Assembly (NCBI GenBank): GCA_964036665.1
Contig: OZ038531.1
Coordinates: forward strand, 21,554,324-21,618,323
Reading direction: 5' to 3'
DNA: 64,000 bases
From: Gordius sp. MW1
Taxonomy: Eukaryota; Nematomorpha; Gordioida; Gordea; Gordiidae
Shown: piece after piece, positions 1 through 64,000 of the stretch
How positions within the stretch are numbered: position 1 is the stretch's first letter
Layout of the letters: every line of letters starts with the position of its first letter
Notes under the pieces: model-generated
Seen by the model: the letters and a program-made list of their open reading frames with translations, nothing else
What the model was told of the DNA's origin: nothing
The model's database searches: none
Position numbers and translations under genes: made by a program

Positions 1-1230
1 CATTTAAGTTTTAATCATACTATCTTCAAGGCAATATTACATATTAAAGGGTTCCATCACATTAATAATTAATTATATTTTATAAGTTTTACATTTAATT
101 TATGGCTTCGTCAAAAGGATTATTGAGGCTAAGCAAAATGATTTCGAATGAATTCAAATCTCACCCCGATTAAATGTTACTACTTTTTTGCAGCAACTGT
201 AGCTATTCTGTCCGTCCTATCTGTCCTGTAATGTCTTGGACGGCCAATACCCTATAATCAAAATATAGACAAAATATTTCAATTCACAATTTGGCCAATG
301 GTCATTTTATTCTATTGGTCAGCAGTCAGCAGACGTTCAATCGTATAAATACATAAGGGCCAAATATTAAAAAAAAACTCCAATCACACTTTGGCCAGTG
401 GTCATTTTTTCCATTGATAGAGCAGACGGCTTAAAAGCCTATATTATTAATGTTATTAACATTAATAGTATATTAGGAATGCAAATTTTAGGTTAATAAC
501 AAAAAGGAAAAAATATTTGTCTTCACGTAGGTGGTGAAGGCAAAAGCCCCGCAAGGAAGGAGAAGGCCCGGAATTTTTAAAATCCCAAACAGTCGCTGTG
601 GTAAACATGACGAAATATTATGTCAATTTGACTTAGGCATATCGGGGCAATATAACAAGGCTCTTATTTGCGAGGGGCAAAAAGAGGGAGGGGGAAGACA
701 AATCTAGCAGGAATTAAAGTCAACCAGTGGTCAATACTAGTTATTTTCAGCCCAAGCCCCAAAAATTTATTTATTGTATATTTAAAGCTAAGATACCATG
801 AATGCCAAAACGTGCAGGCACAAAAATAAAAATAGATTTTAACCTTTGGCCGGGTCAGATAAAGTAAAAGTAAGCTACGGGCATGATTAATTTGCAGGGA
901 ATTATTTATTTCGTTTTGCAATTATCCGATATGTAGCAACAACCTAAACAAGTTGTCAAGAGAAAAATGAAAATTACGTATAAAGGGAATCTGTCGGGCA
1001 CAACAACAATAATGAATAATGGGCTCGGGCGGGCGAAAAATCAAAGCCAACCAGCCGTCATTAGGTAGTCTATTGGCGAAAGCAAAATATAGACTTTTAC
1101 AGAAGCATAGATCCCCAGCCATTAAAAACCCGTACAATGGAAAAAGAACCCATTTAGCACCCAATTTATACCGATTTATTAAGAATTCTACAATAACGGA
1201 CAAATAATTTAATACATGCATTAAGTAATA
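1..1230. repeat. Dispersed repeat remnant, no gene
   Basis: No supported coding frame. At about 241-440 there are two copies of a unit holding a CCAATGG...CCATTGG-like stem next to GTCAGCAG/AGCAGACGG. The same unit recurs at 42.6-43.6 kb and 60.7-60.96 kb. The stretch 960-1230 is clearly related, in inverted orientation, to 60.2-60.43 kb (shared tract around 'gggtttttaatggct' and the gggctcg end). I read the stretch as a decayed copy of a dispersed element of unknown class. Confidence 0.5.
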
Positions 1231-1570
1231 TCTTCTCTAATCATTTATTTCTACATCTTCATCTAAAGATCTGAGGATAACCAAGGCTAAAAATCAGGAG
1301 AATTAACGCTATTAATTAGATTCAGATTTTATCTTATTGCCACAATATTACAAACCTTTTCATACGCCAGTTTGTTTTCACCTAATGTTGGCCATATTCC
1401 TTGGAAGGTCGCATTAGAGGGCGGCAGGGAAATTATTTTAAACGCAAATTGCTCTAATCCCTCTATTGGACCAAATTACTCTCCACCAAATTCAAGGCGT
1501 TGTTAATCAACACTCGCCCATATAAATCTTTTAACGGCAAGATATTTAAACAAATCAGTTAATATTAGGC
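1231..1570. other. AT-rich spacer, nothing recognised
   Basis: I see no protein-like frame, RNA gene or clear repeat here beyond low-complexity AT sequence. Confidence 0.4.
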
Positions 1571-1722
1571 AAATGGGCGTAGCCAGAATTGGAATTAGAG
1601 GAGGGCAATAATGATTTAGAGAGGGGCAAATTAATAATTTTTCTAAATTTTATCCATAATTTAATAAAAAATGGTTTTAGAGGGGGCTTCCCTCCCTGAT
1701 TCCCCCTCGCTAGACCCTTGAT
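1571..1722 (+). mobile_element. Short 'gggcgtagccag' MITE remnant
   Basis: It starts with atgggcgtagccag, continues through 'gaggagggcaataatgattta' and ends in a G/C-run segment. This is a recurrent short family in the window (also near 32.9, 35.7, 37.7, 41.7, 53.85, 57.65, 59.3 and 61.86 kb). The copy at 32936-33196 carries an 8-base target duplication, which suggests a hAT-type non-autonomous element. The right end of this copy is poorly defined. Confidence 0.5.
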
Positions 1723-1905
1723 TAGACATGATAAGCATTTACTTAATTATTGCTTATGGAATCAAATGAAAAACAAATGATTTAAGCGCCAAAATAAATT
1801 AAACATTTACGGAAATTTGCCTATAGGTCAGTATAAAAATATGTAGGAATTGCGTATTTTTAAATAAAAATTTAAATAAGTTTTCTTGGTAATGAACGAC
1901 TTCGT

Positions 1906-2258
1906 TTATTTTTTTATTTTTTTTTCATATAAAAAGTTTATTTGTTAAAAATCCGTTGACAGTTATATAATATAAATACATGAAATATAAAAGACAATAT
2001 GCGGCAAATAAAATAATACACTATTCTGATATATCATCATCGAGGGAATCTTCCAAAAGTGGCCAAGAATCCGCGAACGATTAAAAATGTACTTGGCTAT
2101 AAGAAAACCCAAGTTTTTGTTTAGGTAAAAAGGATACCGAATGTTTTTAAACGGGGGAGAACGTCTTCCTACCTCTTTAAAAAAAGCTAAGGCCTGTTCC
2201 AAAGGTGCCTGAACACGAAGCAACCAATGGAATAAAAATGTCTGAGGGTAATAAGGCA
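1906..2258 (-). mobile_element. 5'-truncated R2-like LINE fragment (3' end)
   Basis: On the minus strand the peptide ALAFFKEVGRRSPP and the 3' untranslated end match the LINE copy at 38.6-40.87 kb almost base for base (compare 40500-40850). The T-rich run at about 1906-1925 on the plus strand is the antisense of the poly(A) tail. Only the last ~110 codons and the 3' end remain, and frame breaks are present. It is a dead-on-arrival copy of the same or a sister LINE family. Confidence 0.8.
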
Positions 2259-3774
2259 GAAAAAACAACGTGTTTCCAAAAGACGAATGTTCGCGTTATA
2301 ATTATATGCAATCAATTAGGTGGGGGTGGAACAATACGTTGGGTAAACAGAGGCTAAATACCGGGGGTAAAGGACAATTTAATAGATTGCTTAGATATAT
2401 TTTAATTTGTGTGTTGTTTCTCGTTAGTTTTCCACAATTTATAGCCCAGTTCACACGAAGTCTCTTCCAGCTCATTTGCGTAAACGTCATTTTTAGTTAG
2501 CGCTCTCTGTGAATTTAATTAAAACAAATCAAGCACTTTACTACGGAAATTATAGTAAAGAAGGAAGCATGCAAATTAACAAATATCAATTAGAACAATA
2601 AATAAATCAGAAAGTTGGTGCATATGGAGTTTATACTGCTATTTTAAAAAGTTAACAATGTAATTTTATAGCTCACAAATTTATTAATAATTGTCTTTTT
2701 TGGCATCTTTGTTGAGAATTTAATTGTATAAACCGCATTGTAATAGGGAAATTTCACTTCAATCTGTCTTTATAATTTCCAAATATAAAATTAATTTCTC
2801 ATTTATAAAAGAATTGCTAATTTGTCATATTTTTACGATATCACTGGTTATATTTTTAGTAATTACTCATTTTAATTTATTTATTCCTTTGTGGTCTACA
2901 TTTTACAATATATAAACTAATAAAAAATTATAAATCTTCTCTGAAACGAATTAAAATTGAGATTACGATCAAAGTTTTTTAAAATAAGAATATATTTAAT
3001 TATTATATAATGTAAACTGATTTTATTAAATAAATTAGCGCCATCTATACTGTATTTTATTTACAAAAATTTAATTATAATATATTTGATAAAAATTTAA
3101 GACACTTATAAAAGATGATATTATATTTCATTTTTTAATAAATTTCCGAAAAAAAGCTCATACCCCACCATTATAATATTCCCGAATATGAAAAGAAATT
3201 GATTGAACATTATTTTCCGTATAAACACCAGACTCTTCCATTGCTAGTATTTAGCTAACTAAGCGATCATGTTTAAATTAATTGATTATATATATATTTC
3301 AATTTTTATAAATATTATGGTTTTTGTTAATTGAGCATTGCACATTTAAACCTTATTAAGCATTGACTAGTAAAATAAATATTATTTATGGTTATCTATC
3401 ATATCATATATAATGTTTAATCCACTGATTAAAAATCTCTAGATGATCCCTGTTTTTATTCAAAGATGTAGATGAAACGCCTCACCCATAGTGTTATCAT
3501 TGATGTAAATCAGTGGCATAGGCAAGGGCTCCCCCCTTAGCAAAAATTAAAAAGAAATGTATATAAATAAATTTAAAATATTAAATTACTTAAAAGTATT
3601 TATAGTCAGATAAAAGACTGACTTAAAGTTTATATACATCCTTTTTTTGAATTAAATTTTTAGCAAACAGCTTTAACCACATTTTTTGTCTCCCTAACAC
3701 CACATGCATCAATGATCGTTGCTTTTCCATACTCAAGAGATTAAAAGCTTACTGAAAAAATAGGATATGAAGAT
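2259..3774. other. AT-rich spacer, nothing firm
   Basis: Open frames here (for example 2270-2500 +) show no family motif and look like chance. A short tag, agcgccatctatac, near 3036 recurs near 19705, so part of this stretch is probably old repeat. Confidence 0.4.
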
Positions 3775-3927
3775 TAGTGGTGGGGAAACCTGAGGTTTTA
3801 TAAACTTAACATCAACGTTAGGTTTACATCAAACCTAACCTTAAGGTGAGGTTCGAGGTTTATAAGGACCTCAAGGTTTTTCATATAAAAAAACCTTTAA
3901 ACCTCATCCACATTAAGGTCACCTCGA

Positions 3928-5313
3928 CAGAGACCAGATTGCCCGGCCCGGCCCGCTCCCCGACCCAGCCCGGCCCGCTGCCCGACCCGGCCCGTGGGCC
4001 GGGCCGGGCCGGTCAACTGTCTTAAATTTTAGTTTTCGGGCGGGCCCGGGCGGGCACGTTTTACTTTTCGGGCGGCCCGGGCGGGCACGCTTTGGACCCG
4101 GCCCAGCCCGGCCCGCTGCCCGACCCGGCCCGGCCCGTGGGCCGGGCCGGGCCGGTCAACTGTCTTAAATTTTAGTTTTCGGGCGGGCCCGGGCGGGCAC
4201 GCTTTGATAAGATTCGGGCATAAATAAATTATTGTAGGGCTAGGGCAGGGTGTGACTTTTTATATAAAATGGATTATTTTTAAAAATTTCTAGCTAGATT
4301 AAATTGCCTTACACAGCTTCACCTTTAACACTTCAGAGGTCGGGTGGGGTTATAATGGTAATGACCCCAAGCCGTTTAAAAATGCTGTGCAAAATAAATT
4401 CGTTTTCTATAATTATAGGCATAAAATTAAAACCACTTGATCGAATAGACAAATTAATATATTAACAAATTTTAACAAGTTTAAATTATAAAATATCTAA
4501 GTTATAGCTATTAGTTTGGGGTAATTAATACCCCAAATACCATCCGTGTTAACATTTTTGACCCAACCTCTGAAGTGTTAACCAAACCACACTTGTAATA
4601 ATATGAAAGATGCATATTTTTATCCCTCCATGACCGTGGGCTCAACACAACACAATTTGATTGATTCGAAATGCTAATTAAAATTCTATTTTTTTAGTGT
4701 GCTTTATTAAGGGCCGGGCATTCTTCTGATCTCTGTCTGTACCCTTTATTTAACCCTTGTTGAGAGTATCGCATTTTTAATAAATTTGTTGAATATTTAC
4801 TTTACTATTACTTTTACGTCCTTTCCTTTTTTTATTGCTAACTAACGAACGCATGTGCTGTGCATGTGCGTGCACGTGCAGTCTAGACAAACATCCAACT
4901 CTCTTAAAAACGTTTTCATATTCATTTTCATTCTACTAAATTTAATCGCTTCGCTATTATTTTCTTTTTCACATTTACTTTACAGTATTTAATCCATTCA
5001 ATTTCAAGTAAGTCTCGTGGTATTTCAATTCAAAGTGTTCATTTGTGTGATATCCTGCATTTTTTTATTTTTTAACATGTTTAATAATAAAAAGTGTAAT
5101 ACTTTTACTTGCGCTTCGGGCCAGGCCGGGCGGGCATTTCGGGCAGCTCTTGCGCTTCGGGCCGGGCCGGGCGGGCATTTCGGGGAGTTCTTGCGCTTCG
5201 GGCCTGGCCGGGCGGACACTGAGAAGGGTTCGGGCGGGCCGGGCGGGCAATTTAATCATAAAATCAAACCGGGCCGGGTTCGGGCAAAAAAATTTAAACA
5301 AATCTGACCTCTG
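3928..5313. mobile_element. GC-rich-ended hAT, nested (CAGAG terminus)
   Basis: The element runs from CAGAGACCAGATTGCCCGG to ...AATCTGACCTCTG and is flanked by perfect 8-base duplications, CACCTCGA (3920-3927 and 5314-5321). Both ends are dense in GGCCCGGCCCG repeats set in an AT-rich genome. The GC-rich frames near 5017-5377 are by-products of those repeats, not genes. The interior has no recognisable transposase. A sister copy is at 57042-58544. It inserted into the left arm of the outer foldback hAT. Confidence 0.9.
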
Positions 5314-5321
5314 CACCTCGA

Positions 5322-5848
5322 GGTTTCAACAAGTATGCTTCATTTTTTTATATCTTAATTTTACGACTAAATTATAGTCTCTAACAAAAAAAACATTTTT
5401 TAAGTATATATATATATATATTAAAAATAGTTCAAACACATTTATTTTAACAGCAAATTACGTATATAATCTATGAATTTTTACTCTCTTATAAATTATC
5501 ATTTTATTTGATAGAATTAATGCATGTGTATTTAAAAATTGCTGCCATCTACATTGTGTTATATTTTTATAACACATTTTTAAAATTCCCTGCCTATCTA
5601 TGGTATTCTGTGAAATACACACCTTGTATTTTTTAATAGTTCTTTTATGGACAAAAAGGGATAATTGTAAGAATTTTATGTATTTTAGATTGTATAAATA
5701 GTAAGACGGCAGGGGCGGCACCAAAAACAAATATACTTTTTTTATATCTTAATTAAGATTTTCTCATTTAAACAGCATAAACTTCATATTTAAGTCAATC
5801 GAGATAAAATTTTTAAGCAATTTTATTTTATTTACTAAATCTATATAA
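5322..5848 (+). repeat. Left arm of long inverted repeat
   Basis: It is the reverse complement, with scattered differences, of 8172-8690. Shared landmarks are gaagcatacttgttgaaacc, the kagacggc tract near 5700/8310, and actaaatctata at the inner end. It is part of the outer foldback hAT; a transcript across it could fold into a long hairpin. Confidence 0.8.
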
Positions 5849-6194
5849 CGTGACGTGACCAAATCTCAAAAACATCATAATTAAAAAAGGATGGTATTTA
5901 AATGCACAGTAATAAATTAAAAAATGCTCAGTAAAATGTGGCTCAGTATTTTATTAAAGTGCTTAGTTAAAAACTCAAAATTGATCAGTTAATTAACTTA
6001 AAATGCTCAGCTTTAAATTAATAATGCTGAGTATTTTTGTTAAAAGGCTCAGTAATATAAATTCATAATTTGTGTTATTAATTTATTTTGCGCTTACATT
6101 TTATAAATAATATTTTAATTGGTATATAAGATTTTTTTTTAAATTAAATGAACAACTTTGCCCCCCTCCCTTTTTTTATCCCGTTGGTTTCTCC

Positions 6195-7991
6195 TAGTGT
6201 TTCGATCTCGTCTCGTCTCGGTCTCGAAAGCAAAATCTCGTCTCGTCTCGGGAGCGATTATGAAAATCTCGATCTCGTCTCGGTCTAGAAAAATCTCGGT
6301 CTCGTCTCGTCTCGTCTCGACATTCAGGAAAAATTTATATAAAACTCTTAGAATTTTTAATTAGGTGTTACAAAAATTTAAGTGGTATACCTTTATATTT
6401 TAAAAAAAACCTAATACACAAAATGATATAGCGCGACATGACATCTCATTGACAATAGATAACATTCAATGGCGTGCAAATTAAAAAACTATAAATAAAT
6501 TTGAAGTTTAGTACGAAAGGATGGCTGTTTGTTATAAAATAGCATAACTGTGTATAAAATTTAGAATTGAATAATTATGTTTATTGACACTTTTTAAATT
6601 TGATTTTAAACCAGTACTCTTGTGAGTGTTGGAGCTTAAACTTTTATATAATAAATATACTAACTGATAAGACCTTATTAAATTTTATAGTTCTAGCAAA
6701 TTATAACATTTGTATCAAATTCACTGTGTCTGTTAAATTTAAACAGACGAAATTTATAAGTTCACCTGTATTTGACTTAGTTACATATTTAGGCAAGGCA
6801 AATGTTTTAGGACATTGATATTACCATCATAAATTATAACTCATTAAGATTATTACAGGTTTACTATAGCGTTATAAGCTACAAAGTGCGAGTGACTTTT
6901 ATGGTAATACTATTATAACAAAATTGATAACTTGTTGCACAAATTAAAACGTTGTAAAAACAACAATAAAAGCAGCATTATTATAGGATCAAGAAGATAA
7001 GGTTTCAAACTTTAAGTTAAAGTGCACGTATTTTATTTTATGACAAAAATCATTATAAAATTAGTATTTTAAATAATTACCATCCAATTTGAACTAGCTT
7101 TGCCATTAAATAGTTATTTATCTAGAGTACACTATAAGTTGTGTATTTATTTTAAATTGCAAAATTACCACAACTATAGAAATTATAGTATCAAATGCAT
7201 CTGCCAACTCCAGTTTATGAGGTGAAAAGTAATGCATAAGAAGAAACAATGTATTCACATAATGTCTTATTAAGGTTCAAAAATTTGGGAGGTATATTAT
7301 TAGTTGAAGCAGAAAACTTCTAGAAAACTCATGATTTAATGTATTACGGTGTCATTGAATACTCAGTGAAACTTTTAAAATCGTTAGGCAGGCACAAATG
7401 ACATTAGGGTACCCAAAAAAGCTCGAGCCACCTTAGCTTAACTTGTTGATTATTCAAACTAATTGACCACCACAAATTTATAATTACTGCATCAAGTAGG
7501 ATGAGAAACTGCTAAGTTCAAATATGCTTTAGTAATATTTACTACTCCATCAGAACTCATTCTAAGTCTAAAATTTTGTAACATTTAATAATACTATGGA
7601 TACATATATGTGAGAAATATATTATAAATTATTAAAATACCCTAAGTGCCATCCATACTTGGGTAAATGAACTGAAATTGCTAAATTTTAAAATTTTTGC
7701 GAATATATATCATAGACACTTAGGTGCTATTTTAATATAAAATATATTCATATCATATTGATTTATATTCAATACCTTAAATGTAAATCAGGCATATTAA
7801 AATACACAATAATTTACTAAAATCTAATGATCAATAAAAACCCGAGATCTCGCCGAAAAAACCTCATCTCTTCTCGTCTCGTCTCGACATCAAAATTCTC
7901 GTCTCGATCTTGGGTCAGTTTTTCAAATTCTCGTCTCGTCTCGGTTTTTCGAGACGAGACCGAGAATTTTCTCGGTTTTCCCGCATCACTA
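6195..7991 (-). mobile_element. Non-autonomous hAT with GTCTC subterminal arrays, copy 1
   Basis: The ends are TAGTGTTTCGATCTC and ...CCCGCATCACTA, and the 8-base duplications GTTTCTCC at 6187-6194 and 7992-7999 are perfect. Subterminal arrays of (T)CTCG/GTCTC lie at about 6203-6325 and 7850-7975. The same family, shorter and in the opposite orientation, sits at 25409-26832. Frames inside (6600-6818, 7827-8075) show no transposase motif. I call it a deletion derivative whose autonomous partner is not in the window. Confidence 0.9.
6203..6325. repeat. GTCTC/GAGAC array (subterminal)
   Basis: Repeated CTCGTCTCG and near variants lie just inside the hAT terminus; the mirrored array is at 7850-7975. 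In hATs such clustered short repeats are commonly transposase-binding sites, so that role is inferred from the family. Confidence 0.7.
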
Positions 7992-8171
7992 GTTTCTCCC
8001 CCCCCTCCTTGTTTTTTACCCTCTTTCTCACCAGGGGGGAGGGAGGGGGGTGATTTGCCCCCCCCCCACTTTTAACCCATCTTTTTTTACCCTCTTTCTC
8101 ACCTGGAGAAGAGGGATAAGGGGCTTAAATCACACCCCCCCCCCCCCGTGTGAGAAAGAAGGTAAAAAAAT

Positions 8172-8690
8172 TTATAGATTTAGTAAATAAACTAAAATTG
8201 CTTAAAAATTTTATCTCGATTGACTTAAATATGAAATTTATGCTGTTTAAATGAGGAATTCTTAATTAAAATATAAAAAAAGTATATTTATTTTTGGTGC
8301 CGCTCGGCCGTCTTACTATTAATACAATCTAAAATACATAAAATTCATACAATTATCCCTTTTTGTCCATAAAAGAACTATTAAAAAAATACAAGGTGTG
8401 TATATCACAGAATACCATAAATGGGCAGGGAATTTTAAAAATGTGTTATAAAAATATAACACAATGTAGATGGCAGCAATTTATACACCTGCATTAATTC
8501 TATCAAATCAAATGATAATTTATAAGAGAGTAAAAATTTATAGATTATATACGTAATTTGCTATTAAAATATATTTGTTTGAACTGTTTTCAATATATAT
8601 ATACTAAATAATTTTTTTTTGTTAGAGACTAAAATTTAGTCGTAAGATTAAGATATAAAAAACGAAGCATACTTGTTGAAACCTCGAGGT
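8172..8690 (-). repeat. Right arm of long inverted repeat
   Basis: Partner of 5322-5848 within the outer foldback hAT. The two arms are about 0.5 kb each and now lie ~2.3 kb apart because a hAT inserted between them. Confidence 0.8.
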
Positions 8691-8858
8691 GACCTCAAGG
8701 TGGACCTGAGGTTTCAAGGTTTTTTTATATGAAAAAACTGGAGGTTTTTATAAACCTCCAACCTCACCTTAAGATTAGGTTTTAGGCTAACCTAAACCTC
8801 ACCTCAGGTTGACCTGTGGTCCACCTGACCTCAGGTTTTCCCCACCACTAATCAAGAT

Positions 8859-9805
8859 ATCGATGGAGTAAATTGGCAATATTAACGAATCATGTTCCTA
8901 CTTCAGGCAACATCTCTAAATGATAATGGATGGGCAAATGAAAAATCAAATAACTATTTCTAAGTTCCACATTCTATACACAGAATTAATACCTTTATCA
9001 TTTATCATATTTGTTTAAAATTTTCTGCTAGCACCCATCACGGTTTGATAATGCCAGCCAGGGCCAGCCCAAACCCTTTACCTGCTCAATTCACAAGTGT
9101 TGTCCGAACTTCTGGGCCCAAAATAGCAATATTTTATGCATTAATTTTGTTTTATTTCCGAAATTTTTAGATTTAATTCTAGAATTTTTAAAATAAAAAG
9201 GTGACAAAAATAATAAATTATAAAAATCTCATTGTTATGGTGCCTGCCCAGGGCTATTTGAAAATCTTAACTTAAGACGGTTGCCTGCCCGGCCCCTAGG
9301 CCGAGTGGGCCGGCAACTGGTCTGACTTTTTGGTTGTTTAATTTTTCATTGCAAATAAAATATTTTGAAAAAAAATTGCCAACTTCCCCCCCCCCCCTCT
9401 TGAGAAAATATTGGCTACGCGCCTGTACACTAAATTTTATAAAAGAATATATTAAAATTCTATAAAGCAAGATATTGCAAATAAATATATTGAAAATTTT
9501 TTTAATGCAAAACTAGGCTTTATAAAAAATGTTGGCTCTATTCGTTTACGTGACATTTATTTAAAAAATTTAAGTTACAAAAAAGAGGTAAGAGTGTTTT
9601 TTAAATATATAAAAAATCCTTATAAATAAAAAGTAACATAGCAAGATTAAAAAATATATATGACTTAATTTGTTCCATAATGGGATGTTATATATGCCTA
9701 TTATTAGGGACGTATTTCTTTAAATTTATAAATAAAATCTTAATTTAAAATCGTTATCAATGTGGTTATATACATATAATTAGCATATTTACATTATTTG
9801 CTAAA
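8859..9805. other. Intergenic, with GC-rich repeat debris
   Basis: No gene seen. At 9240-9330 there is a gcccggcccc-type tract, and at 9385-9425 a C-run followed by ttggctacgcgcctg, the tail of a 'gggcgtagccag' MITE. The part next to 9806 is the likely 3' flank of the Tpt1 relic. Confidence 0.4.
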
Positions 9806-9965
9806 TTATGTATTATAAAAAGTAGAATTCCATTGTGCATTTTGATAAGTTTCAGCACTTTTGATATATTTTGATCCAATAGTACCATTTATATTTCCAG
9901 GTGAAAGAATTACATTATTCAGAGATAAAAACAAAATTTCATCTGAAAGTGCAGCTTTGATATCT

Positions 9966-10346
9966 CTTCTTCTTCTTCTTCTTCTTCTTCTTCTTCTTCT
10001 TCTTCTTCTTCTTCTTCTTCTTCTTCTTCTTCTTCTTCTTCTTCTTCTTCTTCTTCTTCTTCTTCTTCTTCTTCTTCTTCTTCTTCTTCTTCTTCTTCTT
10101 CTTCTTCTTCTTCTTCTTCTTCTTCTTCTTCTTCTTCTTCTTCTTCTTCTTCTTCTTCTTCTTCTTCTTCTTCTTCTTCTTCTTCTTCTTCTTCTTCTTC
10201 TTCTTCTTCTTCTTCTTCTTCTTCTTCTTCTTCTTCTTCTTCTTCTTCTTCTTCTTCTTCTTCTTCTTCTTCTTCTTCTTCTTCTTCTTCTTCTTCTTCT
10301 TCTTCTTCTTCTTCTTCTTCTTCTTCTTCTTCTTCTTCTTCTTCTT
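9966..10346 (-). repeat. (GAA)n microsatellite, LINE 3' tail
   Basis: About 127 uninterrupted CTT units on the plus strand, (GAA)n on the coding strand of the LINE, directly abut the target duplication. RTE elements typically end in short simple repeats; this one is very long. The poly-Leu open frame across it is not a gene. Confidence 0.95.
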
Positions 10347-10348
10347 TA

Positions 10349-12465
10349 TCAGTTATTGGGTCCCAGATTCGTGGGGTTTGTTTTGATAAGCTTCTTCCAT
10401 CTTGACCGGGTGAGTGCCATGTCTTGATTAATCTCTTTAGGTTTCATAACTTTATCGACTTGCCCTTTCCACGTAACACGGGGTCGTCCTCTTCCTCTTT
10501 TCCCCGGTACCTCCATGTCCAGTACTTTTCGATTTACGTCATCCGTGTCCCTTCTTAGTATATGCCCATACCACCTTAGCCGATTTTCGTTAATCATGTC
10601 CGCCATAGGTTGAATACCCATTTTTGTCATGAGAAAGTCATTTGTCATATGGTCGAGCTTAGTATACCCCAAACTCCACCGTATCATTCTCATCTCTGTG
10701 GCTTGTAATACTTGCCTTCCGTGGTGTTTAGTGCCCATGTTTCACTTCCATATAGTAACACCGGTCTTACGATGGATTTGTAAGCTTTGCTCTTCAACCA
10801 TATTGGCATTTTCTTGTCGCACATTACACCGGATATACTTCGCCATTTAAGCCATCCTTTTTGGATCCGAGCATTGACTTCTGTTGTGCAACCTCCCTCT
10901 TGATGTAGCATCGAGCCGAGGTATGTAAACCTGTCTACTTTGGGGTACTTTAGCTGGTCAACCAGCGATGGGGTGCTTGTACCGTTCATTTCCATGTATA
11001 CCGTTTTTCGATCGTTGACCTTTAAACCATATCCAGCTAAGCGCTTCGACCTTTCGGCTTCTTCGAATACTTTGTCCCTTGTTTCCTCGCATAGTACTAT
11101 ATCATCGGCATATAGCATACACCATGGCGATGGCTTTTGAATGTCCATCGTTATCGTGTCTATAATTATATTAAATAAAAAGGGACTTAAAGCAGATCCT
11201 TGATGTATTCCAATTTTAACCCGAAAAGATTTAGAGTCTCCAACTGTCGTCCTAACGCAAGAGTTTGAGGCTTCATAAATATTTTTCATAAGCCGTATAT
11301 ATGCGTCAGGAATATTTTGTTTTCTCAGGCACCACCATATTAAATCGCGGGGGACCGTGTCATAAGCTTTCTCCAAGTCGATAAAGACCATATGTAGGTC
11401 TTTCCTCTTTTCACCATACTTATCCATTATTTGTCTTAGTGCGAAGATTGGGTCGATTGTGGATTTGCCGGCCACAAATCCGAATTGATTCGCCGATATT
11501 TCCACCTCGTTTTTCAGCCTTGTTACTAAGATCCTTTCCATAAGCTTCAAGGAGTGGCAAGTTAGCTTGATACCTCTGTAATTGCCACAGTCTTGAGGGT
11601 CTCCTTTGCCTTTAAATAAGGGTATAATCGTGCTTGCTCTCCATTGATTAGGAATTCGCTCTTCTACCAATATCTTGTTAAGAAGGTTCGTCATGGTGGT
11701 GACTCCTTCTTCACGACATCCGAGCAATGCTTCTATAGGGATTCCATCTGGGCCATTTGCTTTTCTTTTTTGCATCTTGTTGATTTGTGTCCTAACTTCA
11801 TCCTCCTGAAAGAGTTCGACCAAACTTATATTCGGCTCAATTTTGGGAAGGGAATCCTTGTCATTTGCAATATTCATAAGTTTCTTAAAATATCCTTTCC
11901 ACCTTTCCATCACTTCTTTTGGCTTGAATAAGGTTTGACCCTTCTCGTTTTTGACTATTTTAAGAACTCCGACATCGCGACTTTTCTTCTCCCTTATCTT
12001 GGCCAATTTGTACATAAGCTTATCGCCCCCTTTATGATCCAGTTTGTTTGCCATCTCGGTGTAGGCGGCATTCTTCGCTATTGCAACGGCCTTTTTTGCG
12101 GCCCTCTTTGCGTCCCTATACTCTTGATAATCCTCCGACTTTTTTGATTTATGCCACCGTCTATATAGATTTTTCTTTCTTTCGATGAAATCCCTAACCG
12201 ATTTATCCCACCACCATAGTTCCCTATTCATAGCTTTGCCTCCTTTGGTCTGTCCTAGAACATGAATCGCTGTTTCCTTAAGGTCCTTAGATAGCGTCTC
12301 CCAATCGTCGTCTACGTCTCTTTGCAACTTCCTTGCACCCAAGAGTGAGGAGGCTTTTTGATGATATTTTTCGCTTGTCGACGTATCGTTCAGCCCTTCA
12401 TCGAATTCGAGGTTCATAGACCTTTCTTCTTTCGGTAAATACTCTTCTATCAAGATCCATAACAA
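10349..12465 (-). pseudogene. RTE reverse transcriptase region
   Basis: An open frame of 591 codons (12465-10690) carries the palm motifs: ANGPDGIPIEAL, NYRGIKLTCHSLKLMERIL, FIDLEKAYDTVPRDLIW, GIHQGSALSPFLFN and MLYADDIVL (the YADD box), then VLLYGSETWAL. The C-terminal part (RLRWYGHILRR, GKRGRGRPRVTW) continues in a different frame at 10738-10349, so one frameshift separates them. It copies LINE RNA at a nicked target. The start given to the long frame is arbitrary; it continues the endonuclease frame after another shift. Confidence 0.85.
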
Positions 12466-13171
12466 GGGGACGATGTTGCCTGGCGATTTCTTCTCCCGGT
12501 ATTACTTTGCAATCCTTGATACTTCATAAGTCCTTTCGCCGTATAAGCAAATAGTCAATTTGACTAAAATGCTTCCCACTTCTATAGGTCACAATATGAT
12601 CTTCTCGTTTTTGAAAATAGGTGTTAACGATCGCCATGTCATATGCTTGGGATAATTGGAGAAGTTTTTCCCCTTCTTTGTTCTTCAGACCATGCCCATA
12701 GCCTCCATGATTACGTTCATACCCGAGACGATCTTTCCCTACGTGAGCGTTGAAATCGGCCCCAATAATTAGCCTTTCTTCGGGTCGGATTCCTTGTATT
12801 TCTTTTTCCAATGAATCGAAGAATATGTCTTTCTCTGATTCCATACACCCAATTAGGGGAGCACACGCGCACATAACGGTTAGAAGGCCCCCTTGATCTG
12901 CAATCTTCACCCACATTAGCCTGTCGGAACAACGCTTGACTTCCACCACCTTGTCCTTGAACGATTCGCTAAGAACGATACCGACCCCGTCTCTACGATT
13001 TGGTGACCCACTGTAGAAAAGCTTGTATCCTTCTCCTAATTCCCGAGCTTTCGTTCCGTTCCACTTCGTCTCTTTTAGTCAGGCGATGTGTACCTTTCTT
13101 CTTTTTAGCATTTGTGCAACCTCGATGCTCTTCCCCGTCAACGTTCCCACATTCCAACACGTTATTCGCAT
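12466..13171 (-). pseudogene. RTE apurinic-like endonuclease region
   Basis: It begins MRITCWNVGTLTGKS (the EEP Asn motif), then KETKW (Glu), GADFNAHVG, and SQIDYLLIRR, ending near QHRPLVMDL (His motif). It nicks target DNA to prime reverse transcription. It is broken by a stop at 13079-13081 where the family has Cys, and by frameshifts near 12524 and 12450, so this copy cannot make one protein with the reverse transcriptase. Confidence 0.8.
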
Positions 13172-13888
13172 TCTTTCAACAACTAATTTCCTTAACCGCC
13201 TTCGTTGTGAGTTGGGCAGTGACCCTAGTGTATTTTTCACATTGCACGGGGGGGGGGGTATGCAGTGCGCGTCGTTTGTGGAGGACGCCCTAGCCTTTTC
13301 TTGTAAAATCTTGCTTGAAACTATCATAATTTCGGAGTTGGTTTTTATAGCCGGTTTCCGACCTGACGCCAACCCTCCACTTTTTGCACATGGACTTGGG
13401 ACCGTCGTAGGTAGTGTTAGCTTTGATATCTACAAAGATCAAACAATCAACTTGAGGTCTCATACTTTTTAAAAAGACCTAGAATTGTCATATGGGTAAA
13501 AATGTATAGGCAATCGATTCATTTTAGAAAGCCCTGATTCAAGAATGTTATGTAAATTTTGAGAAAATGTACCATGTACAATGATATCAATATTACAGCC
13601 TAGATCAAGTCTTTCTAAATCTATTTTAACATCAGTACTATGACCCTGATTAGCTCTACTTTTTGCTCCTTCCTTTAAATGCAGTAAGTGGAAACGTTGC
13701 TTTTTATCTTCTTCAGCAACTTTAACAATCTCACTAAAATTATAAGATTTAAAGTTGTTGAGTTTTAATATATCTGAGACAAGTACATAGCCTTTATCAT
13801 TTTTTATATCAAATGTCCCTAAATTATGCCGGAGTAACCATGTCAAACTTTTTGAAAGTGATAGCATGCGGCACTTTTTATTAGTCAT

Positions 13889-14423
13889 ATCTGATTAAAA
13901 AAGGAATAGGCCTAATCCGCAGGGTATTTTCCCAAAATACCAGTGGACAAAATCCTAGTGGTTTCAGGATCTTGAAACCGTTTCAAAATCTCTAATGCGC
14001 ATGCGTATGCATTTAACAGACCAATCAGATAGCTGCGAATTTTAACAATGCGAATGTGCTTGAAACGGCTTCAAGATCTTGAAACCGTTTCAAGATCTAT
14101 AATGGGTTAAGGTTCAGGGTAGTGTTTTAGGTCAGCGTTTTAGGTTAGGGTTAGGATTAGATGCACATCAAATTCCCTCCCCATGAAAGTGTCGGAAAAG
14201 TTAATACCTTAAATGTACCTGCATGCATGCATATCCGTTTTATTTTGTCCACTAGTATTTTGGGCATGAATCAATCCGCAGAATTATATATAAAAAAAAT
14301 GCAATTAGGTACATTACAAACATATGCTTATTTTGTCTATATTATCGTTTTGGGGCAACCGGTATAATGCCCTTCGGGTCAAAGTCTCACGATCATGAGA
14401 CTTTTTCTGAGACTTTTTCGAAG
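13889..14423. other. Possible small foldback; otherwise nothing
   Basis: Segments at 13915-13955 and 14239-14281 form an imperfect inverted pair (CCCAAAATA..AGTGGACAAAAT). Between them are GATCTTGAAACCGTTTC repeats and one short ggttagggttagg tract. It could be a ~370-base MITE placed just upstream of Tpt1. No coding signal. Confidence 0.35.
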
Positions 14424-15083
14424 CGGCAAATTTCAAATTGCTGTAAGTTTATCTGTTAAAATTTCTCGGTTATTATATCAAAATCAAAATATCTCTTTTT
14501 AAATGTGTTTAGGGCAAAATTACTTACAATCTTTTTAACTACATTAAAAGTATGCATTTTAATTATTTTACAATTATGTCTTATTAATATTTAATTTTAT
14601 TTATTATATTTTTGTATTGCTTATGATACAAATTTAAAAACTCTGGGATATTTATTTATGATTATTATACATTTAAGATTTCAAATTGAACTGCTGTAAG
14701 TTTATCTGTCAAAATTTCTCAGTTATCATATCAAAATATCTCTTTTTAAATGTGTTTAGGGCAAATTACAATATTTTTAACTACATTTAAGGTCTGCATT
14801 TTAATTATTTTATAATTATGTCCTATTAATATTTAAGTTTATTTATTATATTTTTGTGTTGCTTATGATACAAATTTAAAAACTTTGGGATATTGATTTA
14901 TGATTACTATACATTTAAGATTTCAAATTGAACTGCTGTAAGTTTATCTGTCAAAATTTCCCAGTTATCTTATCAAAATATCTCTTTTTAAAGGTGTTTA
15001 GGGCAAAATTACTTACAATATTTTTAACCACATTAAAAGTATGCATTTTAAATACAATACAATTATGTCTTATTAATATTTAA
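14424..15083. repeat. Tandem repeat, ~247-base unit, ~2.7 copies
   Basis: Copies start at the landmark tttcaaattg(aa)ctgctgtaag near 14428, 14677 and 14921 and continue through agggcaaaattacttacaat and tatgcattttaa. The units differ by small changes. No coding signal. Confidence 0.75.
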
Positions 15084-15199
15084 TATATTTTTATATATAT
15101 AGCACAAACCACAGCTCCAATTCCCACTGTTATATTTAGTGATGGGGAAATAGCGTTTTTAAGGAGCTAAAGCTATAGCACATAGTCACTTTAAGTGCT

Positions 15200-15455
15200 A
15201 TAAGCTATAGGAGATGGGAGGTTTGAGGTGCTATAAGCTATAGAAGATGGGAGGTTTGAGGTGCTATAAGCTATAGGAGATGGGAGTTTGAGGTGCTATG
15301 TGCTATAGGAGATGGGAGTTTGAGGTGCTATGTGCTATAGGAGATGGGAGTTGAGGTGCTATGTGCTATAGGAGATGGGAGGTTTGAGGTGCTATGTGCT
15401 ATAGGAGATGGGAGTTTGAGGTGCTATGTGCTATAGCCGATAGCACTTAAATGCG
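15200..15455 (+). repeat. ~33-base minisatellite, left array
   Basis: About seven copies of the gctatagga-gatgggagg-tttgaggt unit, with one-base length changes (ggaggttt, ggagttt, ggagtt). It mirrors the array at 16030-16310 and lies subterminally in a hAT. Confidence 0.9.
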
Positions 15456-16029
15456 CTACTCCTATAGCACCGGCGCTAACACTGGGAATAATTTCAATGA
15501 AAACAATAGAGTATAATATGAACTTGTGTGTAATCTAATAAACAATTTTCCATTAAAAATATATTGTTCGAAAAAACAAAATTAAAAAAGGGTGTTATTT
15601 AACTGCTAAGTAAATAATTACAAATTGCTAAGTAATTTATGCTAAGTATTTTAAAGGATATGCTAAGTATTTTATTTTTGAATGCTAAGTTAGGTTTTGA
15701 ATTAAGGGGGGGGGGGCAAACGGTTAAAATAAAAGTTGAATTAGGGAGGGACTAAATAAAAAAAAATATTAATTTGTAAGGGTTTTTTTACATTGGAAAA
15801 ATTTTTTTTACGTCATTTAGAGGGGGGGGGCGACTTATTGATAAAATAAATGTAGAAGCAATGCAAAATAAAATTAAAGTCATACATTTAATTAAATTTA
15901 TATTAAAATAAGTCGTAGTTAGATGGTAAGATAGGGCAAAAAAATTATATTCAGATGTATTTTAATATTTAATAAAAACAAAATAAACAATTAAAAAAAT
16001 TATTCCCAGTGTTAGCGCCGGTGCTATAG

Positions 16030-16310
16030 GAGTAGCGCATTTAAGTGCAATCGGCTATAGCACATAGCACCTCAAACTCCCATCTCCTATAGCACATAGC
16101 ACCTCAAACCTCCCATCTCCTATGGCACATAGCACCTCAAACTCCCATCTCCTATAGCACATAGCACCTCAAACTCCCATCTCCTATAGCACATAGCGCC
16201 TCAAACCTCCCATCTCCTATAGCTCATAGCACCTCAAACCTCCCATCTCCCATAGCTCTAGCACCTCAAACCTCCCATCTCCTATAGCTTATAGCACTTA
16301 AAGTGACTAT
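16030..16310 (-). repeat. ~33-base minisatellite, right array
   Basis: The reverse-complement array of the same unit (tcccatctcctatagc) closes the hAT on its right side. With the left array it would form a long stem if transcribed. Confidence 0.9.
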
Positions 16311-16494
16311 GTGCTAGTAGACATGGCGTATTTAATAGGCTATTCCCATCAGCGGGGAGGTGCTAAGCGCGCTAGTGCTAAGCGCTTTTCCACCACTAGT
16401 TATATTTGATATGCCCATCGAATTCAAATTAACTCAAAACAAAAACCCAATTTTAGTCAGCTAAAGTTGTGAAAAAATTTCAACTTTATTTTTA

Positions 16495-17707
16495 ATGCCG
16501 AACAAAGAAATGCCAAGGACAAGGCATATACCAAAACCATGATTTCCATATAACCCAAGAACACTCAGATATTCCTCAAAAAGTATATTTATAATAATTT
16601 TTTTCTTATGGTGTATTTAGCCTATCCCAAAATAAATACCCTTAAGCCGCATCATTTTAATACTCATGGTGGCGAAAACTTCTTGCTATCGAACGAGGAT
16701 AATAGAATGTTTATCTTTGAGACAGCTGACCTCCTAAATATTATGTACGAATCTCATAATATTTATTGTGATGGTACGTTTAAAACTTGCCCTCAACATT
16801 TTACTCAAGTATTTACATTTTTATAAATTTCCGTAACGTTGTTTTTAGATTTTTACAATTCACTCGTACTACCGGGATCATATGATTCCTGTAGTTACAC
16901 TCTTCTGCCAGATAAAACAGAAGAGACCTATAAAAAAGTGTTTAAGAAACTCATTCAGATTTATAACAGCTTGCAGCTAGTTTTCGCCCCGAACTATGCA
17001 CAGGTTGATTTTTAACGGGCAAGCATCGGGGCCTTAGAAGCCTGTTTCCCTAATATTATTATAAAGGGTAAAATTTAATGTTTTGTTTTTATAATTTTTA
17101 GGTTGCATGTTTCATTTTGGCCAGGTGATCTATCGACACGCTGGGTCTGGCAAACTGAAGAATCTTTATTCATCAAAAGCTGATTTCAGGCGCAGCGTGC
17201 GTCGTCTTCTAGCTTGGGCACATCCGTGATGTCATGACCCTTTGCATGGTTCAGCCCAATGTGCGCGGCGATAGAGAAATTGAGAATTTTTTTTTGTACA
17301 TCCACAATACCTGGATTGGGCTTGGAAGGGACCCCTTGTTCCCCTATGATATGTGGCAATGGCTCGATGCAGAGGGGCCCCGTACCAATAACCACCTGGA
17401 AGGGTTTCATAATGCGCTTATAAGTGGGCTTAAACAAACCCACCCTACTATATACGTGTTTGTTGATTTCCTGCAAGACCTGCAAGAAAAAACTAATGTT
17501 GATTTGCTACACATCTCTCAGGGCAAGAGAGTGTATGAAACAAATAAAAAATACGCTTCTATAAATTATAATATAAATCGTCTTATAGCTCAATATACAA
17601 ATGTATCTAACCCTATGCCCCTATTTCCATATGTTGATGCCATCTCTAATTATATGCACTTACAAGGTCATGATGCCCCGTTATATGATGAAAATGATTT
17701 ACAATAA
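16495..17707 (+). pseudogene. MULE-type transposase, decayed, three tiny introns
   Basis: Recognisable MULE segments in order: GGENFLL, then YCDGTFKTCPQHFTQ, IFTIHSYYRDHMIPVV, LLPDKTEETYKKVFKKL, ACFPNIIIKGCMFHFGQ, and RTNNHLEGFHNALISG. GT...AG introns at 16583-16620 (38 bases), 16809-16848 (40) and 17068-17101 (34) join these segments in frame. Lesions: a one-base shift near 16915, a stop in the QVDF-x-RAS segment near 17015, and a stop/shift at about 17228. An upstream exon ending DIPQK is likely before 16583. The family moves DNA by cut and paste. Terminal repeats were not found. Confidence 0.8.
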
Positions 17708-18464
17708 TAAATAAAATTTGTTTAATTTTTAAATACAAGCTTGAAAATATGTTAATATTTCGCGCTGCATGTGTTTTATATTTACTCATAGACCATCTTA
17801 TATTATTTATTTGACTTAATTGTATATTAAAGGAAAATTATATCATCTCACCAAATATTTTGGAATGTCTTTACTATATTGGTTACATGCCAATAGTAAA
17901 TGATCTTTATTATTAAACGTTTAAATTTCACGCTCTAAAAAATCTTTTGCCAATATGTCTCCTGTTAAAATGATAATATGAATTACTTATGCTGATATTA
18001 CAAGCTCCAACATATAAATTGTTTGGAACGGCTTTAAATAATCTTTTAATACTCCTGGGCATATATTAAAAGATAGCATATATAATATTCACGTTTTTAA
18101 TATGAGAAAGCTCTATAAAAGTAACGCAAGGAAATTTTAATTACCTTTAAATTATTTAACAGATCAGCTATACTCATTTAAGTTTCCCGATACTAAAGAT
18201 AAATATGGCAATAGACGTTATTAAAGTTGACTAGGACATAATTATGTTTATTATCAATAATTAAATCCTATATCAGCTAACTTTATTCAAATAAATTGTC
18301 TAAGTTGATTCTTGCTAATTCTAGCATAACCTAACAAGAACTATTAAAAATTTATCCTAACTTTTGTAGAGAAATATGTTCTCTACAAATGATTCAAGTG
18401 AATGAATTTATTTAAAACGTCTTGTTTATATACACAACTATTAGGGTTATTTAAATTATAATTA
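17708..18464. other. AT-rich flank of the MULE relic
   Basis: No coding signal, RNA gene or clear terminal repeat seen. Confidence 0.4.
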
Positions 18465-18705
18465 GTGGTCAAATAATAAGGTTAAGATATATTATGAATA
18501 GTGAGGGTTGTGAATGCTCGAATAATAAAGGTTAAGTTGTATGAATAGGTGATTGAGTTTATATATTCAAATAATAAAGGTTAAGTTTTTGCCTAGGTAA
18601 CTGATAAGCGAGTTGCTTTATTCAAATTACCTAGTAGAAGGTTAAATTCTTTCCTAGGTAACGATATAATTCCAAGTAGGTATATTCAAATAAGAAAGGT
18701 TAGTG
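18465..18705. repeat. Degenerate ~50-60-base tandem repeat
   Basis: Four to five copies of a unit containing ttcaaataataaaggttaag are visible near 18469, 18518, 18566, 18620 and 18685, with cctaggtaac blocks between the later ones. Confidence 0.5.
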
Positions 18706-18789
18706 TAACCATACTTTTTTAACTACTTTCATACATTATTTTACACACTATTTATTTTTACAATAGTATGTTTTATTGTATTAAGCTTA

Positions 18790-19330
18790 TTTTACTTATA
18801 CTATATTGTACATTAAACACATTGGTGATAATATTTATTTATTTTATATATAGAATAACTATTATTATATGTTAAATCCCATAGATATTACAACAGATAG
18901 AAAATGCACAAGTGATAATATCTATTTATTTTATATATATCATTAACTATTGTTATATGTTAGTTATATAAGATACATATTATAACAGATATAAAATGTA
19001 TAACGTTTTATAGCATTACTTTGGCTTTTCATATGCTATATATACAAATTAAACCATTTGATAGTAACACATGTTCATTAATTATTAACTATTATTATTA
19101 TTAACAGTTTAATCTAGTTTATTTGTTACAATGTAATTGAAATGTTTTATATAACATTAAATATAATTATAAACGTTCGTTTTATAGCCTTACTCTAATT
19201 ATAATTATGCTATATACACACATCAAACCAATTGATAGTTACACATGTTCATTAATTATTAACTATAATTATTATTAACAATTAAATTTAATTTATTTGA
19301 TACTATATAATTAAAATATGTTATAATATC
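18790..19330. repeat. AT-rich tandem duplications
   Basis: Two nested duplications: a ~85-base unit (tatttattttatatatag...) at 18830-18995, and a ~180-base unit (cgttttatagc...acacatgttcattaattatt) near 19005-19180 and 19185-19330. No coding signal. Confidence 0.55.
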
Positions 19331-19426
19331 CATATGTTTATATGTACAAATTAAATATTTCATATGATCCGAATTTTTGATTCATGCATACAAAAATTAG
19401 ACTGGATGTACCCAAATCTATATTAT

Positions 19427-19498
19427 TCATAGACTAATAAAATTATAGACTGCCGAACAGCCGATAATTTTTAAGTAAGGGTGTAGGCCGCCATTACT
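19427..19498 (-). repeat. 'GCTGTTCGGCAGTC' repeat, left copy
   Basis: On the minus strand it reads ggcggcctac...gctgttcggcagtct...attagtctat. Plus-strand copies lie at 33465-33545 and 41005-41085. The first two copies face each other across 14 kb. Confidence 0.6.
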
Positions 19499-19762
19499 TT
19501 TGTCTCAACTATATAAGCGCTATTTATTTCGATAGATTTTAATATTTATTTTATAAATTTATATCAAGCTAATATAAGCTTACTAAAGCCCAAACAAAAA
19601 TTAATACTTATGTTTATATAAGAATAAATTCTACTTAAAACATTTAAACTTGTATAGAACTTCTACATCTATAAGGAAATAATATAATATCGTTAAAAGT
19701 AATATAAGCGCCATCTATACCACATTTTCTACACGCTTTAAAACATTAGTATTAGTTTTAAC

Positions 19763-20540
19763 TAGAGATGCACCGATACCAAGTATCGGCATGGTATCGG
19801 CACCGATACCTTGCCAAAAGTATCGGCACCGATACCTTGCCAAAAGTATCGGCCGATATTTTGCTAGTATCGGCAATTACCAAGCCAAAACCTTTTTCAA
19901 TATGAAACATGAATTAAATACTGATGATCTTGATGATGGGATTAAGACCATGAAAAAGAATTTTAACTAATCTTAAAGAAACATTTGCACCCTTATATAA
20001 AGATAATATTTTAGCAACATTGTTGGATCCATGATTCAAACATTTATTCTTCAAACCTCCAATCAATATAATTAAAGCAGAACTAGTAGAAGCCTGCAAA
20101 TTAGTTAATAATTTGAAGGATAAGTCAACTGATGGTAATTAAATGTTTATAAATTAAATTTAGGTTTAACTGAAAGTATTGATATACTTGAAAAAAATAC
20201 TCCAAGCAAACCTATTGAATTTAATATATGGAGCTCACATAAAGAATTTCTTGTTCAGATGGGAACTCCTACTAGCAATATAAATAATAATTTGTTATTC
20301 TCATGAGTTAGAAGAATATTTATCAAAACCAGTATATACTGGTAGTTTATCCAATGAAAATGTGATCCTTTACTATATTGGAAGCATAATTGTAATAGAC
20401 ACCCTACTTTAGGTATCATTATTCAGTATGATGGGTGAGATAGATTCTACTAGGAGAAGAAGGCTTCTTTCAGAGAAAATAGAACACTAACAATTGTTGA
20501 GTTGAACATAAGAGAACTAAATTTTCAATAATAGTTTTTA
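19763..20540 (+). pseudogene. BED-type hAT: left end and decayed transposase
   Basis: It begins TAGAGATGCACCGATACC followed by repeated CGATACC/GTATCGG motifs, the terminus of the complete small hAT at 33653-34242. A decayed transposase follows: KDNILATLLDP-x-FKHLFF (a hAT signature, with a stop in place of the usual Arg), then LEEYLSKPVYTG...YWKHNCNRHPTL and a C-terminal RRRLLSEKIE-like segment in shifted frames. The matching right terminus is at 31728-31818, so the two halves were probably parted by the Helitron and MULE between them. Possible target duplication: gttttaac on the left against (a)tttaac on the right, degraded. Confidence 0.7.
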
Positions 20541-21299
20541 ATATAAGCATATTACACGTATATTTACTTTTTTATAAAATAAATTTATGTATTAATAAAA
20601 TATAAAGTGTACCATAATAAAATTTAAATTTCTTTTTTGATCTATTAATCACGATACTTTTGAATTAATTAATAACAAAATTTATTATTATAAATTAAAT
20701 AGCTGACCCAACAAACGTTGTATTGCCATTTACCCCGGTGTATTCGCAGAATATATCATCTTATAGATAAATTTCAATAGATTAAGAATATATCAAATAT
20801 AATTGGTAAGTGTTTATTATGCAAAAATTTTAAAACAAATAGTTCAAGAGGGCCCAAGGCCCACCCTAAGAGAAAACCTGGCCCCATGGGCCCCTTCCTC
20901 CAAGGGAAAAATCTTTGGGCCCCTGGCCCTTCAAGCATTTATTTTTTTATTTTTTTGTAATTAAGAAACAATATCATAATTATTTGTTTGTTAATCAAAC
21001 TTTTAACTCTGAACTTAATAATGTCCGAAGAACTGAGATATATCAACATTTATGGCACTTTGTTAAAAGTATTTTCATTTTTCTCCTTATTTAACGCGCA
21101 AAAAATGACAAAATTAGATTTTTTAATTTATTTAGCCACGCAGGAGGGGACACGACCGTCCCATCAAAATAATAATTGACCTAAAAAATAAGCAAAAAAA
21201 TGACTTTGATGTTTAAAAGCGCTTAAAAAGTTTCTATTTTCTGCGACACATGCCTACTGCATTTATCACTCTACCTACAACGATAGATGGGCAGTACGT

Positions 21300-22320
21300 G
21301 ATGAGGGCCGTTGATTGGAAGATCTGGGTAAAAATAATTTAGAGGATTTGTTGATTTATACATTTTTAGACACTTACATAAACGATGAAAATAAATCCGT
21401 AATGTGACCGCCATCCCTCCTCTCCACCCCACCGTCCTTCTATTAGAAGATCTGGAAAAACATGATTTAGAGGATTTAGATTATCATAGTCTACAAACAG
21501 GAGAAATTTTGTCTATTTTATACTTTTTAGACACTTACATAAACAATGAAAATAAATCCGTAATGCCGCCATCCCTCCTCGCCACCCCACCGTCCTTTGA
21601 TTGGAAGATCTAGATAAAAATAATTTAGAGGTATTGTTGATTTTATACATTGTTAGACACTTACATAAACGATGAAAATAAATCCATAATGTGCCCGCCA
21701 TCCCTCCTCTCCACCCCACCGTCCTTCTATTGGAAGATCTGGAAAAACATAATTTAGAGTATTTATTTTATCATAGACTATAAACAGGAGAAATATTGTT
21801 TATTTTAGACATTTTTATACACTTACATAAACGATGAAAATAAATCCGTAATGCGCCCGCCTCCTCTCCACCCCACCGTCCTTTGATTAGAAGATCTGGA
21901 TAAAAATAATTTAGAGGATTTGTTGATTTTATACATTTTTAAACACTCACATAAACGATGAAAATAAATCCGTAATGTGCCCGCCCTCCTCTCCACCCCA
22001 CCGTCCTTCGATTGGAAGATCTGAAAAAACATAATTTTGAATAAAAGTTATTTAGAGGATTTGTTGATTTTATACATTTTTAAACACTTACATAAACGAT
22101 GAAAATAAATCCGTAATGTGCCCGCCATCCCTCCTCTCCACCCCATCGTCCTTCGATTGGAAGATCTGGAAAAACATAATTTTGACAATTTATTTTATCA
22201 TAATCTATAAACAGGAGAAATTTTGTCTATTTTATACATTTTTTGAAACTTACATAAACGATGAAAATAAATCCGTAATGCGCCTGCCATCCCTCCTCTC
22301 CACGCCACCGTCCTATTAAT
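21300..22320. repeat. Tandem array in the Helitron 3' region, ~7 units
   Basis: The landmark gatgaaaataaatccgtaatg recurs about every 125 or 160 bases (near 21385, 21545, 21672, 21834, 21959, 22098 and 22259), each followed by ccctcctctccaccccaccg and gattggaagatctgg. Two unit lengths alternate. Minus-strand open frames such as 21513-21719 arise from the repeat and are not genes. Confidence 0.85.
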
Positions 22321-22453
22321 GGATACGATTATTTTATAACATAATCGACACAATATTTCAAATATTTAAAGTTTAACTTAATTAAATCATCTATAATGTA
22401 TTGATATACTTACCGAAACGAAAAAAAAATCCCTGATCCGTTTTACTTCATAA

Positions 22454-25400
22454 TTAATTTCTAAGTGCTATGGAGTATACAATATTTTTGGTTACACCGT
22501 CTTTAGCCAAGACAAACAAACTGGATGGTTTACCCACGCGAGAACATGCCACATATAGTTGTCCGTGGGAAAAGCATGGTGTGCTCAAATCTAAGCCACA
22601 AATAGACATTGTTTGGCCCTGGGCTTTATTAATTGTCATTGCGAAAGCTAATCTAATCGGAAATTGAATGCGTTTGAATTGAATGGGTACATCTGAGGGA
22701 AGAATAGGAATTCGTGGCAGCAATTAGTGACTTCTATAGAGTTTTGTAATAATTTTTTGATTACTAATCGTGTGCCATTGCAAAGCCGTGGTGGGTTTAG
22801 GTTACGAAGTAAAATTACAGGAGATCCGACCTTTAGCTGTAAATGATGCGGTGGCATTGGCAAATCCAAAGAATTCAAAAACTCAATCGGATAATTTACA
22901 ACTTCGTTGGCATCACATACTGTATCGACAGATTTGTATGATATTAAGTCACCTGGCAACAGCTGTTGTATCTTGGAATTTAAATCATTGACGTCCACAT
23001 TTTTTGCTGCTAATATTGCTATTTCTGCCAGCCAATCAAGATTGTTGTATTCTGTGTATAGATTTGGAAATACATGGTCAATGAAAGCAGTTTGCGTCTC
23101 TATAATTGTGCAAAAAACCGATGGTAATTTCATGCATTCAGTATTTTCATGTAAAGCACATTTTCCATCACCAATATTCAACAGTTGTCTTGAAAAATTT
23201 TCAGCGGATGCATCGTTAAACATTTGAACGCGCATGTTTACTTTCAGCTGTAGTTTTACAACATAACACCAAAGTGAGGATGACTTTAAGTAGGCGTTGA
23301 TCTCATCAGCGTATGTTGAACGCGGAATAACGGGAAGTGTTTGTCGAAAATCACCTGAAAGCAGTAAAAGAGTACCGCCAAAAAGTCTGTCGTTGTTCTT
23401 TAGATCCTTCAATGTCCTGTTCAATCAAGCGAATGTTTGTGTGCCATAGTGCATTCATCCCAGATGATAACTTTACATTGTTTCAGCACTCTGGCCATGG
23501 ACGATTGTTTTTTTATGTTGCACATTGCTTTAGGGTTATTTTGAATATTAAGTGGTAGCTTAAATGCTGAATGAGCTGTTCTGCCTCCATCTAATAAAGT
23601 AGCTGAAATGCCAGATGAAGCAACGGCCAAGGCGATGCCATTTTTTGATCGTATCCCAGCAAGAATTAGCGAAATTAGAAATGTTTTGCCAGTCCCTCCC
23701 GGTGCATCCAAAAAAAAGAAACCTCCTTGTCCTTCAGAAATTGCAAGCAAAATGCGGTCGTAAATGATTTTTTGTTCATTAGTCAGTAGCGGAACATTGC
23801 GAGTAACGAATGCTGCCAATTCTATAGTATTGTATTGTAGTTCACGATTCATATCAGTATTGAGTAAATCGGATGCATTTCGATTTGGTGACCGCATACC
23901 GAAATGGCTGATGTTTAAATTGGCGATGACAATGCAAAGATCCTTAATAACTATCAATGCTTCATTGTACATGGAGTCGGTGAATGGTATCGTTAGATCG
24001 TTGCTCATATGACGATATCGATGCAATATATCATCCGTCATAGAATCTTTGTGATTATCCCACAACGTATGTGCTCGGACAGGAAAACATGTAGTCAACA
24101 CTATGGCGAAGAGTAGACGAATTTGCGCTCCTGTACAGTTTAATGATGCTTCAGTAAGCATACTGTCCCAATGATTGTCGTCTTCTAGCAATCCTAATGC
24201 AAGGCATGCATCTTTATAGGTTGGATACTGTTGTCCATTTACTTTACGGATATCATGAAAAGACAAAGGGCCGGTGACATTAACCAACAACAGGCGCAGA
24301 TAAAAGCACTCAGTCTGTCTTGGATTGACTGTATATACACGACCTAAATTGTTTGATTTAAATAAACCGGGGCATGCATCAACTTGTGTGCCTTGCTTGC
24401 GCGGCATCCATTTTCTCGATTGCGTCCACGTAAAATAGCGCGGTACTTCTGAATAAAGTAGTGTTCGTGCGAAGGCACCAAAAGCATCGGAAGAATTCCA
24501 CAAAGCAAAAAAAAGCTGTTGTGGTGTTTGGTGGATTTATTGAACGATCAAAAGCCGTCTCGTTTGTGAAAAAAACGCGTTGGCCGTTTTCAAGATGAAC
24601 AGCTAAACGGATAACTGCTGGATGACGTTCATGAATTGGAAACCCGAAGATTCGTCAAATAGCTTCATTGGAGCTGATGTATCGTCCAATTTGGTAGTTG
24701 GTGATTTCATCACTGTCATTCAATGGCGTAGCATTCACATTGGTATTTTCAACTCTAAATACAGCCATATCACTTCCTTTATTAATATATTTGCAAATGT
24801 ATTTTATGCTTTTGACCGAATTGCAGAACTCAACTTTAATATGAGCATTGAATGTTTTACAGAGGAGAGATGAGTTTGGTACGACCCAACGATTGTCGAT
24901 GTTAATGTCTGCGTTACTGATAGTTTTACTAAATAATTGTCCGCCATCATCGGTACTTCTTCGACAATATATAGGATATCCGTCCCCATGTGTGATCGTA
25001 TCGTTGGTGAAATTTTTAGGAAAACGTTTTGTACACTTTCCATCTAACATGCAAGGCGATGAAGGATTTAAAGCACCGCATGGGCCATGAATCATATTTT
25101 TGGTGACGATATCAAACAATAATTGATCAGTAGAAGGATTTGGTATTTCTGCGGATACTAAACTATCTATGTCTTCTGGGCGTATTTTGTCAATGAACCA
25201 AATCAGAATAGGTGCATGAGGTAATCCACGCTTTTGCCACTCAAATACATCCAACAACGTGCGGCGCCAAATATGTGTAATTTTGTAATAAAATTAACGA
25301 AAGACCTTAATTTTTGTTTAAACACACGGACTATTATGTCATGACGATGTATTGCATTTTGCCCTGGTAAGAGGAACGATGTAATTTCCTGCCATTTTGG

Positions 25401-28400
25401 GTTACATGTAGTGATGCGGAAAAACCTCGAGAATTTTAAAAATGAAGTCGAGATCGAGACGAGAATTTTGATGTCGAGACGAGACGATACGAGATTTTCC
25501 CGGCGAGATCTCGACTTTTTATTGATCCATAGATTTTAGTAAATTATTGTGTATTTTAATTTGCATGATTTACATTTAAGGTATTAAGTGTAGATCAATA
25601 TGTATGAAATATATTTGATGTTTAAAAAATTTCTAAGTGTAACAAATATTATATATTTTTGCAAAAATTTAAAATTTGGCAACAATTTACCTAAGGATGG
25701 TAGACCCTTAGAGTATGTGAATAATTTTAAAATATATTTATCAGATTTTATTCATAGCATTATTAAATATTACAAAATGTTAGGCTTAGAATGAGTTCTG
25801 ATGGAATAGTGAATACTACTAAAGCATATTTGAATTTCGCAATTACTCATCCTGCATGATGCGGTAATTAAAAAAAGGTCGTCATCAGTGTGAATAATTA
25901 AACAAGTTAAGCTAAGGTGGCTCGAAATTTTTGAGCACCCGCCTAACGATTTGAAAAGTACAATAAAGTATTTAATGACACCTTAGTAAATTAAATCTTA
26001 AATTATGAGTTTTCTAGAAGTTTTTATTCTTCAACTAATAGTATACCTGCCAAATTTTTGACCTTAATAAGACTTTATATGAATACATAGTTTTGTCATA
26101 TGCATTACTTTTCACATATATGCTGGGTGGGCAGGTGCACATAAACTTACTATAATTTCTATAATTGTGTAATATAAAATAAATACACGAACCTATACTG
26201 TACAAGATAAGTTACATTTAATGGCAAAGTTAGTTAGATTGGAAGGTAATTAATTAGAATACTAATTTGACTATAATGATTTTTGTCGTAAAATTAAATA
26301 TGTGCACTTTGATTTAAAGAAGGATCTCTATTTGCTCAATTATGCAATTAAGTCAACTATAAGCGAACTTATATGTCTATTTTATAAAACAAACCCAGTT
26401 AATTTGATAAAAATGATATAATTTGCTAGAACAATAAAATTTAATTTTTTATACTTTAAATTTATTTAGAATTTTTTTAGTTTGCACTTTCCATGGAAAA
26501 TGTTATATATATGAATTAATTCATATAGATAATATTGTTAAAGAGATGTCGTATCCCGCTAAATCTTTAAAAAGTTTGTGTATTAAAGCTTTCAAAAAAT
26601 ATAAAATGCCATTAGGATTTTTTAACATATATTTAATATTTTTAATAAAATAGGAGAAATTTTTATTTCGTATATATTTTATTTTAAAAAGTCGAGACGA
26701 GACGAGAATTCTCGTCGAAACGAGACGATCGAGATTTTTCTAGACCGAGACGAGACGAGATTTTCATTATCGCTCCCGAGACGAGACGAGATTTTGTTCT
26801 CGAGACCGAGACGAGACGAGATCGAAACACTAGTTACATGTAAAGGTGATAAATAAACATGGTCGTCCGTATTCGCGTACGTAAGCCATGGCATCCTGTA
26901 TGTATTCTTGCATGTGACGCGGACTACCTACGTACGATGATGGTAGAATAATGGAGCTACCAATTTCGGCAGTGTCAGCGTTGGTAGCGATAGCGTCTAG
27001 CAGGTGGATGTATTCTTCAGCACGCAGCTTTTTTTGGTTATAACGTAAGAAGCGTAAGCGCTCGCTCTCAATCTTCACATACATATCCGCAATGAACTGC
27101 TGGCAAAGCTCTCGACAGCGTAGAATGATGTTGTCTTCACCGTTTCTAATCATCAAACGATAGGCATAATAATCCATCGAGCTCACTTTTTTGCTGGTTT
27201 CAGCTCCTGTGATATGATACATATAAAAAAATTAAAAATGAGTAGTCATGTTTTATGTTGTATAAAATACCATTTCGGGGATCCCTTTGTTTAATGTTTA
27301 TAAAATAACCGTCTTGCCCCTTCCAAAAAATGAGTGGATATTGGAGAGCGTCATAGGAACGGTGGGTATCAGGAATGAACTCTAGATTATCATCTCTTTT
27401 TCGAATCACGATTTGGCGCGAAGCTGTACGGTCGCTAATCATGATTCCAGCAACATCATCAACAACAGGTGCATTAAATCTACGTATATGCTGTCCCGCA
27501 GGTGTTTTATCAGGATAAATGACAATAGCGTGTATGTCACTTATTAATTTGGGCATGTGTGCTTTAAATAATTTTAACAATTCATTGTGCTCAGTCAACA
27601 GAACGTCCAGATCGCTGACGATGCGCCTGGCAAAAGGTGAATTAAGGTGATTGTAGCCTCAACGTGCATCCACGCGATTGGCTAGTGCGCGTTCAGAGTC
27701 CTCACCACCCATAAAGTAAATTTGTAAAAATTTATAGGAATCGTTTGGCATTGGCAGCAGTGAGCCAACTTTGTGAAAAACTTGGCCTTTAATTTTGAAC
27801 GTTGAATTAAATAGCTGACCGTTTCCAGCATCAGTTTAACTATTTCTGTTGCTCCGAACGATGTCATTTGGAAGCATGAATTAAATGTGCGAATCGACTT
27901 TAGGAATAGGCTAGAATCAGGATCCGTGCCAATTAGTAAGCCGTGCAATGGTTCAGGTGGTGCTTCAATTGCCGTTAGTTGTACTTTTCCTGATGCGCAA
28001 CACATCCCTGGTGGCTCATTTTTAAAATTTAAGTGCATGACAATGTGGACATTCCTTGTCTATAGTGCCAATGACCACTTTGGAATGGGCGTAATATTCA
28101 ACATCAGGATCATACTGGAATGCTAGTCGAAGGAATGAAGCCGATTTAAATGCTCGATGTACTTGTTGACGTTGTAGGTTATTTTCTCTATGTGTGTTAC
28201 TTACAAATCGGCGGGCTTGATTTTTTAATCGTCTTTGTTGATTTCGTTCATCTTGTGCCTCTTGCGATTGTGATTCACGTATTTGTGCCATGCTAACACG
28301 CTTATCTGCATTGTTTTGTAGGATTTGTTCGTCTGTTCTTTGAGATCTTATTTTTTTTCATTAATGCATTCTTTTTTGTTTGACGACCTAAATTGTTCCT

Positions 28401-28418
28401 TTTGCGTTCAGCTGGCAT
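22454..28418 (-). pseudogene. Helitron Rep/helicase protein, interrupted
   Basis: The start at 28418 reads MPAERKRNNLGRQTKKNALM. Then come a CPHC zinc-type segment and APPEPLHGLLIGTD, the RRFNAP block (27480), a 64-base GT-AG intron (27207-27270), the KKVSSMDYYAYRLMIR block, PCLFITFTCN, then (after the hAT) the HUH region GLPHAPILIWF, and KYICKYINKGSD with the Tyr motif. The Pif1-like helicase follows: APGGTGKTFLISLIL (Walker A, ~23700), VIIWDEC (Walker B), GDFRQTLPVIP (~23340), ending ACSRVGKPSSLFVLA. Lesions: frameshifts near 28022, 27690, 25260, 24510 and 23420, plus in-frame stops. The HUH motif reads His-Ala-Pro. It nicks and unwinds Helitron DNA; this copy is dead. Confidence 0.85.
25409..26832 (+). 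mobile_element. Non-autonomous hAT with GTCTC arrays, copy 2
   Basis: The ends are TAGTGATGCGGAAAAACC and ...GATCGAAACACTA. Perfect 8-base duplications GTTACATG lie at 25401-25408 and 26833-26840. It splits the Helitron Rep frame exactly within ...FTFTCN / NPKWQE. Subterminal GAGACGAGAC arrays lie at ~25450-25510 and ~26690-26825. It is the same family as 6195-7991 but in opposite orientation and about 370 bases shorter. No transposase. Confidence 0.95.
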
Positions 28419-28735
28419 TGTTACCTATAAATAGGGTATGTTGAAAAAAATCTCTTTTAAATCATCAATGAACTGAGGAGAATTAATGTTTGATTAGTGT
28501 ATAATAATTGCAAGTTTAATCGTTATTTTCACAATCATCCCAGAATAAATATATTTTTTGACCAAAATAATTCCACAAATACTATAAATCATTCTCATTT
28601 GATTTTGCTATAGATGACTTAAATAAAAATATATTCTTAAATATGGTCTATTTGTGTTTTAAACATATCTTTAAATAAAATATGAAAATTATAACTAATA
28701 TCATATGAATAAAGATATGATTTATAAAGAGAACA
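28419..28735. other. Helitron 5' leader, non-coding
   Basis: AT-rich sequence between the Rep start codon and the tandem array; nothing else recognised. Confidence 0.4.
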
Positions 28736-29305
28736 TATTGGAGTATTGGAAGAAGGTGGACGTAATGACCCTACAATAACAATAAGATTAACAATTTATT
28801 GATACCTGATATTAATTAAAAGGTTGTTGAGATCCTATGAATTGTTTGGAGTATTGGAAGAAGGTGGACGTAATGACCCTACAATAACAATAAGACTAAC
28901 AATTTATTGATATCTGATATTAATCAAAAGGTTGTTGAGATCCTATGAATTGTTTGGAGTATTGGAAGAAGGTGGATTTGCGAAATTGTTGAGATCCTAT
29001 GAATTGTTTGGAGTATTGGAAGAAGGTGGACGTAATGACCCTACAATAACAATAAGATTAACAATTTATTGATACCTGATATTAATCAAAAGGTTGTTGA
29101 GATCCTATGAATTGTTTGGAGTATTGGAAGAAGGTGGATTTGCGAGGTTGTTGAGATCCTATGAATGTTTAGAGTATTGGAAGAAGGTGGACGTAATGAC
29201 CCTACAATAACAATAAGATTAACAATTTATTGATACCTGATATTAATCAAAAGGTTGTTGAGATCCTATGAATTGTTTGGAGTATTGGAAGAAGGTGGAT
29301 TTGCG
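28736..29305. repeat. Tandem array in the Helitron 5' region
   Basis: The phrase gagtattggaagaaggtgga occurs seven times. Long units (~115 bases, with cgtaatgaccctacaataac) alternate with short ones (~55 bases, with tttgcgaaattg/tttgcgagg). Copies are nearly identical, so the array is young or homogenised. Confidence 0.9.
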
Positions 29306-30063
29306 GAAGAATACATTCACAACACGATAGATACGCAGTATACGTCATGAGGTGGCGTTTGAGTGACATTTTAGTAAACGTCAAAACGTATAAAACTAAA
29401 TAACATGACCGTCTTGTGACTTAGAAATTTGGAATATAGTTAAAAACCTAGGCTCAGACCTACCAATCATTCGCAGAAATTTCCATCTAAATCGGTCCAG
29501 GTTTCGGAGGAGTTTAGCCACCCACACCGTGACACGGGAATTTTATATAATAGATATGGGAACCCCTCTAAATCCCGAAACGCCAGAATCCCGAAACAAC
29601 GGTTTGGGCACGATTACGATTTCAAATTTCCATATGTAACGATTTCAAAATCCATGTTTCTGTTTTTTTATTCAATATTTAACTTTTTAGGTTTATAATA
29701 TATTATAAGATGGCTCAACATGAAGTTTATGATTGTTATATTGGACTCAATCCAAAAAGTAAAGGAATTTCATGATAAATGTTAATATATAGAACTGTTT
29801 CTGTTTTTTTATTCAATATTAAACTTTTAAGGTTTATGGTGTATGTACACCATAAAATGTTTATTAGACAAAATTGCCAGAGAGTAAAATTATAAGAGTG
29901 TGTTATTCAAGCGTATTTCGTTTTTATATAATAGTTATTAAGATACATTATTATTATCGATAACCTTCTTGGAAGATCTAAAATAATCAAAATAATAGAT
30001 GCGCTTCCAGGTCCTCACATGGTCTCCAATCTCCTATAAGATGGATCAACATCAAGTTTATGG

Positions 30064-30377
30064 ACCAATGTTACACGATCCAAATTCTTGTACTGTATAA
30101 GCGATCAGACATTCCATTTTCTTATTCGATCCAAAAAATAACGAAGCGCCGATTTGTGTTTTTCGCATTCGGAAAAACACAAATCGTAAGAAATAAACAA
30201 AATTTCTTACTCACGTTTTCATATTGTGATTTCGGTCTCGCAAGGGCAGGTTTTGTAGGGTTAGGGTTAAGTCATTATAGGTTCAAGATACATAATTACT
30301 TTTTTGGATCGAATAAGGAAATGGAATGTCAGGTCGCTTATACAGTACAAGAATTTGGATCGTGTAACATTGGCCAA
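30064..30377. repeat. Foldback, ~80-base arms, nested hairpin
   Basis: Arms at 30064-30143 and 30298-30377 are near-perfect reverse complements (ccaatgttacacgatccaaa ... tttggatcgtgtaacattgg). Between them, a second hairpin at 30149-30187 has a 15-base stem (cgatttgtgtttttc). Confidence 0.85.
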
Positions 30378-30385
30378 GTTTATGC

Positions 30386-30700
30386 TTGGTATATTGGACT
30401 CAATCCAAAAAGTAAAGAAACTTCATGATAAATGTTAATATAGAACTTTATATGATTCCAATCAATCCAAAAAAAAAGAAACTTCATGATAAATGTTAAT
30501 ATATTGAACTTTATATGATTCCAATCAATCCAAAAAATAAAGAAACTTCATGACAAATGTTAATATATAGAATTTTATATGATTCCAATCAATCCAAAAA
30601 ATAAAGAAATGATAAATGTTAATATATAGAACTTTATATGATTCCAATCAATCCAAAAAATAAAGAAACTTCATGACAAATGTTGTTAATATATAGAAAT
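30386..30700. repeat. ~60-base tandem repeat, about 5 copies
   Basis: The unit contains aatccaaaaaataaagaaac, ttcatgataaatgttaatat and ataattccaatc-like ends. A lone copy is near 29750. Copies differ by a few bases and one lacks the aacttc block. Confidence 0.85.
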
Positions 30701-30939
30701 TTATATAATTCAAATAGTGAAATAGCATGTTTAACTTTAATGTAAATTTTTAATAATTATTAAGTTTACCACCCAAATACTTATAATAAATTCAAAATAA
30801 AAGAAACTTTATGATTAATGTTGCTAATATTTAGGACTCTATATATTTAAAATAATGAAGTAGTTAGATATTCATAAATTACAACACAAATAAATATATT
30901 AAATATTTTATTTTTACATTTGTATTACACATATTATAA

Positions 30940-31560
30940 ATTTATATAATTGCATATGGAATTGTGGTGTACAGGCCTGTTCAATGACATCTAAAGCATC
31001 ATTGTTGGAATCTATTTATAAATAAGATAGTTAAACATTAACTATGTGACATTGAATTATGTCAAATTACTTGCTACAATATCATCCAGGTTTAATATGG
31101 CATCTTGACTTGAATCTAAAATAAATAATTTTAAAAAATATACTCAAATCTCTTACTTCCATTAACATCTGATGTAAGGGCTTGTTCAATATTATCTAAT
31201 GAGTTCAATAAGATTGCTTCTTGACTTAAATCTTAAAAAAAATTTAAAAAAATACTAAAATCTTTTACTTTCTTGATTCTCTATGGGTATGAGATAATGT
31301 CTACAACTAAATAGTTAATTTAAATGATAAATTTCTTACTTTGCTGACTATGCTTTTGTATACAATTAAGGGAATGTTCTGATGTTATTTGACAATTATA
31401 AGATTTAAGCACAACCCTTCCTGGGCATTGATATTTACTGTACTTGCTGCACTTGTAATACATTTGTTCATTTTTTCCCTCTTTAAATCAAAGTTAAAGA
31501 GGGTTAAAATGTTATGTTTTCTCTTTGGTTTTTTAAACCCTACAACAATATATTTACAAT
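30940..31560 (-). pseudogene. FLYWCH-like zinc finger gene with duplicated mini-exons
   Basis: Minus strand: an exon with MYYKCSKYSKYQCPGRVVLK...ITSEHSLNC (Cys-Cys...His pattern of FLYWCH/WRKY-GCM fingers, ~31330-31480). Further exons follow, each ending in A|gta and starting after ttag|AT: a 75-base exon (DLSQEAILLNSLDNIEQAL), a 45-base exon (DSSQDAILNLDDIVA) and one reading DSNNDALDVIEQACTPQ. The introns are about 36-60 bases. All mini-exons are phase-1 symmetric and look like tandem duplications of one exon. Frame problems upstream of the finger and no clear start. A role in MULE DNA binding is inferred. Confidence 0.5.
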
Positions 31561-31727
31561 ACTAATGCTTAGTTGGCGCGTAGTAATATTTTCGGGATTC
31601 TGTTCGGGATTAATATTATATTATAATTGGTTTATCGTCAAAATTCTGATCTACCAAAATTTGGATGTGACTTAATTTATAATATTTAATTTGCATATAT
31701 TTCTTTGTATAAAAGTTTTTTTTATTA

Positions 31728-31818
31728 TAAGTATCGGCATGGTATGGGTTTCGGCAAAAAAATCTTAAGTATCGGCTGGTATCGGTATCGGCCCAAAATA
31801 GTGGTATCAGTGCATCTC
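31728..31818. mobile_element. Right terminus of the BED-type hAT
   Basis: attataagtatcggcatggt through ...gtggtatcagtgcatctca matches the right end of the complete hAT at 34145-34242 with a few changes. It pairs with the left end at 19763. Confidence 0.75.
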
Positions 31819-32671
31819 ATTTAACATTATAAGTTTTCTATATATGAAATTTAATTACATATAAATTTTACGAGCGTAAAATATTAATCAATTGCCATTT
31901 AAAAAAATTATTGACCCTTAAAAATTTAGTTTAATTTTATTTTTGCCTAATGTAAGTTTTAAATTGTTGGTTCAAATTATTAAAAAAAATTATAAAGCAA
32001 AATTTTTTTGTGTATTTTAAAGATTTAATGATCTCCATTCCAGATCTATGATGTACAAAGAATAAAAATATATAAACAACTTTTATATCAATAAAAAAAG
32101 GTCTAAGGATTTTTGAAGTTTATTTCATAAGTGTAAAAATAAATATAAATTACAGTACAGTTCATGCATATAATCATATAAAAATATTCATATACAGGTT
32201 TTTTAATTGACTGGCTTTTCAAATTACACATGCCTCAGATTCCTGGCAGCATTTTATATACTTTGCCCACATTGACACACCTTTATAATATTATATAAAT
32301 AAGAATTAATTTATATAATTCAAAACATCGTAAAATCAAGATGAGGCCTTACAATCTTGTCAAGTAGAAAGCATATGAAATAATATAAATGAAAACTTAA
32401 GATTTAAACTATTTACCATTTTAAAATTACTGATAATTAAACTTCTGATTGAGAAAGACTTGTAAAACACATCTAAATAGCAATGTGCTAACTAACAAAT
32501 AAAATTAGATTAATTAAATAATAATTAAATCAAAGCAAAACTCTAAAATAAAAAAAAATATATAAATTTTATTAATTTATGATCAATAAAATATTATTTT
32601 AAGTCTAGAAAAATTAAAATGTAAACATCATGAATGTTTATAAAACCATAACATTTAAAGCTAATGTACTG
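31819..32671. other. AT-rich spacer, nothing recognised
   Basis: No supported coding frame. It lies 3' of the AHCY relic on the minus strand and may once have held its later exons, but I could not match any. Confidence 0.4.
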
Positions 32672-33252
32672 CTAAATATATATGTCATGGACCGATTCTG
32701 TTAGATGATTACCATCATTAAAAATCAAATTTAAAGGTTAATTAATTTTGAAAAACAAGGTCTACAAAAATAAACATAAAAAAAATCAAAACAATATATA
32801 CCTGCTCAATACGTCACATATATTCTTTGTCTGTTTCTCCTTTCCAGGCATATACAGGGATACTAGCTTTGAATATTGCAGCAGTACATGATCTTGTGTA
32901 GAAAATAATATAATCATTAAACCTGATGTGAGGGCCATGGGCGTAGCCAGGTTTTGAAGTAGGGGGGGGGCAGATTAAAAAAAAATTCCTGAGAGCAAAA
33001 AAAAAGGTCTCGACTATCCAAAAATTTTCCTGAGAGCAAAAAAACAAAAAAAGGTCTTGACACTTATAAGTTTTCCGGCTTCCAATAAAAAAGCAACTCC
33101 CCTAATTAGGCAGTCGGGGCAACCGGACCCCCTGGCTAATTAGGGGGGAGGGGGGGGCAGGGGGTCCGGCTGCCCCCTCTGGCTCTGCCGCCCATAGTGA
33201 GGGCACATTGACATTTTTAATATGTTTCACCATTATAGAAGTTTGTTTAGGC
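32672..33252 (-). pseudogene. AHCY: Adenosylhomocysteinase (AHCY) relic, exon-intron copy
   Basis: AHCY splits S-adenosylhomocysteine in the methyl cycle. On the minus strand: LKQTSIMVKHIKNVNV (33252-33205, counterpart of the QTAVLIETL region); then, after a MITE, ILFSTQDH in one frame and ASIPVYAWKGETDKEYM followed by a stop and RIEQ in another. A 40-base GT-AG intron follows (32762-32801), and then TLFFKIN-stop-PLNLIFNDGNHLTESVHD, which matches the family's TL-F--GKPLNMILDDGGDLT segment. Stops, a frameshift and substitutions (Asn for Asp in the DDGGD block) show it is dead. Because it keeps an intron it is not a processed copy. The rest of the gene is not found. Confidence 0.8.
32936..33196. 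mobile_element. 'catgggcgtagccag' MITE in the AHCY relic
   Basis: A 261-base element flanked by perfect 8-base duplications GTGAGGGC (32928-32935 and 33197-33204). The ends are catgggcgtagccagg and tatgggcggcagagccag (inward). The 8-base duplication points to hAT-type mobilisation for this abundant short family. Confidence 0.85.
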
Positions 33253-33652
33253 TAGAAAAAAATTAAAAAATATATAGTTGATTTAAATTGTGTAAAACAA
33301 AGTATTTATTAATAACAAAGCATATATAGATGATTTATTTTTAGAAAATCTATAAAAAAACATAGACTAAATAAATTTAACTTAACATGGAATGATGTCT
33401 CTCCATTTTTTTCTTATAAAAACTTGTGCAATTTTTAACAAGTGCGCATATTGGTGGGTTAAGGTAACGGCGGCCTGCGTTGCTAAATAAATTTCAATGC
33501 AAAGATCAGTTGTTCGGCAGTCTATTGTTTTATTAGTCTATGATATTTTTAACTATATTTGAATGTAATGCACTTTATTTCAAGAATGGAATACAAAAAA
33601 CTAGCAAAATTTGATACATTATAGCTTCCATTTTCATATATATAATATTTAA
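33253..33652. other. Spacer holding a 'GTTCGGCAGTC' repeat
   Basis: 33465-33545 is the plus-strand copy of the repeat at 19427-19498 (ggcggcctgcgttgctaaat, gttgttcggcagtctattg). The remainder is AT-rich with no coding signal. Confidence 0.5.
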
Positions 33653-34242
33653 TAGAGATGCACCGATACCAAGTATCGGCATGGTATCGGCGCCGATACC
33701 TTGCCAAAAGAATCGGCCCGATACTTTGCTAGTATCGGCAATTACCAAGCCGATACCTTTTTTAATATGAAACTCAAAAAATAATACTTATAGTATCTCC
33801 TACGATTAAAAAATAGAGGACTTTTCAAATTTTTTGAAAATTGTTTCATTTGATTGGCTATTATAAATATTTCTATGTGGAGTATAATAAACTCATTGAC
33901 CATCTGTTCCGACTGCGCTTTTAAGTAAATATTATTTTATTTTAAAAATTATTATATATTAAGCCTTAGATGGATTCTTTAGATACACTATGGAGTTATT
34001 TTGTTGTGTCAGCAGATGAAAAAATTGTAATCTGTGCATTATGCAAAGCTAAAATAAGTCGTGGGGGCAAAGACAAACATTCCTTTAACACTTCAAATTT
34101 AAGGAAACATTTAAAAACTAGACATTTAGTATAAATTTTTTTTTTATTATAAGTATCGGCATGGTATCGGTATCGGCAAAAAAATCTTAAGTATCGGCTG
34201 GTATCGGTATCGGCACAAAATAGTGGTATCGGTGCATCTCTA
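33653..34242 (+). mobile_element. Small hAT with BED-finger ORF
   Basis: Complete 590-base element: termini TAGAGATGCACCGATACCA and the matching right end, with perfect 8-base duplications ATATTTAA (33645-33652 and 34243-34250). Subterminal repeats are GTATCGG/CCGATAC. Between the repeats it keeps only a 54-codon BED-finger ORF (33970-34134). It is an internal deletion of the family whose decayed transposase lies at 19763-20540. Confidence 0.95.
33970..34134 (+). CDS. BED-type zinc finger micro-protein
   Basis: A 54-residue frame, MDSLDTLWSYFV... to the stop after HLV. It shows the BED pattern: an aromatic start (LWSYF), Cys-x2-Cys (ICALCKAK, residues 22-25), then LRKHLKTRH giving His-x4-His at residues 47-52. 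BED fingers are the DNA-binding N-terminus of this hAT class. Here the finger is complete and followed by a stop, while the catalytic part is gone. It could bind the family's ends and compete with active transposase; that is inference. No promoter was identified. It is too short for usual gene calls, but the frame is intact. Confidence 0.65.
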   Translation: MDSLDTLWSYFVVSADEKIVICALCKAKISRGGKDKHSFNTSNLRKHLKTRHLV

Positions 34243-34359
34243 ATATTTAATATACTTTCTTTTAAAATCGAAGTGTAAAAATTAGCAAACCAATATTAAA
34301 ATTGATTTAGATTCATATTACCTGTGCCCGGCAAAACGGTACTTTGGCACTGTCCTCAA

Positions 34360-34908
34360 TAGAGATCTGAACGAGTCAAATAATCGAGTTATGCCCGGCC
34401 CAAACCAGCCCAAATATGTTTTTTCAGCCCGCACTTAGCCCCCCCCCCCTGATTTAACCCAAGAAATTGTGCGGCACTAGGCCCTCATTAATTAAGAAAA
34501 GGCCCACATTGTTTCAAAATTTTCTATTTATACTAAGAGCGTTGTATTTAAATTTACTATGTTATGTACTTCAAAAACAAAATTTAAAATTGTTGTTTAT
34601 AAATAATTAATTTATTGGGGCTTGAATTTGGTTTTTTTCTTTTTATGAGACGACTTACCTACTATATCAAAATTCTCTATTATTAACTTTATCATAATTC
34701 AAAATTCTAGACCAAATTTTATTTATTCCTAATATACTACATGCATTAGGTTTATATCATAATTGATAAAGTGAACAAAAATATTAACTGTTTTAGTTAT
34801 ACAGGCCCAACCCCGGCCCGCACATTTTAAACAGTACTTTAGGCCCGGCGCATATCGCCAGGCTTTAGCCTACAGGCCACGGGCTGGTCGTGCTCATGCA
34901 GACCTATA
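34360..34908. mobile_element. Small hAT with GGCCC-rich ends
   Basis: The ends are TAGAGATCTGAACGAG and, inward, TATAGGTCTGCATGAG. The flanks GTCCTCAA (34352-34359) and GTTCTCAA (34909-34916) are an 8-base duplication with one change. Ends rich in gcccggccc. 549 bases, no coding. Confidence 0.75.
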
Positions 34909-34916
34909 GTTCTCAA

Positions 34917-35436
34917 TCTCAGAAATGATTAGTACGTAATACTGGGATATTTAAGAATAAAATAGGGGTCATATTTAAGAGGCTTATGATAAAAAATTTA
35001 TAATGCTATATAATGTAAATAAATATGATTGGTATTTAAGGTAATGATGATAGCAAAAGGCTTATTGATAAATAAATTTCAATCCCTGCCCCCTTGCGTC
35101 CCGCTATATGGTATAGACAGATCTGTGCTTGAAAAAAGCTCGAAAAGAGAGAACGTTTTTGAGAGCAAGCGTTGTTTTTATATTAAGAAAATGGTGATGA
35201 TTTGCAAATTAAAACTTTTTTGTCACAGACTTATATAATAACAATAATCGCGTTTTAGTGACCGAAAAATCGAGGCACAAATGGCAAAAGTAATAGGGGA
35301 AAAACTTTTAGGGGAATGAGTAAAACTGCAACAAAAAATAATTAGGTAAAATGTTTTGATTTAGCGTCCGCTAGATGGCAGTTTTATTTTTAAAAACATG
35401 GTTGCGCAATCTTAGGTGTATAAAAGTATGTTTAAA
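34917..35436. other. AT-rich spacer, nothing recognised
   Basis: The 35029-35238 frame has no family motif. No RNA gene or repeat structure seen. Confidence 0.4.
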
Positions 35437-37105
35437 CTAGAGACCTGCAGTGCCCGGCCTGGACGGGCTTCTGCTTTAAATAATGGGCCGGGCCTGGACG
35501 CGCAGTACTATAATTTAGCGGGCTCAGGCCGAGCCTAAATTTAGGTTCGTTAAAAGCCCGTTACAAAATCAACTAAATTTCGGATTATTTTTTTATGTTT
35601 ATTAAATCAACAAGGAAAATTATAATATTTTTCCATGTTAATTCATTTATTTATCAATCTCTCTATGCGTGTTAATGTAAATTATAGATTATTTATACAT
35701 GTAATCCCATGGGCGTAGCTAGGATTTAAATTAGAGGAGGGCAATAATGATTTAGGGAACGGCAAAAAATGTTTTGTAGATCAGGAAATTTTGGATTAGG
35801 TGTGGGGGGGGTGCAGCTACCCTTATGGAATTAATTCGATATTAGATGAGCCATATTACAAGTTTGTGTAAGATTTTATATAACTCTTAAAAATTTAAAA
35901 ACCAATTTTAAAAGTTATCCTTTCTTCGAGTATAAAATCCTAAAAAATTTTAAACATTGGAAAAGAAAAAGCCAATTAACCTTATTGAAAACAATTTAAC
36001 CTTAAATAAAGGGGTAAAATTTCATCTGGCATATATGGTTTTATTTATCCCGCACACGAGTGAAAGATATTAATTTCTGTAGGTCGCCTCTTAAAAGATG
36101 AACTTGTCTCACCAAAAATTATTAATAATTTATAATTTTTACTTGATTATTAATAAATATTTACAACAAATATATATTATTAAATATTTTTTTATACGGG
36201 CCCGGGCCGGGCTCGGGCTTTGTTTAAAATTAGCGGGCCGGGCTCGGGCCTATAATTATATAATAAACGCTTCCTTTATATATATTCTCACTGTTAAAAA
36301 TACGTCGCAATAAAATCAAATAATCACCATATTTTTAATATTTCTAATTCCTGATGTATGACAGGATTAACTAATATTTGTACCAATTAATGAATGAAAA
36401 TTTTTTAATTCAATTATAGGTAGTATGCCTTTATAAAATTAATTTTATGATTTAAAATTCGAAATTGTTTTTGTGTTTTTACATACCTTTCTAACATCGG
36501 TATAAGGTACAATTAATCCACCTTTCTTTTTTAAAATTAATAATAAATAATCTAAGATAAAAAATATTTACAATTATTATTGTATAATACAAATTTTACC
36601 AATTACTTTTTTATGTTTAATCTTTTGCCTTACAAACGCAATTAATATAAGGTGTGAAGGTATTAAGTTTAAGGTGGTGATGTAATTATCTTCGACATCC
36701 TCTTCATTTATTTTACTAAAACTGCTATCTGCAACAGAAATCAAATCTATTAAATCTTTCTTCCCAAACCCGACACTGTCCGATTTTATGCCTAAATGCC
36801 CGCCCGGGCCCTCGCGAACCTTATTAAGTATTTTCCGGCCATGTCCCAATTATTAGATGCCCTGCCAGAAATAATAATTTTTTTAAATTTTTTAATAATA
36901 ATTTTGTCATTTAGAGAAATTTTTATTTATTCTCGTTTTAGTTTTGATAAAAAACTACGATTAGTAACTTTATGAAAACAAAATATTACACTATTAAAAA
37001 GATCTTATTAGGCCCGAATCGCCTGAACCTTGTTAGGGTGGCCACCCGAGCTCGCCCGAAAATCTAATTAAACACGCCGGGCCGGGTCTTTCTTGGTCTC
37101 TGATC
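35437..37105. mobile_element. GC-rich hAT-like remnants with an internal MITE
   Basis: It starts ctagagacctgcagtgcccgg, carries blocks of gggccgggcctgg (35455-35530), cgggcccgggccgggctcgg (36190-36260), cgcccgggccc (36800) and gccgggccgggtc (37078), and ends ttggtctctgatc. The ends are roughly inverted (AGAGACC/GGTCTCT), but no target duplication matches. A 'gggcgtagct' MITE lies at about 35709-35820. Related to 61580-62215. Confidence 0.5.
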
Positions 37106-38340
37106 AGCCATGGGTGTTGAATCCTAGTGTGTACAATTTTTGTGATATAGGGATAAAATTTGGTAAGAATGTTTTTCAAAGATTGATGTAATTGCATTGC
37201 GAATGGATTATTATTGTTGCTACCTGATTGAGCAATCCAAAAAAACTTTCAAGGTGATCTTGAGAAGCCCATAAGTCAATAAATATATAATTAGAAAATT
37301 AAAAAGATTGGATAATATACTTTAGAGGAGCTTTGCCTGAATCAAGAGATTATGTACAAGCAACAATCCTAAAATCTCCAATTTTGCTTCTCCACCAGTA
37401 TTGATTAATATTTTAAAAATAAAATCCATTAATATCCAAGAACCCTTGTATTAAGGTTTTCTATTTCTTCATGTAGAACAATTCGCTATTTAAGTGTGTT
37501 AATTAATCTTAAAAAATATATTTAAAAATTACCAAAAACACTATTATAAGAATAAATTCAATAGTTGCCTCGCAATGCTTCAGGATCTATTGCTCTAGCG
37601 AATTCCATAGCATTGGCGAAGGATTCGGAATAAAGCTGTGCAACTAATTTTACCTTTAGTTTTATATAAAAATAAGCTTCATTCTTTAATTAAAAAAATA
37701 AACGGGTGCTTTAGTATATTTTCCCCGTAGCCAAGGGCGTAGCCAGTTTTGGATTAGGGGGGGGGGCGATACGTTCAAAAGTTCTTAGGGGGGGGCAAAA
37801 CATAATTTTTTTTTTATTTTTAAGGCTTTTTGCATTGAAATTTTTTTTCTCGCCATTTAGGGAAGAGAGGGCGGCCGCCCCCACCTGCCCCCCCCCCCGG
37901 CTACGTCCATGCCCGTAGCCCTTGTAAATTATACCACCACAACATACTTCTGATCAATATCTTATAAATATGTTGTAACAAACTTGTAACAATCTTTCCC
38001 TCAAAGTTTGCAAGATATTCGACTTCAAACATATTTCTCTAGCATATGTAAAAAATTCTTTCAGTATTACAAGTTGGGTTCATAAAATAGGGGCGAAGGC
38101 GGTCAACCTCCAAGAATATCTATTGATAAGATGAGAGATTAATTAAAAATTCATATTTGATATATATATGTTAGTTAAATATAAAAAAGGAAGATTATAT
38201 TACTGTGTTGTTAAAAAATATTAACCAACATTATTCAATCAAGGTTAATCCAAGTTATCAAGAAAATAGAATATTCAAATTTTTTATCAAGGCAAAAGAG
38301 TTATAAAAAAAACAATCAATCAGATAAAAACGGGTTATTT
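37106..38340. other. Spacer with one MITE
   Basis: A clear 'gggcgtagccag' MITE at about 37727-37912 runs from aagggcgtagccagttttgg to ggctacgtccatgcccg with G and C runs near its ends. No coding signal in the rest. Confidence 0.5.
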
Positions 38341-38565
38341 AAATACACTGCATACGCCTACATGCCATCCTCTTGTTTGCCGATCCATCGCAGGTCAGAA
38401 ATTTGCAGAGAACCTCAGATTCTTTTAAGAATTGAAGTGCATCTCTGATAAGAGCTACTTTTAACTGGCACCCTAGCCAATATCTTTTAGGCATTTACCA
38501 GTGGCTATTAATGGCAACTGCGAACTATCTACCAGCAAATTGATGCTTTAACTTATTAAGAAAAG
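38341..38565 (-). pseudogene. Unidentified protein-like remnant
   Basis: On the minus strand two frames read like protein: NLLVDSSQLPLIATGKCLKD followed by a stop, then, in the next frame, VALIRDALQFLKESEVLCKF and LTCDGSANKRM. I do not recognise the family. Codon use and amino-acid balance look natural for a broken exon, but this may be chance. The R2-like LINE inserted just beyond its upstream side (38612). Confidence 0.25.
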
Positions 38566-38611
38566 AAAAATGCATTCATTATGCAATATTTGCCTTTCAT
38601 TTTGTATAAAT

Positions 38612-40889
38612 TTTCTTATGAGACTCTTTAATTGAAGCCATTAACTCATTTCCCCTAGATTCTGCAGCTGGCCTAGACGGAATCCGCCCTATATATCTCC
38701 AAGATTTACTTAAAATGAATAACCTTAACTCAACATGCCTCTTAAAGGCCATAACATCTTTATGCAACCTTATTGTTAATGGGAACATACCTTATGAAAT
38801 AATACCTATTCTGTTTGGCGCCAAATTGATAGCGATTAAGAAGCCAGATAATTCCCTAAGACCTATCGCTATTGGCGGAGTATTTAGGAGGATTATTTCG
38901 AAAATAATATGCAATAAAATTAAACCGATTCTTTCCATCAACCTAAGTCCACACCAATTAGGTTTTGGAATAAAGGGAGGCTGCGAAGCTGCTAGTCATG
39001 CCGCTAGGCTAGCCCTCGAATTCATACCATCGGACCATTGCATGGTCAAATTAGACTTTGCTAACGCTTTCAATTGCATTCGTAGAGACGTCCTTATTAA
39101 AAATTTTCTCGAGGATTTTCCAGAGTTCCATAACTACATCCTATTAAGTTATGGCTCAACATCCTTTTTAAGATTTGGGGATTTTACAGTTAAATCAACT
39201 GAAGGTATCCAACAGGGTGACCCATTGGGTCCGCCATTATTTTGCTTAGGTATTCAAAGTTTAGTAGAAAAAATATCGCACGAATGCGACCTATCATTAA
39301 ATATATGGTACTTGGACGATGCCACCCTTTGTGGCCATCCTCGCGAAGTTTTTAAAGCTATCAAAATTATAAAAGAATTCGAACCAATTTTAAAACTTAG
39401 ACTAAATGAGACCAAATGTGAGATCTTTCAACCCCCTGACTACACATTATATCCCCACGTTACCCCTTTTTTAGCAATCAAGAAAGACGCTATGTGCCAC
39501 CTTGGATCGCCCATAGGCGGTAGAGTTGGACTCGCTACTTATTTGGAGAAAAATCTTTCTATTTTAAAGTCAAAATTAGATCTCTTAAAGTGTCTGCCTT
39601 CACACCACGCTTTTTACATAATAAAAAACTTTTTTAATATTTCAAAGATTCAGCACTGTTTTCGCTCTTCAAGTGCTTTTTTACACTCGGAAATTTTAAA
39701 CCTCTTCGAACAAAATATTAAATCTATTTTACAATCTATTTTAAATATTAAATTTAATACTCATAGCTGGTTACAAGCTTCCCTACCAACCAAATCGGGT
39801 GGTTTAGGGATTCGCTCACCGGCCTCAATATCTCTAGTCTCCTTTATTTCATCTTATAAATCCGTACAAGATACCATTTTTAAGTTGTATCCGGTTAAAG
39901 AAGACCCGCTTCTACCCGTTGCTTTAGCTACTTGGGAAAACAACACCAATTCCGAAACACCTTTGCCACAAACCTCACGACAAAGAGATTGGGATGCCGG
40001 ACTTGTGTCGCACTCCGTTGATTATCTAATTTCGAGTAGCGATGCAAGTCAGTGTTCTAATTTAAGGTCGTTTTTGTTTGATGGCTCAGGTCACGAATGG
40101 CTAGAGGCCTACCCAAGCTGTCTCACCGGGATGATGCTGGCGGACTCGGAGCTTTCGTACTCCATAGCACTCCGGCTAGGGGTGAAATTTTCGAAGCCAT
40201 TTACTTGCCGAAATTGCAGCATACTCGTAGACGAACAAGCCAGGCATCCCTTACACTGCCTGGCAAACAAATTCAAATATGCTAGACACAATAAGGCCAA
40301 CGCCTTAATTCAAAGTGCCCTGAAGAGAGCAAAGATTCCATCCATCTTGGAGCCATCGGACCCCGCCTTGGAGGGACGTATGCGTCCTGATGGATCTTCT
40401 TTAGTCCCATGGAGCATTCACCTTAAATGGGACTTCACATGTATTGACCTATTTGCCCCCTCTAACTGCAACAATGATTCTTTAGCTGTTGCAGAGGGGC
40501 GGAAAACCAATAAATACAAAGCCCTATTATCCTCAAATATTTTTATTCCATTGGTTTCTTCGTGTTCAGGCACCTTTGGCAAACAGGCCTTAGCTTTTTT
40601 TAAAGAGGTTGGAAGACGTTCTCCCCCGTCTAAACATTCGGTACCCTTTTTACTAAAACAAAGACTTGGTATTCTTATAGCCAAGTACAACTTTAAATCG
40701 TTCGCGGATTCTTGGCCAATTTTGGAAGATCCCCTCGATGATGATATATCCGAATAGTGTATTATTTTATTCGGCGCATTTTGCCTTTTATATTTCATGT
40801 ATTTATATTATATTACTGTCAGTGGATTTTTAACAAATAAACTTTAAAAAAAAAAAAAAAAAAAATTTCTTATGAGACTCTTTAATTGA
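38612..40889 (+). mobile_element. R2-like LINE, 5'-truncated, with 24-base target duplication
   Basis: Identical 24-base direct repeats lie at 38612-38635 and 40866-40889 (starting tttcttatgagactc), the second directly after a poly(A) run (about 40845-40865). The insert therefore spans 38636-40865 and starts inside the reverse transcriptase, as expected for target-primed insertion that stopped early. A shorter relic is at 1906-2258 and a related, longer copy begins at 62.6 kb. Confidence 0.95.
38636..40757 (+). CDS. R2-like LINE protein, 5'-truncated
   Basis: The frame is open from the insertion junction to the stop at 40757; its first Met is at 38715 (680 codons). Reverse transcriptase: SAAGLDGIRPIYLQDL, KPDNSLRPIAIGG, QLGFGIKGGCEAASHA, VKLDFANAFNCIRRD, EGIQQGDPLGPPLFCLGI and IWYLDDATLCG (the YxDD box). 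Then a CRNC...HPLHC Cys-His motif and a restriction-like nuclease: RPDG, D 14 residues later in LKWDFTCID, and RKTNKY, the PD...D...K-type set known from R2/CRE-class LINEs. The N-terminal zinc finger and the start of the RT are missing, so the insert is inactive although its frame is unbroken, which suggests recent insertion. Confidence 0.85.
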
Positions 40890-41410
40890 CTAATATAAAA
40901 TAGTTAATTTTCTATTGTTTTTGAGTGATAAGTAACCGCGACGTTTTTATATAGGTATGAATTGTAAATTTTAACTGCGCCTGTCCTCTTCCCCGCTATA
41001 ATGGCTCCATGGTTGCTGAATAACTTTCAATGTAAAAAATTAGCTGTTCGGCAGTCAATGGTATTATCAGTCTATGTTAGCGATATTAAAGGGTACCTTC
41101 CCTTCCCCTAAATAAAAAATATGATATCATAATTAGAAATTTATTCGCTTAATCTCCAACGCCTTATATAAATATTAAGATTTTATTTTTTATATTATTT
41201 CATTCATGATTACATAAGTTACAACATATAGCATTAAACCGATAAAAATATTATAAATAGCGGCTTTCCTAGATCATTTCCATGAGCTTATTAAAAACCT
41301 AAGCAAAGCATATATTGTCATTGTAAAAGAAAATTTATGAAATAGAATGCCATTAATAATTACAATTTTTTTAACAAGACCATTCTATGTTTTACAAAAA
41401 AAACCAATAA
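40890..41410. other. Spacer with third 'GTTCGGCAGTC' repeat
   Basis: 41005-41085 (ggctccatggttgctgaata, agctgttcggcagtcaatgg) matches 33465-33545. Otherwise AT-rich, no coding signal. Confidence 0.5.
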
Positions 41411-41570
41411 TATAACGTTATATAAACACCTCTTTCTCATGCATTAATTTAAAAAATCGATAACCAAATATACCCAATGCAAATAGATAGGGAGGGTAAC
41501 GGACGGACGGACGGACAACGGACGGACAACGGACAACCAAAAACGAGCCCATAAATTGCATAGCAATTAA
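41411..41570 (-). repeat. Left arm of 160-base inverted repeat with GTCC array
   Basis: Reverse complement of 42180-42335: both read aattgctatgcaatttatgg, a run of GTCC/GTCCGT units, ctatctatttgcattgggta and aatgcatgagaaagaggtg. The spacer is ~610 bases and holds the MITE at 41669-41822. Confidence 0.85.
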
Positions 41571-41668
41571 AATGCCCAAATATGATACAATATTATAAAA
41601 AATATCTTTTTTATTTCCCATATTCTATAACATATAAATAATGAATAGACAAAATTAAAAGATAGCAT

Positions 41669-41822
41669 GCATGGGCGTAGTCAAGGGGGGAGGCCAGGGA
41701 GGGACGGCTGCCCCCCTCTTTGAAATTTATTAAAATTATGGCCAAAATTTTAAAAAAGTTTATCTTGCCCCTCCCTAAATCATTATTTCGCCCTCTAATT
41801 CCAATACTGGCTACGTCCATGT
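41669..41822. mobile_element. 'catgggcgtag' MITE
   Basis: 154 bases from catgggcgtagtcaagg to ggctacgtccatg, with inverted ends. The flanks atagcatg and taggcatg look like a worn 8-base duplication. Confidence 0.65.
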
Positions 41823-42179
41823 AGGCATGAACGGGTAAAATAGGAAAATCATTCCCCAACGTCTTTGCCAATGATTTGAGCTTTAAGATTTCACAAATTT
41901 TGGATATTTATAACTTGAGTCGAGTTTGCTTAACACAATTTCTCACGTTTAAAAACTCGGGCCTTAGGAATATTGAATGGGCGTTGATAGGTTTGAGGGA
42001 TATTTAAAATCATAACATAATTTTGTTATGATTTTTAAATTTACAATAGCTGCCTCTGGAGTTTCCTTAACAACACCCCTGATATATTAAATAAGTATTT
42101 TAATCTGACCTTCGATAAACTGCATAGGTACATTTTGGTCAATAATTGATGTTTCATTCATAACACTTATCATTATCTA

Positions 42180-42335
42180 TTAATTGCTATGCAATTTATG
42201 GGCTCGTTTTTTGTTGTCCGTCCGTCTGTCCGTCCGTCTGTCCGTCCGTCCATCCCTATCTATTTGCATTGGGTATATTAGGTTATCGATTTTTTAAATT
42301 AATGCATGAGAAAGAGGTGCCCCACCCCTCATCTC
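42180..42335 (+). repeat. Right arm of 160-base inverted repeat
   Basis: Partner of 41411-41570. Its end (gaggtgccccacccctcatc) is then duplicated in tandem at 42301-42357 and 42361-42416. Confidence 0.85.
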
Positions 42336-42439
42336 TATCTCCCTCGCTGTGTTATTTTTTTAAATTAATGCATAAGAGGTGCCCCACCCCTCATCTCTAT
42401 CTCCCTCGGTGTGTTATATATAAGATTTGTTAAATTATC

Positions 42440-42560
42440 TATTTTATAATAAACATAAATAAAAGTTGTTTACTTTTAATGCTATGCAATTTAACTAGTT
42501 ATATAATAAACATAAATAAAAGTCGTTTACTTTTAATTGCTATGCAATTTAACTAGTTTT
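42440..42560 (+). repeat. Helitron-like 3' ends in tandem
   Basis: Two ~58-base units (ataataaacataaataaaag, tgtttacttttaa, then a TTGC-TAT-GCAA hairpin, ttaaCTAG, T). A third copy is at 42790-42855. A short hairpin a few bases before CTAG, followed by T, is the Helitron 3' signature. Which class these belong to is inference. Confidence 0.55.
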
Positions 42561-42599
42561 TTAGTTAGAATCCCGGAGTTTTTTTTTGACTCTTACGAT

Positions 42600-43560
42600 T
42601 GTTCTTGTTACTATCATTGATAATAAGAATTTTTGGCCGTCCGCTGGCTCCTGACCGATGGAAAAAATGACCATTGGCCAAAATGTGAATCGAAATTATT
42701 TTTTTCGTTTTTTTTTTACTATTATGATTGTTCCTGTTCCTACCATTGCTATTATGACTTTTTGGCCGTCCGCTGGCTGCTTGACCAATGTTATATAATA
42801 AACATAATTAAAAGTTGTTTACTTTTAATTGCTATGCAATTTAACTAGTTTTTGGGTTAGAATCCCGGAGTTTTTTTGACTCTTATGATTGTTCTTGTTA
42901 CTATCATTTATAATAAGACTTTTTGGCCGTCCGTTGGCTGCTGACCAATGAAAAAAATGACCATTGGCCAAAATGTGAATCCGAGTTTATTTTTTCGTTT
43001 TTTTTTTACTATTATGATTGTTCCTGTTACTACCATTGCTATTATGACTTTTTGGCCGTCCGCTGGCTCCTGACCGATGGAAAAAATGACCATTGGCCAA
43101 AATGTGAATCGAAATTATTTTTTTCGTTTTTTTTTGACTATTTTTGATTTTTCCTGTTCTTACCATTGCTATTATGACTTTTTGGCCGTCCGCTAACTGC
43201 TGACCAATGGAATAAAATGACCATTGGCCAAAATGTGATTCGAAAACTTTTTTTTCGTTTTTATTTGACTATTATGAATTTATATCCACTTTTACCGTGT
43301 CCTGGCTGCTGACCAATGAAAAAAAATGACCATTGGCCAAAATGATTCGAAAATTTTTTTTTCCTTTTTTTTACTCTTATGAATTTATATCCACTTTTAC
43401 CGTGTGCTGGCTGCTGACCAATGGAAAAGAATGACCATTGGCCAAAGTGAGCATCAAAATTTTTTTTCCCGTTTTTTTGGCTATCATTGACTTATAAAGT
43501 GGCTGTTGGTACTGACCAATAGAGAAAAAATGACCATTGGCCAAATTTTTGATTTTTTTA
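42600..43560. repeat. Array of 'GGCCGTCCGCTGGCTGCTGAC' units
   Basis: About seven to eight units of ~110-150 bases contain ccgtccgctggctgctgacc, an imperfect stem ccaatggaaaaaatgaccat/tgg, and a T-rich spacer with ttcgttttttt. One larger duplication (~300 bases) includes the CTAG hairpin. Open frames here (42633-42848, 42923-43147) arise from the repeat. Confidence 0.8.
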
Positions 43561-44327
43561 ATTAAAAATTGTTCAAATTCAACAAAAAATTTCTCCCAAC
43601 AGTTCTGCAAATTCTTAACATTGTGTTGTTTTATAATATAATGTTTGTTAGACACATAATCACTAAAGGCCATAAAAACTAATGTAATACGCAACTAGAT
43701 GCAAACACTAAATCTAACCCTAACCCTTGCCTATATTACATTTTGCCTATAATGGAAAATTTGTATAAATAATTAATTAATCATTAGGCATTTAATACCC
43801 CCCTATAGGCATTCTCGCCCCTTCCCACCTTTCTCGCCCATAAATTGCATAGCAAATATGATACATTTATACGAAGTACAGATGAGTCGTCCCCCCTTCC
43901 CTTCCCCTCTTCCCTTCCCTTCTCCCCCTTCCCACGAGGGCTGAAGACCCGAGTTTTTATTATTTTCAAACGATATATATAATTTCTACTTTTGAAGCCA
44001 ATTTGTTACACTTACCAGGCAATGCCTCAGAATTAGTTTTAATATTTAGGTATTTAATTGTGTGCGCGATATCTGCCGTGACAAATAGTTTTAATTCCAA
44101 GTTTTGTGCAATGTTTTTTTAATTTGTATATTGGATAAATGTATGTGGGCAAATATGTTTGCTATATTATGATTGCAAATCTATATATATAAAAATACCT
44201 TTTGTCATATATTAATAAAGAAATCTTATTCTTAGAACTCTAAAATCATATCAAATTCTGTAAGAAACCCTGCTTTTGGCTATTAAAGCTTCTTGCGTCA
44301 ACGAATCAGTTGAAATTACGAAAGTTG
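43561..44327. other. Spacer upstream of the gypsy element
   Basis: No gene seen. A minus-strand copy of the tgctatgcaatttatggg end lies near 43840-43857, beside C/T-rich simple sequence (43890-43935). AT-rich after that. Confidence 0.4.
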
Positions 44328-44445
44328 TGTAATATATTGTTAAGCGTTCCTTGTGTATATATTTTATGTTACATATGTTTTCCTTGTTCTAAATACATTA
44401 CTATTGTCCGGTTGTTATAATTCCATATCGTTAATAAATACTACA
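44328..44445 (+). repeat. Gypsy 5' LTR (118 bases)
   Basis: TGTAATATATTG ... AATAAATACTACA. It contains an AATAAA signal near its end. The gag start codon lies one base after it. Confidence 0.95.
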
Positions 44446-44446
44446 A

Positions 44447-47400
44447 ATGGCGCTGGTCAAAATAGAAGAATTCACAGATCAAGTAGACATAGAAGATTGG
44501 CTGTTAGTTTTGGAGAATGCCATGGAAATTAAAGAAGTCGCGCCGGAGAACAAGAAGAAATATCTCATAACATTCATTGGCCTTCCTACCCTGAAAAAAT
44601 TAAAGCTTAAGGTATATCCGAAACTTATTAATAACTGTAGTTTTGATAAATTAGTATTTAATTTAAAATTATTATTTAAGAGTAAAAATTCTATTTTTTT
44701 TTCGAGACTAAGTTTTTTAAGATGTAAAAGAGGTACAGATTCAATTGAGGAGTATGCTCAAAAACTTAAGGGGTTAATAACAAAATGCAATTATGATGAT
44801 GAAGATGAAATGTTAAGGGATGGGTTCTTATTGAATTTAGACAATAGCAGAGTAGAAAATGAAATCAGGATCAGGTTTCCAGAAGGTAAAGATGGAGATG
44901 AAAAGCTAAAATTCAAAACTGTATATGAATTAGCTATAAGTTATGAAAGAGCAAGGGATGAAGTAGAGGATAAGGTCATACATAATGATATTAATAAAAT
45001 TGTAAAAGGTCAAAATAATAACTATAGTGAGCTGATATGTTTTAATTGTAAGAAACAAGGTCATATAGCTAGGTTTTGTCATTTAAATAAAAATAATTCT
45101 TATTATAAATTTAAGAATTTCAATAAGGAAATGAATGGGAATTATTTAAATAGAGGAAATGATAACAATTACATTAGATGTATTAAAACTTATAAAATCA
45201 ATAGACCTTTGGTTAGAGCAATATTAAATGGGAAACCTTATAATTTTGAGTTTGATACAGCTGCTCAAGCTACAGTAATAGATAAGCAGACTTGGATAGA
45301 GATAGGTCAGCCCGGGTTAACAGAATGTCCTAGCATATTAGGTTATGGAAATTATAATATCAAAACTTTAGGTAGGTGTTTAGTTAAAGGGCAAATCAAT
45401 GATAAATGTTTTGACATCTATGTGATAGTAGTCAATGAAGGTGATTTAATATTAGGGTTGCCTGAAATTTTAAAATTTGGATTTGAACTGCCAAAAAATA
45501 TTTATATTCGACAAATTAAGTTAGAAAATTTGATTGATCAATTTCCCAAAGTATTTTCAGAGAAATTGGGCGTAGTAAACAATTTTTTGGTAGATTTACA
45601 TTTAAAAACCCCTTATAGGCCTATAAGCTTGCCCCCACGTAGGGTACCTTTTCCAATGAGGGAGGCCATTGAAAAAGAGATTAAAAGATTATTGGAAGAA
45701 GATGTAATCGAAAAGGTTGATTCAAACACTGCAATTCAATGGTGCACACCTACCGTAAACCGTTATAAGAAAGATAAATCAATCAGGATATGTGGACACT
45801 TCAAAGTCACATTAAATGATTATTTGTACGATGTTGGGGATACGTTGCCTACTTTTGAAGATGTTACAGCAAAACTGATTGGAGGCAATAAATTTACCGT
45901 CATCGATTTAAAAGACGCATTCTTGCAGTTGAAAATGTCTGAACGGAGTGCACGGTTACTTACAATTGCAACACACTTAGGATTATATCGTTATCGCAGA
46001 CTACCATTTGGAATCAAGGTTGCCCCTTTATCAAAGGTATATAAGCAACCTTTTATATGGAATTCCCAACACGGCAGTGTTTATAGATGACATTATAATA
46101 ACGGGAATAAATGACGAACAACATGTGTCAAATATTAAAGAAGTATTAAAACGTTTTGAAGAAGTAGGGATAACTACAACCCCGAGTAAAATAAAGTTCC
46201 TTCAAGATTCCGTTGTCTACTTAGGTCATAAAATTAGTTCTAAAGGCATTCAACCTACGGAAGAGAAAATTTTGGCCTTAAGGGACTGCAAAAGACCAAC
46301 AAACAAGTCTGAACTCAAAGGATTTTTAGGGTTATTGAATTATGTAGGAAGATTTATACCGATGCTTCAACCACAATGCGTCACATTACACAACCTTCTA
46401 AAAAAGGACTCTAAATAAGAATGGGGAATAGAGGAAGAAAAATGTTTTGATAAATTAAAGACCCTAATATCAAAAGAAGATAGTGTGGTTCCTTATTCAT
46501 TAAATAAACCAATAGTTTTATACACAGATGCATGTGATACAGGACTGGGGGCGGTACTTATGCACGTGGAGCCTGATGGGAAAGAAAAGCCCATAGCGTA
46601 TGCATCAAGAGTTTTAATTCCGGCAGAAGAATATTCCACTATTGATAAAGAAGCTTTAGGTATCATATATGCTGTTAATAAACTCCATCAATACCTATAT
46701 GGGAGAACATTCGTATTGAGAACAGATCACCGACCTTTACAATATATATTTGGTCGCCAGGGACATCATCACAATTGCAAACTTGCGATTACAAAGATGG
46801 GGTACAAAATTAATGGCATACGATTTTAAAGTTGAGTATATATCTGGTGATAGGAACCAAATAGCAGATTCATTATCGCGGTTACCTACCCTTGTAGATG
46901 TTAGTGAAGACATTCACATACACATGATTGAAGATTTAGAATTTGATAGGAAGACGTTGGTGGAAGGAACAAGGAGGGATGCAAGATTAAATTCTGTTAT
47001 TGATATGATCCGTTGCAATTGGAGCAAACCTGCTAACGATGCAACTATTCGTAAGTTATTTTACCCAAAGAAAAATGAATTATCCGTTGAAAATAATTTA
47101 CTTTACTGGCGAAATCGGTTAGTGGTTCCAGAAAATTTAAAGCAAGCTGTGCTCGAGAATCTGCACACCGGACATCCGAGGATATCGGGCATGATTGACC
47201 TAGCAAACTTTTATTGTTGGTGGCCAAATATTAACGATGATATTGAAAACTTTGTTCACAGGTGTCAAAGCTGCCAACAAACTCGACCGAATATGGCCGA
47301 ATCTCCCTTATATTTATGGCCAACTACGGAGGAGCCAATGGACCGTGTACATATCGATTTGGCTGGTCCAGTTAACCACAAATATTGGCTAGTATTAGTA

Positions 47401-48168
47401 GATGCGTATTCAAAATGGCCAGAAGTAAGGATTTTAAATTCGCTACATTCAGATGGAATTATCAAGGCGTTGCGGGAATGGTTTGCACGGTTAGGAGTGC
47501 CTAGGGTCATAGTCACGGACAATGGGGGTCAATTTACGGGACAAGAATTCGCAATTTTCACAAGAGCAAACGGAATTAAACACGTTCGGACATCCCCATA
47601 TCACCCAAAATCTAATGGCTTATGTGAAAGATTTATTAAAACTTTGAAAATGCGGTTTTACTCTACTTTTAAGACAAATCGAGATGAAGAAAAGTCGATT
47701 GCTCAAGTCTTGATGACTTATAGACTGACTCCCCATAATACTACCAGCATGTCTCCTAGTGAACTAATGTTCAAAAGAAGAATAAGGTCCTCCTTGGACC
47801 AGCTACGTCGATCAGGTAGAGAGATAACAATAGATAATATGTGGAAGCAGAAATATTATCACGATAGGAAGGCTTTTTACCGTACCTTTGAGGAAGGAGA
47901 TAAAGTATGGGTAAAAAATGAAATGGAAAAGGGTTGGCACGCTGGAGTAGGGAATCACAAAAAGAATGATTGGTCCTACGATGTTTGGGCAGAAGGGCGA
48001 GTAAAGCGGAAGCATGCAGACCAGTTAAGAAGAGCATTGGGGAATGTAACGAACTGGATAGGGGGTGATGACGAGAGTGAAGTACGAGAACAAGTAACCA
48101 CGGCAATTAGTCCACGACCGCAGCAACGACGCCAACCTCCAAGAAGATACGATGAAGAATATTATTAA
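44447..48168 (+). pseudogene. Gypsy gag-pol, one fused frame, three lesions
   Basis: A capsid-like gag (residues 1-190) is followed by a CCHC knuckle (CFNCKKQGHIARFC), and protease FDTAAQATVI with Asp-Thr-Ala where the family usually has Asp-Thr/Ser-Gly. Reverse transcriptase: WCTPTVNRYKKD, IRICGHFKV, FTVIDLKDAFLQL, LPFGIKVAP, FIDDIIITG. RNase H: LYTDACDTGLGAVL, DKEALGIIYAV, RTDHRPL. Integrase: the HxxH...CQSCQ zinc motif and Asp, Asp, Glu in HIDLAGP, VTDNGG, GLCERFIKTL. Breaks: frameshift near 46030-46060, stop at 46416-46418, frameshift near 46760. Gag and pol share one frame with no programmed shift. The copy cannot make full-length pol by itself. Confidence 0.9.
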
Positions 48169-48183
48169 CTTAGGGAGGACTAT

Positions 48184-48301
48184 TGTAATATATTGTTAAG
48201 CGTTCCTTGTGTATATATTTTATGTTACATATGTTTTCCTTGTTCTAAATACATTACTATTGTCCGGTTGTTATAATTCCATATCGTAAATAAATACTAC
48301 A
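48184..48301 (+). repeat. Gypsy 3' LTR (118 bases)
   Basis: Identical to the 5' LTR except one T/A change near its end. It ends 157 bases before the ICMT start codon, so its promoter and poly(A) signals are close to that gene. Confidence 0.95.
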
Positions 48302-48458
48302 AGTTGTATTTGGAATAAAGTTTTGGCAATAAAGGCTTATGATTAATTATGCTTTATTCTCTAAACATATTTTACATGAGAGTTGAAAAGGGAGAGGGAT
48401 AAACAGTAACATATTTATAAAGTTTATTTTGTAACGAATCGCAAATTCTATTTTTCGT

Positions 48459-49412
48459 ATGATCACAGTTAGTGCAATATGTTTCGGATCTGGACCTTTT
48501 TGGGCCCTAGTGCTGTTTACTTTAAATTATATGTGCGTCCTTAAGGACAAATTAAATACCTATGCCTTTTGTACACTTGGCCTATACGTATTGTTAACAA
48601 ATTTAGTCGTTTTAGAGTGCCCAGATTATCCAGTAAGATTGTTAAACACAATTTATGTTGTGATAGGTCAATGTTAGATCTCTAAATCTAGGGCTTCTAT
48701 TTGCTCTGGGTTTCAGTATTGCTCTCCTTTCCACCATTTACACCTATTTCGGTGTGTACATCATCATCTTATCATCATTCCATTTTTCAGAATATTTTGT
48801 TACCAAATTAATCAAACCAAAAGAAGCAAACACCAACTCATTCCTCATAAACCACAGCAAAGAGTACACCATAGCCGTCATAGCCAGTGTAATAGAATAC
48901 ATCTTAGAAGCACATTTTACTCCAGGTATATAAAGTTTGGGCCCCTTTGATATTTTAAACAAGGCTTAAAGACTCATTGGTACATTAGTGTTGTGGGTCT
49001 AACCCTATGTGTGTTTGGGGATGTGGTGAGAAAATTGGCAATGCTCACAGCAGGCCAAAATTTTGATCATATGGTTCAATATTCAAAAAAGTCTGGACAT
49101 ACATTGGTAACCAATGGAATTTATGCTGTGTGCAGGCACCCAGCCTACGCTGGATGGTTCTTTTGGTGCATTGGAACCCAAGTATTTAAATGCTTTGATA
49201 ATAATTTTACTTTATTTAAACATCAGATGGTAATGTGCAACCCAATTTGTTTTTTTGCCTACATAATTGCTGCTTGGAAATTTTTTAATGAAAGAATTTA
49301 CAATGAAGAATTAAGTTTGATAGACTTTTTTCAAGAGGATTACCTGCTATACAAAGAAAATACATGTTCAGGCATTCCATTTATTAAAGGTTTCAACATT
49401 AAACAAAGCTAG
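48459..49412 (+). CDS. ICMT: Isoprenylcysteine carboxyl methyltransferase (4 exons)
   Basis: It methylates the prenylated C-terminal Cys of CAAX proteins (Ras and Rho types, lamins) in the ER membrane, using S-adenosylmethionine. Exons: 48459-48632, 48667-48925, 48964-49181 and 49227-49412, giving 278 residues, close to the family's usual ~284. Introns are 34, 38 and 45 bases, all GT-AG; phases join in frame. Seen: several hydrophobic N-terminal segments, then FHFSEYFVTKLI, SFLINHSKEYT, GDVVRKLAMLTAGQNF, HTLVTNGIYAVCRHPAYAGW (the catalytic RHP-x-Y core), MCNPICFFAYI and the C-terminal GIPFIKG. The third intron is a multiple of three without a stop, so retention would only add 15 residues. Start: first Met in frame, fits the family. 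A gypsy LTR lies 157 bases upstream. It converges with the OTU gene. Confidence 0.93.
48633..48666 (+). other. 34-base intron of ICMT
   Basis: gtaagattg...gtgatag. Removing it joins CPDYP to VNVRSLNLGLL, which fits the family at this point; reading through gives a stop at once. Confidence 0.9.
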
Positions 49413-49532
49413 CACAATACAAAAGCACAACACTTAATTACAATTATACATTGTTTAATTATCAGATTGTAAATCAATTTTGCTTATAATAAATTTTTTA
49501 TGTGCACACGTATAATTTTTTTTAAACATTCA

Positions 49533-52500
49533 TTAATTGGTAAAATCATCTTTACTGAAATTATTATTAACTCTGAAATTTGTAGTTTTCTTCTTTTTAA
49601 GCTTGAACATAGAGGCATTTGTCATTAATTCAGGATGTTGTTCTTTGTAATTTTCTATATTGTAAACAGGATACTTTGACCTAAACATATATTTTTTAAA
49701 CAAATTTAAATATATTAAATGTACCTTAAATTTGGGCTACATATTTCTTTCCCATCAATTAGAGTAGTTGAATTGCAAATATTTTTGGGATCAGGAGGAT
49801 TCAAAGACCTGCTCATAATTTGGCTAAAACTTGTCTTTGGACATGGACTCTTAGTAGGCATTTCATCATTTAAGGCCATTTGATCCAATTGCTTATTTAA
49901 TTCAGCTCCCTATATTATATAGTTAATCTATCGCAAAAGCTTACATTTAAGTATCCATGAAACTTTAAAGCATCATTTAGGGCATAATTGGGTGATTGTG
50001 GGGGCGAATTGGTAGTTTTGACATCTTTTTAAACAAAATTGTTATATATTTATCATCTCTATATGTATATTTTTTTATTTTTACAAGGTTGTTAAAAATG
50101 AAAAGTTTAGACAAAAAAAACATAAAACCATAGGTTAATTTATCTCCCGACTGCTTTGAATGTTTGGCTGGTAGTGAATTATCATAGGATAAGTTTTCTG
50201 GATTATTAGTGACAAAGATAAGAGGGACCCAAGTTGTTCCAGGTGGAGGTGGAGGTAGCACAGATGGGTAAACATCAAATGGAAGATGTGCGCCATGATG
50301 GTACATACCATTAACGTTCATCACATGACTCAACAAATTATGGTCTTGCCTAGATTTTTCAAAATTATTCGGCACACTATCAATTAATTGTCTCGTATCC
50401 GCCGCATTCATATTGACTGGGACGGCCGCGTTGTTATTAATACTTTGAGGAGGAAATAAAGCCTGCGAGTTTGTTGGGTGCTGCGCGTGATAAGTCGGTA
50501 CGTTGGAATTGATTAAATGGTTATTAAACATCATCTGTTTGACGGTGGCGAAGTTGTAGCTTGGGGTAATGTGTTGATGATGATGAGGAGAGAAGTACAT
50601 AGAGGGTGGTGGTGGCATAAGATGATAATGTGGTTCTACTGAATGGTAAGCTAGGTCTGGAGTAGTGTTTAAACCAATGGGCAGGCTTTCGTTTTGTTTT
50701 CTCCCCTTAGACGACCCATAATTAAGGGAGTCATGCGGAGCTTCCTTCGTTCCGGGTGAAGTGTGATTCAAAGTAGGTGCATGATCGTTTACCACCCAAT
50801 TACCATTACTATATGCGGCGTTATGATTTGGAGTGACTATTACGTGCCCGTGGCTTTTAGAGATTCCATTGCCGTGTGGCTCATCGTTGTACGGTGGTAT
50901 TTTGGTGTTGTTGATACTGGAAATACGAATAATGCCGCTAGCCTTTTCATCGTGTAAATTCGGTCGAAATATGTTTTCGACGTCATTCTTTGCCTCGTTA
51001 AGAGCGTATTTTGGGAAAATTTCTACCTTATGTTTAGCTAATAAATAATTACAAAATAAAATATTGTCCAATATGTGTAAAGGTAATTTAGTCGCTTTTA
51101 CTTGACGCATTTTCATCAAAATTATCCTATTATAAAAAAAGAAATTTTAATCATCTCACAAAATGGCTAAATTACCAAGGGTGCCGATAAAGAAAATACT
51201 TTTCCAACTTCATTCATGTAAATATCTTAAAATTTTATTCATTATGCCATCCCTTAAAATGTGTTACCTTTTTCGGAATTATCGCAAAAATTATTCGCGT
51301 AATTGAAACGTTCTGGGCTTAATTTAATATCACTAAATCAATTTTTAATATTTATTTTTATAATATACTTAAGAGTTGCGTATGGTAATTCCTGAGAATT
51401 TATGCAATTATGTAATGTATCATACATTGCCCCTTCAGGCTATATAATTAAAATAAAAAAATCTAAGGCACGGTCACCAATTGAAATAAATAAACTCATT
51501 AAAATTTTTATTGTGTTGTATTAATTGTAACCAAAGGGCTTATAAAATTTAACCCACCTTGAATCTTGACTTTTTATGGTTAAGTTTTTTGTGGTTTGAC
51601 TTGTTAGAATTGAACGAAACTTCATTGAAAAAGTTGCTCTGTATTTTGCCCCCAAATTTTCCGTAAAAATTATTTGGCGACAATATTCCCATATGTCCAG
51701 GAAATGGATACAACTGCTCGACCTTCACTTCAAACCTTGGAATTTTAAAATTTTGTTTATTAAGCCATAAACTATATACTTTTGCCCCAAATCTTCCACA
51801 AATACCACAACTTCCTTGTTCCCCCCTTTAATATGCTGAATGTGTGCATTGTAAAAATGGTCCAAAATTTGGGCGTTTTTATTGCTGCAAAAGAAGTTGG
51901 TTGGTTTCAGCTTTACCAAACACACGTCTCCCGGGGCATATTGGTAATTTACGACGGCAGACAAGTTAATCTTTTGTTCATCTTTTTTTTTAATCAACAC
52001 ACTTTATAAACTCGACACTTTATAAAATACCCTTTTTAGCCTCGAACCAGGCATCGTATGCCACATTTCTAAAGATGTAGACATCTAGAGACTTCAATAT
52101 TTTAAGAGAAACGGGAATATTTTTGGCCAGTTTCTTGAGTAAGCTTTCCTATCATATTAATTTAAAAATCGTTTTAGCAAATATGTAAAATAACGCTATA
52201 CCCTTCGATTGGCTTTGTAAGAATAAGTATCATATCTAAATTTTCTTTGGATCTTATTATATTCCGGCGATGAACTGTATAGATAAAATACATTATTAAG
52301 AGCAATAATTCTAACCTCTCAGTGTATTTTTCGTATTGTTCGTCCAGACCATTACTCGTGCTATCGTTACTACTAATCTTTACTTTGTCCGAATAAGATA
52401 CGAGATCGTTGCTTACACCATCAAGTTGAGTTTCAAACTGTTTATCGTACTCAAAGTATATGCCAAAAACTCCTCTGTACAACACGTCATAGAGCATCGC

Positions 52501-55175
52501 TAAAGAGAAAAAACATTTGTTAATTTTGGCCAAATCTGCTTGCTAGGCTTGTAAAGTACGACGCATTCTTGTTTAACCAATGTTACTTACCGCTTAATCT
52601 TATGAAAAATGCATTATCGGGTATTTTTAAAGGGGTTTAAAGACATTACAGCTTTATGAAATATTTGTTAAAAAAATTTAAAACCGCATATTAATAAGTG
52701 AATCGATATTTTAGATTAGTCAAAATTTGAAACCTTTTATAATATTATGAGCCTTAGTTAGCCCCTGCCCAACATTTAAGAATTCAAATTACATAGGGCC
52801 GCCCCCATTACTATTTATTTAGTGAGGAAACCATATGTATTTTTTAGCAATTGGTCAACACAACTAACATTGGATGAAAGCAGAACTCTTGAAATAATGT
52901 TGTGGGTAAACGCAATCATAGTGATTCCAATTTGTCGTGCATAGGGTAATCTGTAAAATAGAATGTAAAATCCAATTGTAGCATTAATTCTTTTACGTAA
53001 TCATCAAAGCAGTTGTTAGTCATTTTGATAGGCATCCTCTCCGAAGGTATGTAAATTAATATATCTTTGCTATAAATCAAATTAATAAATTATGTTATTT
53101 ATGGTGAACCTGTAAATTAAAGATACAGCTATCATGTCGATTTGAGTGCCCCAACTCTAAATACATTTCATTATCAAGACATATTTATTTGGCTAGTATT
53201 ACCGCTGTCTCTTTCAAAGTTTTCACATATTTGGCGACATCCATGTCATTTATTATCTATGAAAGCAATTTATATATAAGATTAAGGCGAATAATCAATT
53301 AAAAAATTAAATTTACTATTTATACCTTGATAAATAATGACCCTTTTTTACCCTCGGATTTATTTAAGCAGCCCCTGGAAAAACCGAGAATTTTTTCGAG
53401 ACTAAAATATACCATGTTTTATTTAATTTCAATTTTTTCAAAATTATTAGCTTCAAGGAAAAATTTTGCCTATTTAGTACTGCCTAATTCAGGAGACAAA
53501 AATACCCACTTAAATATGCGCTTAAAGAGCTTCGATAAATTATAGGGCATTTTACTATAACAAATAAATTATTAATGCGTAAGCAGGATTTGATGGGGGA
53601 GGGGTAAAGAAGTGCAAAGTCTTTTTCAACCCGAAACCGATATGACCCAAATTTTTGAAAAAAAATTTAAATCCGAACCCGACCAGACCCGGAAGCATTT
53701 TAAAAGTCAACCCGAACCCGACCAAAGCGTTTCAAAAATTGGTATCCGACGCGAGAATAAGAAAAATCGCGGTGTGTAAAATTTAATTGATAAATGCGAT
53801 TTATAAAACTAATTGATTTGAATGATTTATTATAGTGATGCATATTTACAAGGGCGTAACCAGCATTGAAATCAGAGGTGGGCAATAATGATTTAAGGAG
53901 AGGCAAAATAATAATCTTAAAAAAAATTTGGATTTAGAGGGGGGCAGCCGCCCCTCTCTGCCTCCCCCTGGCTACGCTCATGTATAAATATTATAGCACA
54001 AACAATAACGGGTCGCAATTAATTTGAATTATATAGTTTTGCAGATGAACCATTTAATAAATTTAAATTTTTTTCTTTTTATGAATACATATTATGTATT
54101 TTAAATTAATAATGAGCTACCACTTCACTTTAATTAAAGACGATTTAAAAATATTTTGTTGATATATTTTACCTTTCACGAGTTAAATTTAAATTTGCGT
54201 CCACATTAAAACAATGAGATTTAAATAAACAAAAGAAAATTATAACTGAATGACTAATCTTCAATTATACATTTCGCTATTAATTAAAGCATATTAGCAT
54301 TAATTTATAAGATATGTCCCGAGTATTTTGCAATGTAAGATTCATAACCTTTGACCTGACACTATAAGTCCAACCCGACCCGAAAGTATTTTAAATTTTT
54401 CAACTCGAACCCGACCAGACACAAAGACATTACAAAATTTTCAACCCGGGTCGGGTGGGATTTTGGGTCACAGACAAAATTATTAATTAGAAGCTTTTTA
54501 ACTTCGTTTATTCAACATTAGATTAAAGGGAGGGGGGGGTAAGTCGATCCTATTTTCTCCTTAACTACGATTATTATAATTGGTGTAACAATTTATAGAT
54601 AAGAGCGTCGAACAAAGTAATTTAATAACGGGGAGAGGAAAAATGATAATGTTACAATTTTAATTGTATATTAAAATGTAGGGATAACGATCACAAAAAT
54701 TTTTTCCTTGATTATATTATGTTTATTAATTTTGTGCGCTAAACAAAACCTGTCTAAAATAGTCAAATTTTTCAAATTTACAAATCGCTCTTTCTCACAT
54801 TCAAATAAAATGCAACTTCACAGAACGGGCTCATTATATTTTTAATAAAAATTAATGTTACATGCATCATGTTAACATATAATATATTTATAAATTAAGA
54901 CATATTCTAAAGTGAGAATATACTTACTGCTTTAAATTTAGCCTCATTCGCCTCAATGAATTCGGTAACCTTGTCCCGGACATGTTGGTAGAATGATTGA
55001 GAAAAATATACCTTAAATTCAACATAAAAGGATGCCCATTTAGTGATATATCCAATAAAATATGATAATATAGAGTATGAATACTCACTTGCTCGGCTAC
55101 TGCTCGAAACAGGCAAACGGAATCTTTAGGAACATTCTTTTTGATCAATCCAACGGAAAGGAGACATTCTTCCAT
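49533..55175 (-). CDS. OTUD4: OTU deubiquitinase with Tudor domain, OTUD4/Otu type (16 exons)
   Basis: Cysteine protease expected to cleave ubiquitin chains. Exons (minus): 55175-55089, 55011-54928, 53256-53203, 53156-53110, 53069-52997, 52950-52869, 52499-52316, 52274-52202, 52148-52031, 51981-51780, 51735-51558, 51126-51102, 51037-50129, 50024-49945, 49909-49725 and 49680-49533. They total 2529 bases, 842 residues, with every junction in phase. OTU domain: KDSVCLFRAVAEQ (Asp and nucleophile Cys), SQSFYQHVRDKV, YVKTLKETASWGTQIDMIA, NNCFDDYITLCTTNWNHYDC (catalytic His), SSAFIQSMLYDVLY. Then RNVAYDAWFEAKK, a Tudor domain (APGDVCLVKL, FYNAHIQ, VFVEDLGQKFEV), and a long Pro/His/Asn-rich tail with polyproline. 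Eleven of 15 introns are 35-64 bases. OTUD4 usually has DGSC; here DSVC. Intron 2 (1671 bases) is filled with repeats. Confidence 0.9.
53257..54927. other. Large intron 2 of the OTU gene, repeat-filled
   Basis: It is the only long intron. It contains an ACCCGAC-rich repeat (about 53615-53760 and 54350-54475, inverted at the ends, hAT-like) and within it a 'gggcgtaaccagc' MITE (about 53852-53983). The frame at 53327-53545 (+) has no family motif. The size of this intron seems to come from these insertions. Confidence 0.7.
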
Positions 55176-56371
55176 GTTAGTGATTTTAGGTTGATTATGT
55201 TAATGAATTCTCTGCATCTACACCTAAATTATTGAGGTGAATAAAAAAATATGAGAATAGCAAGTGATCGAAATAGTTAGGATGTCAATGTTTAATTAAG
55301 TTTATTCGACAAGTTTATTCACTAAACTTGTATTACTTTTAAAACATGATGTAACCCTTGAAAGTAGGAAAAAATATGAATAAGAATGGAGTTGCGCAAT
55401 GTGGTATTAAAATATTTCTTAAGATCAGAAGAACATTATGGGAGAGGTTGGGAATTTTGAATAAAAGTACATGCATTGCTTCTTACCCCTAAAATATACA
55501 TAATGATTAATTCAATGTTGCCCTACGACAGACCCCTAAATGTTTGCGGCAGAAGGGAGAGAACAAAATATGAGTTTATTCAAATTAAGTTAGCGCCTAA
55601 GCAGACGATTGAATGCGCGTACAAAAAAGTATTAAGCGTACTCAAATTAACATGCACCCCAACCCAAAACTAACCCCACCAAATTTGAATAACCCACGCC
55701 CACACATCACACTTTGAATAATACTTGTATACATTATTATAATTTGTTTATAATCGTCTGCTAATAGTGATTATTCAAAAATCGTTTAATAACCGAAATT
55801 AAAGTTTTTAAAGCATTTTATTTTCCCTTTTCTTATTCGATTTTTGGTTAGAAAAATCAGAAAGCTGAAAAGAGTGCAATATGAATTTAGCCTCGTTTAG
55901 GCCACAATTTAATGGATTATGGGTTGTAGTTAAGGGCATTAATCAATCGAAAATTATGCGATAATTGTTTTTATAACTTTCTAAATTTTTATCATTGCAA
56001 TCGCCTTCTAAGATCAAGGTTAGGTACCCTTTTCAATAAACGCATAAAAGTACTAATCGACATGTTAATTTTTTCCCCAAAAACATTAATTATTTTTAAA
56101 ATTTGCAAAGATATGAAAAGATTTAAAATGTGTGTTAAATTTATTTTTTATAGTATGATTTTAATCTTGAATATATTAGAAACTCACCCGAATAATTTTA
56201 AATAAATTAAATAAATAATTAAATAAATTTATTAAAATTTAAGTGAATCAGTCTTTTCACCAAATAGTAGACGTCATAAAGAAATATCGTTATAAAAATC
56301 CAATAAAACATTTTCGTTTTTTGTATGTACCTAATTTGAATTAAAGATCGATGTAAAATGGCCTAACTACC
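55176..56371. other. Upstream region of the OTU gene
   Basis: It should hold the promoter. No TATA-type element that I would defend, no coding frame with a family motif (55476-55673 + looks like chance), and no repeat structure. Confidence 0.4.
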
Positions 56372-56373
56372 TA

Positions 56374-58809
56374 GGGTAGACCGGGGCTAGTCGTAGCCCG
56401 GGGTTACTATTATCATTCTAATTATTTTTCAAATAATAATGATATTAAATCAAAATTTAAATCATATGTGTATTTTTCCATAATGCATAAATGAAACATT
56501 TTTGTTTAGAAAAAATAAAATTTGAAATTTATTGAAAAAAAACGATTTTTTGGGGCTATTAGTAGCCTTTACAAAAAATTTTATATTGCACACAAAATTT
56601 TTTTGGCTGAATATATTGGATTGAGTTAACTTTCTTATAAAGGGAGATTTTTTATATAAAAACCGTCCAATAATTAAATTTTTATATGCAATATATCATC
56701 TTAAATAATTGATTGTTTATGAAAATAGGGGTCGGGGCTAGTCGGAGAGGGGCTATTGATAGCCATTTTTCAAAGTGTCTTACAAATGACAAGATTTAAA
56801 AAACAAAAAAATTTGTTTATTAATCTAACTTAGTGTTGTTTGGAATAGAAATAGATTATGATTATACATTACAAAACGACTAAAAGTTATTTTCCATTGC
56901 TAAATCCGTCTTTTAACTGTTTCTAAATCAGATTGTCATCTTGACCTTTTTATTTGTTTTATAAAAAAATAATTGTATTACATTTGCGTTTTCTTCATTT
57001 TTTATAATGGAACAATATTTTTTATTGATTTGAGTTAGCATCAGAGGTCAGATTTGTTAGAATTTTTCAGCCCGAACCCGGCCCGGCCCGATTTTATAAT
57101 TAATCTGCCCGCCCGAGCCCGCCCGAACCCATCTAAGTATCCGCCCGGGCCCGCCCGAATCGTTAAAGCTGCCCGAATTGCCCGGCCCGAAATATTAAAT
57201 TTGCCCGTTAGTCCCGAATTTGTGAGGTCGCAAACAGAGGTCGGATTTGTTAAATTTTTCTGCCCAACCCCGGCCCGGTCTAAATTTTTAACTAAATTCC
57301 CCGCCTGAACCCTTCTAAGTTTCCGCTTAGCCATGCCCAAACCATTAGAGCTGCCCGGCCTTATTAATAAAATTTGCCCGTGACTAGAATGTGTGTGTTG
57401 TGTAGTGTATTGCGAACGAAACGAACAATGAAATGGCTTTGGCTACATAAATATAAATAATCCAATCCTTTCCATAAACGTAGCTGGGTATCTGACTGAA
57501 TCTGAAAGAAATGGAGTGGGGCAAAGATTTAACATGGGGGGGGGTGGCAGCATTCGCGAACGCGATAAAAATGTAAGAAAAAAATTTACTACTACCATAG
57601 TAATAGAGTAGCAGTTTAAATCGTTAGATATTATCAATATCATATTACGTCAGGCGCGTAGCCAGGATTTTCCCTCAGGGGGGGGGGGGAATTTCCAAAA
57701 ATTGTTATAACATTTTTATTTCAACGTCAAAATTATAAAATCTGGTATAAAACATATAGAAAGTCATTATAATTAATTAACTTGGTCAGTTACGTTGCAC
57801 AACTATAAAGTAGAAATCCAAAAAATTTTATAACATTTTTATTTCAACATTAAAATTATAAAATCTGGTATAAAACATAAAGAAAGTCATTATAGATAAT
57901 TAACTTGGTCAGTTACGTTGCACAACTATAAAATATAAACTTTAAATCGAAAATAATTTTTTCATTAAAAATCTGTGGGGAGGGAATTTCCCGTCCCCCC
58001 CCCCCCCCCGTCATTTACGCCATTAGTTAAAATAATAAATTTTGTCTTTTATCAGTTAAAAGAAATTTTACATTTATAAATCTATTTATCTTAATCTTAA
58101 TATATAAATAAATATATTTATTTTAATATATGTTTTTTGATACGTCATTTTATTCTTTTATAATATAATATGAAAATTAAAAATTTTTGATCTTGAGATA
58201 AACCAGTTAAACTAATTTATTCGAAATAAAATAAAATTTAATTCTGAAGAAGTTAAAATTAGGATTTAGGACATTATATAATCGTACGATAAGGATTTAA
58301 GCGATAGAAAAAAATCTAGTCAAATTTATTATGGCCTAAAATTGTTTATAAGCGAATTTTTCTTTTTCGAGGAAAATCAATTTGATAAAATTTTTGGCAT
58401 GCCCGAATTGCCCGAATCTTATCAGCGTGCCCGCCCGCGCCCGTCCGAAAAGTAAAACTTAAGACAGTTGCCCGGCCCGGCCCGGCCCGTGGGCCGGGCC
58501 GGGCGGGCCGGGCAGCGGGCCGGGCCGGGCATTTCTGACCTCTGGTTAGCATACACTAATAAGAAGTGAAAACGCCAAAGTTAATCTAACGGCTATGACT
58601 AGCCCCGGGCATTTTCAACAACTTTTGCATTTTTGTTTTTTTTAAACTTAATTTGTGAAAAAACTATTACTTATTTCCCTCCAAATTTTTTTCCTATAGT
58701 AAAAATAGACCTTAAAAATATATTCCAACAAAAAAATTGGAAAAATTGTTCTTAGTTTTTTTTAAAACGCGATTTAATTTTTTTTGGCTAAAATAGCCCC
58801 GGTCTCCCC
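56374..58809. mobile_element. TIR element with TA target duplication, split by a hAT
   Basis: The ends are GGGTAGACCGGGGCTAG and, inward from the right, GGGGAGACCGGGGCTA, each flanked by TA (56372-56373 and 58810-58811). Inner GGGGCTA-type repeats recur (near 56570, 56730-56760 and 58600). TA duplication suggests a Tc1/mariner-like non-autonomous element, ~930 bases without the insert. No transposase. Confidence 0.65.
57042..58544. mobile_element. GC-rich-ended hAT, sister of 3928-5313
   Basis: It runs from CAGAGGTCAGATTTG to ...CATTTCTGACCTCTG with perfect 8-base duplications GTTAGCAT (57034-57041 and 58545-58552). GGCCCGGCCCG arrays lie at both ends, and a second internal cagaggtcggatttg copy at 57235 suggests a partial duplication. 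A 'gcgtagccagg' G-run repeat lies inside at 57653-58020, with two ~115-base tandem copies (aactataaa..tcattata). No transposase. Confidence 0.9.
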
Positions 58810-58811
58810 TA

Positions 58812-59014
58812 TTTATCAAATGTCAAAATTTTTTTAGTAAATTAAAATAGGATTTTTAAAACATTGTATATTGATTCTATCAATAAAATTTGTTATAATT
58901 CTTTCGAATTTTCAAAAGTGGGGCACTGTTTTTTCCCTTATAGCTATTTATCGAACTTAATGGTCATTGGTCAATATAAATATTATGTTTCCAAACTACA
59001 TGCATGAAGCGGAC
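58812..59014. other. Short spacer
   Basis: AT-rich; nothing recognised. Confidence 0.4.
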
Positions 59015-59195
59015 ATGATTAACGAAAATCGGCTAAGCTGGTATGGGCATAACTAAGAAGGGAGATGAATGATATAAGTCTGGAAAAGTACTGGACATTA
59101 AGGTACCGGGGAAGAGAGGAAGAGGACGACCTCGTGTCATGGGGAAAGGGCAAGTCGACAAAGTTATCAAATCTAAAAAGAGTAATCAAGACATG
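59015..59195 (+). mobile_element. RTE LINE relic (C-terminal coding end)
   Basis: Reads DMINENRLSWYGHN then, in shifted frames, GKVLDIKVPGKRGRGRPRV and GKGQVDKVI, matching the 3' coding end of the LINE in Tpt1 (10420-10600, minus). It stops at a 'gcgtagccagg' MITE piece (59198-59225), so a later insertion cut it off before any tail. Confidence 0.85.
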
Positions 59196-59298
59196 TGCGT
59201 AGCCAGGGGGTAGGGGGGGGGGTTACGACTTTGAGTCCAAATACTTGTAAAGAAGAAGACATTAATAGTCTAGTTTTAAGATAAACAATTATAAGACC

Positions 59299-59447
59299 AT
59301 GGGCGTAGCCAGCATTGGAATTAGAGGGGGGGCAATAATGATTTAGGGAGGGGCAAAATCAACATTTTTTGAAATTTTAGCCATAATTATGATAAATTTT
59401 AACAAATTTTTGGATTTAGAGCCCCCACCCCCTTAGCTACGCTCATG
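59299..59447. mobile_element. 'catgggcgtagccagc' MITE
   Basis: 149 bases from catgggcgtagccagcattg to cttagctacgctcatg; inverted ends. The flanks are only loosely similar (ataagac / tatatcac). Confidence 0.65.
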
Positions 59448-60199
59448 TATATCACAGTATAAATTCTTTGTCATTATGATTTCGGCCTTAAATTTAAATG
59501 TGTAATTGAATAAGAGTTGACGCAAAAGATCAAGGATTTATTTTGGGACTACGCTCTCTTTATAATAAAAAATGTCTTACCTCTTCCCTTCACAACTATT
59601 AATAAAAATATTTATTGATCAATTAATGAATATAAGTTATTTCATATGGCACATCAAACTGCAAAAATAAAGAAAAAATGTAATATTAATGAAATGGACG
59701 GAATTTGGTCCTAAGGCTTAGCCCCCGAAACAATGTTCAAATTTTTTCATTGTTATATTAACTTCCCCCTGAGCTTAAGTACTTTTCAGCAAGGTGTAAA
59801 GAATTAAATGTTATAGGGATTGGGCGATAAGAACACAAAACGTTGGTAAGATAAAAAATAAACTTTTTTGCCAAATTTTCTCAAAAATTTTATTTTTTTT
59901 CTACTTTTGGTTCTATATTTTCTTAATAGCTAGCGAGTTGGGTTTTTGAAATAAAATTAGGAGCCCAAATAGGCATTTTGATAGTATTCGTGGGGTATTT
60001 TAATTCTCACGATATTTATACACTTAAATATTAAACGCAATTTTAATGAATCTGGCCTTTTCGGTAGTCTTCAAATTTAATCAAGAACTAGATACGTTTG
60101 ATAATATAGAATGTTTTTCTCGAGGGTTTCTGTGTACCCCACATGTATGCCTTTATGCAAGATTTTTTTTAATTTTATACAAAAAATCCGTTTTTAATT
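59448..60199. other. AT-rich spacer, nothing recognised
   Basis: No coding signal, RNA gene or clear repeat. The 60046-60267 (+) frame is not family-like. Confidence 0.4.
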
Positions 60200-60965
60200 A
60201 CTATGCAATTTATGGGCTCGCTTTTCGTTGTCGTGAGTGTGTGTCGTGTCTTGTAATTTTTGCCTAATTGCCGTGAAAACTTATAAGGGTTTTTAATGGC
60301 TGTGGACTTATGCTTTTGTAAAAGACTTTTATTTCGCTTTGGCAAATACACTAGATTATGTCGGTTGTCTTTAATTTTTTGGCCTCGTCCATGCCCAAAT
60401 TCCATTATTGTTTATGGGCTCGAATGATTAGCTTTATACATAAATTTCTTTTTATAACTTGTCTAGGTTGGTGCTTTATATCTGATACTTGCTAAACTGG
60501 CTAAATAATCCCGGCAAATTAATGATGACTTTTGCTTACTTCGACTTTATCTGACCCCGACCGAAGGCAAAATTATTAATTTGGTTAATTCCTATTTTAA
60601 TTGTATATTTGCTGCTTTGTGAATTTTTGTTTCTTTTTGTTATTATCCTAATTTTGCATTGATAATATTACATATTGTTCTTGTTAATAAGATTTAAAAT
60701 ATAGGCTATTTAGCCGTCTGCTGGCTACTTACCAATTGAAAAAATGACCACTAGCTAAAGTGTGATTGGAATTTTTTTTTTTTTAGTATTTGGCCATTAT
60801 GTATTTCGATGCTTTTTAACCTACTGACTGCTGACCATTAGAAAAAATGACCACTGGCCAAGGTGTATATCAAGTTTTTTTTCTATATTATAATTATAGG
60901 CTATTTGGCCGTCGGCTGGCTACTGATCAATGGAAAAAATGACCACTGGCCAAAGTGTAATTAAA
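60200..60965. repeat. Dispersed repeat related to 1-1230 and 42.6-43.6 kb
   Basis: attactatgcaatttatggg at 60199 matches the inverted-repeat ends at 41.55 and 42.18 kb. 60280-60430 matches 960-1230 inverted. Three gccgtctgctggctact / ccaatggaaaaaatgaccac units lie at about 60710-60960. Confidence 0.65.
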
Positions 60966-61579
60966 ATTCGGAAATATAAAGCTGACCTAGTGGATAAAAC
61001 GTCTTTTTTATCAGCTTTTAACATGAATTCTGATACTATGATTGCCTATTATCATCATGTTCAGAGGTTAAGTGAGGGTTTAATTTGTGCTTAAGAGTTA
61101 TACATAAAATGTTATAACATAATATTCTAATATTATATTATTTATAGTTAGATACTATTTTTGATAATGAAAGTGATACACAGAAAAGGATGTAAACTTT
61201 AAATGTACTTAACTTTAAAAATAAAAATAATTTAAATAGTGACTATATTAAAGCGATTAATAATGTAATACATCATATTTTAGTCAGGAAGTGTTGTCGG
61301 GAATGATTAATTAAGTTTCGGTAAATTAGTATTTAATAGAATGCGCACGAGTTTATAGGATGTTAATCTAAATATTAATGTCTTATATGCAAAAATCTCC
61401 ATAAATTATACTGACAAATTCAAATATTAACTGTTGTTTTATTAAATCAAAAAATTTAACGAGCTGCATAGTTGTTAAATTGCTAACTTGCTTCAACTCC
61501 AAACGCGAGCACGCACACTGAGTTGTTTTAATATTCTCGTTAGCGCAATGAGTGCTCGCTGTTTGGGGCAGTAGGCAGA
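60966..61579. other. AT-rich spacer, nothing recognised
   Basis: No supported frame or RNA gene. A short palindromic pair (cgagcacgcacactgagttg / gcgcaatgagtgctcgctg) near 61500-61560 may be an old element end. Confidence 0.4.
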
Positions 61580-62215
61580 ACTAGAGCCTGGACGGGCTTC
61601 TGCTTAAAATTAAAACAACGGGCCGTAATATAACTTAACGGGCTCGGGCCGGGCCTAGATAAACTTAAGGCCCGTTAAAAGCCCGTGACAAAAACAAATA
61701 GATAGAGCATAAAGGAAGGTGTATTTATAATGTTCTAATTTATAATCATTTTATGTATATTAAATTAACAAGGAAAGTTAAATTATATCTACATCTTAGT
61801 TCATTAATTCATCAAGATCTCAACCCGCATTGTAAATGTTAAAGATATTTATACACGAGATCCCATGGGCATGGTCAATTTAAATTAGAGGGCATTTAGG
61901 TAGGGCAAAAAATGTTTTTTTGATCAAGAATTTTTCGATTGGAGGGGGAAGGCTGCTGCCCATTCTTGCCTCCCAATTTATGCCCTCTAGCAATATTGAG
62001 AGAATTAATTTAATATTATGTAAGATTATTTATATATATACTCATTCAAGATCTACACGGGCAGGCCCGGCCCGCGGGCGGGTACCGGGCTTAGCAATTA
62101 ATGGAACGGGCTCGAGCTAGCCTTAGATTTTTTTGAGGCTTGAACGGGCCTGAAATTTTATAAACGGGCTTAAACGGGCCAGAGATTATAAAAACGGTCA
62201 TGGAATTAGAGGTTT
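61580..62215. mobile_element. GC-rich hAT-like remnants
   Basis: actagagcctggacgggctt matches 35455-35480. Further blocks are gggctcgggccgggcc (61640) and ggcaggcccggcccgcgggc (62060). A 'catgggcat..' MITE remnant is near 61865-61985. Ends not resolved. Confidence 0.5.
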
Positions 62216-62572
62216 AAACGTCAGACTTTATACATAGATTATTTATTGCTTAATGATTTTAACCTCTTTTGTATATCCTGTATCATTCATTCCTCTTTTA
62301 GGCGCTAAATTTGACTTTAAAACATTTTTATTTTAATTACCACAGATTTTCGTTAACATAATTTAAGATTATAGCTTCGTATATTCTTTTATAATTAAGT
62401 TCCATTACTAAGTTACAATGCACCAAAATTTGTGTTTAATTTTATCACAAATTTTACAGGTATTATTATTAGGGCCTTAGAATTTAATAAATATTTTTGT
62501 TCTAATCTAAAACAAAACATAAGTGTATTAATTGATATAAATTAATTAAATCAATGTAAACTGTTATTTTAA

Positions 62573-62575
<3 letters not shown>
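62216..62575. other. AT-rich spacer, nothing recognised
   Basis: No coding or repeat signal seen. Confidence 0.4.

Positions 62576-62623
<48 letters not shown>
62576..62623. repeat. Poly(T) run, ~46 bases
   Basis: Unbroken T run directly before the leader of the LINE at 62624. It may be the antisense tail of a minus-strand retrocopy or a junction product; the cause is unclear. Confidence 0.9.
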
Positions 62624-62627
<4 letters not shown>

Positions 62628-64000
62628 CGCTACAATTTGTAAATTGTGTTTACAGTCACAATCAGCAAATACCCATAATTATTCTACATGAACAACACAA
62701 ACTCCACAACCCAAACCGGAACCTGCCCAGTCTGCTACAGGTTAGCTTCAATTACCCTCTCTAATTTGATTCACGTTCACGGTCCATTAAAACAGAGGTG
62801 CCCAGGCTCTGGAAAACATCCAGCAGCTATACTCACCTCAACTCACAACCATTTATCGCATAATACCTACTCCCAGGTCGGAACCACCACCAACAATACA
62901 TATTCAGACATCCCTCATTCCCCTGTTAACAGGATTTTAAAAAACATCCCTAAAGGAGCCAGACATCAAGTTCTAATTGCCCTTACTGATGCCATCTCAA
63001 ACCTCTCTAAGGATCCAAGCAGCACCCTCCATTGGGCCAACCTTTTTCAATTTACTTCCCGTGTCCTTTCAGTACCACCATCAAATTACAAAGGTACCCT
63101 TTCGAACTGGGTTAAACAAAACTCAGCAAAATGGGACGTTTCATCACCCCCTATTATTTACGAGCCACACATCCATAAGATTACATCAGTTCAACAAAGA
63201 GCCAAACGGGTTTCCGCTAAACTCAACCTTTTCGACATCCAGGGTGCTCTTCGCCTGGCCAATTCAGACTGCAAAATTTCCCCAGACACTCAAGAAACCT
63301 TCGAATCTTTACAAATTAAACACCCTGAAAGAAATTGCTCCCAATTTCCCTCTACAATCAATTCCCCCTTCAAGGACTTCACATCGCATGAAATTCTCGA
63401 GGCTATCGGTTCTTTTAAAAAATCCTCAGTAGGTTCTGGTTTAGACGGTTTCCGGGCTTCACATTTAATAGAATTAACAAGACCTCACATTGACAGGTCT
63501 GGCCACTTCACATCCACCCTAGCAATCTTCCTTAACCAGGTTATTAAAGGCTTAGTACCTGACGCGATCTCTCCCTATTTTTTTGGGGCCACCCTAATAT
63601 CACTTACCAAACCAGATGGTGGCCTTCGTCCAATAGCCATGGGTTCAATTTTTAGACGCCTATGCTGCAAACTAATTATTGCTCGAGTAAAAACCAACAT
63701 TGCAGATCAATTAGCTCCCATCCAACTAGGTTTCGGAATCAAGTGTGGTTGTGAAATCGCCTCTCACGCTGTCCGCATAGCCCTCGCCCATCCCGACCAT
63801 TCGATCCTAGCTAAGATCGACTTCAAAAACGCCTTTAATACTATCTACAGGTCACACTTCTTAACAGAGGCTTACAAATTTCTTCCCGAGTACTCCATTT
63901 TCCTTAATGCATGCTACGCTCCTACTTCCATGCTCAACTTTAATTCCAAAATAATTGCATCGAGTGACGGCATTCAACAAGGAGACCCGCTAGGCCCCCT
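62624..64000 (+). mobile_element. R2-like LINE, 5' half, runs off the window
   Basis: A leader of ~64 bases, then a long open frame (62688 on). It is related to but clearly different from the copy at 38.6 kb. The 5' end is present here, unlike in the other copies. The 3' half lies beyond the window. Confidence 0.8.
62688..64000 (+). CDS. R2-like LINE protein: zinc finger and reverse transcriptase (partial)
   Basis: ATG at 62688 (MNNTNSTTQTGTCPVC) opens a frame with no stop through the window edge: 437 codons. N-terminal zinc finger: CPVC, then HVHGPLKQRCPG (Cys-Cys-His-His/Cys type). A linker region follows, then the reverse transcriptase: VGSGLDGFRASHLIEL, KPDGGLRPIAMGSIFRRLCC, QLGFGIKCGCEIASHAVRIA, AKIDFKNAFNTIYRS and DGIQQGDPLGPL at the edge. 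The YxDD box and nuclease would follow outside. The unbroken frame suggests a young, possibly active copy. A different frame (62977-63432) inside it is a shadow. Confidence 0.85.
   Translation, partial: MNNTNSTTQTGTCPVCYRLASITLSNLIHVHGPLKQRCPGSGKHPAAILTSTHNHLSHNTYSQVGTTTNNTYSDIPHSPVNRILKNIPKGARHQVLIALTDAISNLSKDPSSTLHWANLFQFTSRVLSVPPSNYKGTLSNWVKQNSAKWDVSSPPIIYEPHIHKITSVQQRAKRVSAKLNLFDIQGALRLANSDCKISPDTQETFESLQIKHPERNCSQFPSTINSPFKDFTSHEILEAIGSFKKSSVGSGLDGFRASHLIELTRPHIDRSGHFTSTLAIFLNQVIKGLVPDAISPYFFGATLISLTKPDGGLRPIAMGSIFRRLCCKLIIARVKTNIADQLAPIQLGFGIKCGCEIASHAVRIALAHPDHSILAKIDFKNAFNTIYRSHFLTEAYKFLPEYSIFLNACYAPTSMLNFNSKIIASSDGIQQGDPLGP

What the first reader, a model, noticed from the sequence alone, without database searches (positions are those of the whole stretch)
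48633..53202. Host genes with ultra-short introns (34-64 bases)
In the intact ICMT gene all three introns are 34, 38 and 45 bases, and in the 16-exon OTU gene eleven of fifteen are 35-64 bases (for example 35 at 49910-49944, 40 at 53070-53109, 41 at 52275-52315). All have GT-AG ends and keep the frame, and the joined 2529-base OTU frame has no internal stop. Such sizes are at or below the usual lower limit for most animals and imply a spliceosome adapted to tiny introns.
Basis: partly seen in the sequence, partly recalled or inferred. Interest (0 to 1): 0.75.

Follow-up and report, generated by a model that had tools for sequence, protein, structure and literature searches.

The report
Horsehair-worm genes with 38-base introns
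This horsehair-worm genome appears to cut introns of only 34 to 49 bases out of its genes, as short as the shortest animal introns I found reported, and the tiny ones lie mostly near the front of the gene with long ones towards the back, the reverse of the usual pattern.

Summary
Homologous proteins, aligned without length preference, recover the 38- and 45-base ICMT introns and OTU introns of 40, 46, 46 and 49 bases; the 34-, 41- and 35-base ones rest mainly on frame. In 13 genes, 103 introns pass a flank filter: 53 are 34-49 bases (mode 38), five 63-98, 45 are 107-1670; none of 123 aligned is under 34. The host is a horsehair worm (Nematomorpha). The major-spliceosome parts I searched for are present, so a specially adapted spliceosome is not shown. 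Equally small introns are known in Dicyema (mean 38.2 bp). New here: intron length rises from 5' to 3' within genes (24 of 28 genes positive, z 7.9), against the reported rule that first introns are longest. Eight genes whose queries were chosen beforehand repeat it (8 of 8 positive, z 4.0); seven genes measured coarsely earlier do not (z 0.5). In CCT5, the one gene tested, the long 3' introns hold dispersed repeats. No transcript data were available.

The parts
48459..49412 (+). ICMT (protein-S-isoprenylcysteine O-methyltransferase) gene, 4 exons, 278 codons
48633..48666 (+). ICMT intron 1, 34 bases
   Evidence: frame; 1 of 7 homologues finds it, among other introns in the same divergent stretch
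48926..48963 (+). ICMT intron 2, 38 bases, phase 1
   Evidence: 7 of 7 homologues; ungapped to PDB 5v7p
49182..49226 (+). ICMT intron 3, 45 bases, phase 0; stop-free and a multiple of 3, so only homology shows it is an intron
   Evidence: 7 of 7 homologues
49536..55175 (-). OTUD4/otu homologue with OTU domain; ATG at 55175; the 3' limit is the last open frame before 49536 and is not fixed
55012..55088 (-). OTU intron 1, 77 bases
53257..54927 (-). OTU intron 2, 1671 bases
   Evidence: right flank below the filter
53157..53202 (-). OTU intron 3, 46 bases
53070..53109 (-).
52951..52996 (-). OTU intron 5, 46 bases
52500..52868 (-). OTU intron 6, 369 bases
   Evidence: right flank below the filter
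52275..52315 (-).
   Evidence: frame kept together with the 53-base intron; the guides preferred 63
52149..52201 (-). OTU intron 8, 53 bases, phase 0
   Evidence: frame only
51982..52030 (-). OTU intron 9, 49 bases
   Evidence: sequence only

Best explanation
These are ordinary U2-type spliceosomal introns of a horsehair worm that have been shortened to about the smallest size its splicing machinery accepts, mostly 34-39 bases, with a sharp lower edge at 34 in this sample. A standard major spliceosome removes them by intron definition, pairing a 5' and a 3' site fewer than 50 bases apart. The introns are 81% A+T, end mostly in TAG, and have a loose branch site and a loose 5' site. Longer introns appear to be short ones enlarged by dispersed repeats, and this enlargement is tolerated much more towards the 3' end of genes than near the start. 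Shown by sequence: position, size, lower edge, bimodality and the 5'-3' sorting; repeats in long introns for one gene only. Inferred: removal in the cell, intron definition, the help of SMU1-RED and SPF45, and repeat insertion as the cause of the long class.
For: 103 introns in 13 genes pass the flank filter and 53 are 34-49 bases, median 38. None of 123 aligned introns is under 34 although the aligner allowed 15; with minimum 5 the shortest stayed at 35-36 in the three genes tried. Spliced targets gave 0 introns in 3 of 3 controls. 51 of 53 short introns shift the frame or hold an in-frame stop, so the proteins need their removal. The spliced HSP60 aligns over 530 residues without a gap to a solved mitochondrial HSP60, 9l8p. 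The major-spliceosome parts searched for were found. 0 of 103 has a U12-type RTATCC start. In CCT5 the three long 3' introns contain fragments found at many other places in the genome.
Against: No RNA data. The guide proteins for 12 of the 13 genes were typed from recall; the checks not resting on recall are the ICMT homologues and the PDB comparisons of ICMT, HSP60 and the OTU start. The sample leans to chaperonins: outside them 14 of 35 introns are short, and the gene bootstrap range of the short share is 36-67%. No branch-site motif stands out: mean best score 6.24 against 6.09 (sd 0.14) in shuffles. The looser 5' site of short introns (+5 G in 9 of 53 against 19 of 45 long, Fisher p 0.007) is one of nine tests. 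Repeat content was tested in one gene only.
Confidence: 0.93

Rival explanations
1. The short segments are artefacts of fitting GT-AG gaps into decayed or non-coding A+T-rich DNA.
For: GT and AG are common here, and stop-free paths of 431-1430 bases can be laid through 4 kb of genomic or shuffled DNA.
Against: Proteins conserved to human align without gaps across the junctions. No intron under 34 appears although 15 was allowed. The lengths form a narrow peak at 34-49.
Confidence: 0.03
2. The segments are real but are removed by something other than the major spliceosome, for example the minor spliceosome or self-excision.
For: Minor-spliceosome RNAs seem present: U6atac 73.6 bits against cut-off 33; a full-length U12-like match of 51.7 bits, just under its cut-off of 53.
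Against: 0 of 103 introns start with RTATCC. 5' and 3' ends follow the major-class pattern in short and long introns alike. U1 and U2 are abundant.
Confidence: 0.02
3. The spliceosome of this lineage carries specific changes that permit 34-base introns.
For: In human extracts about 50 bases between 5' site and branch site are needed, and 35 abolished assembly in one substrate (PMC6692369 passages). A 34-39-base intron cannot offer that.
Against: No unusual part was found among the few inspected. SPF45 copies beside the main one are partial. Very short introns exist in Dicyema. I did not compare residues of SF3B1, PRPF8 or the B-complex proteins, so this is open rather than refuted.
Confidence: 0.3
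4. The 5'-3' gradient of intron length is a sampling effect of loci cut at their 5' ends or of the genes chosen.
For: Eight of 13 sequence-based loci lacked the gene start when the trend was seen, and six still do. Seven earlier coordinate-only genes show no trend, z 0.5. The CCT genes are paralogues.
Against: Adding a 9999-base first intron to all eight genes leaves z 4.2. Five genes with the start in hand at that time give z 2.9, 7 of 5000. 7 genes outside the CCT family give z 4.4. Eight replicate genes, queries chosen before looking, are all positive, z 4.0.
Confidence: 0.15

Closest known systems
Dicyema japonicum introns (PMC6736024, passages)
   Same: Animal parasite with mean intron size 38.2 bp, the same size as the short class here
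   Different: There the mean itself is 38 bp in a 67.5 Mb assembly with 5,012 predicted genes; here about half of the sampled introns are short, 45 of 103 are 107-1670 bases, the genome is 212 Mb, and the two classes are sorted along genes
Short-intron class of nematodes, the sister phylum (C. elegans mode about 47 bases, recalled)
   Same: Sharp short peak in A+T-rich introns with loose branch sites (recalled)
   Different: About ten bases shorter here (by recall); and in C. elegans the first intron, above all in the 5' UTR, is longer than later ones (PMC2518113 abstract), the opposite of the coding-intron pattern here
Human short introns that depend on SMU1-RED or SPF45 (PMC6692369 passages; PMC8363638 abstract)
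   Same: Short 5' site to branch site distance or weak pyrimidine tract; the same proteins are encoded here
   Different: Human cases are rare and longer (56-base model intron; introns shorter than 73 nts are 0.25% of human introns per PMC6692369); here they are about half of the sampled introns
Paramecium introns, about 25 bases (start of abstract of PMC5014332; 25.3 and 26.4 nt in PMC2518113 passages)
   Same: Uniformly minimal introns (removal by intron definition recalled)
   Different: A ciliate; only very short introns with little length variation, so no gradient

Membership tests
U2-type spliceosomal introns | GT-AG (or GC-AG) ends | tested here: met
   102 of 103 GT-AG, one GC-AG; the aligner required such ends, so the test is that they were found exactly at homology breaks
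U2-type spliceosomal introns | major-class rather than U12-type 5' site | tested here: met
   0 of 103 RTATCC
U2-type spliceosomal introns | major spliceosome parts in the genome | tested here: met
   U1, U2, U2AF1, U2AF2, SF1, SF3B6, SNRPA1, SNRNP70; U4, U5, U6, SF3B1 and PRPF8 not searched
U2-type spliceosomal introns | branch site and lariat | tested here: inconclusive
   no general consensus above shuffles; lariats not testable
U2-type spliceosomal introns | removed from mRNA | not testable with these tools
   no RNA reads; inferred from protein homology
Animal ultra-short intron class (as in Dicyema) | narrow length peak under 50 bases | tested here: met
   53 of 103 at 34-49, five at 63-98
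Animal ultra-short intron class (as in Dicyema) | mean intron itself about 38 bases, in a reduced genome | tested here: not met
   45 of 103 are 107-1670 bases; genome 212 Mb. So it is not filed as the dicyemid type
Host phylum Nematomorpha | perfect inverted repeats inside mitochondrial coding genes, among them nad1 and atp6 | tested here: met
   108 bases in the nad1 frame and 95 bases in the atp6 frame, both 100% (gene names by my reading of the frames; PMC6649704 abstract and passages)
Host phylum Nematomorpha | nuclear protein closest to a nematomorph | tested here: met
   SND1: Gordionus 59% over the whole query, 1102 bits; next 932 bits at 52%; one 1226-aa Penaeus record scores 1136 bits with 50% over 79% (best 120 listed)
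Host phylum Nematomorpha | 18S rRNA or species-level identity | not tested
   no eukaryote rRNA collection; species not named

The most novel reading that the evidence does not exclude
In this horsehair-worm lineage intron size is set by position: coding introns near the start codon are held at the spliceosome's minimum of about 38 bases, while downstream introns are free to grow by repeat insertion. The gene-wide length gradient is then the reverse of the rule reported for eukaryotes, that first introns are longest.
Probability: 0.6. Interest if true: 0.72.

Novelty: new variant of a known kind. Interest (0 to 1): 0.52.

Why it matters
Human extracts need about 50 bases between the 5' splice site and the branch site (PMC6692369 passages), yet this animal's short introns are 34-49 bases in all. 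It offers a natural test of how small an animal spliceosome can go with what looks like an ordinary parts list. If the reversed gradient holds genome-wide, it is an exception to a reported general property of genes (PMC2518113). A lineage that keeps its first coding introns minimal lets one ask what makes introns grow or shrink by position. It also has a practical use: gene finders with a minimum intron of 40-50 bases would break these genes and could make conserved genes look absent. Nematomorph genomes are reported to lack many universal genes (PMC11603191 passages cite this), so that count may deserve a recheck.

Tried and rejected
(1) SPF45/RBM17 triplication as an adaptation: three loci, but one search shows one full-length gene (C8), a copy with only the last two exons (C6) and a decayed one (C7). 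Rejected.

(2) A branch-site consensus for short introns: TGCTTA in 5 of 53 (shuffle mean 0.3) and TTGAY in 11 of 53 (mean 4.9) are enriched, but the general site is not above shuffles. Left open.

(3) A gene predictor trained on these data invented dozens of exons in the window and was dropped.

(4) Host from the ICMT tree: unresolved, 107 of the 119 homologues plus the query. From COX1: no close named relative among the best 120 listed. My guess that contig C9 is bacterial was wrong; its first 10 kb is an 11-base satellite.

(5) Gradient in 7 earlier coordinate-only genes: z 0.5, no trend. Reported, not dropped.

(6) Choices in the coordinate estimates: EIF2S3 gave no scored match. Of three DDX39B copies only one was used. 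An EEF2 tail hit, an EEF2 sub-hit and an SMU1 hit that overlapped another in the query were left out. A 114-base excess inside one EEF2 match was counted as three introns of 38. IK, U2AF1b, SF3B6 and SNRPA1 had too few introns for the gradient test. Partial RBM17 copies were left out of the 103 and of the gradient. The ICMT 34-base intron, weakly supported, was included in the gradient. The first introns of CCT7 and CCT2 were picked from 13 and 17 frame-compatible possibilities that one search lists, because exon 1 then ends at the ATG and the start matches the human protein; the worst-case test does not use them.
Full report
What was claimed.

ICMT. The three segments are where stated, and the joined frame of 837 bases is open. 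119 homologues were found. I aligned seven of them (P0004, P0005, P0007, P0020, P0031, P0043, P0045) to the raw DNA with a spliced aligner that requires GT/GC-AG ends, with a minimum of 15 bases and a flat intron cost. All seven place the 38-base and 45-base introns exactly. The 45-base intron is stop-free and in frame, so only homology reveals it. The solved ICMT 5v7p (of a beetle, as I recall) runs through both junctions without a gap. The 34-base intron sits in a divergent stretch and is placed by one of the seven, which adds two further introns there; a second homologue places a different one of 392 bases.

OTU gene. Alignment with Drosophila otu and human OTUD4 (typed from recall) shows an OTUD4-type gene that begins at 55175, upstream of the interval of the finding. 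The spliced start matches the OTU family and solved OTU domains such as OTUD5. Introns of 77, 46, 40, 46 and 49 bases pass the flank filter; those of 1671 and 369 are supported on one side. The tail of the gene is unconserved, so its short segments, including 49910-49944, stay unproven. Open frames alone are weak evidence: in ten 4-kb stretches and their shuffled copies, stop-free GT-AG paths of 431-1430 bases could be drawn.

Which animal. The assembly has 211.8 Mb in 12 contigs: eight of 21-37 Mb, one of 1.37 Mb and three small ones. Contig C12 (14,798 bases, of which I read the first 10,000) is mitochondrial. A large-subunit rRNA lies on the minus strand. By my reading of the frames, nad1 (minus) follows, then cox1, cox2, atp6, cox3, nad3, nad4L and nad4 on the plus strand; COX1 was confirmed by homologues. 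There are perfect inverted repeats of 108 bases in the nad1 frame and 95 bases in the atp6 frame. Such coding palindromes, in nad1 and atp6 among others, mark Nematomorpha (PMC6649704, abstract and passages), and an order with rrnL-rrnS-nad1 is that of its freshwater class (PMC10380579, passages; I did not locate rrnS). SND1 from this genome is 59% identical to Gordionus over its whole length (1102 bits). The next hit is at 932 bits and 52%, apart from one odd 1226-residue Penaeus record that scores 1136 bits over 79% of the query.

Genome-wide size. I read 13 genes from DNA: ICMT, OTUD4, SND1, UBE2G1, CCT2, CCT3, CCT4, CCT5, CCT6, CCT7, HSP60, RBM17 and U2AF2; guides for all but ICMT were typed from recall. 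Of 123 aligned introns 103 pass a filter (at least four of eight positively scoring residues on each side, no gap). 53 of the 103 are 34-49 bases, five are 63-98 and 45 are 107-1670; 33 of the 53 are 34-39. None of the 123 is under 34. Other penalties return 28 or 29 of the 29 introns in three genes, and spliced targets give none. The short share by gene bootstrap is 36-67%; outside chaperonins it is 14 of 35. Estimates from match coordinates in further genes give 34 of 90 at 25-55 bases.

Signals. Short introns are 81% A+T (long 73%), end in TAG in 44 of 53, and have G at +5 in 9 of 53 against 19 of 45 long introns (Fisher 0.007, one of nine tests). No branch-site motif exceeds shuffles overall, though TGCTTA and TTGAY are enriched in short ones. 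The U2 branch-recognition sequence GUAGUA is intact in the copy I read (L044).

Machinery. Matches to U1, U2, U2AF1 (two loci), U2AF2, SF1, PUF60, SF3B6, SNRPA1, SNRNP70, SMU1, RED and SPF45 were found; I read the DNA of U2AF2, SPF45 and one U2 only. SMU1-RED are needed in human extracts when the 5' site to branch site distance is short (PMC6692369, passages). SPF45 replaces U2AF on human short introns with truncated pyrimidine tracts (PMC8363638, abstract). Both are candidates here, by inference only. The extra SPF45 loci are partial copies.

The unexpected pattern. Within genes the introns grow longer from 5' to 3'. Examples: CCT5 36, 39, 39, 41, 217, 785, 1243, 1033; CCT4 36, 39, 41, 37, 37, 47, 38, 119, 43, 518, 1122. 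A within-gene permutation test gives z 7.1 for 13 genes and 124 introns, 0 of 5000. Eight loci lacked the gene start; putting a 9999-base first intron into all eight still gives z 4.2, and the five genes with a start in hand give z 2.9, 7 of 5000. I then read two of the missing starts. The likeliest first coding introns of CCT7 and CCT2 are 41 and 38 bases and lie directly behind the ATG; one search lists other frame-compatible starts. Taking these, six of seven genes with the start in hand have a first coding intron of 34-41 bases (ICMT 34, HSP60 35, U2AF2 36, UBE2G1 37, CCT2 38, CCT7 41) and one (OTUD4) of 77; those of ICMT and U2AF2 lie in weakly conserved stretches. The trend in these seven is z 4.4. 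In seven genes measured earlier by coordinates only there is no trend (z 0.5). For a fair repeat I chose new queries before looking. VCP, EEF2, RUVBL1 and ETF1 gave z 3.3, 0 of 3000; ATP5F1A, ATP5F1B, DDX39B and ENO1 gave z 2.5, 20 of 3000. All eight are positive, ATP5F1B barely (rho 0.11); z 4.0 together. All 28 testable genes: 24 positive, 209 introns, z 7.9, 0 of 2000. OTUD4 in the window is one of the four exceptions.

Where long introns come from. In CCT5 each of the three long 3' introns (785, 1243, 1033 bases) holds fragments that recur elsewhere in the genome, those listed at 75-92% identity (only the best candidates were scored). This supports growth by dispersed repeats, tested in one gene only.

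Against the literature. Dicyema has a mean intron of 38.2 bp (PMC6736024, passages), so the size alone is a known kind. Longer first introns are described as a general property of eukaryotes, in C. elegans too, and only four species in that survey showed shorter first introns (PMC2518113, abstract and passages). The rule is strongest for introns in the 5' untranslated region, which I cannot see; it is also stated for coding introns. My searches for the reverse pattern list no paper on it beyond that survey, judged from titles and abstract starts. Searches for nematomorph introns list none that appears to report their lengths, but the two nematomorph genome papers did not turn up in the library, so I do not claim that the sizes are unpublished.

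Verdict. The special spliceosome is not shown. The positional sorting of short and long introns is the part worth following.

Noticed in passing
G000:C6:17675105-17675230 and C6:11840681-11840822: U6atac (73.6 bits, over the cut-off) and a full-length U12-like match (51.7 bits, cut-off 53): the minor spliceosome seems kept, unlike in C. elegans (recalled).
   Followed up: partly
L045+L032 and L046+L035 (CCT7, CCT2 starts): In the likeliest reading exon 1 of both genes ends exactly at the ATG, and a 41- or 38-base intron follows at once.
   Followed up: partly
L015 (contig C12): Mitochondrial DNA with perfect inverted repeats in the nad1 frame (108) and the atp6 frame (95), and a tandem repeat of about 33 bases between nad1 and cox1 seen in the open frames.
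   Followed up: partly
L012 (contig C9, first 10 kb): About 908 copies of an 11-base satellite GGACAACGGAC, 57% G+C where the window has 33%.
   Followed up: partly
G000, places: 22 OTU-domain matches, six with the same E-value (2.1e-4) and extent (2-97) on five contigs: an OTU domain probably rides on a dispersed element.
   Followed up: no
G000:C6:582500-587700 (L040) and C7:15400200-15418500 (L041, L042): Partial copies of SPF45/RBM17, one with only the last two exons and a long intron, one decayed.
   Followed up: yes
G000:C5:17181198-17903191: Three DDX39B-like copies within 0.72 Mb on C5.
   Followed up: no
window 10690-12465, 22648-24503, 38715-40757, 44447-46090: Reverse transcriptase and PIF1-helicase frames: a repeat-rich stretch in which ICMT stands close behind a retroelement.
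   Followed up: no
G000, places: 32 U2 snRNA matches over the cut-off, many in clusters on C3, C5 and C7, with scores from 165 down to 73 bits.
   Followed up: no
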